Below are positions 1 through 64,000 of a DNA stretch of 64,000 bases, piece by piece (position 1 is the first letter of the stretch; every line of letters starts with the position of its first letter). The notes beneath the pieces were generated by a model. It was given only the letters and a program-made list of their open reading frames with translations, was not told the DNA's origin and did not search any database. This DNA is from Vibrio chagasii (GTDB taxonomy: Bacteria; Pseudomonadota; Gammaproteobacteria; Enterobacterales; Vibrionaceae), in the NCBI GenBank assembly GCA_041879415.1, contig CP090852.1:1762970-1826969 (forward strand), given 5' to 3'. A program made the translations under genes and the position numbers.

Positions 1-1
1 G

Positions 2-364
2 CAGGGCAAGATGCGTATTGCTGAGTCTATGTTGCCACTTCCTGGATTAGACAATTTGACTCCAAAGCAGGGGGACGTATTTGATATTGCTGTGCGTCCT
101 GAGCAAATCCAGTTCGTTGACCGTTTTAATGAGTCACTACCGGTCAGAATCCTTTCGAGCGAGTTTTTGGGCGCGTTTTATCGCGTCGAATGTCAATTGC
201 AGCATGACTCTACTGCGAAAGAGATCATCGTTGATGTGCCAGTTAAAGAGTTCAATCGATTGAAACTGCGTCGCAGTGATATTCGTTACGTAGCGTTTGA
301 TCAAGAAGGCTTACGAGCTTATCCATCGAAAAGTGTTCAAGTGATGAAAGACGAGGCGGCGTAA
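2..364 (+). CDS. ABC transporter ATP-binding protein, C-terminal part (AEP uptake, PhnT-like), cut by window edge
   Basis: The reading frame is open from the first bases and ends at 364, so only the last 120 or so residues of a larger protein are present. They contain no Walker motifs. The stretch around AVRPEQIQF followed by a small beta-rich segment is the TOBE-type regulatory domain found at the end of MalK/PotA-class ATPases. The next gene starts 6 bp downstream and is a fused double permease, followed by a PhnR-like regulator; this order matches the 2-aminoethylphosphonate (AEP) uptake operons of vibrios. I infer it energises AEP import at the inner membrane. The methionine at position 11 is internal, not a start. 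The ATPase identity is solid; the AEP substrate rests on context. Confidence 0.8.
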   Translation, partial: QGKMRIAESMLPLPGLDNLTPKQGDVFDIAVRPEQIQFVDRFNESLPVRILSSEFLGAFYRVECQLQHDSTAKEIIVDVPVKEFNRLKLRRSDIRYVAFDQEGLRAYPSKSVQVMKDEAA

Positions 365-370
365 ACAATC

Positions 371-2095
371 ATGGAATCGACTCAAATGATGCAATCTAAG
401 CTGCTAATTCAACGACGAGTACAGCCTTTTCTGGCTCGGTTAAGCACGGACAATGTGATTCTATTTGGGCTGTTGGCATTTTTGTCTGTAGTCATGACGC
501 TGTTTATCCTGATGCCTTTGTGGGCGATGCTGAAAAAAAGCGTTCAGAATGCGGATGGCGAATTTGTAGGTCTACAGAACTTCGCTACGTATTTCGCTTC
601 GCAAAGCCTTTGGCAATCCGTGGGTAACACATTTACGCTTGGCATACTGGTAACGGTTGTCGTTGGTGTTTTGGCGTTTGGTTATGCTTATGCCTTGACT
701 CGCTCATGTATGCCTTTTAAAGGGTTATTTCAGGTGTTGGGCTCTGCGCCTATCCTTGCACCGTCGCTGCTTCCAGCAATCAGTTTGATTTTTCTGTTCG
801 GTAACCAAGGCATAGCTAAAGAAGTCTTAGGCGGCAACTCGGTATATGGCTTAATTGGCATCTCACTAGGTTTGATATTCTGGACGTTTCCACACGCTTT
901 AATGATTCTTACTACCTCATTAAGAACCTCGGATGCACGCTTGTATGAAGCGGCTCGCGCACTGAATACTTCATCTTTCAAAACCTTCTTCATGGTCACG
1001 TTACCTGCAGCCAAGTATGGGCTGATCAGTACACTTATCGTGGTGTTTACGCTAGTGGTTTGTGATTTTGGTGTGCCAAAGGTCATTGGTGGTAGCTACA
1101 ACGTTCTATCGACGGATATTTTTAAGCAGGTAGTTGGTCAGCAAAACTTCTCGATGGGTGCGGTGACCAGTATTTTACTGCTATTGCCAGCATTGTTAGC
1201 CTTTACCGTTGATCGTTGGGTGCAAAAGAAGCAGAAGAGTTTGTTTGATACTCGCTCAGTAGCCTACCAGCCAGAGCCGAACGCCCTGCGTGACGGTGCA
1301 TGTTTTCTGTACTGCGCAGTGATATCCGCGGCTGTGGTCATTGTTCTCGGTATGGCGGTATACGGCTCCATGGTCACTTTTTGGCCTTGGAACAAAGCCC
1401 TTACGCTGAATAACTATAACTTTGCAGAAATGAGCACCTATGGTTGGACTCCATTCTTCAACTCATTAACGTTAGGTGCATGGACAGCGATAATCGGTAC
1501 CATACTGATTTTCTTAGGCGCGTACTGTATTGAGAAGGGTAGAGCGTTTGGTCCTGTTCGTCAGGCAATGCAGATGCTCAGTGTGGTACCTATGGCGGTT
1601 CCGGGGATGGTACTGGGTTTGGGTTACATCTTTTACTTCAATGACTTGAGTAATCCACTTAACTTCTTGTATGGCACAATGGCGTTCTTGGTGATAAACA
1701 CTGTGGTTCACTACTACACGGTGGGTCACATGACGGCGTTAACTGCGTTAAAGCAGCTGCCTGCGGAAATTGAAGCAACGGCGGCCTCGGTAAATCTTCC
1801 GCAATACAAGTTGTTCTTTAAAGTGACGGTACCCGTTTGTCTGCCTGCCATTTTAGATATTGCGATATACCTGTTTATTAATGCACTTACCACTACATCT
1901 GCGGTAGTATTCTTATATTCTACCGATACGATACCTGCGTCAGTTTCAGTACTGAATATGGACGATGCAGGGCAAACCGGTGCAGCAGCGGCCATGGCGG
2001 TGATGATCATGATATCCGCAGCGAGTGCGAAGTTGATTCATATGTTGATCAATAAGTTATTTGAGAAGCGCACTCAAGCTTGGCGAAAGCGCTAG
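371..2095 (+). CDS. ABC transporter permease, two fused permease domains (2-aminoethylphosphonate, PhnU-like)
   Basis: A 574-residue inner-membrane protein built of two homologous BPD_transp_1 halves. Each half has an EAA loop that docks on the ATPase: one near residues 193-215 (LYEAARALN) and one near 465-493 (AEIEATAAS). About twelve hydrophobic segments are visible. One chain therefore supplies both permease units, as in FbpB-like iron and PhnU-type AEP importers, whereas other AEP systems encode two separate permeases. It starts 6 bp after the ATPase stop and is surely co-transcribed with it. A PhnR-like regulator 68 bp downstream supports AEP as the substrate; from this gene alone, iron or another small ligand could not be excluded. 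Confidence 0.82.
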   Translation: MESTQMMQSKLLIQRRVQPFLARLSTDNVILFGLLAFLSVVMTLFILMPLWAMLKKSVQNADGEFVGLQNFATYFASQSLWQSVGNTFTLGILVTVVVGVLAFGYAYALTRSCMPFKGLFQVLGSAPILAPSLLPAISLIFLFGNQGIAKEVLGGNSVYGLIGISLGLIFWTFPHALMILTTSLRTSDARLYEAARALNTSSFKTFFMVTLPAAKYGLISTLIVVFTLVVCDFGVPKVIGGSYNVLSTDIFKQVVGQQNFSMGAVTSILLLLPALLAFTVDRWVQKKQKSLFDTRSVAYQPEPNALRDGACFLYCAVISAAVVIVLGMAVYGSMVTFWPWNKALTLNNYNFAEMSTYGWTPFFNSLTLGAWTAIIGTILIFLGAYCIEKGRAFGPVRQAMQMLSVVPMAVPGMVLGLGYIFYFNDLSNPLNFLYGTMAFLVINTVVHYYTVGHMTALTALKQLPAEIEATAASVNLPQYKLFFKVTVPVCLPAILDIAIYLFINALTTTSAVVFLYSTDTIPASVSVLNMDDAGQTGAAAAMAVMIMISAASAKLIHMLINKLFEKRTQAWRKR

Positions 2096-2163
2096 CGAAC
2101 CATTTTATATTGCAGTTGGCCAAGGAGTGGCTGACGACAAGAATAAGAATGAAAGGAAATTAA

Positions 2164-2868
2164 GTGCAGTACGTAAAAATCAAAGATGTCATCGTAGAGC
2201 AGATTGAGTCTGGGATGTTAACACCACGACAAAAACTGCCTGCAGAACGTAAACTCGCTGAGTCGTTTGATACGACGAGAGTGACGCTACGTGAAGCATT
2301 ATCCTCACTTGAAGCGGAAGGGCGCATTTATCGAGAAGACCGACGTGGTTGGTTTATCTCACCAGCGCCACTTCGCTACGACCCAACTCAAACGCTAAAC
2401 TTCACCAACATGGCGTTGTCGCAGAATCGACAGCCGAAAACTGAGCTGATCGCAGCCAAAGGGGTGTTAGCCACCAAGGAGGCGACTAAGCTTCTTGAAC
2501 TACCTCCTTTCTCAGACGTTTATCGCGTAGATAGAGTTCGTTATCTTGAAGATAGGCCAGTTGTGTATGTGACAAACTATATCCGACCAGAGCTTTTTCC
2601 GAATTTGCTTGAACATGATTTATCGAAATCACTGACGGACATTTACCGTGAGCATTTTGGTGTGGTGTATCAGAAGATCCGTTATCGCGTGAGCACAACG
2701 TCGCTATTGGGCGAAACAGCACAAGCTCTGCGCGCGACTTCAGGTTCTCCGGCAATGGTAGTAGAGCGCATTAACTACAACCAAAACGGCGATTTGATTG
2801 ATTGTGATATTGAGTATTGGCGCCATGACGCAATCAGTATTGAATCGATAGCCCAGCTCGAGCGCTAA
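2164..2868 (+). CDS. phnR: GntR-family regulator of phosphonate (AEP) utilisation, PhnR-like
   Basis: A 234-residue regulator of the GntR/HutC type: an N-terminal winged helix (residues 1-70, with LPAERKLAESF and TTRVTLREALSSLEAEG) and a C-terminal UTRA ligand-binding domain (about 95-230, with VYRVDRVRYLEDRPVVYVTNY). Translation starts at GTG 2164, preceded by AAAGGA; the nearest upstream ATG (2150) runs into a stop after four codons. It follows the AEP ABC genes on the same strand and ends in a terminator at 2942-2966. Family knowledge: UTRA regulators bind the pathway substrate and control the adjacent uptake and degradation genes. The degradation genes (phnW/phnX) are not in view, so the symbol rests on neighbourhood and similarity. 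Confidence 0.72.
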   Translation: MQYVKIKDVIVEQIESGMLTPRQKLPAERKLAESFDTTRVTLREALSSLEAEGRIYREDRRGWFISPAPLRYDPTQTLNFTNMALSQNRQPKTELIAAKGVLATKEATKLLELPPFSDVYRVDRVRYLEDRPVVYVTNYIRPELFPNLLEHDLSKSLTDIYREHFGVVYQKIRYRVSTTSLLGETAQALRATSGSPAMVVERINYNQNGDLIDCDIEYWRHDAISIESIAQLER

Positions 2869-2941
2869 TCAAACCGATATAGTGTTGTTAACTAGCGGGT
2901 CTCTCCTAATTCTGTAGGGGCGTCCGGTTTCAATGATTTAA

Positions 2942-2966
2942 GGTCTCTCATTCAGAGACCTTTTTT
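2942..2966 (+). terminator. Intrinsic terminator after the AEP operon
   Basis: GGTCTCT, a 5-nt loop, AGAGACC, then six T. It closes the operon ending with the GntR-family regulator. Confidence 0.85.
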
Positions 2967-3025
2967 ATCACTTCAATTAAGCTGTTGCTTTTATTTAGTT
3001 ATTTACCAATTTAATTAGGAAAGAA

Positions 3026-3928
3026 ATGGAATTCTCTGCCATTGTTATCGTCATTATCTCCGCTTTACTACATGCGGGTTGGAATGTTCTCGGTAAATCT
3101 AACCAAGGATCTGGTTCATCGTTTTTCCTAGCCTCTGGAGTTGCAGCTGCAGCGATATTGAGCCCTTATCTTATCTGGTATGTCGATAATGTTGGATTTT
3201 CAAATATCTCACTTCCATTTTGGCAATTGGTTTTGCTTAGTGGGATATGCCAAATCATTTATCTAATTGGTTTAGGTGCTGCTTATAAACAAGCGGATAT
3301 TGGTGTGATTTATCCAATGGCTCGAGCATTGCCTGTCTTAATGGTTGGCTTGGGTACCGTATTGATTGGTTATGATCTTACCGTTAATCAATGGGTTGGA
3401 TTTGCACTGATCACATTAGGCTGCTTGTTTGTTCCATTGAAACAGTTCTCTGAACTAAGGCTCAAAGCCTATCTGAACCTTGGCGTGCTTTGGGCGCTTA
3501 TCGCTGCTATCGGCACCACAGGCTATTCCATTATTGATAAAGAAGCGCTGCTGTTATTGGAGCCTTTAAGTACAACGGTTATTACCAACAAACACACGGC
3601 GATTTTCTATTTAGGTATTCAGTTTTGGGCAATCGTGATTCCGCTGAGCATTTGGTTACTGGTAACTAACCAAAGTGTCGAGTTTACGAATGCTTGGGCA
3701 CTACGCAAGAAGGCCACTCTGGCCGGCATTATGATGGCGTCGACTTACGGATTGGTGTTGTTTGCAATGACCATGACAGAGAACGTCAGCTTGGTCGTTG
3801 CTCTCAGACAAGTGAGCATCATCTTCGGTGTGGTGATGGGGATCTACTTTTTAAAGGAAAAGTGGCACATGACTCGCGGTATAGGCGTTGTTTTGATTCT
3901 CATCGGTCTAGTTACTTCGCTGATTTAA
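3026..3928 (+). CDS. EamA/DMT-family inner-membrane transporter
   Basis: A 300-residue, very hydrophobic protein with about ten membrane segments in two EamA repeats (about 4-140 and 150-300). Typical DMT signatures are ALLHAGWNVLGK near the start and PMARALPVLMVGLGTVLIGY in the first repeat. The start follows AGGAAAG with good spacing. The DMT superfamily exports amino acids and other small metabolites; the substrate cannot be read from the sequence. It lies between the AEP regulator and the gluconate TRAP operon but has its own terminator-like hairpin (3956-3981), so it is probably a monocistronic unit. Its link to either neighbour is unproven. Confidence 0.8.
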   Translation: MEFSAIVIVIISALLHAGWNVLGKSNQGSGSSFFLASGVAAAAILSPYLIWYVDNVGFSNISLPFWQLVLLSGICQIIYLIGLGAAYKQADIGVIYPMARALPVLMVGLGTVLIGYDLTVNQWVGFALITLGCLFVPLKQFSELRLKAYLNLGVLWALIAAIGTTGYSIIDKEALLLLEPLSTTVITNKHTAIFYLGIQFWAIVIPLSIWLLVTNQSVEFTNAWALRKKATLAGIMMASTYGLVLFAMTMTENVSLVVALRQVSIIFGVVMGIYFLKEKWHMTRGIGVVLILIGLVTSLI

Positions 3929-3955
3929 AGTCATTTTTATATCTCATATCACCCT

Positions 3956-3981
3956 AAAGTGTGACTTTTTGGTCACATTTT
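3956..3981 (+). terminator. Hairpin after the EamA gene (terminator, or CRP-like palindrome)
   Basis: TGTGAC-TTTTTG-GTCACA, extended by A/T pairs to about 10 bp each side with one G-T wobble, and ending in TTTT. It can act as a terminator. The TGTGA/TCACA arms also resemble a CRP site, but with 8 rather than 6 bases between them, which argues for the terminator reading. Confidence 0.5.
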
Positions 3982-4046
3982 CCTTATTGATAGCAAACGT
4001 TTTACTAATGTTAAAGATGTGATCCTCCTCATAGACAAGGCTGTAA

Positions 4047-4083
4047 AGTTACCGGTAACATCCACCTCAACGTTACCGGTAAC
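4047..4083 (+). promoter_or_regulatory. Tandem GntR (LacI-family) operators upstream of the TRAP-gntK-gnd genes
   Basis: Two perfect palindromes GTTACCGGTAAC at 4048-4059 and 4072-4083, with centres 24 bp apart, lie 46-82 bp before the start of the TRAP binding-protein gene. They match the known gluconate-repressor (GntR/IdnR) operator consensus of enteric bacteria (ATGTTACC-GGTAACAT class). A third, slightly imperfect copy stands before the LacI-family gene at 9352. Inference: the local repressor binds here and releases on gluconate or a derivative. Confidence 0.85.
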
Positions 4084-4128
4084 ATATAACAACAAGCCGG
4101 ACTCTGTGAAACTCATAAGGATACCCAA

Positions 4129-5145
4129 ATGAAAGCTCTGACTAAAACGCTGATTGCTGCTTCCCTCACTGGCCTATTTGCTACTTCAGCAATGGCTGCA
4201 GACTTTAAACTTAAGATTCAATCTTCAGACCCTTCTGGCGATTTGAACTTCAAGGTTCAGCAGAAGTGGGCTGAGCGCGTAGAAACGATGTCTAACGGAC
4301 GCATCGACATCGACCTTCTACCAGTTGGTGCTGTGGTTAAGCACACCGAAACACTAGGCGCTATTAAGATGGGTATCCTAGATGGCCATATCACAGCAAC
4401 GGGTTACTTCTCAGGTAAAGATCCTGCTTTTGGTCTAATCGGTAACATGGTTGGTGCATGGTCAGATACAACTCAGCTGCTTCAGTATATGAACTACGGC
4501 GGTGGTAACGAGCTAATGACTGAGCTTTACAAGCCTTACGGTGTTCAATTCGTAGGTGCATCAACAACAGGTGTTGAGTCTTTCATCTCTAAAAAGCCAA
4601 TCGACGGTGTTGATGATCTGAAAGGTCTTAAACTGCGTGCGCCAGAAGGTCTAGTGCAACAAGTATTTGCCGCTGCAGGTGCAACCCCTGTAAACCTGCC
4701 TGGCTCTGAAGTATTTACTGGCCTAAGCAAGGGCGTAATTGATGCTGCTGACTACACGGTATTTTCGACAAACCAAAAAGCGGGCATGAACGATATCGCG
4801 ACTCACCCAGTCCAACCTGGTTTCCACTCACTGCCGCTTATCGATATCTCTGTTTCTCAGAAAAAATGGGACAAGATGCCAGCGGATCTTCAAACCATCC
4901 TACAAACATCAGTTCGTGACTTCTCTTACGACATGACGACTCAGCTGAAAATGGCTGACCAAGCGGCGGTTAAAGAAGCACAAGCGAACCCAGAAATCAC
5001 TATTCATGACTGGTCTCAAGAAGAACGTAAGAAGTTCCGTGAGATTGCAAAAGGTCAATGGAAAGTATTCGCAGAGCGTTCTGAGAACGCACAGAAAGTT
5101 TATGATTCAGTAACTGTGTTCCTAGAAGACAACGGCTTACTGTAA
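4129..5145 (+). CDS. TRAP transporter periplasmic solute-binding protein, DctP family
   Basis: A 338-residue protein with a clear signal peptide (MKALTKTLIAASLTGLFATSAMA, cleaved before ADF) and the DctP fold; DLKGLKLRAPEG is the usual region holding the arginine that pairs with a ligand carboxylate. It captures an organic acid in the periplasm and delivers it to the DctQM membrane pair encoded next. The following genes are gluconokinase and 6-phosphogluconate dehydrogenase and the promoter carries GntR operators, so gluconate or a related sugar acid is the probable ligand. That is inference: most studied DctP proteins bind C4-dicarboxylates, sialic acid or other uronates. A hairpin downstream may make this cistron more abundant than the permease genes. 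Confidence 0.85.
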   Translation: MKALTKTLIAASLTGLFATSAMAADFKLKIQSSDPSGDLNFKVQQKWAERVETMSNGRIDIDLLPVGAVVKHTETLGAIKMGILDGHITATGYFSGKDPAFGLIGNMVGAWSDTTQLLQYMNYGGGNELMTELYKPYGVQFVGASTTGVESFISKKPIDGVDDLKGLKLRAPEGLVQQVFAAAGATPVNLPGSEVFTGLSKGVIDAADYTVFSTNQKAGMNDIATHPVQPGFHSLPLIDISVSQKKWDKMPADLQTILQTSVRDFSYDMTTQLKMADQAAVKEAQANPEITIHDWSQEERKKFREIAKGQWKVFAERSENAQKVYDSVTVFLEDNGLL

Positions 5146-5167
5146 TTCAAACTTAGCTTATTGATGG

Positions 5168-5191
5168 GGGAGAGCATTGCTCTCCCGTTTT
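5168..5191 (+). terminator. Intercistronic hairpin between dctP-like and dctQ-like genes
   Basis: GGGAGAGC-ATT-GCTCTCCC followed by GTTTTCT. The strong 8-bp stem has a weak T tract, so it is probably a partial terminator or a 3'-end stabiliser that lets the binding protein be made in excess over the permeases. Confidence 0.6.
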
Positions 5192-5210
5192 CTCCCAGGA
5201 AATTTGGCCC

Positions 5211-5768
5211 ATGACAGACAAAATCCCTCACGCACCAGCTGAAAACGATGAACAGCCTAGAAATATGCTTGATCGTCTTATCATAAAATTTAGTAACTTA
5301 GTTAGCTGGTTGTTCATCTTCACTGTATTGATTTCGTTTTACGAAGTTGTGATGCGTTATGCATTTGATGCCCCAACCACATGGGTACATGAAACGGCTT
5401 CATTTATTGGTGGTTCCCTATTCATTATCGGTGGCATTTACGCTTTCGCGGCCGATAAACATGTACGTGTTGTTCTTATCTACGACTCTGTTTCCAAACA
5501 AACACGTAAGTACCTTAATCTTGTTCACCACATTGTTGGTTTAGCCTTTGCTGGCATGCTTGCTTACGCAGCTTACTTTACTGCGCAAGAAGCGTGGTTT
5601 GCACCTTGGGGTGAATTTCGCCTTGAAACATCAGGTTCGGTATTAAACGCTCCTTACCCAGCTTTGCTGAAAGGTCTAATTTTTGTCGTTTTGTGTGTTC
5701 TTGTTGTCCAGTTTGTATTGCACCTAATCCAAGAGTTGATGGGTCTAAGGAAGAATGACGATGTTTGA
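5211..5768 (+). CDS. TRAP transporter small permease subunit, DctQ family
   Basis: A 185-residue protein with four hydrophobic segments (near residues 28-48, 63-83, 105-127 and 148-170) and the DctQ signature around YEVVMRYAFDAPTTWVHE. It starts after AGGAAA and overlaps the large subunit gene by 14 bp (8 bp if that gene uses its second ATG), which indicates translational coupling. The small subunit pairs with DctM in the inner membrane to form the sodium-driven symporter served by the binding protein encoded upstream. The N-terminal 25 residues are polar and proline-containing, presumably cytoplasmic. Confidence 0.85.
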   Translation: MTDKIPHAPAENDEQPRNMLDRLIIKFSNLVSWLFIFTVLISFYEVVMRYAFDAPTTWVHETASFIGGSLFIIGGIYAFAADKHVRVVLIYDSVSKQTRKYLNLVHHIVGLAFAGMLAYAAYFTAQEAWFAPWGEFRLETSGSVLNAPYPALLKGLIFVVLCVLVVQFVLHLIQELMGLRKNDDV

Positions 5769-7083
5769 TTTATCTTCGATTGGTATCGCATGGGGCAGTT
5801 TACTCATGCTAGTTATGATGATCGGTTTGCTACTTACGGGTATGCAGCTGGCTTTCGTAACAGGCTTTGTTGCCATTTTCTTCACGCTATGTTGGTTTGG
5901 CCCTGATGCATTACCTTTGATTGCGAGCCGTACTTACAGCTTTGCTTCTGGCTATGTTTTCCTCGCAGTACCAATGTTTGTGTTGATGGCGGCTCTCTTG
6001 GACCGGTCTGGTATCGCACGTGACTTGTTCGATGCAATGAAATCTGTTGGTCGTAAGGTTCGTGGTGGCGTTGCAGTACAAACCTTATTGGTAGCCGTTT
6101 TGCTCGCTTCGATGTCTGGTGTTATCGGTGGCGAAACTGTACTGCTAGGCATTCTTGCTCTACCTCAAATGCTTCGCTTAGGTTACGACCGCAAACTTGC
6201 GATCGGCACAACCTGTGCGGGTGGCGCGCTTGGCACCATGCTGCCACCAAGTATCGTTTTGATCATCTACGGTATGACAGCCAGTGTTTCAATTGGCGAC
6301 TTGTTTAAAGCATCGTTTTTACCAGCGTTTATCCTTGCAGGTTGTTACATCGGTTATGTACTAATTCGTTGTAAGTTAAACCCTTCTCTTGCTCCTATCC
6401 CTAGTGATGAAGAGACAGTAGAAGACATCGCGAATCAGCCTAGTTACTTCAAAGCGCTGTTCTTCCCACTGCTTTCTGTTGCAACGGTTCTAGGTAGTAT
6501 TTACACCGGTATCGCTTCAGTAACGGAAGCGTCAGCACTGGGTGTGGTTGGTATCATGATCAGCGCGTTAATTCGTGGTGAGCTGAACTTCAACATGCTG
6601 AAAGAGAGTGCCATCGCGACCATGCGTACCTGCGGCATGATCATGTGGATTGGTATCGGTGCGAGTGCACTGGTTGGTATTTACAACTTGATGGGCGGTA
6701 TTGATTTTGTTGAAGAAACCATCCTTGCGCTAAGTGGCGGTAACGCAATGGTTACGCTGTTAATCATGATGGCAATCTTGCTAGTGCTTGGTATGTTCCT
6801 TGACTGGGTAGGTGTAGCACTTCTTACCATGCCAATCTTCGTTCCAATCATTACAGGCCTTGGTTTTGACCCTGTGTGGTTTGGTGTTGTGTTCTGTCTA
6901 AACATGCAGGTGTCTTTCTTGTCACCACCGTTTGGTCCAGCGGCATTCTACTTAAAATCGGTAGCGCCAAAAGACATTAGCTTGGGCGAGATTTTCTCTT
7001 CACTACTGCCGTTCATTGGACTTCAAATATTCGTGTTGGCCATGGTTATTATCTTCCCTCAGCTTGCGCTTTGGTGGCAATAA
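5755..7083 (+). CDS. TRAP transporter large permease subunit, DctM family
   Basis: A 442-residue membrane protein with about twelve hydrophobic segments. Family motifs include GGALGTMLPPSIVLIIYG in the first half and FLSPPFGPAAFYLKSVAP in the second, which correspond to the two re-entrant hairpins of the ion-transporter fold. It overlaps the DctQ-like gene; ATG 5755 or 5761 could start it. With DctQ it forms the Na+-coupled importer. Downstream, two hairpins separate it from gluconokinase, but the same strand, context and shared operators suggest one gluconate regulon. Confidence 0.87.
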   Translation: MTMFDLSSIGIAWGSLLMLVMMIGLLLTGMQLAFVTGFVAIFFTLCWFGPDALPLIASRTYSFASGYVFLAVPMFVLMAALLDRSGIARDLFDAMKSVGRKVRGGVAVQTLLVAVLLASMSGVIGGETVLLGILALPQMLRLGYDRKLAIGTTCAGGALGTMLPPSIVLIIYGMTASVSIGDLFKASFLPAFILAGCYIGYVLIRCKLNPSLAPIPSDEETVEDIANQPSYFKALFFPLLSVATVLGSIYTGIASVTEASALGVVGIMISALIRGELNFNMLKESAIATMRTCGMIMWIGIGASALVGIYNLMGGIDFVEETILALSGGNAMVTLLIMMAILLVLGMFLDWVGVALLTMPIFVPIITGLGFDPVWFGVVFCLNMQVSFLSPPFGPAAFYLKSVAPKDISLGEIFSSLLPFIGLQIFVLAMVIIFPQLALWWQ

Positions 7084-7090
7084 CATGAAA

Positions 7091-7184
7091 GGTTCCTGAC
7101 CAAATATAGGGTTAAGGAACCGAGCCTCAGCAACACCAGTTTAAATAATAGATTCGATTGTCAGCCCCAATTTTGGTTGGGGCT
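7091..7184 (+). other. Two hairpins between the TRAP genes and gntK
   Basis: One is GGTTCCT (7091-7097) pairing with AGGAACC (7115-7121). The other is AGCCCCAA (7163-7170) pairing with TTGGGGCT (7177-7184). Neither is followed by a T run, so they look like mRNA processing or stability elements rather than terminators. Confidence 0.5.
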
Positions 7185-7201
7185 TAGGGAAGGCTTGCCT
7201 T

Positions 7202-7699
7202 ATGAAAAGCAAAAAAATACTCGTGATGGGCGTATCTGGATGCGGAAAAAGCCTGATTGGTAGCCGTATTGCAGAAGCATTAACGCTTCAGTTTTTCGAT
7301 GGAGATGACTTCCATCCACAAAGTAACGTAGAAAAAATGCGTCAAGGTATCCCACTGACAGATGAAGATCGTCAAGGATGGCTAGAAACTCTAAACAAAC
7401 AATTTATTGAGCAACCAAGTGCTGTCATCGCTTGTTCGGCATTGAAACCTCAGTACCGCGATATTTTGCGCAGCAATAATGAAGAATTGGTCATCGTATA
7501 TCTGCAAGGTAGTTTCGATACCATTTGGAATCGTCACAAAGCACGTGAAAACCATTACTTTAACGGTCAAGAAATGTTGAAAAGCCAATTCGCAACCTTG
7601 GTTGAGCCAGAGCTTGATGAAGCATTGTTTGTCGACATCTCACAAGATGTTGAACAGGTTGTCGAAAGTGCATTGAACCAAATTAAACAAATAGGCTAA
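7202..7699 (+). CDS. gntK: Gluconokinase
   Basis: A 165-residue P-loop kinase of the GntK/carbohydrate kinase type, the usual length. The Walker A loop GVSGCGKS is at residues 10-17, and FFDGDDFHPQSNVEKM is the typical gluconate-binding segment. It phosphorylates cytoplasmic gluconate to 6-phosphogluconate using ATP. Its stop is 3 bp before the 6-phosphogluconate dehydrogenase gene, so the product passes straight to the next enzyme. Upstream sits a TRAP importer and downstream a LacI-family GntR-type repressor, which makes the pathway assignment firm. Confidence 0.93.
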   Translation: MKSKKILVMGVSGCGKSLIGSRIAEALTLQFFDGDDFHPQSNVEKMRQGIPLTDEDRQGWLETLNKQFIEQPSAVIACSALKPQYRDILRSNNEELVIVYLQGSFDTIWNRHKARENHYFNGQEMLKSQFATLVEPELDEALFVDISQDVEQVVESALNQIKQIG

Positions 7700-7702
7700 A
7701 CC

Positions 7703-9211
7703 ATGACTCAGATAAAAAATGATATTGCGATGATTGGTTTGGGTGTCATGGGCAAGAGCCTAGCGCTTAACCTGCTTGATAATGGATTTAATGTTGCAGG
7801 CTTCGACCTTAATCCTGACAACATTGAACGCGCGAATTCAGAAGCCAAGCTGATCAACGAATCCTTTGAAGGAAAAGGAGAGTTCACCAAAGGCGCTAGC
7901 CTCGAGCATGTATTGCAAGGGTTAGCTAAACCACGAGTTATTGCATTGTCGGTTCCTGCAGGAAAGCCGGTCGATATCGTCGTAAATAACCTGTTGGATG
8001 CGGGGCTGGAAAGCGACGATATTGTGATCGACACGGGTAATAGCCTGTGGACTGATACCGAGACTCGCGAGTTGAACTACAAAGGTAAGCTTCGCTTTTT
8101 CAGTACTGCTGTTTCTGGTGGTGAAGAAGGGGCTCGTGTCGGTCCTGCGTTGATGGCAAGCGGTGATCAGTCGGCTTGGCAATATGTAAAACCAATGTGG
8201 GAAGCGATTGCTGCCAAAGTAGATGCGAACGGTTTGCCCGTTGCTCAATTTGAAGTAGGCGAAGCATGTGCTGCGTATGTCGGTCCTTCAGGTACAGGCC
8301 ACTACGTTAAGATGGTACACAACGGTATTGAATACGCTGACATGCAGCTTATTTGTGAGGTGTACCATTTCATGCGTGATGTTCTGAAAATGCCGGCGCA
8401 AGAGATTGGTCAAGTTTTCGAACAGTGGAACAATGGCGTACTGAACAGCTACCTGATGGAGATCAGTGCTGACATCCTTCAACAAGAAGATGTAGTGACT
8501 GGTAAGCCATTTGTCGAGGTTGTACTTGATAAAGCAGGCCAGAAAGGCACAGGGCTTTGGACAGCAGTCAACAGCCTTCAAGAAGGTTGTCCAACCCCAA
8601 CAATTGCACAGGCGGTTTATGCACGCGCGATGAGTGGTCAAAAATCACAGCGTATCCAAGGCAGCAAGCTGCTAAAAGGTAACATTGCTGATGCAAGCCA
8701 GCTGGATAAAGCTGAGGTCATCTCAGAGTTACATGACGCACTCTACTGCGCCAAACTGTCTGTTTATGCACAAGGCTTTGACTTGTTGAAGACAGCATCT
8801 GACAAAGAAGGTTGGAACCTGGATTTCACTCAGATCGCTAAGATCTGGCGAGCAGGTTGTATTATCCGTGCGGCTTTCTTACAGAGTATCACTGCGGCGT
8901 ATCAACAAAATGGAGAACTAGCGAACCTGTTGTTTGATGCGGCTTTCATCAAACAAGTGGAAGAGCGTGAGCTTGCTTGGCGTATTGCGGTTGCTAACTC
9001 TGCTTTATATGGAGTACCGATGCCAGGGATTAGCTCTGCATTGAGCTACTTTGATTCTCTGCGCTGTGAAGTGTTGCCTGCGAACTTACTGCAAGCACAA
9101 CGGGACTATTTTGGTTCTCACACATACTCTAGAGTCGATAGAGATGAAGTGGAAAAGTTTCATGTGACTTGGAGTCAGTCTCCAAGAACGGAAGTAAAGG
9201 TCAACGCTTAA
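7703..9211 (+). CDS. gnd: 6-phosphogluconate dehydrogenase (decarboxylating)
   Basis: A 502-residue enzyme, slightly longer than E. coli Gnd (468). The dinucleotide loop GLGVMG is at 12-17; the catalytic segment GTGHYVKMVHNGIEY has the lysine at about 203 and the substrate-binding HN at 206-207. It oxidises and decarboxylates 6-phosphogluconate to ribulose 5-phosphate, feeding the pentose phosphate pathway. The gene is 3 bp behind gntK and ends at a terminator (9221-9243). Vibrios normally also carry a housekeeping gnd near zwf, so this is probably the inducible copy; I cannot see the other gene. NADP+ is the expected cofactor, but cofactor choice was not verified. Confidence 0.9.
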   Translation: MTQIKNDIAMIGLGVMGKSLALNLLDNGFNVAGFDLNPDNIERANSEAKLINESFEGKGEFTKGASLEHVLQGLAKPRVIALSVPAGKPVDIVVNNLLDAGLESDDIVIDTGNSLWTDTETRELNYKGKLRFFSTAVSGGEEGARVGPALMASGDQSAWQYVKPMWEAIAAKVDANGLPVAQFEVGEACAAYVGPSGTGHYVKMVHNGIEYADMQLICEVYHFMRDVLKMPAQEIGQVFEQWNNGVLNSYLMEISADILQQEDVVTGKPFVEVVLDKAGQKGTGLWTAVNSLQEGCPTPTIAQAVYARAMSGQKSQRIQGSKLLKGNIADASQLDKAEVISELHDALYCAKLSVYAQGFDLLKTASDKEGWNLDFTQIAKIWRAGCIIRAAFLQSITAAYQQNGELANLLFDAAFIKQVEERELAWRIAVANSALYGVPMPGISSALSYFDSLRCEVLPANLLQAQRDYFGSHTYSRVDRDEVEKFHVTWSQSPRTEVKVNA

Positions 9212-9220
9212 ATCATATGT

Positions 9221-9250
9221 AACGCCCTCGCTATGAGGGCGTTTGTATTT
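9221..9250 (+). terminator. Intrinsic terminator after gnd
   Basis: AACGCCCTC-GCTAT-GAGGGCGTT followed by TGTATTTG. A 9-bp GC-rich stem ends the gntK-gnd transcript before the repressor gene. Confidence 0.8.
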
Positions 9251-9310
9251 GTGATGCTATATCAATCTTTTAATCGATTAGGCTTCAAATTCTACGTCAG
9301 TTGGATACAC

Positions 9311-9324
9311 TGTTACCAGTAACA
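9311..9324 (+). promoter_or_regulatory. GntR operator in the promoter of the LacI-family repressor gene
   Basis: TGTTACCAGTAACA, one base off the palindromes at 4048 and 4072. It lies between a possible -35 (TTGGAT, 9301) and a weak -10 (CATAAC, 9323), 28 bp before the start codon, where a bound repressor would block its own promoter. Autoregulation is inferred from position. Confidence 0.75.
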
Positions 9325-9351
9325 TAACTCAAAAAATAATAATTACTAATT

Positions 9352-10353
9352 ATGTCGAACAAGAAAAAACGTCCTACATTACAAGATGTTGCCAACCTAG
9401 TTGGCGTCACCAAGATGACGGTTAGTCGTTGTCTACGAGACTCATCTCAAGTCTCAGAAGCGTTGCGAGATAAGATCAATGCCGCTGTTGAGGAGCTGGG
9501 CTACATCCCAAACCGTGCCCCTGATATTCTTTCCAATGCAAAGAGTAATGCTATCGGTGTGTTGGTCCCTTCATTAACTAACCAAGTTTTTGCGGAAGTT
9601 ATCCGTGGCATTGAGCAAATCACCGCTCCAGCCGGCTATCAAACAATGATTGCCCACTATGGTTATAGCGCAGAGTTGGAAGAGCAGAGCATTGCTTCGT
9701 TACTCTCATACAATGTGGATGCCATTATCCTTTCCGAGAATGTGCACACCGAGAGAGCACGTAAAATGCTTCAGACCGCTTCGATTCCTGTTATTGAAAT
9801 TATGGATTCGGTATCGCCTCGGATTGAGCAAGCGGTTGGCTTTGATAACTTTGAAGCCGCTAGGGCGATGACAAAGACAATGTTAGAAAGAGGGCGTACC
9901 AATATTGCTTATTTGGCGGCTCGTATGGATGAACGTACTCGTTTGAAAATGGCGGGTTATGAACATGCAATGCAGGAGGCTGGTAAAGCCCCAGTCACAT
10001 TGCAAACTGAGGATGCATCTTCGTTTACTTTAGGTGCAAAGCTCATAGGAGAGTTGATAGAGAAGCACTCGCAGGTAAATGGCATTTTCTGTACCAACGA
10101 TGATTTGGCGATTGGTGCTTTCTATGAATGTATGCGACGTGGTATTCAAGTGCCTGAGCAGATGGCGATTGCAGGTTTCCACGGACACGACATTACAGTA
10201 GCAATGACACCTCGTTTAGCCACTGTGGTTACACCGAGGGAGCAAATTGGTAAAGTCGCCGCAGAACAAGTTGTAGCGCGTTTAAAAGGCAATAAAGAGT
10301 GGGTTGCTAAGCTTGATCTAGGTTACGAGATTGAATTAGGCGAAAGCATCTAA
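9352..10353 (+). CDS. gntR: LacI-family gluconate operon repressor, GntR-type
   Basis: A 333-residue LacI-family protein. The helix-turn-helix is at about residues 8-30 (TLQDVANLVGVTKMTVSRCL), followed by a hinge and a periplasmic-binding-protein-like effector domain (about 65-330). It is oriented with gntK and gnd and separated from them by a terminator and its own operator-bearing promoter. E. coli GntR is 331 residues and recognises the same GTTACC-GGTAAC sequence seen here three times. Expected role: represses the TRAP-gntK-gnd genes and itself, with gluconate or 6-phosphogluconate as inducer. The name gntR here means the LacI-family gluconate repressor, not the winged-helix GntR family. 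Confidence 0.87.
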   Translation: MSNKKKRPTLQDVANLVGVTKMTVSRCLRDSSQVSEALRDKINAAVEELGYIPNRAPDILSNAKSNAIGVLVPSLTNQVFAEVIRGIEQITAPAGYQTMIAHYGYSAELEEQSIASLLSYNVDAIILSENVHTERARKMLQTASIPVIEIMDSVSPRIEQAVGFDNFEAARAMTKTMLERGRTNIAYLAARMDERTRLKMAGYEHAMQEAGKAPVTLQTEDASSFTLGAKLIGELIEKHSQVNGIFCTNDDLAIGAFYECMRRGIQVPEQMAIAGFHGHDITVAMTPRLATVVTPREQIGKVAAEQVVARLKGNKEWVAKLDLGYEIELGESI

Positions 10354-10390
10354 TCTTAACGCTCTATTTCAGTCTTCATTAGAAATTAAA

Positions 10391-10428
10391 AACGCCCTTA
10401 ACGATGGGTTGATCGTTAAGGGCGTTTT
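10391..10428 (+). terminator. Strong intrinsic terminator after gntR
   Basis: A 15-bp perfect stem (AACGCCCTTAACGAT pairing with ATCGTTAAGGGCGTT), a 6-nt loop and TT. It may also stop the opposing siderophore-protein transcript, because the other side carries AAA. Confidence 0.85.
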
Positions 10429-10465
10429 CGTATTTGGTCTTGAGACTGGCTATTTGGTGATTGGC

Positions 10466-11248
10466 TTAGTCCGCTAGTGCTTGAGCATCTTGCTGTTTGA
10501 TAACCTTATGCCCATCTTCACTGACGCCACGTTTCCAGTAGCTGCTGATGTAGATGTTCTCTTTCGCGACTTCTTTTTCGTTTCTGAAGTACTGTCTGAG
10601 TTCACGCATGCTTTCAAATTCACAGGCTGTCCATACTGAAACCTGACCATCTAACCACGTTAAGCTGCGGACTGTTTGTGACAACGTTTCTGACGTTTGA
10701 TCTTCAATCAACCAAGTGATCTTGATGCCTTCTGGGGCTTCTAGTTCTTGCTTGTCTGCTGCTGAGTTGATCTGAATAACAGCGTGACCTGTCGCGTTTT
10801 CTGGAAGTGTTTTTACTTTTGCTGAAAGCGCAGGGAGTGAAGTCATATCTGCCACTAAGAAGAACCAATCCGACTCAAGATTTAACCCCTGGATTAAACC
10901 CGGACCTGCTACTGAAATAGTATCGCCAACTTGTGCGCTCATTGCCCATCTCGCAGCAAAGCCACATTGTAGATCTTTAGTGATATGGCGAACGAAATCG
11001 ACCTCGATGAACTTCTCTACAGGATTGTAGTGACGAATGGTGTAGGTGCGCATGGTTGGACGCTCACCTTCATCTAATTGACTTAAGTCGGTGGTGCCAA
11101 GTGGCGAGAATAGAAGCTTGATGTAGCCACCTACACATTCAGCTGGGTACTTACTTAATCCCTCACCGCTAAACGTAATACGCTGCATGTTTGGAGTAAT
11201 GGTTGAGGTTTGAGTAACGGTCAATGTGATAGGGCTAGGCTTGCTCAT
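10466..11248 (-). CDS. Siderophore-interacting protein (ViuB-like ferric-siderophore reductase)
   Basis: A 260-residue flavoprotein of the SIP family (FAD-binding 9 plus SIP domain). The FAD motif RTYTIRHY lies in the N-terminal barrel and FFLVADMTSLPALSAKVKTLP in the C-terminal NADH/ferredoxin-like half. It releases iron from imported ferric siderophore by reduction in the cytoplasm; in V. cholerae and V. vulnificus the ViuB/VuuB homologues do this for catechol siderophores. I chose ATG 11248 (MSKPSPITL), preceded by AGAGAGCC; the frame stays open 18 codons further upstream, but that extension overlaps the control region. A Fur-box-like sequence at 11305-11323 fits iron-repressed transcription. 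No siderophore synthesis or receptor genes are adjacent. Confidence 0.87.
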   Translation of the reverse strand: MSKPSPITLTVTQTSTITPNMQRITFSGEGLSKYPAECVGGYIKLLFSPLGTTDLSQLDEGERPTMRTYTIRHYNPVEKFIEVDFVRHITKDLQCGFAARWAMSAQVGDTISVAGPGLIQGLNLESDWFFLVADMTSLPALSAKVKTLPENATGHAVIQINSAADKQELEAPEGIKITWLIEDQTSETLSQTVRSLTWLDGQVSVWTACEFESMRELRQYFRNEKEVAKENIYISSYWKRGVSEDGHKVIKQQDAQALAD

Positions 11249-11304
11249 ATAAGGCTCTCTTAGATTTTGATGCCCACATAATAATCTCGAACCAGAAAAC
11301 ACTC

Positions 11305-11323
11305 AATACTAATAATTATCATT
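11305..11323 (-). promoter_or_regulatory. Fur box upstream of the siderophore-interacting protein
   Basis: AATACTAATAATTATCATT matches 13 of 19 positions of the Fur consensus GATAATGATAATCATTATC, about 57-75 bp before the chosen start codon. Confidence 0.65.
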
Positions 11324-11387
11324 TACTGTAATTTACACAAGGACAATTTAGTTAAGAGTGTTTTGCTCATATCGCTAACTTTTATCA

Positions 11388-11419
11388 ACAAAAAAGCCCT
11401 TTAGTAAACTAAAGGGCTT
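11388..11419 (-). terminator. Intrinsic terminator of the POT transporter gene
   Basis: GCCCTTTAG-TAAA-CTAAAGGGC with a six-A run on its left, which reads as a T run on the minus strand. It follows the transporter gene ending at 11449. Confidence 0.85.
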
Positions 11420-11448
11420 GATGAATAGCTTGCTGAATAACAGCGTGA

Positions 11449-12927
11449 TTAGCTGTTTGCTTCTTCTAGTTGAATGGTTTCATCAGCGGCTTTTGCTGCT
11501 TCAAGCATCTTACGAATAATGAAAGATGCAGCCATCGCGATACCTACCATTACTACTGCAAGAACAGTCAGCATTTGGAAGTAGTCGCCGTAAACCGTTT
11601 GAACGATCTCTTGCGTGATCTCTTGGCCTTTCTCTAGTGCGATTGACGTTGAGAATACCGCGCCAACGATACCTGATAGTGCGATTGCTACAGAGAATAA
11701 GCTTACAGAGAAGTTCTCGATGTGCTTAGGAGCCACAGACAGGATGAATGCCACTACCATAGAACCCACAATTACTTCACCGAATGCTAGGAAGAAGTGG
11801 ATTGCTAGGAATACTTCAGGGCGAATCAGAACATCTTCACCAACGGTAGTCACTGCCATAGTCAGGATACCAAAAGCGATAGCCGTCAGGATGAAAGAGA
11901 AACCTACTTTCGTTGCGGTAGAGAAGTTGATGTTTTTCTTTTCTAGGCCAGAGAAGATACCGGCGATGATAGGACCCGCAACCATACACCATAGTGGGTT
12001 CATTGCCATTGATGCTTCTGGAGCAACAGGGATGAAGCCGAATAGGTCACCACGCATGGTGTTGATCGCTACCATTGTCATCGATGTCATCATTTGGCCG
12101 TAGTACACGAAGAAACATGTAGTCAGGAATGTGATGATTAAGATCGTGCCCATTTTTAGCATGTCTGATTTCTTCGATTTAACCATCAAAGAGACAAAGT
12201 AGATAATGGCTGCAGCACCGATCGCATAAACGATGTTTTGGCCGATATCCATGTTAGAGAACATGAAAAATACTAAGCCGATCATTGCTGCTGATAGGCC
12301 AAGGAAAGCAGCCCAGTTTTTAGTGCTTACTGGTTGCTGGTCGATCTCAGCACTTGCTTCAACAAGGCCTTTACGGACAAACAACATCATCAGTAGTGCT
12401 GCGCCTGCTAGAACAGCAGACAGAAGGAAGCCACCGTGGAAGCCTACAACAAGCACAAGCATAGGGAATAAGTACTGACCTAACAGTGCACCAATGTTGT
12501 TTACTGAGTAGTTGATAGGGTAGCAGTTTTCAAAATCTTCTTGTGTTTTGAACGTGCGTTTGTAGAGACTTGGGTAAGAAGGGGACATCAAACCACGTGC
12601 ATAACTTGCTAGTGCAATACCACACAACGCCATAGGAACATTGGTTGCTGCTGCGCCTAGTACCAGCAAAATGTAACCACTCGCGAACCCAAGGAAGGCG
12701 ATGGTCAAAGAGCGGTAAGCACCTAAGAATTTGTCGGCGATGAAACCACCTGCGATAGCAAACAGTGGCCCAATTGCAGAGAAAGCACCAACTACCATCA
12801 TGGTGTCAGCTTCGTTGTAGTTAAGGTCCTCAAGGAAGAAACGAGTCAAGATCACCATGACGCCATAGAACGAAAGTCCAAACATCATTTGGCAGAACAT
12901 CATTGATTTGTTTAATCTATTCCACAT
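11449..12927 (-). CDS. POT/PTR-family proton-dependent peptide transporter, atypical first helix
   Basis: A 492-residue inner-membrane protein with about fourteen hydrophobic segments. The POT family is indicated by the NYSVNNIGALLGQ segment (usual form FYxxINIGA) and the preceding MSPSYPSLYKRTF region. POT proteins import di- and tripeptides or related compounds with protons. The first helix reads MMFGLSFYGVMVIL and lacks the ExxER(F) proton-coupling motif almost universal in bacterial peptide members, so either its coupling or its substrate may differ. It sits alone between the Fur-regulated SIP gene and sdaA and has its own terminator. The family call is good; peptide as substrate is only the default. 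Confidence 0.78.
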   Translation of the reverse strand: MWNRLNKSMMFCQMMFGLSFYGVMVILTRFFLEDLNYNEADTMMVVGAFSAIGPLFAIAGGFIADKFLGAYRSLTIAFLGFASGYILLVLGAAATNVPMALCGIALASYARGLMSPSYPSLYKRTFKTQEDFENCYPINYSVNNIGALLGQYLFPMLVLVVGFHGGFLLSAVLAGAALLMMLFVRKGLVEASAEIDQQPVSTKNWAAFLGLSAAMIGLVFFMFSNMDIGQNIVYAIGAAAIIYFVSLMVKSKKSDMLKMGTILIITFLTTCFFVYYGQMMTSMTMVAINTMRGDLFGFIPVAPEASMAMNPLWCMVAGPIIAGIFSGLEKKNINFSTATKVGFSFILTAIAFGILTMAVTTVGEDVLIRPEVFLAIHFFLAFGEVIVGSMVVAFILSVAPKHIENFSVSLFSVAIALSGIVGAVFSTSIALEKGQEITQEIVQTVYGDYFQMLTVLAVVMVGIAMAASFIIRKMLEAAKAADETIQLEEANS

Positions 12928-13383
12928 TATTTTATTCTCACATTGGTATTAATATGTAGTGTAATCACCCAATTATAATACCACCTATAGTAATACATAA
13001 ACTGAAACATCTATCCCAAACGGGACTTTGCTCGATATATCTTTTCTTATGAGTGCATTCATATTTCTCATGAATGAAATTTGCAATATTAGATTTTGCT
13101 AGTAGATGCATGCCTGTGTGAAATTTAGCCATGCTCATTTGTGGCTAAGTAATGAACAATTAAAGGGAAAGTAAGAGGGAGCCATTCGGTAAATGTTTTT
13201 AAGTGCGTATCACTTGCAATTGGCCGCTGGGTTCTAGCCAATAAAAAAGCCAGCTTGACGGCTGGCTTTGTTTTGATATTGAAAGCTAAGTTTACAATAA
13301 TGCAGTCTGAATGAAGGCTATTTTTCAACAATTCGCTTGAGCGCGTTACAACTGTTGATGCATTTCATTCTAAGGTATCTCAT
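12928..13383. other. Intergenic region between the POT gene and sdaA
   Basis: 456 bp with no convincing gene. It holds the promoter side of the transporter gene (AT-rich, 12928-13080) and the sdaA terminator (13243-13269). A 68-codon minus-strand frame here runs through that terminator and is not credible. Confidence 0.6.
13241..13272 (-). terminator. Intrinsic terminator of sdaA
   Basis: AAAGCCAGC-TTGACG-GCTGGCTTT with a six-A run on the left side, giving a T run for minus-strand transcription, about 110 bp after the sdaA stop. Confidence 0.8.
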
Positions 13384-14754
13384 TTATTCACACGGCGGTG
13401 CCATATGGATGACCGCCAAGCCACCCAAAGACGTTTCACGGTACTTCTTGTTCATGTCTTTACCTGTTTGGTACATGGTCTCGATAACTTTGTCTAACGA
13501 GATAAGACATTTACTCGTACGTTTTAGTGCCATACGTGATGCGTTGATCGCCTTCATTGCGCCCATCGCGTTACGCTCAATACATGGTACTTGAACCAGG
13601 CCGCCAATTGGGTCACAGGTCATGCCTAGTGAGTGCTCCATCGCGATCTCAGCAGCAATACATATTTGCTCGTTACTACCACCACGAAGGGCCGTTAAGC
13701 CAGCAGCGGCCATTGACGAAGATACACCGACTTCGCCTTGGCAACCCACCTCGGCACCCGAAATCGACGCATTGGTTTTATATAGAATACCGATAGCGCC
13801 AGATACCGCTAAGAAGTCTTTGAGCTGCTTGGTATCAAGCTCTTTGATAAAGCGATGGTAGTACATTAAAACAGCAGGGATAACGCCAGCCGCACCATTC
13901 GTTGGCGATGTCACTACTTGGCCACCAGCAGCATTTTCTTCACTTACGGCAAAGGCAAATAGGTTAATCCAATCCATGATCTCCATAGGATCGTTTTCAA
14001 TGGAGGCATTCGCTTCTAGTTTTTTCAAAAGAGCGGGTGCTCGACGTGTTACTTCAAGGCCACCATCTAGGATGCCTTCAGTATCAAAGCCACGCTGCAT
14101 GCACAGTGACATCACCTTCCAGATCTGGTCGGCTTTTTGGTCAATTGCTTCCATATCTTGAAAGGATACTTCGTTGCGCAGGATTAAGCCGCCAAGGCTC
14201 ATTCCGTTTTTGTCAGCCAGTTCAAGGAGTTGGTCAGCCGATGAGAAAGGAAACTCAACTTGGGTTTCAGACTCTTGTTTGCCGTTTTGCAGCTCGTCTG
14301 CCGTTGCGATGAAACCGCCACCAATGGAGTAGTAGGTTTCCATATCCAGAAGTTTACCGTTCGTATCAAACGCAGAGATCGTCATACCGTTTTCATGAAG
14401 CGGCAGGTTGGTTTTGTGGAACAGTAAGTCACTTTCAACATCGAAGTGAATCTCATGATGACCGCTCACCATAAGAGACTTGTCTTCAATCGCTTTACGC
14501 ATTGCTAGGTTAGCACTGGTTATTTTGATGGTATCTGGGCGGTTGCCAAGCAGACCTAACAGGGTTGCGCGGTCAGTGTGGTGGCCGATACCTGTTAATG
14601 ATAGTGAGCCGTACAAGTCGATTTGAATACGGGTAACTTGGTCAAGTACAGATTCAATCTTTTGGGTAAAATTAAACCCTGCGATCATTGGTCCATTTGT
14701 GTGGGAGCTGGAAGGCCCAACCCCGATTTTATAGATATCAAAAATAGACAGCAT
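13384..14754 (-). CDS. sdaA: L-serine dehydratase (L-serine ammonia-lyase), iron-sulfur type
   Basis: A 456-residue single-chain serine dehydratase of the bacterial [4Fe-4S] type. The N-terminal beta domain begins MLSIFDIYKIGVGPSSSHTNGPM, where the serine-rich segment is the family mark. Three cluster-ligand cysteines are at about 338 (AEVGCQGEVG), 380 (GMTCDPIGG) and 391 (VPCIERN), with the spacing seen in E. coli SdaA. It deaminates L-serine to pyruvate and ammonia in the cytoplasm. It is monocistronic with a clear terminator. The 307-bp upstream region contains TTTCAC-N8-GTGAAA (14816-14835), possibly a regulator site. Confidence 0.95.
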   Translation of the reverse strand: MLSIFDIYKIGVGPSSSHTNGPMIAGFNFTQKIESVLDQVTRIQIDLYGSLSLTGIGHHTDRATLLGLLGNRPDTIKITSANLAMRKAIEDKSLMVSGHHEIHFDVESDLLFHKTNLPLHENGMTISAFDTNGKLLDMETYYSIGGGFIATADELQNGKQESETQVEFPFSSADQLLELADKNGMSLGGLILRNEVSFQDMEAIDQKADQIWKVMSLCMQRGFDTEGILDGGLEVTRRAPALLKKLEANASIENDPMEIMDWINLFAFAVSEENAAGGQVVTSPTNGAAGVIPAVLMYYHRFIKELDTKQLKDFLAVSGAIGILYKTNASISGAEVGCQGEVGVSSSMAAAGLTALRGGSNEQICIAAEIAMEHSLGMTCDPIGGLVQVPCIERNAMGAMKAINASRMALKRTSKCLISLDKVIETMYQTGKDMNKKYRETSLGGLAVIHMAPPCE

Positions 14755-15061
14755 AGTAACTTCCTGTGAAGACGGTTCGATGGACGAACTCTGTGTAAAA
14801 TTTGTATTTTGTTCGTTTCACTTATTTGTGTGAAAGCGTTCTCTGTTTAAAACTAACGTTAACCAACGTAGTCGTGAGAAACCCAAGAGCGTGCTATTTT
14901 GCTTTGAAGCTGCACTTTGATTCTCGAGTTACTTGTTATGTCGCTCTGCAATAGTGAGCATTATTGCGAGTAACTTATAAGAATTTCAAAATACTTTTGT
15001 TAACAAGTATTGTATACATAATTCACTCCATCTAATCCCCAAAACGAGACTTGAACATAAA
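14755..15061. other. Divergent promoter region between sdaA and the YdcF-like gene
   Basis: 307 bp with no gene. It must contain promoters in both directions. The only regular element I see is the inverted repeat TTTCAC (14816-14821) / GTGAAA (14830-14835). Confidence 0.5.
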
Positions 15062-15940
15062 ATGAGCATTAATAACCTCCTTATTGTGCTGGGTAAACGG
15101 CTTAATGAGAATGAATTGACTGAGGAAGGAATCAGTCGAGTTGATGCTTTGGCGAAGTACCTAGCGGAGTCCTTGAGCATAGAGTCTCACTCGTCCACAG
15201 CGGTCGCTTTTTGTGGTGGGGTAACCAAAGGGCAGAGTGTTTCGGAAGCCGATGCAATGCACCGATATTTTCGTGAGCTTGAAAGCCTTCGTGAAGTCCC
15301 GTTTACTTTGGGGGCAATTTTACTGGAGCAGCTTTCAACGAATACTGTAGAAAATATCCAAAACTTAGCTGCTGAGATGATAAAAAGTGGGCTGTTTGCG
15401 CGCGGGCAAAGTGTAAAGGTAATGTTTGTGTCGAACGACTATCACTTGCAACGCATCTTCGAAATTCAAGAACTGATGGACGAGCAAGGGTTACTAAAAG
15501 TTCTCGTCGAGAAATGCTTAGCGCTTGGTGTTGAGCTGCGGATAGACCGAAAGTTGGATGCTCATGTTGCAGTGCCATATCCGCACCAAACAGCTCAAGG
15601 GCAGCTGTTTTTATTGATGGATATGCTTACAACGTACCGAGTGTATCTCGAAGGAGTATGTGCAGGAGCGTTTGAACGAGATTTGGAGATTGTCAGGGCG
15701 GAGCCAGAAAGGCTTTCCTTGGAAGCCTTGGCTAAAGCAAAAGGCTCAGTAGGAACTTTATCTCAGTTTAGTATCGTGGAAAGTCTGCTTCCGGTACTGG
15801 AAGGCTGTATTCGAGGCACTCCAGTAGGTACGGATATAAAAAAAGTCAGGGAGTACCTAGCATTACTAGATACCAACCTAACTTTTCTGAATCGATTGTT
15901 AGACCCTGAATCGGATCATACTCATCGCTGGTGGCGATAA
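15062..15940 (+). CDS. YdcF/ElyC/SanA-like DUF218 domain protein
   Basis: A 292-residue protein with the DUF218 Rossmann-like fold: LLIVLGKRL at the start, AFCGGVTKGQSVSEADAMHRYF (about residues 48-70) as the GG-x-SEA loop, and VMFVSNDYHLQRI (about 121-133) as the conserved S-x-x-YHxxR motif. There is no signal peptide or membrane anchor, so it resembles cytoplasmic E. coli YdcF (266 residues, reported to bind S-adenosylmethionine) more than the membrane proteins SanA and ElyC. A C-terminal helical region (about 205-292) has no family I recognise. It converges tightly (4 bp) with the membrane-protein gene on the other strand. Confidence 0.72.
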   Translation: MSINNLLIVLGKRLNENELTEEGISRVDALAKYLAESLSIESHSSTAVAFCGGVTKGQSVSEADAMHRYFRELESLREVPFTLGAILLEQLSTNTVENIQNLAAEMIKSGLFARGQSVKVMFVSNDYHLQRIFEIQELMDEQGLLKVLVEKCLALGVELRIDRKLDAHVAVPYPHQTAQGQLFLLMDMLTTYRVYLEGVCAGAFERDLEIVRAEPERLSLEALAKAKGSVGTLSQFSIVESLLPVLEGCIRGTPVGTDIKKVREYLALLDTNLTFLNRLLDPESDHTHRWWR

Positions 15941-15944
15941 ATCG

Positions 15945-16622
15945 TTATTTTTTTCTGATGATGCCAAGAACTGTTTTTAGACTAGCAAACGCAATTAAGC
16001 AGTAGGCGAGTAGTTCTGTGCCTTCTTCTGCAATGTTTTTAACCGCACGAACGTAATCATCACCCATCACATTGTGCCAAAAGCTCCCCATGCCGAATAG
16101 GCGGGAGAATACTAACAGTAGCATTACGCCTGTCACTAGCAGGTTCATGTGCGGAGAAGCCAAAATAAGGGCAAGTTGATCGATAGTACGCTTACCATTT
16201 TTTACAGCATAAAAAATAGCGCTACCAGCAACTAACGCAGCAGGAACAACCCATGCACCGTGTGCGATCTTATCGAACCAAAAATCCATTTCACGAATGA
16301 ACATCACAGCGAAGAAGGCGCTAATGAGAACCGCAGCGTGTTTCACTTCACTTCTCTTTCTCGCAAGGTAAGCAAAAGAACCTGAAGTTACGATAAGTAG
16401 CAGCTGTTGCAACATCTCTGTCACTGAGATCTCACCAACATTTCCGTTCAACAATACAAAATCAATTCTGAGCGCTAAGTTAGCAATAATACCAATAGCG
16501 AGAACGACTAAAGCGGTTTGGCAGCGCTTATAGATCACTTGAGAGGTCGATTGAGAAAGGGTGAACTCAGGGAGTTCAAAAGACATGTGAGTTTGCTCTT
16601 TCGTTTTAGAATGGTTTTTCAT
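15945..16622 (-). CDS. Conserved membrane protein of unknown function, six predicted helices
   Basis: A 225-residue protein with six hydrophobic segments at about residues 36-58, 68-90, 95-112, 121-140, 158-178 and 203-222. I recognise no family. Polar residues are unusually well placed at helix ends: FIREMDFWFD (around 111-120) and IAEEGTELLAY (around 195-205), which could form an acidic intramembrane site. ATG 16622 has a weak ribosome site; ATG 16586 (MSFELPEF) is an alternative giving 213 residues. It stands alone, convergent with the DUF218 gene. Function is not inferable. Confidence 0.6.
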   Translation of the reverse strand: MKNHSKTKEQTHMSFELPEFTLSQSTSQVIYKRCQTALVVLAIGIIANLALRIDFVLLNGNVGEISVTEMLQQLLLIVTSGSFAYLARKRSEVKHAAVLISAFFAVMFIREMDFWFDKIAHGAWVVPAALVAGSAIFYAVKNGKRTIDQLALILASPHMNLLVTGVMLLLVFSRLFGMGSFWHNVMGDDYVRAVKNIAEEGTELLAYCLIAFASLKTVLGIIRKK

Positions 16623-16734
16623 TTCAATTCAACCTGTAAATATTTGTAACAGGCCGGCATTCTATCTGCTTGGAATTTGACAATGTCAGAGAAATGTTAG
16701 CAATAAAACAGTGTACAATTGGTGTGTATATACG

Positions 16735-16765
16735 GTAAACCGCTGCCAGTTGGCAGCCAGTTTAC
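16735..16765. repeat. Imperfect inverted repeat between two minus-strand genes
   Basis: GTAAAC-C-GCTGCC-AGTT-GGCAGC-CA-GTTTAC: twelve base pairs with a small internal loop and a tetraloop. No T run follows in either direction. It lies 3' of the DUF333 lipoprotein gene and about 110 bp 5' of the six-helix membrane-protein gene, so it could be an mRNA end, a weak terminator or an operator. Confidence 0.55.
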
Positions 16766-16817
16766 GTAATTGGTTGAATTAAAAAGGGGAGGGATTGGTG
16801 GGTATCAGAGTGGAGCG

Positions 16818-17081
16818 CTATTCACTTTTAGCTTCTGATTCTTGCTCATGATTATTTCGGTAGTACTCCCACTGCTCAATACGTTCACCGTCATCAAAAA
16901 CACAATAAGTGGTGCGTTGATTGTTTTCAGTGACCGTGTCTAATTCGCCATCCTGTTGAACACAATAAACGGCCGCTGGATTAGCAACTGAAACACGTTG
17001 GCCTTCGCTATACTCTGCATAGTCGTTTGCACAACCACCTAATACAACGGCAAATACAGCCATCAAACCAATTTTCTTCAT
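16818..17081 (-). CDS. DUF333 domain lipoprotein
   Basis: An 87-residue precursor with a lipoprotein signal (lipobox LGGC, lipidated cysteine at about residue 17). The mature part is the DUF333 pattern: ANPAAVYCVQQDGELDTVT, a second half YCVFDDGERIEQWEYYR, and two conserved cysteines that may form a disulfide. Members such as E. coli YoaF are small envelope lipoproteins of unknown role. It is transcribed alone; upstream is 367 bp of non-coding DNA. Confidence 0.85.
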   Translation of the reverse strand: MKKIGLMAVFAVVLGGCANDYAEYSEGQRVSVANPAAVYCVQQDGELDTVTENNQRTTYCVFDDGERIEQWEYYRNNHEQESEAKSE

Positions 17082-17448
17082 GTTTATCTCCTACGCGATA
17101 ACTCTATAGTTGAATACGTTAAGTTCTACAGAACCCAATTAGAAGCTCTATCAAATGAGTATATTTTAGATTTCAGAAAAGGTTGTTCTAATTTGGTCAA
17201 GATATTGAAATAGGTTGATATTTCGCCATGTTTAGCTGCTTTTTGAGGGCTAGATCAAGCTAAGCTAGCCGGGTTATAGAAGGGCATTAATTGTTGAGTG
17301 GAGGCTTTTCAGAGGCTATGTGATGTTTTCTTGCTTATCGGCTGTGGGGTACAAAGTTAGAAGGTGTGTTGATGTGAACGGCTATGAACCTCGAATCTAT
17401 GAATGATTATGATATGATGCCGCCAAATTCAGTTGAGCAGTCAGAGCC
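17082..17448. other. Intergenic promoter region between the DUF333 lipoprotein and the NUDIX gene
   Basis: 367 bp with no gene that I can support. The right end has TATGAT (17411-17416 region), a plausible -10 for the NUDIX gene. Nothing else is distinctive. Confidence 0.5.
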
Positions 17449-17967
17449 ATGAGACATCTAAAAACCACCATTCACCCAGATATCGACCACCTAGATAACA
17501 AAACAGTTTACAAGCGTAATGCCGCCAGAGCGATTGTCTTAGATGGTGAAGATATTCTGATGCTGTATACCGAGCGTTATCACGATTACACCATTCCTGG
17601 TGGCGGCCTAGATGAAGGCGAAGACGTGATTGCGGGCATGGTCCGAGAGCTTGAAGAAGAGACGGGTGCAAAGAACATTCATGGCATTAAGCCGTTTGGT
17701 ATTTTTGAAGAGTTTCGTCCTTGGTATAAAGATGATGCAGATATCATGCATATGATTTCCTACTGTTATTCGTGCAAGATCGATCGTGAACTTGGTGAGA
17801 CGGCTTACGAAGATTACGAAGTTAAAAACGGAATGAAGCCTGTGTGGATGAACATCCATGAAGCAATTGCTCATAATGAAAAGACGATGGCTGAAAGCCC
17901 TAAAAAGGGTATGAGCATTGAGCGCGAGACGTTTTTGTTACATTTGATCGCGAAAGAAATGCTTTAA
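17449..17967 (+). CDS. NUDIX hydrolase
   Basis: A 172-residue protein with a complete Nudix box (G-x5-E-x7-RE-x2-EE-x-G) in GGLDEGEDVIAGMVRELEEETGA at about residues 62-84. The two central glutamates bind the Mg2+ used to hydrolyse a nucleoside diphosphate linked to another moiety. The strand NAARAIVLDGEDILMLYTERYHDYTIPGGG leads into the box as usual. The substrate cannot be assigned. The ribosome site is weak. No partner gene is evident; the next gene is 570 bp away. Confidence 0.87.
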   Translation: MRHLKTTIHPDIDHLDNKTVYKRNAARAIVLDGEDILMLYTERYHDYTIPGGGLDEGEDVIAGMVRELEEETGAKNIHGIKPFGIFEEFRPWYKDDADIMHMISYCYSCKIDRELGETAYEDYEVKNGMKPVWMNIHEAIAHNEKTMAESPKKGMSIERETFLLHLIAKEML

Positions 17968-18540
17968 CCTCACCAAACCTTAGTTTGCAGTAATTGCACG
18001 GAATTAAGTGTTCAGCTGTAACTAAAGTGTAACCGATAATGACCTTTGAACTGTTTAACTCACCCTGGATTTAAACAGTTCATTGTTAGTGCTCACTGTC
18101 ATCCAACTTGGTTTACAGCCAACAGCCATTATTTCTCCAGCTTCACGCAGCTTCCTGCTGTTTGAACTACACCTTTATTCGCTTGGAGTTTACTTCTCGC
18201 ACTCCCTTCAATGACAAGCTGTCAAGTTGACTCACTCCCTCATCAAATTGATTCCTATTTTGAAGAAAGTGTTTAATTATTCTTGATTTTAATAAGCTTA
18301 TAGAAAAATAGAGACCTACTTTCAATGTGTTAGGTTTATTTTCTAAGTGTTCAAAAACTTGGCTCTTCTCTTGCTTAATTCTTTTATGCAGCTCGTTTTG
18401 TCGGCACCCAAAATAATAAAAGTAGACATCCTTTGTCTCGTAGCATCAGATTTTAGGGAGACATTTATTTAGCTTTGCCGTTCAGAGTTTACGTACTTTT
18501 CAAGGAAATCGCTTAAGCGAAGAAGAAGTCGAGGTTTACT
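17968..18540. other. Long leader region before the LruC-domain gene, with two inverted repeats
   Basis: 573 bp without a gene. It holds a near-perfect inverted repeat, GAACTGTTTAA (18048-18058) / TTAAACAGTTC (18071-18081), with a 12-nt loop and no T run, and an AT-rich hairpin in which TAGAAAA...ACCTA (18301-18318) can pair with TAGGT...TTTTCTA (18331-18345). The gene itself has the ribosome site AAGGAAATCGC or the later AAGAAG-rich segment. Either repeat could be an operator or part of a structured 5' leader; no known riboswitch class was recognised. Confidence 0.5.
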
Positions 18541-20652
18541 ATGAAATACAAGCAAATTATCTACCTCATTGGCGCAATAGTTAGCGTCCCAGTCCACGCA
18601 ACCATAGTGGATTTGGATTTTTCAAACCATATAGAGTCAACGAACGGAAGTAGTGGTTGGGCTGGACCAACCTACGATGGCGCCTCCATGCACTTTCTCA
18701 ATGTCGGTACTCATGATGGGAAAACCATTGATGCTAAGGTATCCAGTAGCGTTTTTGGTGACGCAACATTTATGTTCCATGCTCCCAACTATAAGGTAGG
18801 CTCAACTCAGCCCTCTGGCGATATTGGTTTCCTCTATCAAACTAACTCTGCCGGATCTGCAGGTTTGATTTATACCTTTGAGTTCTTTGACGGAACAGAC
18901 GGTCTGTCTGGTACGTTCTCGGTTCCTTACACCATTCCTGAGTTTGAAATGATCGGTTACGACATTGATGGCGAGCCCGTTCAATCAGAGCAAGTTCGAG
19001 TATTTAAAAGCGAAGGCTTTTTCAGTTATCAATTGGGTAGTGCAAGTGCCAGCTTGACCGCCGAAGAGAGTGCTGATGGAACTTCCGTTCTATTCACAGG
19101 CCCAGGTACTAACTATTCAGAAACTGACACATCAGGTGCGGTTAAATTCATCTATAAAAACACTTCTATTGTTACCTTACAGTTTGAAACCGTCACTTCT
19201 AGCAGTAGTAGTTTTCCTAACCCAATTTTCTCAGCGTTTGATGGTAACTGGGACCTGAGCGGTTTTACTACGCCAATCGAGAGCTCGGACGAGTCTGATT
19301 TTGGTGATGCGCCAGATACCTACGGAACGTTACAGGCAAGCAATGGTGCAGAGCATGCTGTCTCTTCAACTCTCTATCTAGGGGCTAGCATTGATGCTGA
19401 TTCTGACGGACAACCGGGCGCCTTATCAAATGGCGATGACTTGGATGTTGACGGAAATGATGATGACGGTATCACGCTGCTGACTAACCTAGAAATCGGG
19501 TTGGATAGTCTCATCAACGTCAATGTTGTGGGTAATGGTTACTTACAAGCTTGGGCTGACTGGGACTTGAGCGGCACTTTCGATGATGATGAGCAAATAT
19601 TGAAAAACCATTCGGTCGTCGAAGGGGGACAAGTGGTTCCAATTCGAGTAGCTGATGATGCAAGCGTGGGGACTGTGCAAACACGTTTCCGTCTAGCGAG
19701 CAGCCCTAATATTCCGAGTGATGGTTATGTAGGTGATGGGGAAGTCGAGGATTACGTGTTTAACGTCACTGATCCGGGAACCACTATCCAACATTCTAAC
19801 TACTACACTGCAGCGTTCGAAGATAACTGGCCTGAAGTGGGTGACTTCGATTTAAATGATGTTGTTGTTTATTACCGAACCACCATTCTAAGTAAAGATG
19901 ATGCTGTTTTGCGTATGGATATTAGCGGTAGCATCATGGCCTACGGTGCCTCTTACGGTAATGGCTTAGGTTGGAAACTAAGTGGCTTTGATGAGTCGGA
20001 TGTTGACTTGCAGACTGCCAGAGTGCAGAAAAACGGCGCAACTCGTGTGAATATTTCACCGTTTACTGGCGAAGATAAATCGGTTGCATCACCAGGAGGA
20101 GACCTTGTTGTTGTTGCTTCACTGAACTTGAGAAATGACATCCCGATCAACGATGAGTGTATGTTCCACCGTACCAACCCATCATGTAACCCGTCTCTTG
20201 AGTCAGACCAAATGACATTCAGCATCTCACTACCGTTTAACGACGACGATCAACCAACGGTGAGCTCACTGCTACCATTGAGTGGTTTCGACCCGTTCAT
20301 CTTCGGTCCGGGTGAAGGATATTACCATGGCTCTAGCTTTACCGGCTCTCCGGGTAAAGATCTTGAGATTCACACTGCGGATCTTCCACCAACTTCACGT
20401 GGTACGTTAGTCAGCGACTTTTACGGTGTGGCACAAGATGATTCAGATCCAAGTAGTGGAAAATACTACAGAACTACGCAAAACATGCCTTGGGGTATTT
20501 TAATTTCATCTCCTTGGAATCACCCATCAGAGTACATTGATATCAGTGAAGCGTTCCCAGATTTTGCTGAATGGGCGACCTCTGGCGGTTCTTCTAAACC
20601 GACTTGGTATCTAAACCCTAACTCAGACAAAACTTGGTCTACTGAAGATTAA
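18541..20652 (+). CDS. Secreted LruC-domain protein with GEVED segment
   Basis: A 703-residue exported protein (signal peptide of 20 residues ending VPVHA). An N-terminal domain (21-245) is beta-rich. A linker carries DFGDAPDTYG (253-262), the usual lead-in to a GEVED domain whose hallmark GEVEDY is at 400-405. The C-terminal half (about 425-690) begins AFEDNWPEVGDFDLNDVVV, the signature of the LruC domain first named in Leptospira. Aspartate-rich stretches such as DADSDGQ and DVDGNDDDG suggest calcium binding. No sortase or membrane anchor is seen, so it is probably periplasmic or surface-released. The lipoprotein gene 13 bp downstream is its likely partner. Function is unknown for the family. 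Confidence 0.8.
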   Translation: MKYKQIIYLIGAIVSVPVHATIVDLDFSNHIESTNGSSGWAGPTYDGASMHFLNVGTHDGKTIDAKVSSSVFGDATFMFHAPNYKVGSTQPSGDIGFLYQTNSAGSAGLIYTFEFFDGTDGLSGTFSVPYTIPEFEMIGYDIDGEPVQSEQVRVFKSEGFFSYQLGSASASLTAEESADGTSVLFTGPGTNYSETDTSGAVKFIYKNTSIVTLQFETVTSSSSSFPNPIFSAFDGNWDLSGFTTPIESSDESDFGDAPDTYGTLQASNGAEHAVSSTLYLGASIDADSDGQPGALSNGDDLDVDGNDDDGITLLTNLEIGLDSLINVNVVGNGYLQAWADWDLSGTFDDDEQILKNHSVVEGGQVVPIRVADDASVGTVQTRFRLASSPNIPSDGYVGDGEVEDYVFNVTDPGTTIQHSNYYTAAFEDNWPEVGDFDLNDVVVYYRTTILSKDDAVLRMDISGSIMAYGASYGNGLGWKLSGFDESDVDLQTARVQKNGATRVNISPFTGEDKSVASPGGDLVVVASLNLRNDIPINDECMFHRTNPSCNPSLESDQMTFSISLPFNDDDQPTVSSLLPLSGFDPFIFGPGEGYYHGSSFTGSPGKDLEIHTADLPPTSRGTLVSDFYGVAQDDSDPSSGKYYRTTQNMPWGILISSPWNHPSEYIDISEAFPDFAEWATSGGSSKPTWYLNPNSDKTWSTED

Positions 20653-20665
20653 TCAAGGAGGATTT

Positions 20666-21181
20666 ATGAAATTATCAAAACTAATGCTAAGTAGTGTGAC
20701 TCTTGTCTTCCTTGCAGCGTGTGGCGGAGGCGGCGGAGGTGGTGGCTCTACTGCATCGGCTCCAAGCTCTGTCCCACCAGCGGATGATTCTTCATCAGGC
20801 AACACATCATCTGCTGGCAATAACACAGTGACGTCTAGCGTCGCGCCTGCGGCACAAGTGTTGAGATCGGTAGAGCTAACAGTACCGGAAGGGTTTGATT
20901 TCTCAACTGAGAGGGAGGTGGCTGTGACTGTCGATGTGGCGAGTTCGCAAAGCTCCAGAGGCTTCATGAGTTTATACACTGAGTTTGAAGGCGACGTAGT
21001 TGACTACACATCTCAGGTGCTAAGAATGCCTATCAATGAAGATACCGACTTTTCAACAACGCTACTATTGCCAAACCATGTTGATAAAGTTTGGGTAGAA
21101 GTTTGGTACCCATCAGCATTGGGCAGTGAAGTGAAGAGCTCGTTTAATATTGAAAATGATAAAGTTGATGTGCTTCTGTAA
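20666..21181 (+). CDS. Glycine-linker lipoprotein downstream of the LruC-domain protein
   Basis: A 171-residue lipoprotein: signal MKLSKLMLSSVTLVFLAAC with the lipobox cysteine at 19, then eight glycines and a Ser/Thr/Pro-rich flexible linker (to about residue 60). The rest is a single beta-rich domain (about 70-171) with no family I recognise. It begins 13 bp after the LruC-domain gene behind AAGGAGG, so translation is strong and the pair forms one operon ending at the terminator at 21230. The layout suggests a membrane-tethered domain held away from the surface by the linker, possibly binding or displaying the LruC-domain protein; this is inference. Confidence 0.75.
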   Translation: MKLSKLMLSSVTLVFLAACGGGGGGGGSTASAPSSVPPADDSSSGNTSSAGNNTVTSSVAPAAQVLRSVELTVPEGFDFSTEREVAVTVDVASSQSSRGFMSLYTEFEGDVVDYTSQVLRMPINEDTDFSTTLLLPNHVDKVWVEVWYPSALGSEVKSSFNIENDKVDVLL

Positions 21182-21229
21182 GGTCAATACTGGACTGGAG
21201 CCTTAGCTTTGAATTATTACTTCTAATAC

Positions 21230-21261
21230 CTTTGCCGCCATATTTGGCGGCAAAGTTTTTT
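21230..21261 (+). terminator. Intrinsic terminator after the LruC/lipoprotein operon
   Basis: CTTTGCCGCCA-TATT-TGGCGGCAAAG followed by six T. Confidence 0.92.
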
Positions 21262-21412
21262 ATACAATACGAAAAATGAATAGCGATGACGAATTATTGA
21301 ATGTGGTTGATATTGTCAACTAAGTGTTTTTGATGTATCTTTTCCATATCGTGAAGTGCTTTCCAAGCAAAATCACCAAATAGCTATACGCTTGCCCTCA
21401 ATAAAGAATGCT

Positions 21413-23176
21413 ATGAATAAAAGACAGTTTATTGCCCATTACTTGCGCATGAATCGCACCTCTTATTTACTTGCGGTTGTGTTCATTTTTCTCGTTAACT
21501 GGTTACAAGTAGAAATCCCTCGTTATATCCAACTGGCAATAGATTTAATCGATGATGCCTCCTCAAGTGGTCATCAACAGCTACAGACTTATGTATGGAT
21601 TGTGGTTGGTATGTCGGTTGCAATGGTCGTCGTTAGGATTCTGTCTCGCATTTATGCGCTCAATCCTGGGCGAATCACAGAAGCTTCACTCAAAACCACG
21701 CTTCTACAAAAGCTCAACCGCTTGCCAAATAGCTTTCACGAGCGCTTTGCTTCTGGTCGTTTAATCTCAATCATCAACAATGACCTAAGTGGTATTCGTT
21801 TGATGTTTGGTGTTGGTTTTCTGCAATTCTTTAATGCGTTGCTCGCTCTATCGTTAACGCCGCTATACATGTGGCGTATATCGCCAGAACTAACCCTGTA
21901 TTCGATCATTCCGATTTCAATCGCTTTCGTGATTTTCCGAGTGGGCTTTAAGCGTATGAAAACGCTCCATCTAGAGCATATGAAGCGACTGCAAAACTTG
22001 TCTGCACAACTGATGAGCTATTTGTCTGGAATTGACCTGATTAAAAGTCAGCAGATGTCACCTTGGGTAAGAGCGGAAACTGAGAAACTGAATCAGTTGT
22101 TGCTTGAATGCCGCCTTAAAATAACGCGTATCCAAGTCTTCTTTATGCCTGTTCTCGATTACGCCAATGACCTGATGAAAATCATTATTTTAGGTTTAGG
22201 TGGCTTTATGTTGATGAGACAGGAACTGACCCTAGGTGAAATCACAGCGTTCCTAACTTACTCAGTTTTGCTTGCCATGCCGTTGATGCAATTAGGACGA
22301 ATTGCGACGATTTATCAGCGCGGTATGGTCGGTATTCAAAGCGCACAAACTATTCTGAATGCCAAAATTCCAGAGCTTGATGAGCAGAAGCTTTCGGAGC
22401 TCGATGTTGAATCTCTTAAAGGTAAAACGTTCTCCGTGCATAACCTTAGTTTTAGTTACCCGGGTGAGGAGCGTCTGATTCTCGATGACATCAGCTTTGA
22501 TATTCCCGCAGGTAAGAAAGTCGGTGTGTTGGGTGGAATCGGTGCGGGCAAAACGACGTTGGTAAACTGTTTGAATCACCACTTAGATACTCCCCAAGGG
22601 TCAGTACTGCTGGGTGAGAAAGATATTACTAGCTTCTCGCGCAGCGATTTGCGTCGTTACGTCAAAACCGTCACCCAAGATCCATACCTGTTCTCAGCGA
22701 CTGTTGAAGCGAATATTCGTTTTGGTAGCACCGATACCGAGCTAGCAAAAAGCCAGGTTGATGAAGTGCTAGAGCTAAGCCAATTAGCCAGCGATGTGAC
22801 ACGCTTTGAGCAGGGTGACCAAACCTTGGTGGGTGAGAAGGGCATTATGCTGTCAGGAGGGCAGAAACAGCGCCTCAGTATTGCTCGTGCTCTATTACAG
22901 CCAACCGATCTCATCATTATGGATAACGTTTTGTCTGCGGTTGATTACGAGACAGAGAGAAAAATTTTAGAAGGCCTATTTAAGCGGTTGGAAAATCAGT
23001 CAGTCCTTGTCGTCTCACATCGTGTTAATGCACTTGAATATATGGATGAAGTCATCGTGTTGAATGAAGGGAAAGTGATTGCTAAGGGCGACCATAAAAC
23101 CTTACTGAAAACTTGCGATTACTACTACGAGACATGGTTATTACAGCAAAATGAAACGGAGGCAGCAGCATGTTAA
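21413..23176 (+). CDS. ABC exporter half-transporter with degenerate Walker B (MdlA-like)
   Basis: An inner-membrane ABC exporter half, 587 residues from ATG 21413 (MNKRQFIAHYL); a GTG start 19 codons upstream is possible but has a poorer ribosome site. It has six membrane helices (residues 15-305), then an ATPase domain with Walker A GGIGAGKT (374-381) and signature LSGGQ (480-484). The Walker B reads LIIMDN: the catalytic glutamate is replaced by asparagine (505). The next gene overlaps by 7 bp and encodes the other half, so they form a heterodimer like MdlAB or other B-family exporters. The substrate is unknown; drug or peptide/lipid export is the usual role. Confidence 0.85.
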   Translation: MNKRQFIAHYLRMNRTSYLLAVVFIFLVNWLQVEIPRYIQLAIDLIDDASSSGHQQLQTYVWIVVGMSVAMVVVRILSRIYALNPGRITEASLKTTLLQKLNRLPNSFHERFASGRLISIINNDLSGIRLMFGVGFLQFFNALLALSLTPLYMWRISPELTLYSIIPISIAFVIFRVGFKRMKTLHLEHMKRLQNLSAQLMSYLSGIDLIKSQQMSPWVRAETEKLNQLLLECRLKITRIQVFFMPVLDYANDLMKIIILGLGGFMLMRQELTLGEITAFLTYSVLLAMPLMQLGRIATIYQRGMVGIQSAQTILNAKIPELDEQKLSELDVESLKGKTFSVHNLSFSYPGEERLILDDISFDIPAGKKVGVLGGIGAGKTTLVNCLNHHLDTPQGSVLLGEKDITSFSRSDLRRYVKTVTQDPYLFSATVEANIRFGSTDTELAKSQVDEVLELSQLASDVTRFEQGDQTLVGEKGIMLSGGQKQRLSIARALLQPTDLIIMDNVLSAVDYETERKILEGLFKRLENQSVLVVSHRVNALEYMDEVIVLNEGKVIAKGDHKTLLKTCDYYYETWLLQQNETEAAAC

Positions 23177-24954
23177 AGGGTGTTGACCTCAAGTACCTAA
23201 AGCATTTCTTTAAGTTTGCTAAGAAATACAAAGGCTCCGCGATTTTGGGCATTGCGATGCTTCCGCTTTCTGTCATCACGAGCTTATTGTTCCCTTGGTT
23301 GATCATCCAAGTGATCGACGTTCAGTTGAGCCATGGGGATATGGATGGGCTATTAGAATACGTTTTCTACCTGGTAGCCGTGCTAATCGCCAGTTATGTC
23401 GTGGACACCACTTACGCGTATAACCTGCGTAAAACGGGTCAATACACCATCACTGACATGCGTTCAGTGTTGTTTGCTCGTGTTTTGAAGTTGCCACGCA
23501 GCTATTTTGATAACACTCCAATTGGCGTCACGCTCTCGCGCCTAACCAGTGATTTAGAAACCATCGGCGAGACTTTTGTTCAGTCGGTAGTCGGTTTGGT
23601 AAAAGACAGCATTAACACCATTGCGCTGTTGGTCATGATGTTCTTAATTGATTGGAAGCTTACGCTGATCGTATTGATCATCATGCCTCCGGTTATGTAT
23701 CTGACTGTGCACGTTCGAAATCGTCTTCGTGCTCTGTATAAGATAACTCGCTCGTCATTGGCTCAAGGGATTGGTTTCTTGCAAGAAGTGTTGTTTGGCA
23801 TGAAAACCGTTCAGATGTACCGAGCAGAAGAGCAAGTAGAACAACGTTACCAGGGCTATACCGACGAGTTTCTTAGAGCACAGAAAAAGATCAATAAATA
23901 CGATGCGATTTTGTTCTCGTTTATTTCTGGCATCACATCCATCACCATCGCGGTAATGATTTGGTATGGCTCTGAACAAGTGATTGAGGGTGCCCTGACT
24001 TTAGGTGTGTTAATTGCCTTCATTAATACCTTAGAAAAAGTGTTCGTGCCGATCCGCGACTTTACTTCGCAAATTGCTTCCATTCAGAGCTCATTTGCGG
24101 CCTTCGATCATATCGAAGAGTTGTTTGTTGAGCCGACCGAAGAAGAAGGACGTAATTTACTGTCGTCAGAGAAGGTTGCTAAGCAGTTAGAGCAGTTTGA
24201 AAGCCTTGAATTTAAGAACGTTAGTTTTCGTTATAAAGATGATTCTCCCTATGTGCTTAAGAACGTCTCTTTTGTCTTGGAAAAAGGACACCAAATTGCA
24301 CTGGTGGGCTCTACAGGCTCCGGCAAGTCAACGATTCTCCGTTTGATTTCTAAAACTTACCAAGATTACGAAGGCAGCATATTGCTGAACGGTATTGAGC
24401 TTTCTCAAATCTCTAGTGAAGACTCGGCACACCTGTTCTCGATGATGATGCAAGATGTGCATTTATTCGAAGAGACGATTGCTTTCAATATCGCACTAGG
24501 TAAAGAACATCTATCAAGTACTGAGATTGAGCAGGCCGCGCGTTATGTTTATGCCGATAAGTTTATTGAACAGCTGCCTCAAGGCTATGACTTCCAATTA
24601 GATAAGAACGGGGCAAACCTATCAGTAGGGCAGACGCAGCTGATTTCGTTCGCTAGAGCTGTCGCCCAAGGTGGACAACTGATGATGCTAGATGAGGCAA
24701 CCAGCTCGGTAGATTCCATTACCGAGGATCTCATTCAAAAAGCGATGCAGCGTCTGTTCAAAGAGAAAACCGTGATAGCGATTGCTCACCGCTTGAGTAC
24801 GGTACGTCACTCAGACAGCATACTAGTGCTAGAGAAAGGTGAGATCGTTGAAAAGGGCAATCACCAGCAGCTAGTGGCTCACAATGGCATTTACGCCGGC
24901 TTATTGAAAGAGTCGATAGTGGAAACCAATGAGCCAAAGGCTGCAGAAGCCTAA
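23170..24954 (+). CDS. ABC exporter half-transporter with intact catalytic site (MdlB-like)
   Basis: A 594-residue half-transporter: six membrane helices in the first 310 residues, Walker A GSTGSGKS at about 380-387, signature LSVGQ (484-488, valine in place of the usual glycine) and Walker B LMMLDE with the catalytic glutamate at 509. Together with the preceding gene product it gives one hydrolytic and one degenerate ATP site, the arrangement known from heterodimeric exporters such as TM287/288. The 7-bp overlap implies translational coupling. A terminator follows at 24998. Confidence 0.87.
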   Translation: MLKGVDLKYLKHFFKFAKKYKGSAILGIAMLPLSVITSLLFPWLIIQVIDVQLSHGDMDGLLEYVFYLVAVLIASYVVDTTYAYNLRKTGQYTITDMRSVLFARVLKLPRSYFDNTPIGVTLSRLTSDLETIGETFVQSVVGLVKDSINTIALLVMMFLIDWKLTLIVLIIMPPVMYLTVHVRNRLRALYKITRSSLAQGIGFLQEVLFGMKTVQMYRAEEQVEQRYQGYTDEFLRAQKKINKYDAILFSFISGITSITIAVMIWYGSEQVIEGALTLGVLIAFINTLEKVFVPIRDFTSQIASIQSSFAAFDHIEELFVEPTEEEGRNLLSSEKVAKQLEQFESLEFKNVSFRYKDDSPYVLKNVSFVLEKGHQIALVGSTGSGKSTILRLISKTYQDYEGSILLNGIELSQISSEDSAHLFSMMMQDVHLFEETIAFNIALGKEHLSSTEIEQAARYVYADKFIEQLPQGYDFQLDKNGANLSVGQTQLISFARAVAQGGQLMMLDEATSSVDSITEDLIQKAMQRLFKEKTVIAIAHRLSTVRHSDSILVLEKGEIVEKGNHQQLVAHNGIYAGLLKESIVETNEPKAAEA

Positions 24955-24997
24955 GCGCGACTACAATCAATTTATCTATTGTCAGCGGTCCAATAAG

Positions 24998-25027
24998 CCC
25001 CAGTCATCGCACTGGGGTTTATTGTTT
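24998..25027 (+). terminator. Intrinsic terminator after the ABC exporter pair
   Basis: CCCCAGT-CATCGC-ACTGGGG followed by TTTATTGTTTTT. Confidence 0.85.
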
Positions 25028-25202
25028 TTAGTCGGGCATAACTTTTGTTTATAGCCGATATAACTCGCCTCACACCAAAGATTGATGTGAGTGATATAGA
25101 TTCTGTATAGGTAACAAACGATAATATTAGGATACGCTTTCATTCTCAGTAAAGGACTATCGAGATGTGAGGAATAACATCACTCTTTAGTTCGAGTAGA
25201 GC

Positions 25203-26117
25203 ATGAAAAATACCGATTTTAGCTTGATCCCCTATTTTGTTGTGATGATGGAAGAGCTTTCTATCTCCAACACCGCCAAGCGCTTTGGCGTCTCTCAACC
25301 TGCTGTTAGTAAGGCATTAAGCCGACTAAAAGAGACCTATGACGATCCGTTGTTTGTAAAGACAAAAGACGGTTACAGACCGAGTCGATTTTGCTACGAC
25401 ATCTACCCGCAAATAAAACAGGCCTATGATGCGTTCGAATCAACGTTTCCTAATAAGCGTAAATTCGACCCGAGCAAAATTGATCGCTCTTTTAATGTCG
25501 CTTGTATCAGTGGTGCGATTTACTCTGTGATGAAGCTCGTATCAGATAGGCTTTATACTGAAACGCCCGATGTCGGTATTAATATCGATCCTCTCTATAC
25601 CGGTGATATTGCTCTCGATTTACGTCAGCATCGATACGATTTGTGTATCGCTCATCTTCCTATCGACGATCCAGCTCTAGAATGTGTACCACTTGCAAGC
25701 CAGCGCATGGTGGTGGCGTATGATAAAAATCATCCAAGGTTGGGAGACAAGATCACGCTTAAACAGTATTTGGAAGAGAAACATGTACTTCATAGCATGT
25801 GGGATACTGAAGACTCACCATTGACTAAAAGCTGTCGATACGCACAGAAAAGAAAGGTCGCTCGTAAAGCACCTGGTCCTTTTGAAATGCTAGACATAGT
25901 TAAGGGGACAGATTTGATCTGTATTACGCAGGAATCTATTTTGGACAAGTTTGGCTTGTTGGAAGAGTTCCAATTGTCGCCATTACCCTTTGAATCAAAC
26001 TTCGGAGTGGGGTACTTGGTGTGGCATAAGAGTCGTAATTCGGATATGGCACACTCATGGTTTAGAAAAAAGATTATCGATGCCTCACAAAAAAAGCCCC
26101 AGTGGGGCTTTAATTAG
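25203..26117 (+). CDS. LysR-family transcriptional regulator beside a sulfatase gene
   Basis: A 304-residue LysR regulator: winged HTH at residues 5-65 (LSISNTAKRFGVSQPAVSKALSRLKE) and a substrate-binding effector domain (about 95-300). The HTH resembles the NodD/LeuO-like subgroup, with DPLFVKTKDGYRPS after the wing. It converges with the sulfatase gene. Its last codons contain the hairpin that serves as terminator for that opposite gene, so the two transcripts overlap. It may control the sulfatase or sulfate-ester use, but convergent orientation gives weaker support than divergence would. Confidence 0.85.
   Translation: MKNTDFSLIPYFVVMMEELSISNTAKRFGVSQPAVSKALSRLKETYDDPLFVKTKDGYRPSRFCYDIYPQIKQAYDAFESTFPNKRKFDPSKIDRSFNVACISGAIYSVMKLVSDRLYTETPDVGINIDPLYTGDIALDLRQHRYDLCIAHLPIDDPALECVPLASQRMVVAYDKNHPRLGDKITLKQYLEEKHVLHSMWDTEDSPLTKSCRYAQKRKVARKAPGPFEMLDIVKGTDLICITQESILDKFGLLEEFQLSPLPFESNFGVGYLVWHKSRNSDMAHSWFRKKIIDASQKKPQWGFN
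26088..26111 (-). terminator. Terminator of the sulfatase gene, inside the 3' end of the LysR coding sequence
   Basis: AAAGCCCC-AGT-GGGGCTTT preceded on the left by further A residues (a T run on the minus strand). It covers the last nine or so codons of the LysR gene and lies about 40 bp beyond the sulfatase stop. Confidence 0.75.
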
Positions 26118-26148
26118 ACTCTGTTTTAGCAAGGCGTTTGAAGTTGGA

Positions 26149-27696
26149 TTAATTCGTGCCTTGCTGCTGCATCTTCTGCACAAGTTTTTGAAGTTTAAGC
26201 GTATTGTAGTTGATGTTAGCAGCACTAAAGCCTTGCCCAGCTTGCATTGGGTAGTCATCTAGAGAGCCCATAAACTTCGCCACTTCTTGAGACATCGGAA
26301 CGAACAGCCACATATTGTCGATCATCCAGCGGGTGTACATACCTGACTCTTTCGCCGCAGTTTCAAACGGGTCCATACGTAGGTTGGTGATTGATGCCCA
26401 AGCTGGAGCCTGACGCACAGCCGATTGCATGTCACCTTCCATCATCGCAAAGCTGGCTTTCCAATCATTCCAACGTAGTGCGTTCAACTCACCATTTGCC
26501 GAGAAGTAAAGAATGGTCTCACGAGGCCCTTTGTCTTCTTTCCCTTCAAAGTAAGGCTTAAAGTTTGAGCCATCTAAATGAACACGCCACTCTTTGTCGT
26601 TCAGTGTTACGCCTTCTTTTAATTCTTCGATGATGTTGTCGTTACCCGCAGCAGCTGCCAGTGTCGGTAGCCAGTCTTCTTGAGACATAAGAGCATTGAT
26701 TGCAGAACCCGGCTTGATAACACCTGGCCACTTCACGATTTGCGGTACACGCATACCACCTTCGTAAGTTGTGCCTTTCTCACCGTGGAATGGAGAGGTA
26801 CCGCCGTCTGGCCAAGTAAACTTCTCAGCGCCGTTATCGGTAGACAGAATTACGATTGTGTTGTCCGCTACGTCTAAACGTTCGAGCGTATCAAGTAATG
26901 CACCGACATTGTCATCTAGTTGGCGCATACCATCGGCATAGATACCTTGGCCTGTAATGCCATCGTAATGCTCGTTGAGGCGAGTCCACACGTGCATACG
27001 AGTTGAGTTGTACCAAACGAAGAACGGCTTATCGGCTTTAACGGCTTTCTCCATGAAAGTAATCGTCGCTTCAGTAAAGTCTTCATCGATGGTTTCCATA
27101 CGAGCACGAGTCAGTGGACCTGTGTCTTCAATCTTGCCATCAGCTGTCGCTTTTATAACACCACGAGGACCGTACTGTTTTCTAAATTCTGGGTCTTTAG
27201 GGTAGAAGTACGTTTCAGGCTCTTCTTCAGCATTTAAGTGGTATAGGTTACCGAAGAACTCATCAAAACCATGGTTTGTTGGAAGGTGTTTGTCTTGATC
27301 GCCTAAGTGGTTTTTACCAAATTGTGCCGTCGCGTAGCCTTCTTGCTTAAGCGCGTCGCCGATAGTGGGAGCCCAATCTGGAATACCGTGGTCAGAGCCC
27401 GGCATACCAATGGTTAGAAGGCCCGTACGGAAAGGGTGTTGACCCGTGATGAAAGCAGCACGGCCGGCAGTACAAGACTGTTGAGCGTACATGTCTGTGA
27501 AAATAGCGCCATCGTGGGCAATGCGATCGATGTTTGGTGTTTCATATCCCATCATGCCGCGGTTGTATGCGCTGGTGTTGTAGTAGCCTAAATCATCAGC
27601 CCAGATTGCAAGAATGTTTGGCTGTTCTGCCGCCGCTACACTCTGAGCCAAGCTCAAGGCGCCCATTGCAAGCACGGATTTGGTAAAAGTAGTCAA
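26149..27696 (-). CDS. Secreted sulfatase (arylsulfatase family)
   Basis: A 515-residue sulfatase with a signal peptide (MTTFTKSVLAMGALSLAQSVAAA, cleavage near residue 23). The active-site signature is CTAGR at 75-79, the C-x-A-x-R form of the sulfatase motif, in which the cysteine is oxidised to formylglycine. Metal-binding DD is at 34-35 and a further metal/substrate segment is STDNGAE near residue 285. It hydrolyses sulfate esters in the periplasm or outside, such as sulfated polysaccharides or aryl sulfates. Maturation needs a formylglycine-generating enzyme (anSME or FGE); none is in this window. A LysR regulator converges on it. Confidence 0.92.
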   Translation of the reverse strand: MTTFTKSVLAMGALSLAQSVAAAEQPNILAIWADDLGYYNTSAYNRGMMGYETPNIDRIAHDGAIFTDMYAQQSCTAGRAAFITGQHPFRTGLLTIGMPGSDHGIPDWAPTIGDALKQEGYATAQFGKNHLGDQDKHLPTNHGFDEFFGNLYHLNAEEEPETYFYPKDPEFRKQYGPRGVIKATADGKIEDTGPLTRARMETIDEDFTEATITFMEKAVKADKPFFVWYNSTRMHVWTRLNEHYDGITGQGIYADGMRQLDDNVGALLDTLERLDVADNTIVILSTDNGAEKFTWPDGGTSPFHGEKGTTYEGGMRVPQIVKWPGVIKPGSAINALMSQEDWLPTLAAAAGNDNIIEELKEGVTLNDKEWRVHLDGSNFKPYFEGKEDKGPRETILYFSANGELNALRWNDWKASFAMMEGDMQSAVRQAPAWASITNLRMDPFETAAKESGMYTRWMIDNMWLFVPMSQEVAKFMGSLDDYPMQAGQGFSAANINYNTLKLQKLVQKMQQQGTN

Positions 27697-27929
27697 GGTA
27701 CAGTCCTCTTATGGTTCTAGATTACGTTGCAGAAGAAAGTATCAAAACCGGATTAACCTTGAGGACTACAGGGTATAAATTCTAGTTAACTGCCTGAGTA
27801 ACGTAAGGCGTGTAGGGGAGCTAGTTACGATTTTCGGTAAATGAGTCGCTGAAAATATACATATTTTACGATCATTAATATGTTATCATCTCCCTACTAC
27901 TTAAGGGGTGTCTTAAGGCATCGGGATGT

Positions 27930-28253
27930 ATGCGAGCAAATTTACGTGCTTGTGTCAGTCACTTTCTGGCGAATATGGAATCGAAAATGTTGTTGGAAGA
28001 AGTTGTAGAAATCATTGAATTAACCGACTCAGACCATTTATCTCACGCAATGGACCTGTTTAACGAGCATGGCTTTGTTTCCGCAGAGCATTTACCTTTC
28101 ATGTCGGTGGTTTTTGAAACCGCACCTGAGCATCTTGCGGAGAAACTGTCGCAGATTGGCTTCAAAGGTCTAGTGCAAGTAGAGAAAAGTGAAGATGCAA
28201 CTGGCTTTGTGATCGTTGACGCTGAACGAGCTCAGCTTAGCAAAAGTGCGTAA
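27930..28253 (+). CDS. Small protein of unknown function
   Basis: A 107-residue acidic protein, unrecognised. ATG 27930 gives this length; ATG 27975 (MESKMLLEEV) would give 92 residues and a cleaner N-terminus, since the first 15 residues look unlike the rest. The composition suggests a compact alternating alpha/beta fold with no membrane segment or signal. The next gene starts 47 bp downstream on the same strand and ends at a terminator, so the two are probably co-transcribed. I cannot propose a function. Confidence 0.55.
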   Translation: MRANLRACVSHFLANMESKMLLEEVVEIIELTDSDHLSHAMDLFNEHGFVSAEHLPFMSVVFETAPEHLAEKLSQIGFKGLVQVEKSEDATGFVIVDAERAQLSKSA

Positions 28254-28300
28254 TCAGAAACGCTCAATAATATCCGTTATGACAATTTGAGGTTAACACA

Positions 28301-28735
28301 GTGACAACAGCTACCGTTTCAGTAACAGAGCAACAGATCTCCAATGAACATGCACTTTTAGGTGCATCATTACTAGCGTCCCAAAAAGTAGAGTTGGCGC
28401 TGTTTAATGTGATCTCTAAATTAGCGAAAACCTTGTCAAAAGATGCTCAGAAAGAGCTAGGTTTAGACCTAGATACTTTTTTGAGAGAGAAAGCGAGTCA
28501 CCAAGAAGCAACACTCAGCTTGTATGAGCAGGCGTTCGGTGAACAACTACCGCTGAAAAAAAACGAACTTAACGATTTTATTTATCACAGAAACGTAGTG
28601 ACTCGCAGTTTTTGGCGAGTGACAGGTGCTGATGTTAAGGGTGGCGAGAAGCTAGCTAACCCAGAACTCTACCTAAAAGAGTTTCTTGCTAAATGTGAAT
28701 ACTGGCAAGTGATGCTGGATAACCAATCCAAATAA
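28301..28735 (+). CDS. Small helical protein of unknown function (HEPN-like appearance)
   Basis: A 144-residue, almost entirely helical protein starting at GTG 28301 behind TGAGG. After an N-terminal tail come LLASQKVELALFNVISKLAK and, near residues 93-105, DFIYHRNVVTRSFWR. That arrangement (a helix starting with conserved ELALF and a later RN motif) recalls HEPN-type proteins, but the histidine of the R-x4-6-H ribonuclease motif is missing, so nuclease activity is not supported. It shares an operon with the preceding small gene and ends at a bidirectional terminator. Function unknown. Confidence 0.6.
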   Translation: MTTATVSVTEQQISNEHALLGASLLASQKVELALFNVISKLAKTLSKDAQKELGLDLDTFLREKASHQEATLSLYEQAFGEQLPLKKNELNDFIYHRNVVTRSFWRVTGADVKGGEKLANPELYLKEFLAKCEYWQVMLDNQSK

Positions 28736-28749
28736 TCACGCCGAAAAAG

Positions 28750-28780
28750 AAAGCCATAGCAGAAGTGCTATGGCTTTTTT
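28750..28780 (+). terminator. Terminator after the small-gene pair, probably bidirectional
   Basis: AAAGCCATAGCA-GAAG-TGCTATGGCTTT plus three more T. The A-rich left flank would also stop the opposing cytochrome b561 transcript. Confidence 0.88.
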
Positions 28781-28818
28781 GTTAGCCGCGATTTAAGTCC
28801 AAAGTCTCACAGTATTAT

Positions 28819-29382
28819 TTAAATCATCATTTTTAATACATAGTTCTTAGAGACAAAGTGGTGTTTAAGTGCTGCACTAATATGTAAAACAATCAAACAA
28901 GCTAGGGCAATACAACTGGCACGATGTAAATAAAAGAAGAAGCTGTTGATTGCTGGGTTGGTAATTAGGTTTTCGACAGTGGTTAACCAGAATAGTGAGT
29001 AAGGTTGTTCCAGCATTAAATAGCCTGTACTGAACACCATAAACATAGCGAGGTACATTAAAGAGTGAGCAAGCTTAGCCACACACTTTTGTCCCTCTGG
29101 TATTGATGTTGGCATGGTTGGAGAAGAGCGAAAGTGACTCCAGATATAACGAATCACGAGCAATGGTGTCGCAACGGTTGCCAATGACATGTTAAGCACT
29201 GATAAGAATGAAAACAGCTCTGGATGACTGGTAACATAGTGCATCACATAACCTGCGATTGTGGCATAAAGGATTACTGAAGCCATTACCCAGTGCAGTA
29301 CACGGCTTACTAAATCGTATCTTGGATTATTCAAATTAACCTCGCTCTGATCGTTATTAATATAAGTTTCACTTCGATGCAA
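28819..29382 (-). CDS. Cytochrome b561 family protein
   Basis: A 187-residue membrane protein with four helices and paired histidines for two b-type haems: VLHWVMA (helix 1, H30), AKLAHSLMYLAM (helix 3) and LHRASC with LHISAALKHHF (helix 4). This is the bacterial CybB/YodB-type b561 arrangement, an inner-membrane electron carrier that oxidises quinol or reduces periplasmic acceptors; E. coli CybB acts as a superoxide:ubiquinone oxidoreductase. The first 20 residues are a polar cytoplasmic tail. It is a single gene with no neighbouring partner (for example YceI) in view. Confidence 0.85.
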   Translation of the reverse strand: MHRSETYINNDQSEVNLNNPRYDLVSRVLHWVMASVILYATIAGYVMHYVTSHPELFSFLSVLNMSLATVATPLLVIRYIWSHFRSSPTMPTSIPEGQKCVAKLAHSLMYLAMFMVFSTGYLMLEQPYSLFWLTTVENLITNPAINSFFFYLHRASCIALACLIVLHISAALKHHFVSKNYVLKMMI

Positions 29383-29610
29383 TAAATCAAATGACTCTAT
29401 ATTCGCATCGCGAATTAATTATATAGAACAGTATTACTTGGTATTTTTATAATTTAGAAATTAATGATGTTGCTTCAGGTGTTTTATAATTATCAATGAT
29501 GTTTTAGAGTGTTAATTCCAATATGGATAAGGCAAACTTGCCCACTTCCTAGCTTGTATGCCTATTACGAGATACAGTTAGGTTAAAGACAAATATATAA
29601 GGAATGTATA

Positions 29611-30450
29611 ATGCTTCGAATCTTATTGATTGCAGTTATCTCAGTGTTCAGCACAATGAGTTTTGCAAGCGAAGAAGTTAAGTACTCTGAGAAAGAGTAT
29701 TTGGATAGACCATTGATGGAACGCTACGTTTTAGATGAGTTGAAGCAGTTGCGAATGGATCAGCAAGATCTTGAAAGGCGTCTCACCATTCAGATGACGG
29801 ATCGCGAGCTGGCTGTGGCGGATAAGTCACTCAATTATGCCAATGTCACCGTTACCTATTTCTTCTACATTATTGCAGGCGTGGCGTCTTTAATCGCCTT
29901 AGTGGGTTGGCAGTCGCTCAAAGAGCTAAAACACACCACCAAAGAGATGGCAGATCAACGACTCAATACTATCGCTCAAGAGTATGAGAAAAAGTTCAAT
30001 GTGCTTGAGAGAGACTTGAAGCGTAAGACAAGAATCATTTCAGAGAACAACCGAGAAATCGAAATCATCAATGAGATCCACAATCTATGGTTGAGGGCGC
30101 AGAATGCTCAAACCGCGGAACAGAAAATTGAAATTTATGATGAGATTTTGAAGGTTCGTCCTGGGGACTTGGAAGCATTGACATATAAAGCAGACGCAGC
30201 GATGGAGATTCAGGAATACCATTGGGCGATGAGCTTATGTAATCGTGTGTTAGAGGTGGATGACCAGAACGCTCATGCTTTATATCAACGAGCGTGTGCT
30301 TACGCTAGGTTGGGAGCGGAAGGGCAAGCGATTGATGATTTAGAACGCTCTGTTGAAGCCAGTGGCTCAATGCGAGAGTTGTTGGCTGAAGAACCGGACT
30401 TCGAAATGCTTCGAGGTTTAGAACGTTTTGAGGCGCTTCGCGAAGAATAA
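29611..30450 (+). CDS. TPR-repeat membrane protein
   Basis: A 279-residue protein with a signal peptide (residues 1-19), a short periplasmic segment, one membrane helix at about 79-100, a coiled coil (about 100-160) and tetratricopeptide repeats (about 160-250), ending with a segment resembling the DxxLxxxPxFxxLR close of TPR arrays. With a cleaved signal and one stop-transfer helix the TPR domain would face the cytoplasm. TPR domains mediate protein contacts; no enzymatic role is suggested. It ends at a terminator (30461) and is separate from the endopeptidase gene that follows. Confidence 0.75.
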   Translation: MLRILLIAVISVFSTMSFASEEVKYSEKEYLDRPLMERYVLDELKQLRMDQQDLERRLTIQMTDRELAVADKSLNYANVTVTYFFYIIAGVASLIALVGWQSLKELKHTTKEMADQRLNTIAQEYEKKFNVLERDLKRKTRIISENNREIEIINEIHNLWLRAQNAQTAEQKIEIYDEILKVRPGDLEALTYKADAAMEIQEYHWAMSLCNRVLEVDDQNAHALYQRACAYARLGAEGQAIDDLERSVEASGSMRELLAEEPDFEMLRGLERFEALREE

Positions 30451-30460
30451 GGATTTGATT

Positions 30461-30491
30461 GTATGGTGGGGTCGCGTCCCACCATACTTTT
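30461..30491 (+). terminator. Intrinsic terminator after the TPR gene
   Basis: GTATGGTGGG-GTCGCGT-CCCACCATAC followed by TTTT. Confidence 0.85.
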
Positions 30492-30542
30492 ATGCTTTAT
30501 ACGGAACGGTTTCTTACATTTCATTAGTGCTTTTGCATGATT

Positions 30543-30557
30543 TGTTATGTTATAACA
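30543..30557 (+). promoter_or_regulatory. Zur-like box upstream of the M23 endopeptidase
   Basis: TGTTATGTTATAACA: perfect 6-bp arms TGTTAT/ATAACA around a 3-bp centre, the same length and arms as the enterobacterial Zur consensus (TGTTATA-N-TATAACA), and flanked by GATT and CTTTC where the consensus has GAAA/TTTC. It lies 37-51 bp before the start codon chosen at 30594, at promoter position. Confidence 0.7.
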
Positions 30558-30593
30558 CTTTCTAAGTTCCTTGTTTTAACCGTTAAGTATTTT

Positions 30594-31850
30594 ATGAAGT
30601 ACCTCCGTATTAGCCTGATTATTATTGCAATCAGTGCATTTTCACTCGCTACTTTCCTTTCCTTTCATTCCGAACCAGAAAAAGAAATTTCAATAAAAAT
30701 AACGCCTTATCAAGAACTACACACGGACGGTGAAGCACAGGCGCAGGCACAAAATCAGACTAGCTCAATAGTCAAAATTCACTACTTTGTGAAGGTAGGG
30801 GATACCCTCAGCAACATCTTTTCGTCTTGGAATCTGCCTTATGAAACCGTACATAAGATCATGGAAGCGGATCTTGAGTCTTTGAAACTCGATACAATTA
30901 AGCCAGGTGATCATTTAGAACTGGTTTTGGATGCTGACTCTAAACAGCTTGTGGAGCTGATTTATCACGAGAGTCTGGTTGAGCAAGCGACCTTTACTCG
31001 AAACGATGATGGTAGTTTCACTTATAAATTCCACGAGATCCCAGGTGAATGGAAAGAAAAACTCTATGCAGGTAGTGTCCAAGGGAGTTTTTCAACGTCT
31101 GCATACAGAGCAGGGTTAACTACCGCTCAGATAGCGAATATTACTCGCACGTTGAAAGATAAAGTTAACTTCGCTCGTGAGCTGAGAGCGGGTGACCGCT
31201 TCAATGTATTGGTTAAAGAGCAATACACAGATGATCACCTAACAGGCAAAACAGAAGTTCAAGGTATCTCGATTCAGTTACGAAACCGCGAAGTGGCAGC
31301 GTTTCTCGCGCCAGATGGTCTCTTCTATGACAGAGAGGGCAATAGTCTAGAGCAAGCCTTTGATAGATACCCTGTCGACAGAAAATTCCGACGAATTACC
31401 TCATCGTTTAATCCGACACGAAGACACCCAGTAACAGGGCGAATCTCGCCGCACAATGGTACCGACTTTGCGACACCAGTGGGCTCACCGGTTTACTCAA
31501 CGGGTGATGGCCGTGTTGTAGCGCTTCGTGACCACCCGTATGCCGGCAAGTACTTGGTGATCGAACACAACAGTGTATATACGACGCGTTATCTTCACTT
31601 AAGCCGCTTCTTAGTTAAGAAAGGGCAACAAATTAAGCGAGGCCAGAAAATTGCGCTATCGGGGGCGACTGGCCGTATTACTGGCCCTCACTTGCATTTT
31701 GAGGTGTTGGTTCGTGGTCGAGCTGTTGATGCGATGAAGGCTAACCTACCGATGGCGAGCTCGATTATGCCTAAAGACAGAAAAGAGTTTTTAGCTCGAA
31801 TCGTCTCTTTTGATGCCATGCTCTCTAAGCCAGCAGAACGTGCGAGCTAG
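30594..31850 (+). CDS. shyB: Peptidoglycan DD-metalloendopeptidase, M23 family (ShyB-like)
   Basis: A 418-residue protein anchored by an N-terminal helix (MKYLRISLIIIAISAFSLATFL), with a LysM-like/OapA-type segment (HYFVKVGDTLSNIFSSWNLP), a middle domain, and a C-terminal LytM (M23) domain with the zinc ligands in HNGTDFATPVGSPV and HLHFEV. It cuts stem-peptide crosslinks so the sacculus can grow. V. cholerae has ShyA, ShyB and ShyC; ShyB is the one repressed by Zur and made in zinc starvation. A Zur-like box sits just upstream here, hence the name. I start at 30594: an upstream in-frame ATG (30537) would place coding sequence over the operator. The paralogue assignment needs phylogeny. Confidence 0.82.
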   Translation: MKYLRISLIIIAISAFSLATFLSFHSEPEKEISIKITPYQELHTDGEAQAQAQNQTSSIVKIHYFVKVGDTLSNIFSSWNLPYETVHKIMEADLESLKLDTIKPGDHLELVLDADSKQLVELIYHESLVEQATFTRNDDGSFTYKFHEIPGEWKEKLYAGSVQGSFSTSAYRAGLTTAQIANITRTLKDKVNFARELRAGDRFNVLVKEQYTDDHLTGKTEVQGISIQLRNREVAAFLAPDGLFYDREGNSLEQAFDRYPVDRKFRRITSSFNPTRRHPVTGRISPHNGTDFATPVGSPVYSTGDGRVVALRDHPYAGKYLVIEHNSVYTTRYLHLSRFLVKKGQQIKRGQKIALSGATGRITGPHLHFEVLVRGRAVDAMKANLPMASSIMPKDRKEFLARIVSFDAMLSKPAERAS

Positions 31851-31881
31851 AGGTATTCAAATTAACTTAGCAATACATACA

Positions 31882-31923
31882 AAAACGCCCCTTAGCTAAC
31901 GGTTTAGCTAAGGGGCGTTTTTT
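31882..31923 (+). terminator. Intrinsic terminator after the endopeptidase gene
   Basis: An 18-bp stem from 31882-31899 (core ACGCCCCTTAGCTAA) and 31904-31921, loop CGGT, T run to 31923. Confidence 0.92.
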
Positions 31924-32028
31924 ATAGGGAATCACACAACTGAGCGAATGACTCAGTTTTCTGTTAGATAGAATTGCCGGGGGGCGAGGTTTGGTGGTTA
32001 GCCGGGCTCAGAATCAACCTGTAACTAG

Positions 32029-32349
32029 TTAAGCAACAACTACCGCTGTGCCACTGGCAGAAACCATTAGCATGCCGTTACCTGTGCCAAGCACTTCGTA
32101 ATCGATGTCGACACCCACGACGGCGTTTGCTCCGGCTTCAATGGCTTTCTGCTCTAACTCTTTGAATGCATAGTTGCGTGCTTTCTCGAGTTCCTTTTCG
32201 TAGGTGCCAGAACGCCCACCAACAAAATCACGAATACCAGAAAACATATCCTTGAATACGTTCACCCCTAAGATAGCCTCTCCGGCAATAACCCCTTTGT
32301 AGTCGACAATGCGTTTACCTTCGACAGATTGTGTGGTGGTAATGATCAT
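32029..32349 (-). CDS. ybjQ: YbjQ-family protein (UPF0145)
   Basis: A 106-residue protein matching E. coli YbjQ almost end to end: [44 protein letters not shown] and [11 protein letters not shown]. Members form pentameric rings, and some annotations call them heavy-metal-binding, but the biological role is not established. It is soluble, with no signal. It lies 24 bp after the LysR gene on the same strand, so read-through from that gene is possible. Confidence 0.9.
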
Positions 32350-32373
32350 AATGGCCTCTTGTAAGTAACGGTT

Positions 32374-33321
32374 CTATTGGATGTTATCGGTATGTTCTTC
32401 TTGTGTTCGATCGTTAAGTGTCATGTCTGAATTGGCAAATTCATGTCTTAACCATGTTCTCAGTTTTAGCACACTTTCTTGTTTTAACTTGTTTTTTGGG
32501 CAAACAAAATAGAAATCTTGGTGTGGGTTAGCGACTGGCTCGCCAAGCTCAACCAGCATGCCGTGGCTGATATCATCTTTTACAAACAAGCGATGGGTGA
32601 CTAATACGCCAAGTGAACGAATGGCGGCTTGTACTGCTTGAATCGATACATCAAACGTTAGATTGCTGTGGAAACTGGGCATTGGGATTTGATAATGGTC
32701 ACACCATACTTGCCAGTCGTGTTTGCGCCTAGGGTTAAAAACACCAATTGTAGGGTTCTGTTCGACAAGCTCTATGACACTTAACTCTTTATTGTTTGCA
32801 AGTAGCGTAGGGCTACATACCAGCACCAGATCATCATCGCCAAGTTTTTCGCTGTAGTACTGCTCCCACTCATTCGGTTTGCCATGCACAAGAGCAATAT
32901 CAACCCCTTCTTGTTCAATATCGAAAGGGCCCGTTAGTGTTGAAATACGAATATCAAGTGACGGAGCGAAAGCTTGAAAGTCGGGGACGCGGGGGATCCA
33001 CCAATGCATTGCAAGCGAATTCACCATATTGAGGGTAATGCGATGGTCATTGGGCGTCCTTGCTAGCTCTTCAGTCGCCTCTATCACCTGTTCCAACGCA
33101 GGAGCGACCTTGCGGTAATAACGTTTACCAGCGGCATTAAGGACAACGCGGCGACCTACTCGCTGAAACAGCGGCCTATTGACCTGTTGTTCTAAAGACT
33201 TAATGGCTTGGCTTACTGCAGAGTGGCTGACATACAACACACGAGCGGCATCGGTCATGCTGCCAGTTTCTGCAACAGCAATGAAAGCATAAACGGATTT
33301 AAGCGGAACGAGCTTTTTCAT
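32374..33321 (-). CDS. LysR-family regulator, divergent from an EamA transporter
   Basis: A 315-residue LysR protein. I chose ATG 33321 (MKKLVPLKSVYAFIAVAETGS), preceded by AAGGA at normal spacing; the frame is open much further upstream, but that extension has non-protein-like composition and would overlap the divergent transporter gene by over 200 bp. The HTH is SMTDAARVLYVSHSAVSQAIKSLE, similar to the GcvA/AmpR subgroup, followed by the effector domain. The divergent promoter shared with the EamA gene (91 bp between starts) strongly suggests it controls that transporter. Confidence 0.87.
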   Translation of the reverse strand: MKKLVPLKSVYAFIAVAETGSMTDAARVLYVSHSAVSQAIKSLEQQVNRPLFQRVGRRVVLNAAGKRYYRKVAPALEQVIEATEELARTPNDHRITLNMVNSLAMHWWIPRVPDFQAFAPSLDIRISTLTGPFDIEQEGVDIALVHGKPNEWEQYYSEKLGDDDLVLVCSPTLLANNKELSVIELVEQNPTIGVFNPRRKHDWQVWCDHYQIPMPSFHSNLTFDVSIQAVQAAIRSLGVLVTHRLFVKDDISHGMLVELGEPVANPHQDFYFVCPKNKLKQESVLKLRTWLRHEFANSDMTLNDRTQEEHTDNIQ

Positions 33322-33412
33322 TGGTAAGTTTTCCTTACAGTTATGGTTAATATTACTCGCTATTTTTAATGACGTCACGCTTCTAAAATAGACAGCATAG
33401 GAGGTGATAATT

Positions 33413-34423
33413 ATGTCTGATATTACCAAAGCGACGACTTTCATGTTGTTGTCTACATTCAGTTTGTCTTTAAGCGGTTTAATGGCGAAGTATCTATCGG
33501 AAGCGATGCCTATTTCATTATTAAGCTTCGTGCGTTTTTTCTTACCTAGCCTGCTCTTATTCTTTTTTCTTATCTTTTCTAAAATCAGCAGGCCGACAGG
33601 AAATATGTGGAAGCCATTGGTCATGCGCGCGATATTCATGGTGGCATGTCAGTGGTGTTTTCTTACGTCGTTACAAACTTTAGCGCTGGTGGAAGGTGTG
33701 GTGCTATTCAGTACTGGACCGCTATTCATTCCTTTGTTAGAAAAGTTAATGTTTGGAACCAAAATTCATACAACAACCATATTTTGTTTAGTGATAACCT
33801 TTGTCGGTGTTGTGATGATGGCCGGGGATTGGTCGCAGTTTAAATTTGGCTCTGAGTTCTTGAGGCCTGAATTACTGCTCGGTTTGTTGGCTGGAGTATT
33901 CAACTCAGCGTCACAAGTGAGTTTGTATCGCGCTTCTAAAACCAGTCTCACGCCTGCAGAGCTCAATGCTTGGACATTCTTGGTTGCGGCAATATTGGTT
34001 ATCCCAATGTTGGTATTCACCTCAATAAAAGGCACTTCTGGAGTGCAAGCAGATTCAAGTATTCTTAATACTTTAAAGACGATTGACCAAATCGGCTGGA
34101 TTGGAATAGGTGCATTTGGATTGGCGTTATGTACTGTTAATACGCAGATCTTCCGTTCAAAGGCTTACAAGCTTGCAGAAAGTGGTTCTCAACTGGCTCC
34201 GTTAATTTTCACCAACATGTTATTTAGTGCACTGTGGCAAGGTGTGTTTTTTGATGATGTATTTTCTACTCAGCAGTTGGTCGGTATTAATCTGATTGTC
34301 GCTGCGAGCATCACAAACACATTGTTAGCGAAAAAGCACAGTAAAGCTGGGCAAGCAGCCAAGCCGACGAGCAGCTCCAAAGAAAGCTCGATGTTGGGTT
34401 TACAGCCAATAGTTAAGCGCTAA
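33413..34423 (+). CDS. EamA/DMT-family transporter controlled by the divergent LysR gene
   Basis: A 336-residue protein with ten hydrophobic segments in two EamA repeats (about 6-140 and 160-305) and a polar C-terminal tail. The start is ATG 33413, because AGGAGGTGAT, a perfect Shine-Dalgarno, sits just before it; a GTG nine bases upstream lies inside that site. Such transporters usually export metabolites or amino acids; the inducer seen by the LysR partner may be the substrate. It converges with the HD-GYP gene with only 4 bp between stops and no visible separate terminator. Confidence 0.85.
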   Translation: MSDITKATTFMLLSTFSLSLSGLMAKYLSEAMPISLLSFVRFFLPSLLLFFFLIFSKISRPTGNMWKPLVMRAIFMVACQWCFLTSLQTLALVEGVVLFSTGPLFIPLLEKLMFGTKIHTTTIFCLVITFVGVVMMAGDWSQFKFGSEFLRPELLLGLLAGVFNSASQVSLYRASKTSLTPAELNAWTFLVAAILVIPMLVFTSIKGTSGVQADSSILNTLKTIDQIGWIGIGAFGLALCTVNTQIFRSKAYKLAESGSQLAPLIFTNMLFSALWQGVFFDDVFSTQQLVGINLIVAASITNTLLAKKHSKAGQAAKPTSSSKESSMLGLQPIVKR

Positions 34424-34427
34424 CCGT

Positions 34428-37400
34428 TTAAAAGAGTGAGCGGATGTACTCTTTTACTTTATCGATATGTTTCGTTTCATCAACCTCGCATCGTTGGTTT
34501 GGTTCAAGGAATTGCTCGGCGTATTTGTCGTAGATTTTGTTTTCTAGAAACAGTAAATAGAGTTTAGGGTCGATATGGCCGCTGGTGGCCATGTTGGTCA
34601 TGATATTGAGCGATTCACTGAGCAGCTTGCCTTTTTTATACGGACGATCGCTCGAAGTCAGGGCTTCAAATACGTCAGCAATTGCCATGGCTCTCGACGG
34701 AAGAGGTAACTGATCTTCGTTCAATCCTCGAGGGTAGCCCTTACCATCGATGCGTTCATGATGGGCACTGGCGATTTCAGGAATATTCTGTAGGTAAGGT
34801 GGGTAAGGGAGTTTGTTTAACATGGTGAAGGTCTGAATGATGTGGTCATTAATCATGAAGCGTTCCTCTTCGTTGAGAGTGCCACGATTGACCTTCAAAT
34901 TATGCAGTTCGCCTTGGTTGTACTTGACTTCTCCCGGCTTAAGAACGAACTCTTCTTGCCACAATTCTGCTGGGTTAAAGCCGTTATCCCATGGAATCTT
35001 GTGTTCTGGTTTATCTGCAAGCAGTGGTTCCATCACTGGTAATGTCTGCTCATTATTATCTGGTTCAGCATCGGCAGATTGCGACGATTTCTGCCACGAG
35101 TTGTTTCTCTCTTTTTCAGCCCAAGATATTCCAAGTTGGTCGTCTAACGTTCGTTTCCATTGACGCTTGGCTATTTGGTCCAATCGTTCTAGCTGTTCTT
35201 GTGTCATTGATTCGCCGCCAAGGTTGCACTGGGCAACGAAGGCAAATTCTTCATCGAGAGTTGATAGGGTTTGCTCGAGGATCTGTAACTGCTCTTCCTG
35301 AAGTTCACCATTCGCCATCGCTTTCCAATAGTCGGTTTCAGCTTGCTGTTTAAGTAGCTCAAATCGCATGCGAACTTCGTGGATTCGGTCGTAAATGGTC
35401 TCGAGCTTGGTTGCTTTGTCTACTACATACTCAGGTGTGGTGACTTTCCCGCAGTCATGTAACCACGCGGCTAACATCAACTCTTCCCACTGTTTGCTGT
35501 CCAGAGAGAACTGAGGATAGTAACGGTCGTCATCTATAGTCGCTTGGGTTAACCATTTGGTTAGCTCGGGTACTCGCTGACAGTGACCGCCAGTGTAGGG
35601 GGACTTGGTATCTATCGCAGAGGCTATCAGCTCAATAAAAGCATTAAGCATATCTTTCTGTTGCTGCATTTGGTCAATGTTGTCTTTGGCTATTTCTGCA
35701 AAGCTTAATAACTCTCTTAAAAAGGCGTGTTTATCGGCCTGAGCTTTGGTGATAGGCCTTTCATAGCCAATCGCCACAATACCAACCAACAGCTTTTCAC
35801 GGTTCAACAACGGGAAGAGGTATAGGTCTGAATTGAAGATGGAGTCTTGATAATAGTTGAGTACATTGTCTTCTCGATTTAGGTGGATGGTCTCTCCTGA
35901 CTTGAGTTTGCACAGTAACCAAGGTGTGTGTTTGATGAAGTCATTGATGTCTGCTTTGAAGGGAATGATCGCTAGGTTGGCCGCGGTATCAAACACATCG
36001 TTCTCTTCTGATTGAGTAAACAGCACAATGGTTTCGGCTTTGGTGATCAGATAGCTTTGATGGGCAATGTTCTTGGCAAGTATTGAAAACTCCTGATTTC
36101 CTGCTGTGTCTCGCAGCAAGTTGATCAGGTCATGAAGTGTGTGTTCCATCAATTCAATGGAGTGGGCGAGGTTCGCGACCTCTTTGATCATGCTCTTTGG
36201 ATAATGAGTACGGCGGAAATCGAATCGTGCGATGTTATCTGTAAGCTGCATCAAGGTATTGAGAGGCTGGGACAGGCGATTAGCCACTAGCCACACGATA
36301 CCAAAGCAGATAAACAACATCCCAATCGCGACGGCGACCTGTTTGTCACGCATCGAAATAAGGTCGGAAAGTAGCTCATTATGGGGTGTTGCTTCTGCCA
36401 AATAGAGAGTCACATTTTGGGTGAGCTCAACCGGAGTTAAGGTCAATGCCCATGTGTTCAGGTTGTACTCTACGTTTTTTAGATCGAGATTAAACTTCTG
36501 TTCATCTGAGATTAGTGGGCCCAAAACAGATGCTTTTAACGCTTCCATTTGGTCTCGTTTAGGAATGTTGAAGAAGCTTTGCTCTTGCTCACTACCAGAG
36601 AGTTTACCTGTGCTTTGCCCATTACCTGTGTTGGCATTTTTAGCTTCGAGTGTGAGGTTCGAGGTGGTTAAATTAAGTTGATGCTGACCAAGAAGGTTAA
36701 AGTGTTGGTCAAATAGAGCGAGTCTAGTTTGTGGAGAATAAGCCAGCTCACTGATCTGAGAAGAGAGTGAACTTAGCGTGAAGTCAGCGCCTACCACATG
36801 CTTGCCATCAGCTGAACGTCTAGAAAGCGTTATGCCATTAGTTTTCAGGAAATAAAAAAGATAGGGCTCGGATAGGTGTATTGATCCATCTGGCTTTGCA
36901 TTGCGATACCAAGTACGAGTTGTTGGGTTGAATTTACTCTCGCTTTGAACTGTGCTGATGACCTGATGTGCGCCATCGAGGTAAGTTATAAAGTTCTCGC
37001 CATCCAAATTGGTGCTGCTAACCATCATGGTCGCTTTGGCTGGGGCGTTATTTTCGGCTCTTTGCTTATTGGTGCTTAAGGGGCGAAAGATCCTGAAATC
37101 GCCATCTTCCGAGCCATAGAAGAGCGCGACCAAATTAGTATTCTGTTTGAAGATGATATCAACCGACGCTAGCCAAGACTCCTTTTCGATGGAAGCACTT
37201 TGCTGATTAACAAACGGGCTCACCGCCATCACATTCAATGTCGTAATGACCGGGGCTATCGCTTGTTTGAAAACAGACTCTAGCTTGTCACGGTGCTCAT
37301 TACTGACCTCGCGAACGGTTCCCAGTAGCAACTCTTGAGAATGCCGATAGCTTATTGATATCAAAACTGCACCGACAAACGTTGTCAAAATTAGGAAAAG

Positions 37401-37442
37401 GCTAGTGATGTGGATACTCAGCGGATAACGTCTTCGTCTCAT
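34428..37442 (-). CDS. Large membrane HD-GYP c-di-GMP phosphodiesterase
   Basis: A 1004-residue sensor enzyme: membrane helix at 10-32, periplasmic dCache-type sensor (about 40-350), second helix 371-390, HAMP (about 390-440), a GAF-like region (about 450-595) and a C-terminal HD-GYP domain. Catalytic residues are intact: HCQRV at 620-624, LHDCGK with HD at 662-663, HHE at 894-896 and GYP at 902-904. It should hydrolyse cyclic di-GMP at the inner membrane in response to a periplasmic signal. Unusually, about 170 extra residues (roughly 683-853, helical and polar) separate the HD and GYP parts. Transcribed alone. Confidence 0.9.
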   Translation of the reverse strand: MRRRRYPLSIHITSLFLILTTFVGAVLISISYRHSQELLLGTVREVSNEHRDKLESVFKQAIAPVITTLNVMAVSPFVNQQSASIEKESWLASVDIIFKQNTNLVALFYGSEDGDFRIFRPLSTNKQRAENNAPAKATMMVSSTNLDGENFITYLDGAHQVISTVQSESKFNPTTRTWYRNAKPDGSIHLSEPYLFYFLKTNGITLSRRSADGKHVVGADFTLSSLSSQISELAYSPQTRLALFDQHFNLLGQHQLNLTTSNLTLEAKNANTGNGQSTGKLSGSEQEQSFFNIPKRDQMEALKASVLGPLISDEQKFNLDLKNVEYNLNTWALTLTPVELTQNVTLYLAEATPHNELLSDLISMRDKQVAVAIGMLFICFGIVWLVANRLSQPLNTLMQLTDNIARFDFRRTHYPKSMIKEVANLAHSIELMEHTLHDLINLLRDTAGNQEFSILAKNIAHQSYLITKAETIVLFTQSEENDVFDTAANLAIIPFKADINDFIKHTPWLLCKLKSGETIHLNREDNVLNYYQDSIFNSDLYLFPLLNREKLLVGIVAIGYERPITKAQADKHAFLRELLSFAEIAKDNIDQMQQQKDMLNAFIELIASAIDTKSPYTGGHCQRVPELTKWLTQATIDDDRYYPQFSLDSKQWEELMLAAWLHDCGKVTTPEYVVDKATKLETIYDRIHEVRMRFELLKQQAETDYWKAMANGELQEEQLQILEQTLSTLDEEFAFVAQCNLGGESMTQEQLERLDQIAKRQWKRTLDDQLGISWAEKERNNSWQKSSQSADAEPDNNEQTLPVMEPLLADKPEHKIPWDNGFNPAELWQEEFVLKPGEVKYNQGELHNLKVNRGTLNEEERFMINDHIIQTFTMLNKLPYPPYLQNIPEIASAHHERIDGKGYPRGLNEDQLPLPSRAMAIADVFEALTSSDRPYKKGKLLSESLNIMTNMATSGHIDPKLYLLFLENKIYDKYAEQFLEPNQRCEVDETKHIDKVKEYIRSLF

Positions 37443-37754
37443 CTAACACTCCAGCGTGTGAACTGGTTTAAGTATTGACGAACTTGGGTAGGTTGCAAAA
37501 AATTGGCTCAATTATCAGGCTTGCACGTAGCCATGATTATGAAGCCAACCGATAGAATATTGGGTGAAGGTAGAGGTGACAGTTTGCCCTGTAGTAACTG
37601 GGCAATTAGTTACAAGAAAGCGCTAGGTTAAGGTGCTAATTGTCACTTTGTGCTGATAAACTGGCTCTATTGATACCATAAGGCACTCGATTCCAAGCTG
37701 AGGCTTTAGGTGTATTTTCTGAAAAGTTTAGATATCAAGAGAGGGCATTGATTT
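37443..37754. other. Divergent promoter region between the HD-GYP and PHP phosphatase genes
   Basis: 312 bp with no gene. It should carry both promoters; I see no strong palindrome or recognised operator. Confidence 0.5.
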
Positions 37755-38501
37755 ATGGAATTAAAGGTAGACACTCACACCCATACATACGCCAGTGGCC
37801 ATGCCTACAGTACATTGATTGAAAATGCTAAATCGGCAAAACAAAACGGCCTTGCTATGTTCTGTACCACTGACCATTCAGAGTCAATGCCGGGAGCGCC
37901 ACACTACTGGTTCTTTAGCAATCAGCGTGTACTTCCTCGCTTTATCGAAGGCGTTGCGATTATTCGCGGCGTTGAATCAAACATTATGAACACTCAGGGG
38001 GAAATCGATATACACCCAAGTGTTGATAAGAACTTAGATTGGGTAATTGCGAGCTTTCATGAGCCTGTATTCCGCCCGTCAGATTCTGTAGCTCATACTG
38101 AGGCTCTCTTAAATGTCATTAAAGGTGGTCGAGTCGATGCACTCGGTCATTTGGGTAATCCTAATTTTGATTTCGACTTTGAAGCGGTCATTCAATGTGC
38201 GGTAGAGCATAATGTAGCTATCGAGATTAATAACACGACCCTGAAAGGTAATAGCCGTGTGGGCAGTGTCGACCGTTGCTACGAGATCGCGAGAATAGCA
38301 AAAGCAAAAGGGGCATTTATCACTTCGGGTAGTGATGCTCATTTTTGTAATGATGTTGGTGGCTTGGATCTTGTGTCTGCGTTGCTTGATGAGGTTGGCA
38401 TTGACTCGACTAAGGTGATTACCCATTCACCGCAGCAATTCTTATCGTTTCTGGCGTTACGTGGACGCAACGAAATCCCTGAATATTCGGCGCTTGTTTA
38501 A
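37755..38501 (+). CDS. PHP-family phosphatase, YcdX type
   Basis: A 248-residue enzyme of the polymerase-and-histidinol-phosphatase family, close in length to E. coli YcdX (245). The metal ligands are visible: [14 protein letters not shown] (residues 6-19), CTTDHSE, a central [10 protein letters not shown], and GSDAHFC near the C-terminus. These hold a trinuclear zinc centre. YcdX is a phosphatase linked to swarming motility in E. coli; the natural substrate is not settled. Monocistronic in appearance, with the start behind a weak purine stretch. Confidence 0.9.
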
Positions 38502-38646
38502 GAGAATGTCGGCGGGTTTGCATTTCGACACAATCAATTTTTGTGCCTGACGGATTTTTGTATACACTAGCCGGAAAATAATAAAGTCGAAGCGCTGAAA
38601 TAATGACGGCGCTATCTTCAAAGTCACAGTTTCACTTGGAGAAACA

Positions 38647-39042
38647 ATGAAAACTCGCTCAATCCTTTTATCTGGCCTAATCGCTGCAGCAGTAATGTCT
38701 GGCAATGCATTTGCTAACGTTGACCTTAAGAAAAACATGCAAGAAATGAAGCTTGCATTCAAACAAGCGGCAGAAGCTCAAAGCATTGAAGAGATGCAAA
38801 AACCTATCGTTCGTTTAGATACGCTAGTGGCAGAGCTAAAAACGGGTGTGTACCCAGTAGAGAAAGAAGAAAACTTCATGGAAGGCTTCAAGAAGATCAG
38901 TCTATCGATCGATAGCATTGAACAGAAGCTAGACCAAGGTGATTTCGAAGCAGCAAAACAAGAGCTGCGCACGATTGATGGCCTTCGTGAAGAGTACCAC
39001 GACAAGCGTAACCCAAGTATCTGGAGCAAGATCTTCGGTTAA
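38647..39042 (+). CDS. cybC: Periplasmic cytochrome b562
   Basis: A 131-residue precursor with a signal peptide (to about residue 23, GNAFA-NV) and a 108-residue four-helix bundle. The haem-b ligands of E. coli b562 (Met7 and His102) correspond to the methionine in NMQEMKLAF and the histidine in LREEYHDKR. It is a soluble periplasmic electron carrier whose partner is unknown. The segment after the histidine (NPSIWSKIFG) extends past the E. coli protein. A strong terminator follows at 39109. Confidence 0.85.
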   Translation: MKTRSILLSGLIAAAVMSGNAFANVDLKKNMQEMKLAFKQAAEAQSIEEMQKPIVRLDTLVAELKTGVYPVEKEENFMEGFKKISLSIDSIEQKLDQGDFEAAKQELRTIDGLREEYHDKRNPSIWSKIFG

Positions 39043-39108
39043 TGAGTTAATCAAGAGCGTTTGCTTGTTAGACAGTTAACAAAGCCCAAACCTCAAGATT
39101 CGATTTCT

Positions 39109-39158
39109 AAAACGCCGCCTATATTTACCTTTATTGGAAAATATAGGCGGCGTTTTTT
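39109..39158 (+). terminator. Intrinsic terminator after cytochrome b562
   Basis: A stem of about 17 bp (core AACGCCGCCTATATTT / AAATATAGGCGGCGTT), 12-nt loop, six T. The 39159-39345 remainder of the gap holds the next promoter and no gene. Confidence 0.9.
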
Positions 39159-39345
39159 ATTGGTGGCTTTTTAGCCGGGAGCCGTGCACGTACATGAATA
39201 ATATGGGTTATGTTCTATTCGCGTAACCAGTTTTTAACTAAAAAGAGTGTGCGTTGGCTTCAACTTTTTAACCTGATGTTAATCTTTACGTTTACCTATA
39301 TAACAAGTGCCTCATAATAAGGGAAATTTATAAAGATTTGGAATA

Positions 39346-39696
39346 ATGCGCCGAACCTCGTTCAACCTCTCTATGTTACTTGCCACTGCATTAAGCTGGG
39401 CTTTAGTGACATTAATGCCTGTTATCAATGCTCATGGTAATAGTGCGGGAGTGTGGGCGTCGTTGTGTACGGTCAATGGGTTTGAACTGGTTCAAATCGA
39501 AGAGGGCGAGCCGAATACTCATAAAGGTAAGCCGTGTCCGTTTAGCCATTTTTCCACATTTCACCAAGATGAACTTCCAACTACACTACTCACAACTCGA
39601 CTGAGTTTTATTGTCTCAGACAGCTACGCTTTTTTGGCTCTAAGCGAACGCTATTCGAGACAAGCCCCCCGTGGCCCTCCCTTTGTTACTGCTTAA
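39346..39696 (+). CDS. DUF2946-like small secreted or membrane protein
   Basis: A 116-residue protein with a signal-like N-terminus (SMLLATALSWALVTLMPVINA). The rest resembles DUF2946: a CTVNGF segment, KPCPFSHF with a conserved cysteine, and a C-terminus ending APRGPP, which is characteristic. DUF2946 genes commonly sit beside copper- or iron-linked TonB receptors and PepSY proteins, as here (a PepSY gene starts 111 bp downstream). The role is unknown; metal handling is the contextual guess. Confidence 0.72.
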   Translation: MRRTSFNLSMLLATALSWALVTLMPVINAHGNSAGVWASLCTVNGFELVQIEEGEPNTHKGKPCPFSHFSTFHQDELPTTLLTTRLSFIVSDSYAFLALSERYSRQAPRGPPFVTA

Positions 39697-39807
39697 ACCT
39701 CACTCATTAAAATAATTAAAAAATATAGTATTAAGTAAAGTTAAACATGCCTTAGTGACTTTCTGATTTTTCAGAAGGTTCGTTTGCGCATGTCAAAGGA
39801 AATAATA

Positions 39808-41343
39808 ATGTTGAGAAATGAATCTCAAACTCCTGTGAAGGCACAAGCGGCTTCGCAGTCTACAAGCAGTGCAACAAGCGATTCGAAAACCGATATTCAA
39901 AGCAAAGAGCGCAATAAAACCCTCTACTTTCTCACCTGGCGCTGGCATTTCTATGCTGGGCTGTTCGTTATCCCATTTATGCTGATGCTAAGTATTACGG
40001 GCTTAGTGATGTTGTTTGACGATGAGATCGAGCTGGCTTTTCATCAAGAGGCGATTGAAATTGCGGCATCCGGTGAACCAACCAAGGTTTCGCAGCAGTT
40101 AGCGGCAGTCCAAAAGCAATATCCACAAGGCTCAGTGACACAGTTTGTACCAAGCAAAGCGCCTGATTTGGCGAACAGATTTTCAGTTTCTCTTGAAGAT
40201 GGCACATCTGTTTTCGCAACTGTGAATCAATACACCGGTGAAGTTGTTAGTGAAGTACCTCGCAGTGACAGCCTGTATCAATTAGCGAATGACATCCATG
40301 GCACGTTATTGATTGGCGATTGGGGAGACTACCTGATTGAAGTGGCGATCAGCTTGTCGATTCTGTTGCTCGTCAGTGGCATTTACCTATGGTTGCCAAG
40401 AGACAATGCGAGCCGTGCAGGCTTTCTTAAGGTGAGAGTATCATCAGGCCCGCGCGTACTGATGCGTGATCTGCATGCGAACATCGGTGGCACGTTATCT
40501 CTTATTCTGTTGCTCTTTATCCTGTCTGGTTTGGCGTGGACAGGTTTCTGGGGCGGTAAGTTAGTGCAAGCATGGAGCACTTTCCCTGCTCAAATGTGGG
40601 ATGATATTCCGCTGTCTGATAAGACACACGCATCGCTTAACCATGGCTCAGAAGAGGAGCTTCCATGGAACTTGGAACAGACACCATTGCCGTTGTCTCA
40701 AGATAAGCCTGCCGAACATGTACATCATGTGGAAGAGGCGTCAGAACCTCATGATCACTCTAAGATGGGCGATGACCACTCTATGCATGTCATGTCTGCG
40801 AGTAGCTTTGCCATTGATGATGTCATTGAGAAAGCACGTGCTCTTGGTTTTACTCAATACAAGGTGAACTTCCCACGTTCGGAAACCGGTGTGTACACGG
40901 TGACAGCGAACACCATGGGCGGCGATATCATCGATCCAACTCAAGATCGTACCACGCACCTAGACCAATATTCAGGTCGTATCCTTGGTGAAGTGACCTG
41001 GCAAGATTACAACTTCATCGCTAAGACATTAGCGGTCGGTATTTCTCTACACCAAGGTGATATTAGTATTATCAACAAGCTTTTAAACGCCTTGTTCTGC
41101 TTGGCGTTCATCGTGGTATCAGTAACTGGCGGTGTGATGTGGTGGATGCGTAGACCATCAGGTCAACGTAAGCTTGGCGCGCCACCTAAGTTTGGTGATA
41201 CTGGCCTATGGAAAGCTGGCTTGGTGAGTGTTGTTGTGATTTCAGTGCTATTTCCTCTCGCGGGAGCAACGATTGTCACAGCTATGATATTGGATTGGCT
41301 ACTGTTCTCACGTGTTGAGAAGTTCAAAACGGCGTTGAGCTAA
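39808..41343 (+). CDS. PepSY-associated membrane protein (PiuB-like) with histidine-rich loop
   Basis: A 511-residue inner-membrane protein of the PepSY-TM (COG3182) family: a helix pair around FLTWRWHFYAGLFVIPFMLMLSITG, PepSY segments, two central helices, and a C-terminal pair. I start at ATG 39808, preceded by AAAGGA, not at the in-frame TTG 24 bp upstream. A loop at about residues 304-329 contains seven histidines plus acidic and methionine residues (HVHH, HDHS, DDHSMH), a likely metal-binding insert. Related proteins act with siderophore or copper uptake as possible periplasm-facing reductases. It pairs with the DUF2946 gene upstream and ends at a terminator. Confidence 0.85.
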   Translation: MLRNESQTPVKAQAASQSTSSATSDSKTDIQSKERNKTLYFLTWRWHFYAGLFVIPFMLMLSITGLVMLFDDEIELAFHQEAIEIAASGEPTKVSQQLAAVQKQYPQGSVTQFVPSKAPDLANRFSVSLEDGTSVFATVNQYTGEVVSEVPRSDSLYQLANDIHGTLLIGDWGDYLIEVAISLSILLLVSGIYLWLPRDNASRAGFLKVRVSSGPRVLMRDLHANIGGTLSLILLLFILSGLAWTGFWGGKLVQAWSTFPAQMWDDIPLSDKTHASLNHGSEEELPWNLEQTPLPLSQDKPAEHVHHVEEASEPHDHSKMGDDHSMHVMSASSFAIDDVIEKARALGFTQYKVNFPRSETGVYTVTANTMGGDIIDPTQDRTTHLDQYSGRILGEVTWQDYNFIAKTLAVGISLHQGDISIINKLLNALFCLAFIVVSVTGGVMWWMRRPSGQRKLGAPPKFGDTGLWKAGLVSVVVISVLFPLAGATIVTAMILDWLLFSRVEKFKTALS

Positions 41344-41351
41344 TTGAACTG

Positions 41352-41387
41352 AAAACGGACCTTTTCAGCCTGAGAAGGTCCGTTTTG
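41352..41387 (+). terminator. Intrinsic terminator after the PepSY gene
   Basis: A 16-bp stem with one wobble (AAAACGGACCTTTTCA / TGAGAAGGTCCGTTTT) and loop GCC. Both flanks suit bidirectional use, so it can also end the opposing VOC gene. Confidence 0.87.
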
Positions 41388-41420
41388 TATTCTGGCGGGA
41401 AGTTGATTGATCAGGAAAGT

Positions 41421-41804
41421 TTAGATTTGATAAAGCTCAAGCGGCAGACCGTCTGGGTCTGCGAAAAACGTGAATGACTTCCCTGTAAACTCATCAACTC
41501 GAATCGGTTCGACGTCGATTCCATGTTCTTCTAAATAACTTTTTACTACTTGAACGTCATCAACGCAAAAGGCTAAATGTCTTAACCCTTGAGCTTCTGG
41601 AAAGCTAGGCCTTTCAGGTGCATCAGGGAAGCTAAATAACTCTATTTGAGCACCATTGGGTAATGCCAGATCAAGTTTGTAAGACTGGCGCGCTTCTCGG
41701 TAATTCTCTGCAATTACTTCCAGCTGCAAAATCTCAGTGTAAAAGCGTTTCGATAGCTCGTAATTGGAACAGATGATTGCCGCGTGGTGGATTCCTTTTA
41801 GCAT
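41421..41804 (-). CDS. VOC-family (glyoxalase I-like) metalloprotein, YaeR type
   Basis: A 127-residue protein with two beta-alpha-beta-beta-beta halves of the vicinal-oxygen-chelate fold: GIHHAAIICSNYELSKRFYTEILQL, then GLRHLAFCVDDV and ADPDGLPLELYQI. Metal-ligand candidates are the histidine in GIHHAA, a glutamate in IELFSF, the histidine in LRHLAF and the final ELYQI glutamate. It is close to the SMU1112c/YaeR subfamily, whose substrate is unknown. Its ATG overlaps the TGA of the LysR gene upstream (TGATG), so the two are translationally coupled. Confidence 0.87.
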   Translation of the reverse strand: MLKGIHHAAIICSNYELSKRFYTEILQLEVIAENYREARQSYKLDLALPNGAQIELFSFPDAPERPSFPEAQGLRHLAFCVDDVQVVKSYLEEHGIDVEPIRVDEFTGKSFTFFADPDGLPLELYQI

Positions 41805-42736
41805 CAGTTTATTTCCCCTGCTAACTTGTCACCCAAGTGTTCCATCGCGTAGTCAATGAACACGCGAAGGCGGGCGGGCATGTATTTGGTTTGTGCGAAC
41901 TGCATCGCGATGGCGCCGTGATAGTTACTCTTGATGGTCCAGTCATTCAATACTTGAACAACACTGCCTTCTGCTAACGCATCTTGAATCACGAAGTCAT
42001 GGAAGATGCCAATCCCCAAACCTTCTTTCACACCTTTAAGTCGCATTTGAGAGTGGTTCACTGCGTATCGACCACTGACGGAGACGGTGTGAAACTCATC
42101 GTCTTTGAGAAAGTCCCAAATGTGGTCTTTGTCTGTTTCAGCTAGGTACAAACAATCATGCTGACTAAGATCCGTAGGGTGGGAAGGTGTCCCTTTGTGA
42201 CCCAAATAATCAGGGCTCGCACACAGCACTAAGTTGGTTTTACCTAGTTCTTTTAACACCAAGCTCTCATCGGGCTTATCGGTAAGGCGAAACGCAATAT
42301 CGATGCCTTGGCGTAGTATGTCGATATCACCATCAGCAGCGCGCAGTTTAAGTTGGATCTCTGGATACTGATTAAGAAATGGCACCACAAAAGGCTGAAG
42401 TACAGAGTTTAAAAACGCTTCTGGCGCAGCCACTGTGAGTGAGCCAGAAGGCTCGGTATGATCCGATGTCGATAACTCAACCGCTTGCTGCGCTGCGTTA
42501 ATCATGACAACGCTCTGATCGTAAACCAATTGACCAGCCTGAGTGATAATAAGCGTACGAGTAGTTCGCTCAAAAAGCTTTACTGACAGTGCCTTCTCTA
42601 AACGCGTAATGAGTTTGCTGAGTGCAGAAGGTGTTACCCCTAGTTGCTTGGCTGCCGCAGTAAAACTGCCTTCGTTTACCACTAGGATAAATGAGGCAAG
42701 ATCAGGAAGTAGGGCGATGAGTTTGGGGTTGACCAT
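41804..42736 (-). CDS. LysR-family regulator coupled to the VOC gene
   Basis: A 310-residue LysR protein with the HTH GSFTAAAKQLGVTPSALSKLITRLE (about residues 23-47) and an effector domain typical of the DsdC/CrgA-like group that ends LRVFIDYAMEHL. It shares a 1-bp stop/start overlap with the VOC gene downstream, so the two are co-expressed. Divergently, 358 bp away, begins the tripartite efflux operon; regulation of that operon is possible but not shown. Confidence 0.87.
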   Translation of the reverse strand: MVNPKLIALLPDLASFILVVNEGSFTAAAKQLGVTPSALSKLITRLEKALSVKLFERTTRTLIITQAGQLVYDQSVVMINAAQQAVELSTSDHTEPSGSLTVAAPEAFLNSVLQPFVVPFLNQYPEIQLKLRAADGDIDILRQGIDIAFRLTDKPDESLVLKELGKTNLVLCASPDYLGHKGTPSHPTDLSQHDCLYLAETDKDHIWDFLKDDEFHTVSVSGRYAVNHSQMRLKGVKEGLGIGIFHDFVIQDALAEGSVVQVLNDWTIKSNYHGAIAMQFAQTKYMPARLRVFIDYAMEHLGDKLAGEIN

Positions 42737-43094
42737 AAGTATCCATAAGAGTCAGCGGTGAGCGTAATAGTAATTGTGAGTGATCTAACTTAATTTGTGA
42801 ATCAGTTTCATTAATTGGCAAAAGTAAAATGAGTCGTGATGATGTTTAACTACCGATTGTTTACTTAGCGATTTGCCTCTTCTTTAGCTCGATGTATTTG
42901 AGCAAATAACCCAACGCCCGACAATTTTTTAGACTTATACGAATTGGTGGGTTATCCATCTAACTTACTGTCAATAGCTATCTGACATAGCCATACCAAA
43001 TATTACAAACTCGCGACATTAAAGCCGATATTATTCAAGAACTTTATGTTCGTATGACGGTCACAAGACTACTTAAAAATAATCGGTATCAATA
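42737..43094. other. Divergent promoter region upstream of the efflux operon
   Basis: 358 bp with no gene. It is AT-rich and would contain the promoters of the LysR/VOC pair and of the efflux operon. No clear palindromic operator was seen. Confidence 0.5.
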
Positions 43095-44231
43095 ATGGCA
43101 AAAATTTGGCTTGTCTCTGCTGTAAGCGTTGCATTGCTTGGCGGCGGTGCATATTTTTATCTGCAATCTTCCACTCAACCAGAGACGTTTCCAACGCTGG
43201 TGGTGGAAAAGGGAACCATTGAAAAACAAGCGGTAGCGGTCGGCAATATTGTTCCTGCGCACTCAGTGTCTATTAAGTCGCAAATCGATGGCATTGTGGG
43301 TGAGATGTACGTGCAGGTCGGTGAGAAGGTCAAGCAAGGCCAAGCATTGATTAAGGTTCGCCCGAACCCGACGCCGCAAGCACTAACCGACGCATCGACA
43401 GATCTCATGCGCAGCGAAGCCGACTTAGAATCTGCTAAACAAAAGCTGACTAACCTTGAAAGCTTGGTGAAACAAGACATCATCCCTAAAAACTACGACG
43501 AATACGTCAGCGCGCGGTCAGCAGTGAAATCGGCTCAAGCGAACGTACTGCAAAAGCGCCAGAACCTAGAACTGATCCGCAGTGGTGAAGCTTCCATTGG
43601 TAATGCCCGTTTAACTTCAACCATTTATGCACCAATTGATGGCACGGTATTAAACCGCAAAGTGGAAGTGGGTGAGCCAATCATCTCGACCGAATCCAGC
43701 CAAGCGGCGACAGAAATGATGTCTCTGGCTGACATGAACAGCCTGATCTTCAAAGGCAGCGTCAGCGAGCACGATGCTGCTCAGCTTACTCCGGGTATGC
43801 CTGTGTTACTTACCGTTGCACCTTATCCTGATATGGAAATTTCAGGTGTGTTAACCAAAGTTGCAATCCAATCAGAAAACCTTAACTCGCCAGAAGGTAA
43901 TGCGACGGCAAAAAGCTTTGATAACGGGTTTGAAGTGGAAGTGGGTGAACTGAAGATCCCGAAAGAGATCTTACTGCGTTCGGGCTTTTCATCCACTGCA
44001 CAAATCACACTGAAGAAATCTGAGAACGTCTTAACCTTGCCAGAGCGAGCACTGAAATTTGATGGCGATACACCAAACGTATTGATTCCAGATAGCTCAG
44101 AGCAAGGTTTCCACAAACAAAAAGTGAAGCTTGGTTTGTCGGATGGCATCAATGTAGAAGTATTGGACGGCGTTAAGCTAGACGAAGAAATCATCGATAA
44201 CAGCATGATGATGGGAGCCGCGCATGGCTAA
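43095..44231 (+). CDS. Periplasmic adaptor (membrane fusion protein), MacA-like, of a tripartite efflux pump
   Basis: A 378-residue protein anchored by an N-terminal helix (residues 5-23). It has a biotinyl-lipoyl-like domain (around VSIKSQIDGIVGEMYVQVGEKVKQGQALIKV), an alpha-hairpin coiled coil (about 90-165), the second lipoyl half (STIYAPIDGTVLNRKVEVGEPI) and a beta-barrel. This is the HlyD/MacA plan. It links the inner-membrane ABC permeases encoded downstream to the TolC-family channel encoded next, whose gene it overlaps by 8 bp. Substrates of MacA-type pumps are macrolides, peptides, siderophores or toxins; none can be selected here. Confidence 0.87.
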   Translation: MAKIWLVSAVSVALLGGGAYFYLQSSTQPETFPTLVVEKGTIEKQAVAVGNIVPAHSVSIKSQIDGIVGEMYVQVGEKVKQGQALIKVRPNPTPQALTDASTDLMRSEADLESAKQKLTNLESLVKQDIIPKNYDEYVSARSAVKSAQANVLQKRQNLELIRSGEASIGNARLTSTIYAPIDGTVLNRKVEVGEPIISTESSQAATEMMSLADMNSLIFKGSVSEHDAAQLTPGMPVLLTVAPYPDMEISGVLTKVAIQSENLNSPEGNATAKSFDNGFEVEVGELKIPKEILLRSGFSSTAQITLKKSENVLTLPERALKFDGDTPNVLIPDSSEQGFHKQKVKLGLSDGINVEVLDGVKLDEEIIDNSMMMGAAHG

Positions 44232-45495
44232 GCGAAACCTATCTAAAATCGGGTGCGCGATTCTGGCCGCCACACTCAGCTTACCAAGCTATGCCATCTC
44301 TATTGAACAAGCATGGCAACAGGCAAAGCAAAATGACCCGAACTATGAGAAAGCCAAAATTGGTGTTCAACTTGGCGAAGTAGGTGTCGATTCAAGTCGC
44401 AGTTCACTCTTACCCGGTTTAAGTGCCACGGCATCGGCGAATTGGAATGAATCCACAGACAACACCAACAGTTATGGCGCATCGCTTTCTCAAACTATTT
44501 GGGACAGCAGTTTATGGTCAGATTTGGATCAAGCCAATGCCAACTACATCAAAGCTCAGCTAGAGCTGACTCAGTCACACAATGAATTAGCTAAAAGATT
44601 GCTTTCATCGTATTTGGATGTCGCGAGTGCACAAGGTGATTTGCAGTTGGCGCAGTCCAAACTGGAAGAAGGCAATAAACTGTTGAAGATCATCGAGAAG
44701 CGTTACCGAGCAGGTAAAGTGAAATCGGTGGATGTAGAAGAGATCCGTGCGACACAAGTTGCCGATAAGGCCGGTATTTTGAATGCGCGCTCAGATTTAG
44801 AAGTCAAACGAGCAGAACTGGCGGCTTTGATTAACCAAGCTCCCCAAGGTGTTGACCAAATTCGAACTGACTCTCTTGTTCAACCGCCAATGATGGTGGA
44901 ATCGCAAGAACAATGGCTAAAGCTTGCTAAAGATAGTAGCCCAGAGTTGCTGGTGGCAGCACAGAACGTGAAAGCCAGCGAGTTTGCCAAAGATTCAGCC
45001 CAAGGCGGCTACTACCCAACGGTGAAAGGTAATGTTGGGTATAACGATGATGACCGACGTAAAGACGGTGAATTCAGCGCTGGCATTACACTCAGTGTAC
45101 CGATTGACTTGAATGGCGCAACGCGTGCCAGAGTGGAAGAAGCGTCACTCAATACCTTCAGCGCAAAACAAGACTTACGTAAAGTCGAAATCGACATCCA
45201 AAAGCGTGTGATTCAGCAATTTACTCAAGTCGACATTAACTGGAACCAAGTTTTGATGGCGGACGAATTGGTTACTTCTCGCGAGAAAGTGTTGCGCAGC
45301 AAAGAGAAACTTTACGATGCCGGTATGTTAGAAGTTTCGGAAGTGATTAGTGCGCACAACAGCTTGTTTGAGGCGAAAAATAGCCTGCAAAACAATCTGT
45401 ACAACTACTGGCGTCAGCGTATCGGCTTGTTGCAAACCGCCGGTAAGTTAGATGATGACACCATGGTACTGATCTCCCGAGCATTTAACTCATGA
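44224..45495 (+). CDS. TolC-family outer-membrane channel of the efflux operon
   Basis: A 423-residue protein with a signal peptide (cleaved near PSYA-ISI, residue 24) and the duplicated OEP repeats of TolC: long helical coiled coils with QAKQNDPNYEKAKIGVQLGE at the start and the second repeat beginning near DSSPELLVAAQNVKASEFAK. It forms the outer-membrane duct for the pump. It overlaps the adaptor gene by 8 bp and the first permease gene by 4 bp, so the whole set is one transcript. Having its own channel makes the pump independent of the housekeeping TolC. Confidence 0.87.
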   Translation: MAKRNLSKIGCAILAATLSLPSYAISIEQAWQQAKQNDPNYEKAKIGVQLGEVGVDSSRSSLLPGLSATASANWNESTDNTNSYGASLSQTIWDSSLWSDLDQANANYIKAQLELTQSHNELAKRLLSSYLDVASAQGDLQLAQSKLEEGNKLLKIIEKRYRAGKVKSVDVEEIRATQVADKAGILNARSDLEVKRAELAALINQAPQGVDQIRTDSLVQPPMMVESQEQWLKLAKDSSPELLVAAQNVKASEFAKDSAQGGYYPTVKGNVGYNDDDRRKDGEFSAGITLSVPIDLNGATRARVEEASLNTFSAKQDLRKVEIDIQKRVIQQFTQVDINWNQVLMADELVTSREKVLRSKEKLYDAGMLEVSEVISAHNSLFEAKNSLQNNLYNYWRQRIGLLQTAGKLDDDTMVLISRAFNS

Positions 45496-46736
45496 CCCGT
45501 CTATTTCAGCAAACTTTATTACAGCAGACCATATTGCAGCAAACATGGCAAACACTGATGGCGCATCGCGTGAAGAGCATGCTGGCCATCGTGGCTATTG
45601 CTTGGGGGGTAATTTCAGTTGTGGTGTTGATTGCATTGGGTGAAGGTTTTTATCGCCATCAAACTCTGCAGTTGTCATTTATGGTCAACAATGTGCAAGT
45701 CGCCTTTCCGTCGAGTACCAGCAAACCTTGGCATGGCTTACCTATGAGACGCGAGATCCAGATCCCGCAGGACAAGGTCGATATGATTGAACAATCGGGT
45801 TTTGTGAAACAAGCATCCAGTGTTTATGCCAAGTGGGATGCGAACGTCACCAATGAAAAAGGGCAGAAACTGACAAGCTTCGTCAGTGGCATTGATTCCC
45901 ATTACTTCTCGTTGATTCAACGTAAGTTGGAGCAAGGTTCGCGTAACCTTTCCCCCACTGATATTGCTAACCACACCCGTGTCGCGATTCTGGGGGATCA
46001 AGTCGCCAGGATGGGGGGAATTCACGTCGGGCAAACTGCCAAAGTTAATGGCATTCCATTTTTGGTAATCGGCATTATGAAAGACGAAGATGCGGGCATT
46101 TCATTTGGTGATAGCCGCAAAGTCTTCATCCCTCATACCACGTATCTTGATTTGTGGGATGCGAAACCTTGGATGCTGCTACTCAAGCCTGTCGACGGTA
46201 TGGATGGCAACGCATTCCGACAAGCTATTGTTAACTTCTATGCCAAGCAATTGCACTTCGACCCAACCGACAAAGAAGCGATTGACCTGCCAGACTTCAG
46301 TGAGGGCGCAGCGGTGATCACGGGTATTTTCCGCGGCATTCAAATCTTCCTTGGGGCAAGTGGCGCAATGACTATGGCCGTTGGGGCGCTCGGTGTCGCA
46401 AATATTATGTTCCTCTCTGTGACAGAGCGAACGCGAGAAATCGGTGTACGCTTGGCGATTGGCGCAACGCAAAAATCCATACTCAGCCAGTTCATCCTTG
46501 AAGGATTGTTATTGGTGGCTGTTGGTACAGCACTTGGCTTAATGGTGGCTTACTTGGTGGTGGCATTGCTCGGGTCTATGCATTTACCGGATTGGTTAGG
46601 TTTCCCTGTGATTACGCAAGATTCCATTATTTTGTCATTGTTGGTGACTCTCGTTCTAGCGCTGTTGGCGTCTTACTTTCCGGCAAGGCGAGCATCGCGT
46701 CTCACCCCCGTAATCGCATTAAGTGCGAGGGCGTAA
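45492..46736 (+). CDS. MacB-type ABC permease, first subunit (no ATPase domain)
   Basis: A 414-residue permease with the MacB architecture minus the ATPase: helix 1 (SMLAIVAIAWGVISVVVLIALGEGF), a periplasmic MacB_PCD domain (about 60-260), and three C-terminal FtsX helices (about 285-405) including GALGVANIMFLSVTERTREIGVRLAIGAT. Its gene overlaps the channel gene by 4 bp and is followed 2 bp later by a second, different permease. The two probably form a heterodimer driven by the separate ATPase. This type moves substrates from the periplasm through the adaptor and channel by mechanotransmission. Confidence 0.88.
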   Translation: MTRLFQQTLLQQTILQQTWQTLMAHRVKSMLAIVAIAWGVISVVVLIALGEGFYRHQTLQLSFMVNNVQVAFPSSTSKPWHGLPMRREIQIPQDKVDMIEQSGFVKQASSVYAKWDANVTNEKGQKLTSFVSGIDSHYFSLIQRKLEQGSRNLSPTDIANHTRVAILGDQVARMGGIHVGQTAKVNGIPFLVIGIMKDEDAGISFGDSRKVFIPHTTYLDLWDAKPWMLLLKPVDGMDGNAFRQAIVNFYAKQLHFDPTDKEAIDLPDFSEGAAVITGIFRGIQIFLGASGAMTMAVGALGVANIMFLSVTERTREIGVRLAIGATQKSILSQFILEGLLLVAVGTALGLMVAYLVVALLGSMHLPDWLGFPVITQDSIILSLLVTLVLALLASYFPARRASRLTPVIALSARA

Positions 46737-46738
46737 AT

Positions 46739-48022
46739 ATGTTGCTACCAATGAGACAAATCTTTCAGGAAATGGCAGCAGAAAAGCTGCGTTTGGGATT
46801 GACCATTCTTGCCGTTGCATGGGCAACCCTATGTATCGCAGCCATGCTGGCGGTGGGCGAGGGCATTCGCCAAGGCGTATTGAGAACAGCGCAAGATGGT
46901 AACGGGAACCTGATTTACTTAACCGGGGGCATGGCGACCGTCGATTATGGCGTGTTCCATCAAGGTAAGTTTTTAACCTTAAAAGCGGATGATACTGACG
47001 TAATTAAAGCTCTGCCAGAGGTGAAAAGCGTTGCGCCAACCGCAGTTTGGGATGAGCGCATTACAGTCGGTGATCGAGGAATATGGCAAAAACCATTAGC
47101 CGTCACGACAGACTTCGCATCTATGACCAACTTGATCCCGATGGATGGCGGACGTTGGCTCAATCCACTAGACCAAAAAGAGATGCGTAAAGTCGTTGTG
47201 TTGGGCTATTCACTTGCTGCGGACTTGTTTAACCCTATTGAAGATTTCAGCTGGTTTACCCCTGTGACACTGCAAACCAACCCTGTCGGTGAAAAGGTCA
47301 AGATTGGCAGTGAAGAGTTCACCGTAATTGGTGTGTTGAAGAAGAACAGTGCTGAAATCGAACAGGGCGACCAAATCAACTACGCCAGCTTCGTGCCGTT
47401 AGCCACGTGGCAACGCTTTCATACTAACGGCGAGATCGGAGGCATCAACGTTGAGCCGCAAGCTCATGCTGATCGTGAAAAACTGGCAAAGACCATTCGT
47501 CAGGTGATCGCTCGTAAACACGGCGCCAGTGTGAGTGATGAGCAGGTCGTCCAAGTGGAAGACATGTTCCTCAGACAGAAAAGCATGCAGCAGTTCTTGA
47601 TTGGCTTACAAAGCTTTCTTGGCATCATCGGCTTTGTCACGCTGGCCGTGGCGGGCGTAGGGATTGCGAATGTCATGTACGCGACCGTAAAACGTTCCAC
47701 CCGAGACATCGGTGTGCGCATGGCAGTTGGTGCCACGCCCACTGCCATTCGTCTTCACTACCTAGTGCAATCGATGATGACCATGATGCTCGGCGGTGTG
47801 CTGGGGCTAGGTGTGACTTACACGCTTGTATCTGCCATCAGCGCCATAAACTTAGAAGGGAACACCTTCTATGAACATCTTGGGAAACCTGTCCCTGAGC
47901 TGTCTTGGATCGTTGTTGCGATTGTGATTTCCACCTTGGTGTTTATTGGTGTCGCCTCTGCATGGCTGCCTGCAAACCGCGCTGCCAAAGTGAGTCCATT
48001 GGAGGCGCTGCAAAGTGAATAA
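46739..48022 (+). CDS. MacB-type ABC permease, second subunit
   Basis: A 427-residue permease from ATG 46739 (MLLPMRQIFQEMAAEKL), 2 bp after the previous stop; an upstream open frame overlapping that gene is not credible coding. Same plan: helix 1 near 25-45, a periplasmic domain, and FtsX helices with AGVGIANVMYATVKRSTRDIGVRMAVGAT near residue 300. It is clearly homologous to, but diverged from, its neighbour, so the pump core is a heterodimer. The ATPase gene follows, its chosen start being 19 bp after this stop. Confidence 0.87.
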   Translation: MLLPMRQIFQEMAAEKLRLGLTILAVAWATLCIAAMLAVGEGIRQGVLRTAQDGNGNLIYLTGGMATVDYGVFHQGKFLTLKADDTDVIKALPEVKSVAPTAVWDERITVGDRGIWQKPLAVTTDFASMTNLIPMDGGRWLNPLDQKEMRKVVVLGYSLAADLFNPIEDFSWFTPVTLQTNPVGEKVKIGSEEFTVIGVLKKNSAEIEQGDQINYASFVPLATWQRFHTNGEIGGINVEPQAHADREKLAKTIRQVIARKHGASVSDEQVVQVEDMFLRQKSMQQFLIGLQSFLGIIGFVTLAVAGVGIANVMYATVKRSTRDIGVRMAVGATPTAIRLHYLVQSMMTMMLGGVLGLGVTYTLVSAISAINLEGNTFYEHLGKPVPELSWIVVAIVISTLVFIGVASAWLPANRAAKVSPLEALQSE

Positions 48023-48041
48023 CAAAAATTCTGGAGATAAA

Positions 48042-48746
48042 ATGTCGAACACGCCACTAGTTGATTTGACTAACATTTGTAAATACTACTCAAGCGGAGA
48101 GGCGGAAGTTCGTGCGCTAGACGGCGTCGATTTGACCATCAACCAAGGTGAATTTCTTTCCATTCTTGGTCCGTCTGGCTCAGGTAAATCGACCCTGATG
48201 AACATGCTGGGCTGTCTAGACAAACCGACCGATGGCCAATACCAATTGGGTGGTCAAAACGTCGCAAGTTTAAGCCCGAACGAACTAGCTGGTATTCGCA
48301 ACCAAAAGATAGGCTTTGTCTTCCAAAGCTTTAACTTGTTGGAATACGCGACAGCATTGGATAACGTGGCACTGCCGTTGGTTTACTCTGGAATCAAAGC
48401 CAAAGAGCGCCGTCAACGCGCCGCTAAATTGCTAGAGCAAGTCGGGCTAGGGGATCGCCTCGACCACAAACCAAACCAGCTTTCTGGTGGTCAAAAGCAG
48501 AGAGTGGCGATTGCGAGAGCCTTGGTCAACGATCCACAAATCATCTTAGCGGATGAACCTACAGGGGCATTGGATTCAAAATCCGGTGCAGAGATAGAGG
48601 CTTTGTTTAATCGTCTTCACGCGGAGGGCCGAACATTGATTATCGTGACACATGATAATTCGCTTGCGGAACGAACTAAGCGAATTGTAACGATCAAAGA
48701 CGGCAAGGTATTGTCTGACCGCAAAGGGCAACATTACTCAGCCTAG
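48042..48746 (+). CDS. ABC ATPase of the tripartite efflux system (LolD/MacB-type)
   Basis: A 234-residue ATPase from ATG 48042 (MSNTPLVDL), preceded by TGGAGAT; a GTG nine codons upstream (48015) overlapping the permease stop is possible. Walker A GPSGSGKS, Q-loop FVFQSFNLL, signature LSGGQKQR and Walker B ILADEPTGALD are all intact and of the MacB/LolD/FtsE class. It is the only ATPase in the operon and must serve both permease subunits as a homodimer. Confidence 0.9.
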   Translation: MSNTPLVDLTNICKYYSSGEAEVRALDGVDLTINQGEFLSILGPSGSGKSTLMNMLGCLDKPTDGQYQLGGQNVASLSPNELAGIRNQKIGFVFQSFNLLEYATALDNVALPLVYSGIKAKERRQRAAKLLEQVGLGDRLDHKPNQLSGGQKQRVAIARALVNDPQIILADEPTGALDSKSGAEIEALFNRLHAEGRTLIIVTHDNSLAERTKRIVTIKDGKVLSDRKGQHYSA

Positions 48747-48959
48747 TGCGTTGATCTTTGACTAGAGGCTGCTCTGTTACTTTAATTCTAGACAGCTCTT
48801 CGTTGATGGTATTTTGGTTGTGTGCATCTGCTAATGTGAAATAGGTACGGAGGTGCCATAATTAATACAGCTTTATTGAATACTCTGTATCTATTTTACT
48901 TACTCTATATACTGGCTGAATAATAATATTTAAATCAGTCGGTTATAGAGGCGTTATCT

Positions 48960-50204
48960 ATGGATAGATCAGAAAGCTTGTTTCAAAAGCAGCGTATAAA
49001 ACGGTTTAACTTTTCAGTATGGACAGTTCTTACTGGAACGTTACTCGCCCGAACAAGCTACTTTATGGCATGGCCTTTTCTGATCGTCTTTCTCTATGAA
49101 GATTACGGTGCTTCTGCGATTGAAGTCGGTACCATGCTAGCGGTATCCGCGGTTGTTGGTGCTGGAACTGGTCTCTACTCGGGCTACCTTTCGGATAAGC
49201 TAGGGCGTAAATGGGTAATGGTGCTAGGTAGTTGGATTGCCTCGATATCCTACACCGGTATCGCATTAGCGAGTGAAGTATGGCAGTTCTATGTGCTGAT
49301 CATGATGACAGGTCTAATGCGCCCAATGATTGAGGCGCCAGCCAAAGCCGTCATAGGTGATAATCTCAGTGATTTGAAAGATCGTGAATTAGCCCTGAAC
49401 ATTCGTTACTTCTTACTTAATTTGGGTGGCGCACTTGGCCCACTGATTGGTATCACTTTGGCGCTTTCTCAGCCACAAAACCTGTTCTTTGTTGCTGGTG
49501 GTACTTATGTCGTTTATGGTTTCTGGCTGCTGTTAGGAATTGAACGTAAAGGTACTTTTACCAAACCAGATCCCTCTCAACTGCCTAATTTTGCCGCGAC
49601 GCTTAATGTGATTCGTAAAGACAATATTTTTGTAAAACTGATGGTCGCCAATTTCATCATGATGTTTGTCTACGCGCAGGTTGAGTCGTCAATTCCTCAG
49701 GTCATCGTGCGTTCTTCAATCACTGATGCCGCGCAACTCATTGCTGGGTTAGTGTTGGTGAATACGCTGACGATTATTGTCTTCCAATTTCCAATGCTTA
49801 AATGGCTTGAGCATGTGCCGCTGTTTGTGAGAACTCGAATCGGCATGATTTTGATGGCGATTGCGCAAATTGGCTTTCTTTTTACACCAAATGATTGGCC
49901 ACTAGGTTGGGGAATTGCTTGTTTTATATTAAGTTTAGGAGAAGTGATTGCTTTTCCAACCCTTAATGTACAAATCGATAGAATGGCTCCGCCACATCTA
50001 AGAGGTTCTTACTTCGGTGCGGCTGCACTTTACTCTCTTGGCTTTGCTATTGCGCCACTGCTTGGTGGTGTGGTGATAGAGATGTTGAGCGCATACTGGT
50101 TATTTGTGCTCTGCTTCATCCTATGTTTGGTGATGATTTGTTTGTACTGGTTGGCAGAGCATACTGAAGACAGTGTCGAAAGAGAGTCGATGACCCAGAG
50201 CTAG
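48960..50204 (+). CDS. Major facilitator superfamily transporter
   Basis: A 414-residue protein with twelve predicted helices. The loop 2-3 signature GYLSDKLGRKWVM matches the MFS motif G-x-L-aD-r-xGrkxxl, and LLNLGGALGPLIG lies where motif C (drug:H+ antiporters) or its variant is found. It is probably a proton-coupled exporter of drugs or metabolites; the substrate is unknown. It starts 213 bp after the efflux operon without a clear terminator between, and ends 53 bp before an HTH gene on the same strand that might be co-transcribed. Confidence 0.83.
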   Translation: MDRSESLFQKQRIKRFNFSVWTVLTGTLLARTSYFMAWPFLIVFLYEDYGASAIEVGTMLAVSAVVGAGTGLYSGYLSDKLGRKWVMVLGSWIASISYTGIALASEVWQFYVLIMMTGLMRPMIEAPAKAVIGDNLSDLKDRELALNIRYFLLNLGGALGPLIGITLALSQPQNLFFVAGGTYVVYGFWLLLGIERKGTFTKPDPSQLPNFAATLNVIRKDNIFVKLMVANFIMMFVYAQVESSIPQVIVRSSITDAAQLIAGLVLVNTLTIIVFQFPMLKWLEHVPLFVRTRIGMILMAIAQIGFLFTPNDWPLGWGIACFILSLGEVIAFPTLNVQIDRMAPPHLRGSYFGAAALYSLGFAIAPLLGGVVIEMLSAYWLFVLCFILCLVMICLYWLAEHTEDSVERESMTQS

Positions 50205-50257
50205 CGAGATGAGTCTTGGGTATTAAGCGACAGATAATAACTAAGGCAACGTGAGTT

Positions 50258-51070
50258 ATGGATAAATCGAATTTTGCACAAAAGTTAAAGTATCTTCGTG
50301 AAGAAAAAGCGTTATCTCAGGAGGAGTTTGCTGAGTTACTTTCCCATTCTCACCGAGCATTTTCTGGTGTTAATCAGGTGATGGTGAGCCAATGGGAAAG
50401 GGCGAAGACACTGCCCAGTTTTGTTCGTCGTTTGGGGATTGCGAGCTTCTTCCAGGTTGATTATGACTTCTCTGTTGAAGAAATGGTGCAAGTGAAAGCG
50501 GCAACGAAGAACGCCGAGCGTCCGTTTAGCATCGATATTGGTTATGACTACGAGGTGACTAGTGTTGAATCACATAGCCTTAGCTCACTGCCTGCAAAAA
50601 GGCTCAGATCGATTCAAGGAATGCATCAAAAAACTTACGGCAAAGATTTTATCGAAGTTGCGAGTCATTTGGGTGTGAAGAGAGAAGATATGCAGGTGCT
50701 GTGTTTTCTTTATGAGGGTGTCATCATTGGGCATGTGGTTTACGACGGTGTTAGTAAGATGCTGTGCAGCGTTGGTGCCGTGAGTATTGTCATTCGTCGT
50801 AAGATTTTTGATTACATGGCAGACAGCCTAGCTGATACTGAATTCTGTTTCCCTACTCTTGATCCAGCTATGTGTCAGTTTCTTTATGACCTGTATTTAG
50901 AGCCTTACATGAGCAAGCTTGGCATGCCATTTTTCAAGGCTGATATTAAAAAAGTGGTGAAAAATCCCTTTTCTCAGAATATCCAAAACAAGCACGATAT
51001 CTATTTTAAATACATCCGTTACCATGACTTAAAACAGAAGAAAAAAAGCGTTGAATTTGTTTTAAGCTAA
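50258..51070 (+). CDS. XRE-type HTH protein with unassigned C-terminal domain
   Basis: A 270-residue protein. The N-terminal part (residues 7-65) is an XRE/Cro HTH: FAQKLKYLREEKALSQEEFAELL followed by VNQVMVSQWERAKTLPS. The C-terminal part (about 95-265) has no family I can name; stretches such as VLCFLYEGVIIGHVVYDG and GAVSIVIRRKIFDYMAD look like strand-helix alternation of an alpha/beta ligand-binding or GNAT-like fold, but no acetyl-CoA motif is clear. It follows the MFS gene by 53 bp and may regulate it. It converges with the EAL gene 25 bp away. Confidence 0.72.
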   Translation: MDKSNFAQKLKYLREEKALSQEEFAELLSHSHRAFSGVNQVMVSQWERAKTLPSFVRRLGIASFFQVDYDFSVEEMVQVKAATKNAERPFSIDIGYDYEVTSVESHSLSSLPAKRLRSIQGMHQKTYGKDFIEVASHLGVKREDMQVLCFLYEGVIIGHVVYDGVSKMLCSVGAVSIVIRRKIFDYMADSLADTEFCFPTLDPAMCQFLYDLYLEPYMSKLGMPFFKADIKKVVKNPFSQNIQNKHDIYFKYIRYHDLKQKKKSVEFVLS

Positions 51071-51095
51071 CCCTTTCCTTAGCGGAACAGAGTCA

Positions 51096-51875
51096 TTACA
51101 TTACCAGTCTAAGATCCGTCAATGGAAGTGGCTTCGAGTACAGGAAACCCTGGCAGCGATCGAAGCCAAGCTGGTGGACACGTTGATGTGTATCAACATC
51201 TTCAACGCCTTCCGCTACAGTTTCAATTCCAGACGCTTTGCAGTAAGCCAAAGTTTGCTGGATTAGCGCAGAGCGAGAGCTGTCTTCGCTATTTACGATC
51301 GATTTATCAAATTTCACTTCATCGACATCAAGGTTCATCACCTTATTCATGTCTGAGTAACCCACACCGAAATCATCGATAGAGATTTTGATACCAAGCG
51401 CTTTATAGCGTCTAACCTGTTCGCAGAGCTCTTCATCCCATTGATCTGCTTCACTGAGTTCGAACGTTAACTGTTTTCCCTTGAATGAAGTATTCCAAAG
51501 TAGTTCACGCACCTTTTCTACATTATCTGGGTTCGCTAATACTTTCTTGCTGATATTAACAGCCAAGTTCAAATGTGCTGATAGCGACTTCACTTCAGTT
51601 AAAGATTGCTCAAGGACACTAAAGAAGATCTCTTCTTCGTAACCTAATGCGAAAGCACGATCAATGAACACACCAGGTGAAAAGACACCTTCTTCGGGAA
51701 TATTCAGACGAAACAGAGCTTCCACGCCTGTCACTTTCTCTGCACTCGATTCTACTTTTGGTTGATAAAAGCAGGTGTGCCAGTCGTTTTCGAAGGCTTC
51801 TTGAATGATGTGATCGGATAGTGTCATGGGCTTGTTTCTCATCTTATCTTGGTCATCTGTGTAACGGCCGCACAT
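51096..51875 (-). CDS. Stand-alone EAL domain c-di-GMP phosphodiesterase
   Basis: A 259-residue protein that is essentially one EAL domain. All catalytic elements are present: EALFRL (52-57), the asparagine in AVNISKKVL, the glutamate in LTFELSE, IDDFGVGYS, the lysine in VKFDKSIV, ETVAEGVE and QGFLYSKPLP. It should linearise c-di-GMP in the cytoplasm; with no sensor domain its activity is probably set by expression or partners. ATG 51875 is used; ATG 51842 (MRNKPMTLSD) is an alternative that would not affect the domain. Confidence 0.9.
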   Translation of the reverse strand: MCGRYTDDQDKMRNKPMTLSDHIIQEAFENDWHTCFYQPKVESSAEKVTGVEALFRLNIPEEGVFSPGVFIDRAFALGYEEEIFFSVLEQSLTEVKSLSAHLNLAVNISKKVLANPDNVEKVRELLWNTSFKGKQLTFELSEADQWDEELCEQVRRYKALGIKISIDDFGVGYSDMNKVMNLDVDEVKFDKSIVNSEDSSRSALIQQTLAYCKASGIETVAEGVEDVDTHQRVHQLGFDRCQGFLYSKPLPLTDLRLVM

Positions 51876-52206
51876 TCTGAGAGAAACAGTAATTCACCAC
51901 TATATCGTTTTGAGATTAAAAATTGAGATTTAATATGAAAGTGAAATTAGGTCGAATTTTCAGTGGATATGGCGTTAAAAAGAACAAGAGAGAGGCGTTA
52001 ATGTGCCCTGTGTCACTGGGATGAACTATTATTCGTGCCTCAGGTTCATTAATGTTTTTCCAACTGGAGGGATAATCGAAAAGGGGATGTTCAACTAGAA
52101 TATAGAGATTAGTTTTACAGTGTAAATGATCGTTTTAGGATCGTTTATATCCCTACATAATGCGGCGCGCGATGCTGCTGAATAATAACTAGGAAGGAAT
52201 GAGACA
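51876..52206. other. Divergent promoter region between the EAL gene and kbl, with an 11-bp-phased direct repeat
   Basis: 331 bp with no gene. GATCGTTT occurs at 52128-52135 and again at 52139-52146, one helical turn apart, about 60-80 bp before the kbl start, a layout expected of an activator or repressor binding the promoter face. A plausible -10 is CATAAT (52155-52160 region). Confidence 0.5.
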
Positions 52207-53400
52207 ATGTCTTCTGCATTTTACCAACAGATTCAAAATCAAATCGAAGAAGTTAAAGAAGAAGGTCTTTACAAGTCTGAGCGCATTATCACTTCTGCTC
52301 AAAAAGCAGCGGTTTCTATCTCGACTGGTGAAGAAGTACTAAACTTCTGTGCAAACAACTACTTAGGTCTTGCCAACCACCCAGAGCTTATCGAAGCTGC
52401 AAAAGGTGGTATGGATCAGCACGGTTTTGGTATGGCTTCAGTTCGTTTCATCTGTGGTACTCAAGATTCTCACAAAGAACTAGAGCAAAAGCTGTCTACG
52501 TTCCTAGGTAAAGAAGACACAATCCTTTACACATCTTGTTTCGATGCGAACGCTGGCCTATTCGAAACGATTCTGGGTAAAGAAGACGCAATCATCTCTG
52601 ACGCACTAAACCACGCATCTATCATCGATGGTGTTCGTCTATGTAAAGCGATGCGCTTCCGTTACGCGAACAACAACATGGAAGAGCTAGAACAGCAACT
52701 TATCGCTGCTAAAGAAGCTGGCGCTCGCCACACGCTAATCGTAACTGACGGCGTATTCTCAATGGACGGCGTAGTAGCGAACCTTCCTGCTATCTGTGAC
52801 CTAGCAGACAAGTACGATGCACTAGTTATGGTTGATGACTCTCACGCTGTGGGCTTCATGGGTGAAAACGGCGCTGGTACTCACGAGTTCCACAACGTTG
52901 TTGATCGCATCGACATCATCACAGGTACGCTAGGTAAAGCAATGGGCGGCGCTTCAGGCGGTTACACGTCTGGTAAGAAAGAAGTGATCGACTGGCTACG
53001 TCAGCGTTCTCGTCCATACCTATTCTCTAACTCTGTTGCACCGGCAATCGTATCGGCTTCTATCCGTGTTCTAGATCTTCTAGCAGAATCTGGTGACCTA
53101 CGTACAACACTATGGGAAAACTCTGCTCACTTCCGTACTCGCATGGAAGAAGCTGGTTTCACTATGGGTGGTGCTGACCACGCAATCATCCCAATCATGC
53201 TTGGTGATGCAAAAGTAGCGGCTGAATTCGCAGAGCGTGCTCTAGAGAGAGGCATCTACGTTGTAGGCTTCTCTTTCCCTGTAGTACCAAAAGGTCAAGC
53301 TCGTATCCGTACGCAAATGTCTGCAGCACACTCTCGTGAGCAACTAGACCGCGCAATCGATGCGTTCATCCAAGTTGGTAAAGACATGGGTATCATCTAA
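52207..53400 (+). CDS. kbl: Glycine C-acetyltransferase (2-amino-3-ketobutyrate CoA ligase)
   Basis: A 397-residue PLP enzyme, practically the same length as E. coli KBL (398). The PLP lysine is K244 in [30 protein letters not shown] is the conserved aspartate/histidine segment. It cleaves 2-amino-3-ketobutyrate with CoA to glycine and acetyl-CoA, the second step of threonine breakdown. The strong ribosome site AGGAAGGAATGAG precedes the start. tdh follows at 107 bp and supplies the substrate. Codon use is strongly biased, as for a well-expressed gene. Confidence 0.96.
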
Positions 53401-53468
53401 TTTTATTGCAGGTTGTTAGCGTAACGCTAATGCTGTGATGATTAGATAAGAACAATAAGATTTTTGAT

Positions 53469-53491
53469 TCTCGCCTTACAGTTAGGCGAGA
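53469..53491 (+). other. Intercistronic hairpin between kbl and tdh
   Basis: TCTCGCCT-TACAGTT-AGGCGAGA, 16 bp before the tdh start, with no T run. Its closeness to the start region suggests mRNA stability or translation control rather than termination. Confidence 0.55.
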
Positions 53492-53507
53492 TGAACTAGG
53501 TAACATT

Positions 53508-54539
53508 ATGAAAATTAAAGCACTTTCTAAACTTAAGCCTGAAGAAGGCATTTGGATGACCGAGGTTGAAAAACCTGAAATGGGTCATAATGATCTTCTT
53601 ATCCGTATTAAGAAAACCGCAATCTGTGGTACAGACGTACACATCTACAACTGGGATGAGTGGTCACAAAACACAATTCCAGTACCTATGGTTGTAGGTC
53701 ACGAATACGTAGGTGAAGTTGTTGGTATCGGCCAAGAAGTTCGTGGTTTTGAAATCGGCGATCGTGTCTCTGGCGAAGGTCACATCACATGTGGTCACTG
53801 TCGTAACTGTCGTGGCGGCCGTACTCACCTTTGTCGTAACACTACTGGTGTTGGTGTTAACCGCACTGGTGCATTCTCTGAATACCTTGTGATTCCTGCG
53901 TTCAACGCGTTTAAGATCCCTGCAGAGATTTCGGATGATCTAGCATCAATCTTTGACCCGTTCGGTAACGCAGTGCACACAGCGCTTTCTTTCGACCTAG
54001 TAGGTGAAGACGTTCTGATCACTGGTGCTGGCCCAATTGGTATCATGGCTGCTGCAGTTGCTAAGCACGTTGGTGCTCGTCACGTTGTAATTACTGACGT
54101 AAACGAATACCGCCTAGATCTTGCTAAGAAGATGGGTGTAACGCGCGCTGTAAACGTGATGGAAGAGAAGCTTGAAGATGTAATGGCTGATCTAGGCATG
54201 ACAGAAGGCTTCGATGTAGGCCTAGAAATGTCTGGTGTACCATCAGCATTCAACAGCATGCTAACTAACATGAATCACGGCGGTAAGATCTCTCTACTAG
54301 GTATTCCACCATCAGACATGGCAGTAGACTGGAACCAAGTTATCTTTAAAGGCTTGGTTATCAAAGGTATCTACGGTCGTGAGATGTTCGAAACTTGGTA
54401 CAAAATGGCTTCATTAATCCAGTCTGGCCTAGATCTAACACCAATCATTACTCACCACTACAAAGTAGACGACTTCCAAGCTGGCTTCGACATGATGCGC
54501 TCTGGTATGTCTGGTAAGGTTATTCTTGATTGGGAATAA
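53508..54539 (+). CDS. tdh: L-threonine 3-dehydrogenase
   Basis: A 343-residue zinc-dependent medium-chain dehydrogenase. The catalytic zinc site is [13 protein letters not shown] (Cys about 40) with GHEYVGEV; the structural zinc cysteines are in [15 protein letters not shown]; the NAD loop is [14 protein letters not shown]. It oxidises threonine to 2-amino-3-ketobutyrate with NAD+, which Kbl then cleaves. The kbl-tdh order is the same as in E. coli and V. cholerae. It ends at a terminator. Confidence 0.96.
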
Positions 54540-54575
54540 GCCAATAGGGGAGACCCTTAGTTAGTTCTACAATGA

Positions 54576-54606
54576 AAATGCCCCAAAGAAATTTGGGGCA
54601 TTTTTG
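54576..54606 (+). terminator. Intrinsic terminator after kbl-tdh
   Basis: AAATGCCCCAAA-GAAA-TTTGGGGCATTT plus further T residues. Confidence 0.92.
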
Positions 54607-54712
54607 TTTTTGGAGAACGAACAAATCCCCATGTCGCCTAATGGCTATTTTGAATAGCGGCAATCTTTAAAATACGCGTAAATACACAGTGTTTATATTT
54701 AGAGAGGGCTTA

Positions 54713-55558
54713 ATGGCTTGTAAATCACTTGCTGTAATAATGAGTGGATTATTATTAACGTCTACTGTCGCGATTGCTAATGAAGAAAGCAATCAAACAG
54801 CAGAGCAGGCAGCAAAGGAACTTGCAAACCCGAACACGGCTTACGCGAGCCTTAACTTAAAACTTCAATACTCTGGCGGATATGACGGAGGAGGGGACAG
54901 TTTTGCTACGGTTCTGCAGCCTACGCTACCTTTCCCTATGGAGAACGGTGACAAAATCATTTTCCGTCCGGCTATCTCTTATGTTCAGAATGATTTCAAT
55001 GTGGATATGCCGATAAGTTCCCAACATATGGATCAGTCGGGAGTTAGTGATATTTCCTTTGACCTAGCCTATGCGCCTAAAATGGAAGGCGGAACCATTG
55101 CTGCTTTTGGTGTATTTGCTTCGTTACCAACCGGCAGTAGTGAGTTTACGGCGGATCAGTTTGCCATTGGCCCAGAGTTTATGTACGGCAAAGTGAGCGC
55201 TGAGCGCGTTGTTGGTGTGTTCCCGAGCCACCTTTATGGTGTGTCTGGCAATGGCGCGGATAAGTCTGATACTCGTATTAACAAGACGTCTACGCAGTTG
55301 TTTTGGGTAGAGTTACTAAAGGGAGGGTGGACGGTAGGTTCAGCGCCGACACTCTCGTATGATTGGAATAAAGATCAGGCTGAAATTCCGTTGAATTTTA
55401 GCGTAAGTAAAACAACGGTGTTGAACGGTCGTCCTTGGAAGTTTGGTATTGAAGCCAATTACTATATCGAGAAAGACGAAAAGACACGCCCGGACTTCAT
55501 GTTGAGCTTTAATATCAGCCCAGTCGTTGAGAACAAACTGGCATCTTTGTTCGATTAA
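54713..55558 (+). CDS. Putative outer-membrane beta-barrel protein (phenol MetA-degradation/transporter-like)
   Basis: A 281-residue precursor from ATG 54713 (MACKSLAVIMSG), placed by the ribosome site AGAGAGGG; the frame is open 8 codons further back. It has a signal peptide (cleavage near AIA-NEES). The mature protein has many short amphipathic strands with aromatic ends (IIFRPAISYVQNDF, ISFDLAYAPKM, TQLFWVELLKGG) and a strand-like C-terminus, resembling the MetA/phenol-pathway outer-membrane family that is often mislabelled neuromedin U. A barrel of 10-12 strands is likely. The substrate is unknown. A terminator follows. Confidence 0.65.
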   Translation: MACKSLAVIMSGLLLTSTVAIANEESNQTAEQAAKELANPNTAYASLNLKLQYSGGYDGGGDSFATVLQPTLPFPMENGDKIIFRPAISYVQNDFNVDMPISSQHMDQSGVSDISFDLAYAPKMEGGTIAAFGVFASLPTGSSEFTADQFAIGPEFMYGKVSAERVVGVFPSHLYGVSGNGADKSDTRINKTSTQLFWVELLKGGWTVGSAPTLSYDWNKDQAEIPLNFSVSKTTVLNGRPWKFGIEANYYIEKDEKTRPDFMLSFNISPVVENKLASLFD

Positions 55559-55582
55559 TCTTGTTTTAGCTGGTTCGAAGAG

Positions 55583-55612
55583 AGGCTAGACAGTCGTCGT
55601 TTGGCCTTTTTT
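55583..55612 (+). terminator. Intrinsic terminator after the barrel-protein gene
   Basis: AGGCTAGAC-AGTCGTC-GTTTGGCCT, a 9-bp stem with two wobbles, then five more T. Confidence 0.75.
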
Positions 55613-55613
55613 A

Positions 55614-55769
55614 TTAAAACCAATAAGTTAGCCACAAAGCAAATAAAGACGCAGCTGAGAGCGTAGCAACCCGCTTACTAAACATAGGCTTGTTCCAACC
55701 AAGGCGAGTAACATCTTGCTCGGTTAGTTCTAGGTTGATTTGTTCGCAGTATCTATCGAGTTCGTTCAT
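55614..55769 (-). CDS. Small single-helix membrane protein
   Basis: A 51-residue protein from ATG 55769 (MNELDRYCEQINLEL), chosen because AAGGTG sits six bases before it. The first 30 residues are polar and the last 16 (ASLFALWLTYW) form one membrane helix, so it is a tail-anchored small protein. I recognise no family. It starts next to the outer-membrane gene's terminator and is isolated on its strand. Real translation is plausible given the ribosome site, but unproven. Confidence 0.5.
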   Translation of the reverse strand: MNELDRYCEQINLELTEQDVTRLGWNKPMFSKRVATLSAASLFALWLTYWF

Positions 55770-56048
55770 CGTCATCACCTTGTTAATCACTTCGACAACC
55801 AATATAACTGGATAGACGTGTTCGTATAAATCAATGATTTTCTAACAAGTGTTTAGCTAGTCTGAACATTGATCAATCTGTGCATCAATAAACCGGAGCT
55901 AACTGCAAATATCGATACTAAAAGATAATGAAAATAAAACAGGCTGAAACCAAGAATAAACTTAAAACAAACGATTCTTTTTGAAGTGAGATGGAGCATG
56001 TTCTCTATGATAGATTTCAAGCACTTAATTTAATTATTGGTGTATAAA

Positions 56049-56294
56049 ATGGTACGAGTAGACGTCAGAAAACTATCTAACACACTAATCAGTGCAGGCG
56101 TTCCAGAGAAAAGAGCGGTGTTGCTTGCCAAAGCATTTAAAGATTCAATTAATGAAATCGATCCCGTCTCTCAATCGTATGTGAACAAGAAGATTGAGAA
56201 ATCCAAAAATGAAACTCTTCAATACCTGTTGGCTTTTCTAGGGCTACAGATGATCTTGATTCCGTGTTTTCACTACATCATGAGTAACCTGTAG
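56049..56294 (+). CDS. Small coiled-coil/tail-anchored protein
   Basis: An 81-residue protein from ATG 56049 (MVRVDVRKLSNTLISAG); a TTG four codons upstream is less likely. It has a helical N-terminal part resembling UBA-like or DUF1640-type segments (AGVPEKRAVLLAKAFKDSI), then a charged helix, then one membrane helix at the end (LLAFLGLQMILIPCFHYIM). It is probably a membrane-attached small protein of unknown role. A terminator at 56368 separates it from the chemoreceptor operon. Confidence 0.55.
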   Translation: MVRVDVRKLSNTLISAGVPEKRAVLLAKAFKDSINEIDPVSQSYVNKKIEKSKNETLQYLLAFLGLQMILIPCFHYIMSNL

Positions 56295-56367
56295 CACCAG
56301 GTACTAACCATCTTACTGTTGAGGAACCTAATCGAACATCTCATTTGTAAGAAAAGCAATCTACTCA

Positions 56368-56393
56368 GCCAGTCGTCAATGACTGGCTTTTTT
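56368..56393 (+). terminator. Intrinsic terminator upstream of the chemoreceptor-nsrR operon
   Basis: GCCAGTC-GTCAAT-GACTGGC followed by six T. Confidence 0.88.
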
Positions 56394-56425
56394 GTATCTA
56401 TGATATTGAAATAGCGGTAATTGAT

Positions 56426-56457
56426 AACTTGCATTAAAAATGCATGTTTAATAATAT
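56426..56457 (+). promoter_or_regulatory. NsrR operator overlapping a sigma-70 promoter, upstream of the chemoreceptor-nsrR operon
   Basis: An 11-1-11 palindrome at 56426-56448, with left arm AACTTGCATTA and right arm AAATGCATGTT. It fits the known NsrR consensus arms (AAGATGCATTT / AAATGCATCTT) with two mismatches on the left and one on the right. A -35 TTGCAT (56429-56434) and -10 TAATAT (56452-56457) are spaced exactly 17 bp, so a protein bound here would cover the -35 and spacer. A further half site, TATGCATCT, follows at 56456-56464. Inference: NsrR represses this promoter and so its own gene. Confidence 0.75.
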
Positions 56458-56571
56458 GCATCTAAAATATAGGTTATGATCGAAGCTAACTGTGTGGATA
56501 GCCTCGCTTATATGTGCTCATCTTCGTTTTATCTAACTTAGACTATCTATCAATGAAAATTAAGGGTTGCT

Positions 56572-57738
56572 ATGCGTTCACTTTTTATCCGGATGAGGTT
56601 CATTCACTGGCTAGGGACATTATTACTTTTTATTAACGCTACTTTTCTTACTGATGCTTTGGTATCCCAGATAATTCAATATGTTATCGTTGTTTTCTTG
56701 ATTATCCACGATCTCGATGAAAAGTTCTGGGGAGTGGATTCACTCAATCATGTCACTCAATATATGAAGAACTTCGAGCGAAAAGATCTTTCCGTTGATT
56801 GTGATGTGAATAGTAAATACAACAGTGAAATGGACAGAGTTTTGAGTGTGATTAATACATTCCGAACCAACGTGAGACATGCGTTAATCGATATTCAAGA
56901 GCAGGCCGCTAAATCAGACAGTATTGCAGATCTCTTAAAGATTAAGTCGCAAAATATATCAGGGCGGATTCAAGAGCAGGACAGCCGAGTTAATGTCTTG
57001 AACGATCGTGTAGAAACGTTGGATCGAACTTCTCTAGCACTTCAAGAGAAAGCAGAAGAGACTCGCACTCAAGTCGAACATACCCAAGTTGGGCTTGAAG
57101 CTTCTAACCAAACGATGGGAGCCATGGTGAATGATCTAAATAAATATATTGAGAGCAATAACCAACTGCAGAGTAAATTTAAAGAGCTTTCACAACAGAC
57201 ACAGTCTATCGGTAGCGTTGTTTCGGTGATCAATACACTGGCTGATCAAACGAATTTACTGGCATTGAATGCTGCTATTGAAGCTGCAAGAGCAGGAGAG
57301 CACGGTCGAGGCTTCGCGGTTGTGGCTGATGAAGTAAGAAATTTGGCTAAGTCCACACAGGACAGTCTTGATGAGATTAACCAAATCATCAACGGCATAT
57401 CAGAAGCTGTTGTTGATGCGGGAAAGCAGATGGAAGATCAAGCGTCGGCTATTTTTACGCTTTCGGACTATACAACAACGAGTCAGCAAGAATTGGACAC
57501 CGCATGTGCTAATATTAGTCAGATTTTGAACTTGATTGGGCAAGATTCAGATGAAGATAATGTGGATATTCGCCAGGTTAACCAACTCGTGAGTGAAGTA
57601 AGTCACGAGATTGAAGCACTTCAAACCTTGTCGAGTTCCAATGCTCAAGATTGTAGTGAACTGGAGCGACAGGGGCGATCGCTAACGGAAGCCACAGAAA
57701 ACATTGTGAAACAGTTAGGTAAATTTAAAACTCAGTAA
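56572..57738 (+). CDS. Methyl-accepting chemotaxis protein without a periplasmic sensor domain
   Basis: A 388-residue chemoreceptor. Two hydrophobic helices (about 9-26 and 33-46) are joined by only about six residues, so there is no periplasmic ligand domain. A cytoplasmic linker (47-110) leads to the signalling coiled coil, with the kinase-control tip [34 protein letters not shown] at about 222-256. No C-terminal CheR-tethering pentapeptide is seen. It sits behind an NsrR-like operator and 30 bp before nsrR, so nitric oxide stress should raise its expression. The signal sensed is unknown: perhaps membrane energy state, NO or redox through the short membrane part. Confidence 0.9.
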
Positions 57739-57768
57739 TAAAATTGGTGGGCATAAAGGAGCCTTAGC

Positions 57769-58209
57769 ATGAGAATTACCAGTTTTACCGATTATGGGTT
57801 AAGAACATTAATCTATCTTGCGTGTTTACCCAAAGATGAACTGAGCAGTGTCCCTAAAGTTTCTCAAGTCTACAAGGTCTCGCAGAATCATATGGTTAAG
57901 GTGATTGGCCAACTCAAGAAGCTCGGCTATATCGAGGCTTTAAGAGGTAAAGGCGGTGGTATTCGCCTTGCGGTTTCACCTGAGCAGGTAAGAATTGGTC
58001 GTGTGATGAGAGAGTTAGAGCCACATACCGATGGCGTGGACTGCTTAAGCTCACCGTGTGTTTTATTACCAAAGTGTAAGTTGAAAGCAGCATTGGCCGA
58101 GGCCATGGAGAGCTTCTTTTCAACGATGGACCAATATACCTTGGCTGACCTTGTTGAAAATAAAGAAGTCGCATCCCAAATCCTCATTCAAATGAGTGGA
58201 GATGAATAA
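57769..58209 (+). CDS. nsrR: Nitric-oxide-sensitive repressor NsrR (Rrf2 family)
   Basis: A 146-residue Rrf2-family regulator with the winged helix at residues 1-65 (MRITSFTDYGLRTLIYLA...) and iron-sulfur cysteines C92, C97 and C103 (C-x4-C-x5-C), the spacing of NsrR rather than IscR. NsrR holds an Fe-S cluster that reacts with NO, lifting repression of NO-detoxifying genes such as hmp. Here it is downstream of a chemoreceptor gene, and the operon promoter carries a matching operator, implying autoregulation. The usual neighbours (rnr, hmp, norVW) are not in the window. A terminator follows. Confidence 0.9.
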   Translation: MRITSFTDYGLRTLIYLACLPKDELSSVPKVSQVYKVSQNHMVKVIGQLKKLGYIEALRGKGGGIRLAVSPEQVRIGRVMRELEPHTDGVDCLSSPCVLLPKCKLKAALAEAMESFFSTMDQYTLADLVENKEVASQILIQMSGDE

Positions 58210-58247
58210 ATACGCTAACAATGTGTTGCTTCTCTGGATATAAAAAG

Positions 58248-58285
58248 AAACCCCGATACTGATCACTCAGTATCGGGGTTTTGTA
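58248..58285 (+). terminator. Bidirectional terminator between nsrR and the DUF819 gene
   Basis: A 15-bp perfect stem AAACCCCGATACTGA / TCAGTATCGGGGTTT with loop TCAC; T run on the right and A-rich on the left. Confidence 0.92.
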
Positions 58286-58310
58286 TTTTAAAGGTTGGTA
58301 GGGGGCTTTA

Positions 58311-59534
58311 TTAACCCGCAGCAGCCTGCATGATTAGACCACAGATGTAAGCGCCGTATGTACCTAATGCGTAACCTAGTACTGCCATCAAGATACCTAC
58401 TGGAGCCAATGCTGGGTGGAATGCTGCTGCAACCACAGGAGCCGATGCCGCGCCACCAACGTTAGCTTGGCTACCTACTGCCATGAAGAACAGCGGTGCA
58501 CGAATGATTTTCGCCATCGCAATCATGAGCAGGGCATGGATAGTTAGCCATGTGATACCAATGAAGAAGTAACCTGGGTTGTCAAAGATTGCTGTAACGT
58601 CCATTTGCATACCGATGGTAGCAACCAGGATATAGATGAACGCTGAACCAATTTTCGATGCACCACTGTGCTCTAGGCTACGTGTCGATTTGAAGCACGA
58701 AGCGATCAACGCGAACGTTGTAACCATAACGATTAGCCAGAAGAAGCCAGATGTTAGGCTGTATTTTGCTAGTTCTGGAGCATTCGTTGAGATCCATGGT
58801 GCGATTATGTCACTGAAGAAGTGAGCAAGGCCTGTTAGACCAAAGGCAATCCCAGCGATCTTCATGAGATCGGTTGTTGTTGTCGGGCGAGCGTTTTCTT
58901 CTTGGTATTTCGATACCGTTTCTTTCAGCTCTTCGATTGAAGAAGTGTCTGCTTTTAGCCATGCGTCAATTTTCTTCTGACGACCAGCCATAATCAGTAG
59001 CACTGCCATCCAGATGTTTGCACAGATAACGTCGACCGTAATCATTGCTGAGAACAGTTTATCATTTACCTCGAACACTTCTTTCATTGCAGCTTGGTTT
59101 GCACCGCCACCAATCCAAGAACCTGCTACTGTCGTTAGGCCGCGCCATACGTCACCAGAGACAAGGTCAGGGTTTACTTGGTCGATGATCAGAATCGCCA
59201 GAGGACCACCAATGATAATACCTGCAGTACCAGTCAGGAACATGATGACGGCTTTTGAGCCAAGACCAAAGATCTTACGAAGGTCCGCTGAAATGATCAG
59301 TAGAACCAGTGCCGCTGGTAGTAGGTAGCGGCTTGCTACGAAGTATAGTTTTGAGTTTGACGCATCGATGATACCAAAGCTGTTCAACAATGAAGGAACA
59401 AAGTAGCAGAGCAATAGGCCCGGGATGAATGAATAGAATTTTTTCAGTGCGCTGTTTTGGCTACTTTCCGTGATAAATACACCGCCAAGAATAACAGCTA
59501 ACATGCCCATAATTACGGCATCATTAGTGATCAT
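58311..59534 (-). CDS. DUF819 family membrane transporter-like protein
   Basis: A 407-residue membrane protein with about ten helices, matching DUF819 (YjcL type). Conserved pieces are GSWIGGGANQAAMKEVFEV in the first half and GSQANVGGAASAPVVAAAFHPALAPVGILMAVLGYALGTYGAY near the end, an inverted-repeat transporter-like pattern with glycine-rich broken helices. The family is thought to be a secondary transporter, but I know of no substrate that can be assigned from sequence. Monocistronic: terminator at 58248, and a 515-bp gap upstream. Confidence 0.85.
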   Translation of the reverse strand: MITNDAVIMGMLAVILGGVFITESSQNSALKKFYSFIPGLLLCYFVPSLLNSFGIIDASNSKLYFVASRYLLPAALVLLIISADLRKIFGLGSKAVIMFLTGTAGIIIGGPLAILIIDQVNPDLVSGDVWRGLTTVAGSWIGGGANQAAMKEVFEVNDKLFSAMITVDVICANIWMAVLLIMAGRQKKIDAWLKADTSSIEELKETVSKYQEENARPTTTTDLMKIAGIAFGLTGLAHFFSDIIAPWISTNAPELAKYSLTSGFFWLIVMVTTFALIASCFKSTRSLEHSGASKIGSAFIYILVATIGMQMDVTAIFDNPGYFFIGITWLTIHALLMIAMAKIIRAPLFFMAVGSQANVGGAASAPVVAAAFHPALAPVGILMAVLGYALGTYGAYICGLIMQAAAG

Positions 59535-60049
59535 TATTATATCTCCTTTAAGGTGAGCGCATAGGTCTCACTTTTTTGATGGCAGGACTATACCGACAAC
59601 TTCAATTCGTTACAAATTGTAACGGCAGACACTCTTTGAAACATTTATGTTAATTAGAGTGGCTTTGATTTGTGAATTAGACGCTTCAGGTATTGATTGT
59701 ACGAATGTTTGACTGTTGGTTAGTAAGGTTGGTTTTGATATATGCAATGGTGTTCAACGCCCTGAAACTGGTTATTAGGATTTTAGCTGAGTTCAGTATA
59801 GTTAAAGGAAGTGCATATATAGCCGTGTTTTCAGTGTGGTTTATGCAGGGTGGGTATGTTTCAAAAATGTAAAAATCGAATTCATTTTTGATGAGAGGGA
59901 CGAGATTAAAAATTATAACCTGATCACATTAATCGCGATTATTATCCGCCTAGATGTCAATAAATGGCGCTTGTTTGCGGTATTTAGGAGCAATAGATAA
60001 AGAAAAAGCGGCCAAATAGCCGCTTTTAACTGGGTTTAAGAATCTAAGT
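59535..60049. other. Intergenic region upstream of the DUF819 gene
   Basis: 515 bp with no supported gene. It contains the minus-strand promoter and ribosome site (AAAGGAG just upstream of 59534) for DUF819 and, at its right end, the kefB terminator. The AT-rich middle shows no repeat or recognised RNA; an unannotated small RNA cannot be excluded. Confidence 0.5.
60001..60027 (-). terminator. Intrinsic terminator of kefG-kefB
   Basis: AAAAGCGGC-CAAATA-GCCGCTTTT with an A-rich left flank that gives a T run on the minus strand. Confidence 0.87.
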
Positions 60050-61975
60050 CTATGATTCCTCTTCCTCAAAACCGTCTGCATAACCTTTTGGAGGCGGTGT
60101 CCAACCACGCTCTGAGCGAGAGTGCTTATCGGAGCGGTCTTTCTTCATGTCTTCTTTCATTGCTTCTTCAAGGTGAATAAATATCTGTCGATAGTTGTTG
60201 TCGTACCTTGGATTGTCTTCTGCTTCCGACCAAGCTTTGAATAGCTTTTCAGATTTACGGCTTTCAACACGTTGATAGGTCGATTTCTGCTGTTCTACGA
60301 AGAATGGATGGTGACCCAACGAGCGTAGTGCTTGTGCGCCCATTTCTAGTGCTGAGTGGTAGGTTTCTGATTCCACAAAATCAGCACCAGCTTCTCTCAA
60401 GCGGTAACTATGACCACGGTCGAACGCACGAGCTAAGATTTTTACTTTAGGGTAGGTGTGCTTAACGTACTTGACCAGCTCTACGCTTGAGTCTTGATTG
60501 TCGATGGCCACAACAAGCATTGCTGCTTCTTCGATTCCCGCAGTGTGTAATAGGTCGTGACGAGTCGCATCACCAAAGTAAGACTTAATATTAATAGAGC
60601 GCAGTACATCGACTTGGTTAGCCTGATGGTCCAGAACCACCGTTTTGACATCATTAGATACCAATAAGCGGTTAACGATCTGACCGAATCGACCGATACC
60701 CGCAATGATTACTGTACCTTTCTCTTCGATGGTATCTTCTTCACGGTCATTCGATTTTTGTTCGTAACGAGGCAGAATCACTTTATCAAAGAGAATAAAC
60801 AGGCCTGGCGTTAAGAACATCGAAAGAGCAACCACTAGTGAGAGCGTTTGAACAATGTCAGCCGGTAATACGTGGTTTTGCGCCGAGAAGCTTAATAGTA
60901 CGAATCCAAACTCACCGGCTTGCGCCAAGCTCAGCGTAAATAGCCAACGATCGCTGTTCTTGATTTTGAAAATCAATGCCAAGGTAAAAAGCACTGCTGC
61001 TTTTAGTAACATGACACCCAGAGTTAGCCCGATGATTAGGATGAAATCATTGAATAGAACATCGAAGTTGATTCCCGCACCTACCGTAATAAAAAACAGG
61101 CCAAGCAGCAGTCCTTTGAACGGGTCGATGTTCGATTCCAGTTCGTGTCTGAATTCACTGTTCGCCAGTACCACACCCGCAAGGAAAGTACCTAGTGCAG
61201 GCGATAAGCCGACAAGGCTCATCAGCGCAGCAATACCAATGACCAGCATCAGTGCGGTTGCTGTGAAGATTTCACGTAAACCAGAGCTTGCGACAAAGCG
61301 GAAAAGTGGGCGGCTTAAGAAGTGCCCGCCAACAACCACAATCGCGATAGATGCTGTAATCACAAGTCCATAAGCCCAACCAGGTAGACCGGCAACAAGA
61401 CTTAACTCTTCATGGTGGTCAGAAGCTGAAGTGACCGCGCTTTGTGCAGCTTCGATTAATTCTGGTAACGCCAACAGAGGAATGAATGCCAGCATCGGGA
61501 TAACGGCAATATCTTGGAATAAAAGAACCGAGAAGGCATTCTTACCGCCTTCAGTCTTAGATAAGCCTTTCTCGTTGAATGTTTGCAGTACAATCGCTGT
61601 CGATGACAACGCAAAGATTAAGCCGATAGTGAGAGCGATAGTCCAAGGTTGGCCAAAGGCTAGAGCAATGCCCATTACAATCGCTGCTGTGCCTCCTACT
61701 TGTAAGCCACCAAGCCCCATCAAGCGGTTTCTCATTGCCCATAGCATCTTAGGTTCGAGCTCAAGACCAACCAAGAACAGCATCATTACCACGCCGAATT
61801 CGGCAAAGTGTTGAATGGTGGTGGTTTCTTCACCCACAAGGCCGATGATTGGTCCGATAACCACACCTGCGATTAAATATCCCAGTACTGAGCCTAAGCC
61901 AAGACGCTTAGCTATCGGCACCGCGATCACGGCGGCGACTAAGTAGATAAAGGCTTGTAAAAAATATCCAGTCAT
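60050..61975 (-). CDS. kefB: CPA2 cation:proton antiporter, KefB-like potassium efflux system
   Basis: A 641-residue protein: an N-terminal Na+/H+-exchanger domain of about twelve helices (1-385; GSVLGYLIAGVVIGP, ALSSTAIVLQTFNEKG, FQDIAVIPMLAF), then a RCK/TrkA-N domain beginning near residue 400 (TVIIAGIGRFGQIVNRLL, with the aspartate of VLDHQANQV), and an acidic tail. KefB/KefC release K+ and acidify the cell when electrophiles form glutathione adducts. The preceding gene, 3 bp upstream, encodes the flavodoxin-like KefG partner, matching the kefG-kefB order of E. coli; hence B rather than C. Confidence 0.87.
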   Translation of the reverse strand: MTGYFLQAFIYLVAAVIAVPIAKRLGLGSVLGYLIAGVVIGPIIGLVGEETTTIQHFAEFGVVMMLFLVGLELEPKMLWAMRNRLMGLGGLQVGGTAAIVMGIALAFGQPWTIALTIGLIFALSSTAIVLQTFNEKGLSKTEGGKNAFSVLLFQDIAVIPMLAFIPLLALPELIEAAQSAVTSASDHHEELSLVAGLPGWAYGLVITASIAIVVVGGHFLSRPLFRFVASSGLREIFTATALMLVIGIAALMSLVGLSPALGTFLAGVVLANSEFRHELESNIDPFKGLLLGLFFITVGAGINFDVLFNDFILIIGLTLGVMLLKAAVLFTLALIFKIKNSDRWLFTLSLAQAGEFGFVLLSFSAQNHVLPADIVQTLSLVVALSMFLTPGLFILFDKVILPRYEQKSNDREEDTIEEKGTVIIAGIGRFGQIVNRLLVSNDVKTVVLDHQANQVDVLRSINIKSYFGDATRHDLLHTAGIEEAAMLVVAIDNQDSSVELVKYVKHTYPKVKILARAFDRGHSYRLREAGADFVESETYHSALEMGAQALRSLGHHPFFVEQQKSTYQRVESRKSEKLFKAWSEAEDNPRYDNNYRQIFIHLEEAMKEDMKKDRSDKHSRSERGWTPPPKGYADGFEEEES

Positions 61976-61978
61976 TCT

Positions 61979-62593
61979 TTAGTCCTTGTTGATGATTTCG
62001 TCGAGGTAATGGTTTAACTTCGCGGCTTTCTTTGCTTTTTTGTAGTCAATATTGCCCGCGACTAGCGACTCCAACAAAAATTTATAGCGCTCAACATGCC
62101 CGGTGATGCGGTTCTCTTCCAAGGCGGTTCGCGAGCCAAATAGCGCATAAGGTGCTAAATATTCCATACCACACAAAGCAGCGGTTTGTTCAAGAGGGTG
62201 GAGTAGCTCACGAATGGTAAAATGGTTGTAGCCGTCAGTTTGGTAGGCATCCTCTTTACCCCCCGCAGTAATGCTGCAAAGGAATTTCTTACCTTCTAAC
62301 TCGTTGCCATCCGTACCGTAGGCAAAACCATACTCAAGAACAAGGTCTTGCCACTCTTTTAGAATTGCCGGAGTTGAATACCAATAAAGCGGGAATTGGA
62401 AAATGATGATGTCATGGTCCAACAGGCGTTTCTGTTCACGATCGATGTTAATTTTGAACGTTGGATATTCAGCGTAAAGATCAACACATGTCACGCCATC
62501 AATACGCTTGGCTTGTTCGAATAAGGGTTTGTTTGCTTCAGAGCGATGCTGAGAAGGGTGGGCGAATAGCACCAAGACTCGATTTTTCGACAT
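61979..62593 (-). CDS. kefG: KefG-like NAD(P)H quinone oxidoreductase, ancillary protein of KefB
   Basis: A 204-residue flavodoxin-like oxidoreductase. I start at ATG 62593 (MSKNRVLVLFAHPSQHRSEANK), preceded by AGAGGG; the frame is open 18 codons upstream. FAHPSQHRS is the FMN phosphate loop, and IIFQFPLYWYSTPAILKEWQD is the KefF/KefG/MdaB signature. It activates the KefB antiporter by binding at the membrane and may reduce quinones or electrophiles. It is 3 bp from kefB, so the two are one operon. Confidence 0.87.
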   Translation of the reverse strand: MSKNRVLVLFAHPSQHRSEANKPLFEQAKRIDGVTCVDLYAEYPTFKINIDREQKRLLDHDIIIFQFPLYWYSTPAILKEWQDLVLEYGFAYGTDGNELEGKKFLCSITAGGKEDAYQTDGYNHFTIRELLHPLEQTAALCGMEYLAPYALFGSRTALEENRITGHVERYKFLLESLVAGNIDYKKAKKAAKLNHYLDEIINKD

Positions 62594-62897
62594 AAAGCCC
62601 TCTTTGTCCGTTAACGAATAATGCTTATTGGAATTATAGATATACAATAATAGAAGAATGATTGAAGAACAACGAACGAGCCCATACTTATCTATTTAGA
62701 TACATAGGTTTATCGAGTGCTTAATTATATAAAACACGCTCTGATTTAGGTGTTTTTCTTACCTTCACCCTACGACTAAGTAAAACTAATTATTCGTGAA
62801 TAATAAAAGCGAATAAGCGTATTTTATGTCAACGTTGGTAGCGAACGTAAATAATTCAATCTCTCTACATAGAACAACAATGAATAAAGGAAAAAGT
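62594..62897. other. Divergent promoter region between kefG and the aldolase-family gene
   Basis: 304 bp. In-frame codons from 62826 precede the chosen aldolase start but lack a good ribosome site. Otherwise AT-rich, with no recognised operator. Confidence 0.5.
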
Positions 62898-63974
62898 ATG
62901 AGCATGGACTTGCGTCAACAGTGTAATTTGTTTCTTTCAGGTCACTTAGAACCCACTCCGGCACAAACATTTGCTCAGATGGCTGAATGGTGTGAAGAGC
63001 ACAACATACATCACGATACCTACGGAGATGGCGAGTTTATCGAAGGCTTTGAAGCCAAAGTTGCAGAGTTGCTTGGCTATGAAGCGGCTGTGTTTGTGAT
63101 CACTGGTACCATGAATCAACCAACAGCGTTAGAGATCGCCTGCCAGGAGAAAAGAAACCCATTGGTTGCGATGCACGAATCGAGTCATATTTTGCGTCAT
63201 GAGCGCCAAGGGTATCAGCTCCAGAACCGCTTTAATGTGTTGCCAGTGGGCAATGTGTTTCGCACTTGGAATGTCGACGATTTGAAAGCGTGGCCAGATG
63301 AAATTGCAGCAGCGCTTTACGAGTTACCGATGCGAGAAATTGGTGGTCAGCTACCAGAATGGGAAGAACTCGAAGCGATTAAGCAGTATTGCAACGAACA
63401 ATCCATTCATCTGCATATGGATGGCGCGCGCTTGTGGGAGTGTGGTGCATATTATCAAAAACCTTACAGTGAAATCGCAAAGGGGTTTGATAGCGCTTAT
63501 GTCTCACTATATAAGGGGCTAAACGGACTTGGTGGCTCACTGTTGTTGGGTGATAAGGCGTTTGTTGCCAAGGCATCAGCATGGATGAAACGACAAGGCG
63601 GTAATGTCTATCATCGTACGCCTTATGTTGTATCGGCAGCTATGCAGTTCGATCAACGACTAGTGCAGATGCCTGCTTTGTATGAACGAACGAAACACAT
63701 CTACCAAATCTTATTGGATTACCCTCAATTCAAAGTGAACCCGCAACAACCGCAAGCGAACATGCTTCATCTTTATTTACCTGTGAGCTACGAAGACGGG
63801 GTTGCTTTAAGAGACAATATCGCAAGTAAGCATAAGGTATGGATAGGAAACCCAGCGATCTGTGAGTTACCGAATCAATGCAAGATTGAGTGGTATGTGG
63901 GGGATAACTTATTAAATCTACCAGATCATGAGCTGATCGATATCTTGGATCTGATTAGCGAAGCGCTGATTTGA
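62898..63974 (+). CDS. Threonine aldolase / beta-eliminating lyase family PLP enzyme
   Basis: A 358-residue fold-type I PLP enzyme of the low-specificity threonine aldolase family (usual length 330-350). The start is ATG 62898 (MSMDLRQQCNLF), placed by AAAGGAAAAAG just before it; earlier in-frame ATGs at 62826 and 62880 lack such a site. HMDGARLWE holds the aspartate that pairs with the PLP nitrogen, and YVSLYKGLNGLGG holds the Schiff-base lysine (about 206). Likely reaction: threonine or allo-threonine to glycine and acetaldehyde; a related lyase activity is possible. The segment HHDTYGDGEFIEGFE differs somewhat from classical LtaE, so substrate is uncertain. Confidence 0.8.
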   Translation: MSMDLRQQCNLFLSGHLEPTPAQTFAQMAEWCEEHNIHHDTYGDGEFIEGFEAKVAELLGYEAAVFVITGTMNQPTALEIACQEKRNPLVAMHESSHILRHERQGYQLQNRFNVLPVGNVFRTWNVDDLKAWPDEIAAALYELPMREIGGQLPEWEELEAIKQYCNEQSIHLHMDGARLWECGAYYQKPYSEIAKGFDSAYVSLYKGLNGLGGSLLLGDKAFVAKASAWMKRQGGNVYHRTPYVVSAAMQFDQRLVQMPALYERTKHIYQILLDYPQFKVNPQQPQANMLHLYLPVSYEDGVALRDNIASKHKVWIGNPAICELPNQCKIEWYVGDNLLNLPDHELIDILDLISEALI

Positions 63975-64000
63975 GTGCAGAGAGCTGACTTGAATGTGGT

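Follow-up and report, generated by a model that had tools for sequence, protein, structure and literature searches.

A chemoreceptor gene co-encoded with NsrR in Vibrio chagasii and the putative nitric oxide control of its receptor family

Nitric oxide (NO) acts both as a host defence and as a signal in partnerships between animals and microbes. A stretch of 64,000 nucleotides from the genome of Vibrio chagasii, referred to here as the window, bears on the way in which motile marine bacteria steer in relation to this gas, given that it contains a chemoreceptor gene followed closely by a gene for a repressor of the NsrR type. It may be asked, then, whether the receptor is made under the control of NO, and what it might sense once it has been made.

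The NsrR regulon of Escherichia coli and other proteobacteria includes hmp, ytfE, hcp, and nnrS, according to two studies (PMC1274295, PMC5320621), and another describes a pair formed by nsrR and nod in Vibrio vulnificus (PMC6391409); the words “chemotaxis” and “mcp” are absent from the main text of PMC1274295. The window resembles the known regulons in its Rrf2-type NsrR with the C-x4-C-x5-C motif and in its 11-1-11 operator, but differs from them in that the target is a chemoreceptor, and in that the hmp, norV, and nnrS genes of the same genome have no NsrR site. The sequence-only reading of this DNA had taken the known NsrR targets to be NO-detoxifying enzymes, an account that is incomplete, as a 2009 study by Partridge already connects E. 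coli NsrR with motility in its title; the targets in that case are said to be flagellar genes and not a receptor. The link between NsrR and swimming is common to both cases, and in the window a receptor and the regulator share an operon.

In the open-access literature, outside which most subscription journals lie, no report was found of a chemoreceptor associated with norVW or of a chemoreceptor for NO taxis. Similarly, the titles and abstract openings of the open-access papers listed on these subjects describe no link between NsrR and a chemoreceptor, an earlier mention elsewhere being possible.

The operon and its promoter

The genome comprises 5.2 Mb, and the window forms the end of its second contig (1.83 Mb). 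The receptor gene (56572-57738, + strand) is an open reading frame of 388 amino acids, with a two-helix membrane hairpin and an MCPsignal domain, and it is followed by nsrR (57769-58209, + strand), which encodes 146 amino acids of the Rrf2 family with Asp8 and the C-x4-C-x5-C motif. These coordinates leave a gap of 30 bp, exactly as the sequence-only reading had it, and the pair is flanked by terminator-like hairpins, one of them intrinsic, upstream of the operon (56367-56388, + strand), and the other bidirectional, downstream of nsrR (58247-58282). Two other reading frames of the window may be mentioned here, that is, a small one of 81 amino acids with a hydrophobic end (56049-56291, + strand), which has no match in either Pfam or NCBIfam, and one approximately 4.6 kb upstream of the operon on the opposite strand (51096-51875, - strand), whose product resembles an EAL domain by eye and has no apparent link to the operon.

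The palindrome at 56426-56448, AACTTGCATTA-A-AAATGCATGTT, has nine of its 11 arm positions paired, as counted by eye. It had been described as a 23-bp 11-1-11 palindrome close to the NsrR operator, and this description is borne out by a matrix derived from the 18 E. coli NsrR sites listed in Table 4 of PMC5320621, which is independent of the loci studied here. With this matrix, the palindrome scores 24.5 bits, which falls within the range of the training sites themselves (11.5-29.3 bits), as expected of an NsrR operator, and well above the control, for which the regions upstream of 231 other genes from the loci under study were scored; here the median is 3.5 and the 99th percentile 14.8 bits. 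The only other 23-mer of the 64-kb window that exceeds 11 bits is a candidate second operator of 12.2 bits in the same promoter (56453-56475), 27 bp downstream of the first, which overlaps the second promoter hexamer. The pattern AANNTGYATNNNNNATRCANNTT, which was composed after the site had been seen, unlike the E. coli matrix, has its only exact match in the whole genome at the receptor promoter, and occurs at 78 places when up to two mismatches are allowed; the same pattern, reversed to serve as a control, occurs at 71.

The palindrome had also been said to cover a promoter of the form TTGCAT-17-TAATAT. These hexamers are present letter for letter (56429-56457, + strand), the first of them within the operator, and their spacing recurs in relatives, given that a reading by eye places TTGCAT or TTGTAT within the operator, with a TAxxxT hexamer 17 bp further on, both in the window and in ten other loci (L083-L089, L093, L107, and L108). 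The element is a weak match to the sigma-70 consensus and was not reported by a promoter scan of the region.

Nitric oxide regulators across the receptor family

When residues 1-140 of the receptor were used as a query, relatives were found in 21 of the 329 family genomes searched and in nine of the 394 from the order, the own genome being present in both sets. The genome searches provided 23 close members, including that of the window, the other 22 being 59-71% identical over the full length, together with five divergent members of 34-39% identity; one gene split over two contig ends (G298) was excluded from every count. Three plasmids bring the close members to 26, with copies on a plasmid of Shewanella sp. 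ANA-3 (72% identical), on pSA70-2 of S. putrefaciens (71%), and on pIDH5335-3 of Vibrio fluvialis (59%). The full-length query matched at 1e-60 in at least three of 227 genomes of the same genus, on the basis of the best eight candidates per genome for most of them, and a query with the hairpin in 369 genomes of the class found no match at E 1e-4 other than that of the window itself. With regard to INDEPENDENCE, many members are near kin, and the plasmid cluster of V. fluvialis nearly equals that of G222 (norV 99.8%), so the member counts are not independent. In a tree of 30 receptors, the well supported branches can be explained only if the norVW link arose two or more times and the nsrR-pair label changed four or more times.

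A tie to an NO regulator, whether through an operator, an adjacent nsrR, or a position after norV-norW, is found in 24 of the 26 close members (23 of 25 without the window), and in 18 of them an NsrR-type operator of at least 16.3 bits precedes the receptor or its operon. In six close members the receptor is followed by nsrR, and the operator scores are 24.5 bits in the window, 16.4 bits in G354, and 26.4 bits in both G464 and G452, while G549 has two operators, of 24.3 and 23.9 bits, ahead of an operon of four genes to which the pair belongs; for the sixth, G540, the operator cannot be judged, as only 138 bp separate the operon from the end of the contig. The sequence-only reading had proposed that the palindrome should be conserved in genomes which keep the receptor-nsrR pair, and an operator is present in four of these five relatives, the fifth being the one at the contig end.

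Among the 20 close members that have no nsrR next to them, 13 carry an operator, five are located after norV-norW, and two show neither feature. The 13 (L083-L094 and L104), which have no neighbouring nsrR or norVW, have operators of 16.3-26.0 bits, and their genomes carry nsrR elsewhere in all 12 of L083-L094 and NsrR-like genes elsewhere in L104. An earlier count by consensus found, for each of the 12 loci L083-L094, that no more than three of 500 shuffles equalled the best site. The 17 operators that lie directly before a receptor vary in sequence as well as in their distance from its start, which ranges from 37 to 185 bp, and in the seven-member clade L083-L089 the operator columns are invariant at 15 of 23 positions, against 62 of 238 elsewhere. 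Only two of the 231 control regions score above 16.3 bits, and as one of them (24.3 bits) turns out to be the promoter from which the receptor operon of G549 is read, the corrected control rate is one in 230; two sites of the Moritella group stand near this control edge, at 16.4 and 16.3 bits, and were equalled by five and 24 of 500 shuffles.

In the five divergent members, no NsrR-type site was found upstream (maximum 8.8 bits), and none was found for the two Shewanella plasmid copies (best 3.4 bits), which have neither a match that reaches 14 bits nor an nsrR within 14 kb. These two plasmids are of the same type and carry the receptor beside silver and copper resistance genes, and in this resistance region (L150 and L151, approximately 6430-6614) the receptor is preceded by a small “CCGSCS motif protein”.

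The five members located after norV-norW (G222, G252, the V. fluvialis plasmid, G394, and G426) are similar to NorR-controlled norVW operons in their position, and the difference is that here a chemoreceptor follows. The norV and norW of the four genomes are 74-99.8% and 47-99% identical, respectively, to those annotated on the V. fluvialis plasmid. No NsrR-type site was found within 300 bp upstream of these five receptors (maximum 5.2 bits), and the region before norV contains at least three GT-N7-AC boxes in all five cases (four in L110) and three of the stricter GTC-N5-GAC boxes in each, a number which none of 300 shuffles reached. A -24/-12-like element also precedes norV, reading TGGCACGGTACCTGCA in L109 and L110 and GGCATGCCTTGTGC in L095, L096, and L152, so that the three boxes and the -24/-12 element by which a NorR-controlled norVW operon may be recognised are found in all five relatives. 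The idea that genomes of the norVW type would be devoid of NsrR was abandoned, as it held for only one of four (G222), with NsrR being present elsewhere in G252, G394, and G426.

In three of the five (G222, G252, and the V. fluvialis plasmid), a DUF1971 gene stands between norW and the receptor, which directly adjoins norW in G394 and G426. Genes of this type beside norW or nsrR are located at L095 6788-7126 (oriented), L096 7117-7443 (oriented), L152 5792-6133, and L046 6577-6906, the assignment being based on Pfam for L152 and on tblastn for the other three.

The four-gene operon, observed in L105 (oriented 1213-4201) and L106, consists of an ORF of unknown type, an EAL phosphodiesterase, the chemoreceptor, and nsrR, and two NsrR-type operators stand ahead of all four genes in L105. 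The EAL c-di-GMP phosphodiesterase that precedes the pair in G549 and G540 is recognised by Pfam at 128.6 and 115.7 bits, respectively, and its presence in an NsrR operon would couple NO to both the motility output and the breakdown of a second messenger. A hemerythrin-like identity for the first ORF was considered and dropped, as it has no Pfam match.

Given that the operator is kept with the pair, and that the unpaired members have operators of their own or lie behind norV-norW, the NO-controlled expression of the receptor family is well supported by comparison. The comparison of sequences likewise supports the operator, the pairing of the two genes, and the repeated association of the receptor family with NsrR or NorR, and the proposal of an NO-regulated receptor operon, as made in the sequence-only reading, gains from the 23 of 25 other close relatives that are tied to an NO regulator. 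As the family is apparently placed under NO control by two unrelated regulators, this suggests that its receptors are made only on meeting NO, and it names a concrete gene and promoter for the study of NO-linked steering.

Two other accounts of the operator would leave the receptor with no part in this control. The palindrome might have arisen by chance in intergenic DNA that is AT-rich, where the composed pattern, at two to three mismatches, is no more frequent than the background, but its score relative to the controls and its conservation in relatives already contradict this account, which is hardly credible. It might also be the case that NsrR regulates only itself, with the receptor as a neighbour that is carried along, considering that nsrR genes are often preceded by NsrR-type sites, with 15 bits being reached in 30 of 41 cases. 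This seems very improbable, given that all 13 of the members from the genome searches without an adjacent nsrR or norVW have their own NsrR-type site, and that five others follow norV-norW; the two Shewanella plasmid copies, which have neither nsrR nor norVW nearby, lack a site. Taken generally, this account already stands contradicted.

The membrane hairpin and what it may sense

In Pfam, MCPsignal (PF00015) is the sole family above its cut-off in the receptor (120.3 bits, cut-off 34.6), with a coiled-coil match below the cut-off (E 0.001), and H-NOX, PAS, globin, and Cache domains were not found, nor was any other recognised ligand-binding domain; residues 1-80 alone have no Pfam match at E values up to 10. 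The structural model (mean pLDDT 83, pTM 0.41) has one helix at residues 2-26, a turn, a second helix at 30-69, and a long cytoplasmic hairpin, and its 16 fold matches in the PDB at E values of 0.001 or less are all chemoreceptors or pieces of them, including some integrative models. The MCPsignal domain and the conserved tip thus identify the protein as a chemoreceptor. The lack of a periplasmic domain and the near absence of an outer loop, as proposed earlier, are retained, but the turn is modelled as three residues rather than the approximately six first suggested.

The membrane hairpin and the signalling tip are the most conserved parts of the receptor, with invariant positions in 28 proteins amounting to 20 of 58 in the hairpin and its exit and to 39 of 70 in the tip, against 7/72, 2/72, and 3/116 in the linker and helices. 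The conserved hairpin (residues 1-58, encoded by 56572-56745, + strand) follows the pattern SLFxRMRxxHW...N...Q...HDxDEKxWGV, and its invariant polar residues His12, Asn22, Gln36, and His46 are roughly mirrored about the turn, with His12 and His46 located 16 and 18 residues from it and Asn22 and Gln36 located six and eight residues away. This conservation suggests that the hairpin is probably the sensor.

Intramembrane-sensing histidine kinases sense through a pair of helices joined by hardly any outer loop, and the receptor of the window would share this arrangement, but with the output of a chemoreceptor rather than that of a kinase. Among the chemoreceptors linked to gases, Aer2 carries a PAS-heme sensor. 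Other classes are the H-NOX-MCP chemoreceptors, with a heme NO/O2 sensor (PMC9814294), and the sCache_heme chemoreceptors (PMC12889525). The receptor is similar to these heme-sensor proteins in its signalling domain and in a possible link to a gas, and differs from them in the absence of the H-NOX, PAS, globin, and Cache domains.

We think it likely that the pair forms a self-regulated NO-switch operon which would supply the chemoreceptor on demand, with the hairpin as an intramembrane sensor. By analogy with the known NsrR systems, we infer that, when NO is absent, NsrR with its iron-sulphur cluster would occupy the operator inside the promoter and keep both genes low, that NO would damage the cluster and thereby take NsrR off the DNA, so that the receptor and the repressor would be made, and that newly made NsrR would shut the operon once the NO is gone. 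The two-helix hairpin would read a cue in or at the membrane and relay it to the standard signalling tip, and the cells would then swim by a cue that is relevant under NO, the most likely candidates being the gas itself and the arrest of respiration that it causes. A role of the receptor in taxis is likely, and it may follow that exposure to NO reprogrammes taxis, for example, during host contact, as had been proposed from the sequence; the nature of the cue and the direction of the response are points on which we can only infer.

The cue may also be something other than NO, and it is possible, although not what we would expect, that the NO-induced receptor senses energy or redox conditions, such as the redox state of quinones or the membrane potential, which would help the cells to leave zones in which NO has halted respiration. 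The lack of any known NO-binding domain in Pfam fits such a receptor, as do the invariant Asn, Gln, and His residues of the hairpin, which would serve in quinone or proton sensing, and the norVW and nsrR contexts, which are markers of respiratory stress, but the absence of any Pfam match for residues 1-80 speaks against it. A more specific version of the preferred reading, which we regard as rather unlikely, is that the hairpin acts as a novel gas sensor in the membrane, in which the invariant His12 and His46, at about equal depth at the inner face of the antiparallel helices, would hold heme b or a metal in the receptor dimer and bind NO. This would be an NO receptor for taxis that is made only once NO is present, with NsrR or NorR setting the gain, and in one lineage the NsrR operon would add an EAL c-di-GMP phosphodiesterase and join taxis with biofilm release. 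The RxRxxHW motif of the receptor resembles what we take to be the heme-ligand motif of cytochrome b561, and homology to this protein (PF01292) was not detected for residues 1-80 in Pfam at an E value of 10. It is less probable still that the receptor senses no gradient at all, its induction by NO merely shifting the bias of the array, with tumbling being raised or lowered for as long as the NO lasts. No ligand-binding domain is recognised, as such a ligand-free receptor would have it, but 20 invariant residues out of 58 in the hairpins of 28 proteins would then be unexpected while the linker and helices drift. If, as the preferred reading of an NO-switch operon would have it, the hairpin binds NO or senses the respiratory block, the inputs of chemoreceptors would gain an intramembrane class whose sensor is very small.

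The repressor and its other possible targets

The protein encoded by nsrR contains the Rrf2 domain (PF02082, 110.6 bits), and its best NCBIfam model is that of NsrR, at 170.3 bits against 47.8 for the IscR model; as this is below the cut-off of 182 bits, the protein is called NsrR-like by sequence. The name is backed by the closest solved structure in the PDB, that of Streptomyces NsrR (5n07, E 1.6e-24), with which Asp8, presumably a ligand of the iron-sulphur cluster, and the three cysteines align, and the C-x4-C-x5-C motif noted previously was recovered.

The distribution of nsrR in the genus is patchy, with matches below 1e-30 in 31 of 95 genomes by hand count and matches of IscR strength only, or none, in the rest, and the best 29 matches in other genomes of the family are all at most 54% identical. 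A scan of a contig collection, which detects near relatives only, returned four NsrR loci, the nearest being those of Neptunomonas qingdaonensis, at 65% identity, and of Moritella sp. JT01, at 63%. In the NsrR tree, the six receptor-linked proteins group with the Neptunomonas NsrR with weak support (92/64) and do not form one clade, so that a dedicated subfamily of receptor-linked NsrRs is suggested rather than shown. In the Moritella group, six NsrR-like proteins distant from the receptors (L120, L121, L122, L124, L125, and L127) lack the C-x4-C-x5-C spacing, and no operator was found upstream of their genes (maximum 8.9 bits). A positive control for the matrix is provided by the nsrR upstream regions, 30 of 41 of which score 15 bits or more.

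The V. chagasii genome also contains hmp (C2:482084), norV (C2:1306179, 67%), and nnrS (C1:252785), and the regions upstream of these genes have no NsrR site (best 1.3, 3.3, and 6.0 bits, respectively). The hmp region has three GTC-N5-GAC boxes and that of norV two (reached by none of 300 shuffles), and one occurs before nnrS (15 of 300 shuffles), with plain GT-N7-AC counts before norV and nnrS being at about the level of chance. A scripted search of the three upstream regions reported no -24/-12 element, and by eye similar elements can be read as GGCACTGATTGTGCA in the hmp region and GGCACGACTAGTGCA in the norV region. The boxes fit control by NorR, best for hmp and norV, and the control of hmp and nnrS by NorR in V. 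cholerae is described in PMC1274295.

As hmp, norV, and nnrS have no NsrR sites, the NsrR of V. chagasii may serve mainly its receptor operon. Among 23 operator-like places in the genome, taken from a search for whole sites in which the matches with two mismatches were covered as far as C1 2.9 Mb, two further operator matches above 16.5 bits (17.7 and 17.2) lie within open frames of 172 and 599 amino acids, and an intergenic match of 16.0 bits at C1:2048033 (L011 1501-1523), approximately 45 bp before an ORF that resembles a LysE-type exporter by eye, makes a second NsrR target possible. Finally, the Neptunomonas nsrR (L046), 65% identical to that of the window, adjoins genes that resemble a SUF cluster by eye, and NsrR-type sites of 16.5-20.2 bits are located by these genes (5816-5873 and 7919-7941), so that iron-sulphur assembly may be under NsrR control in this organism.
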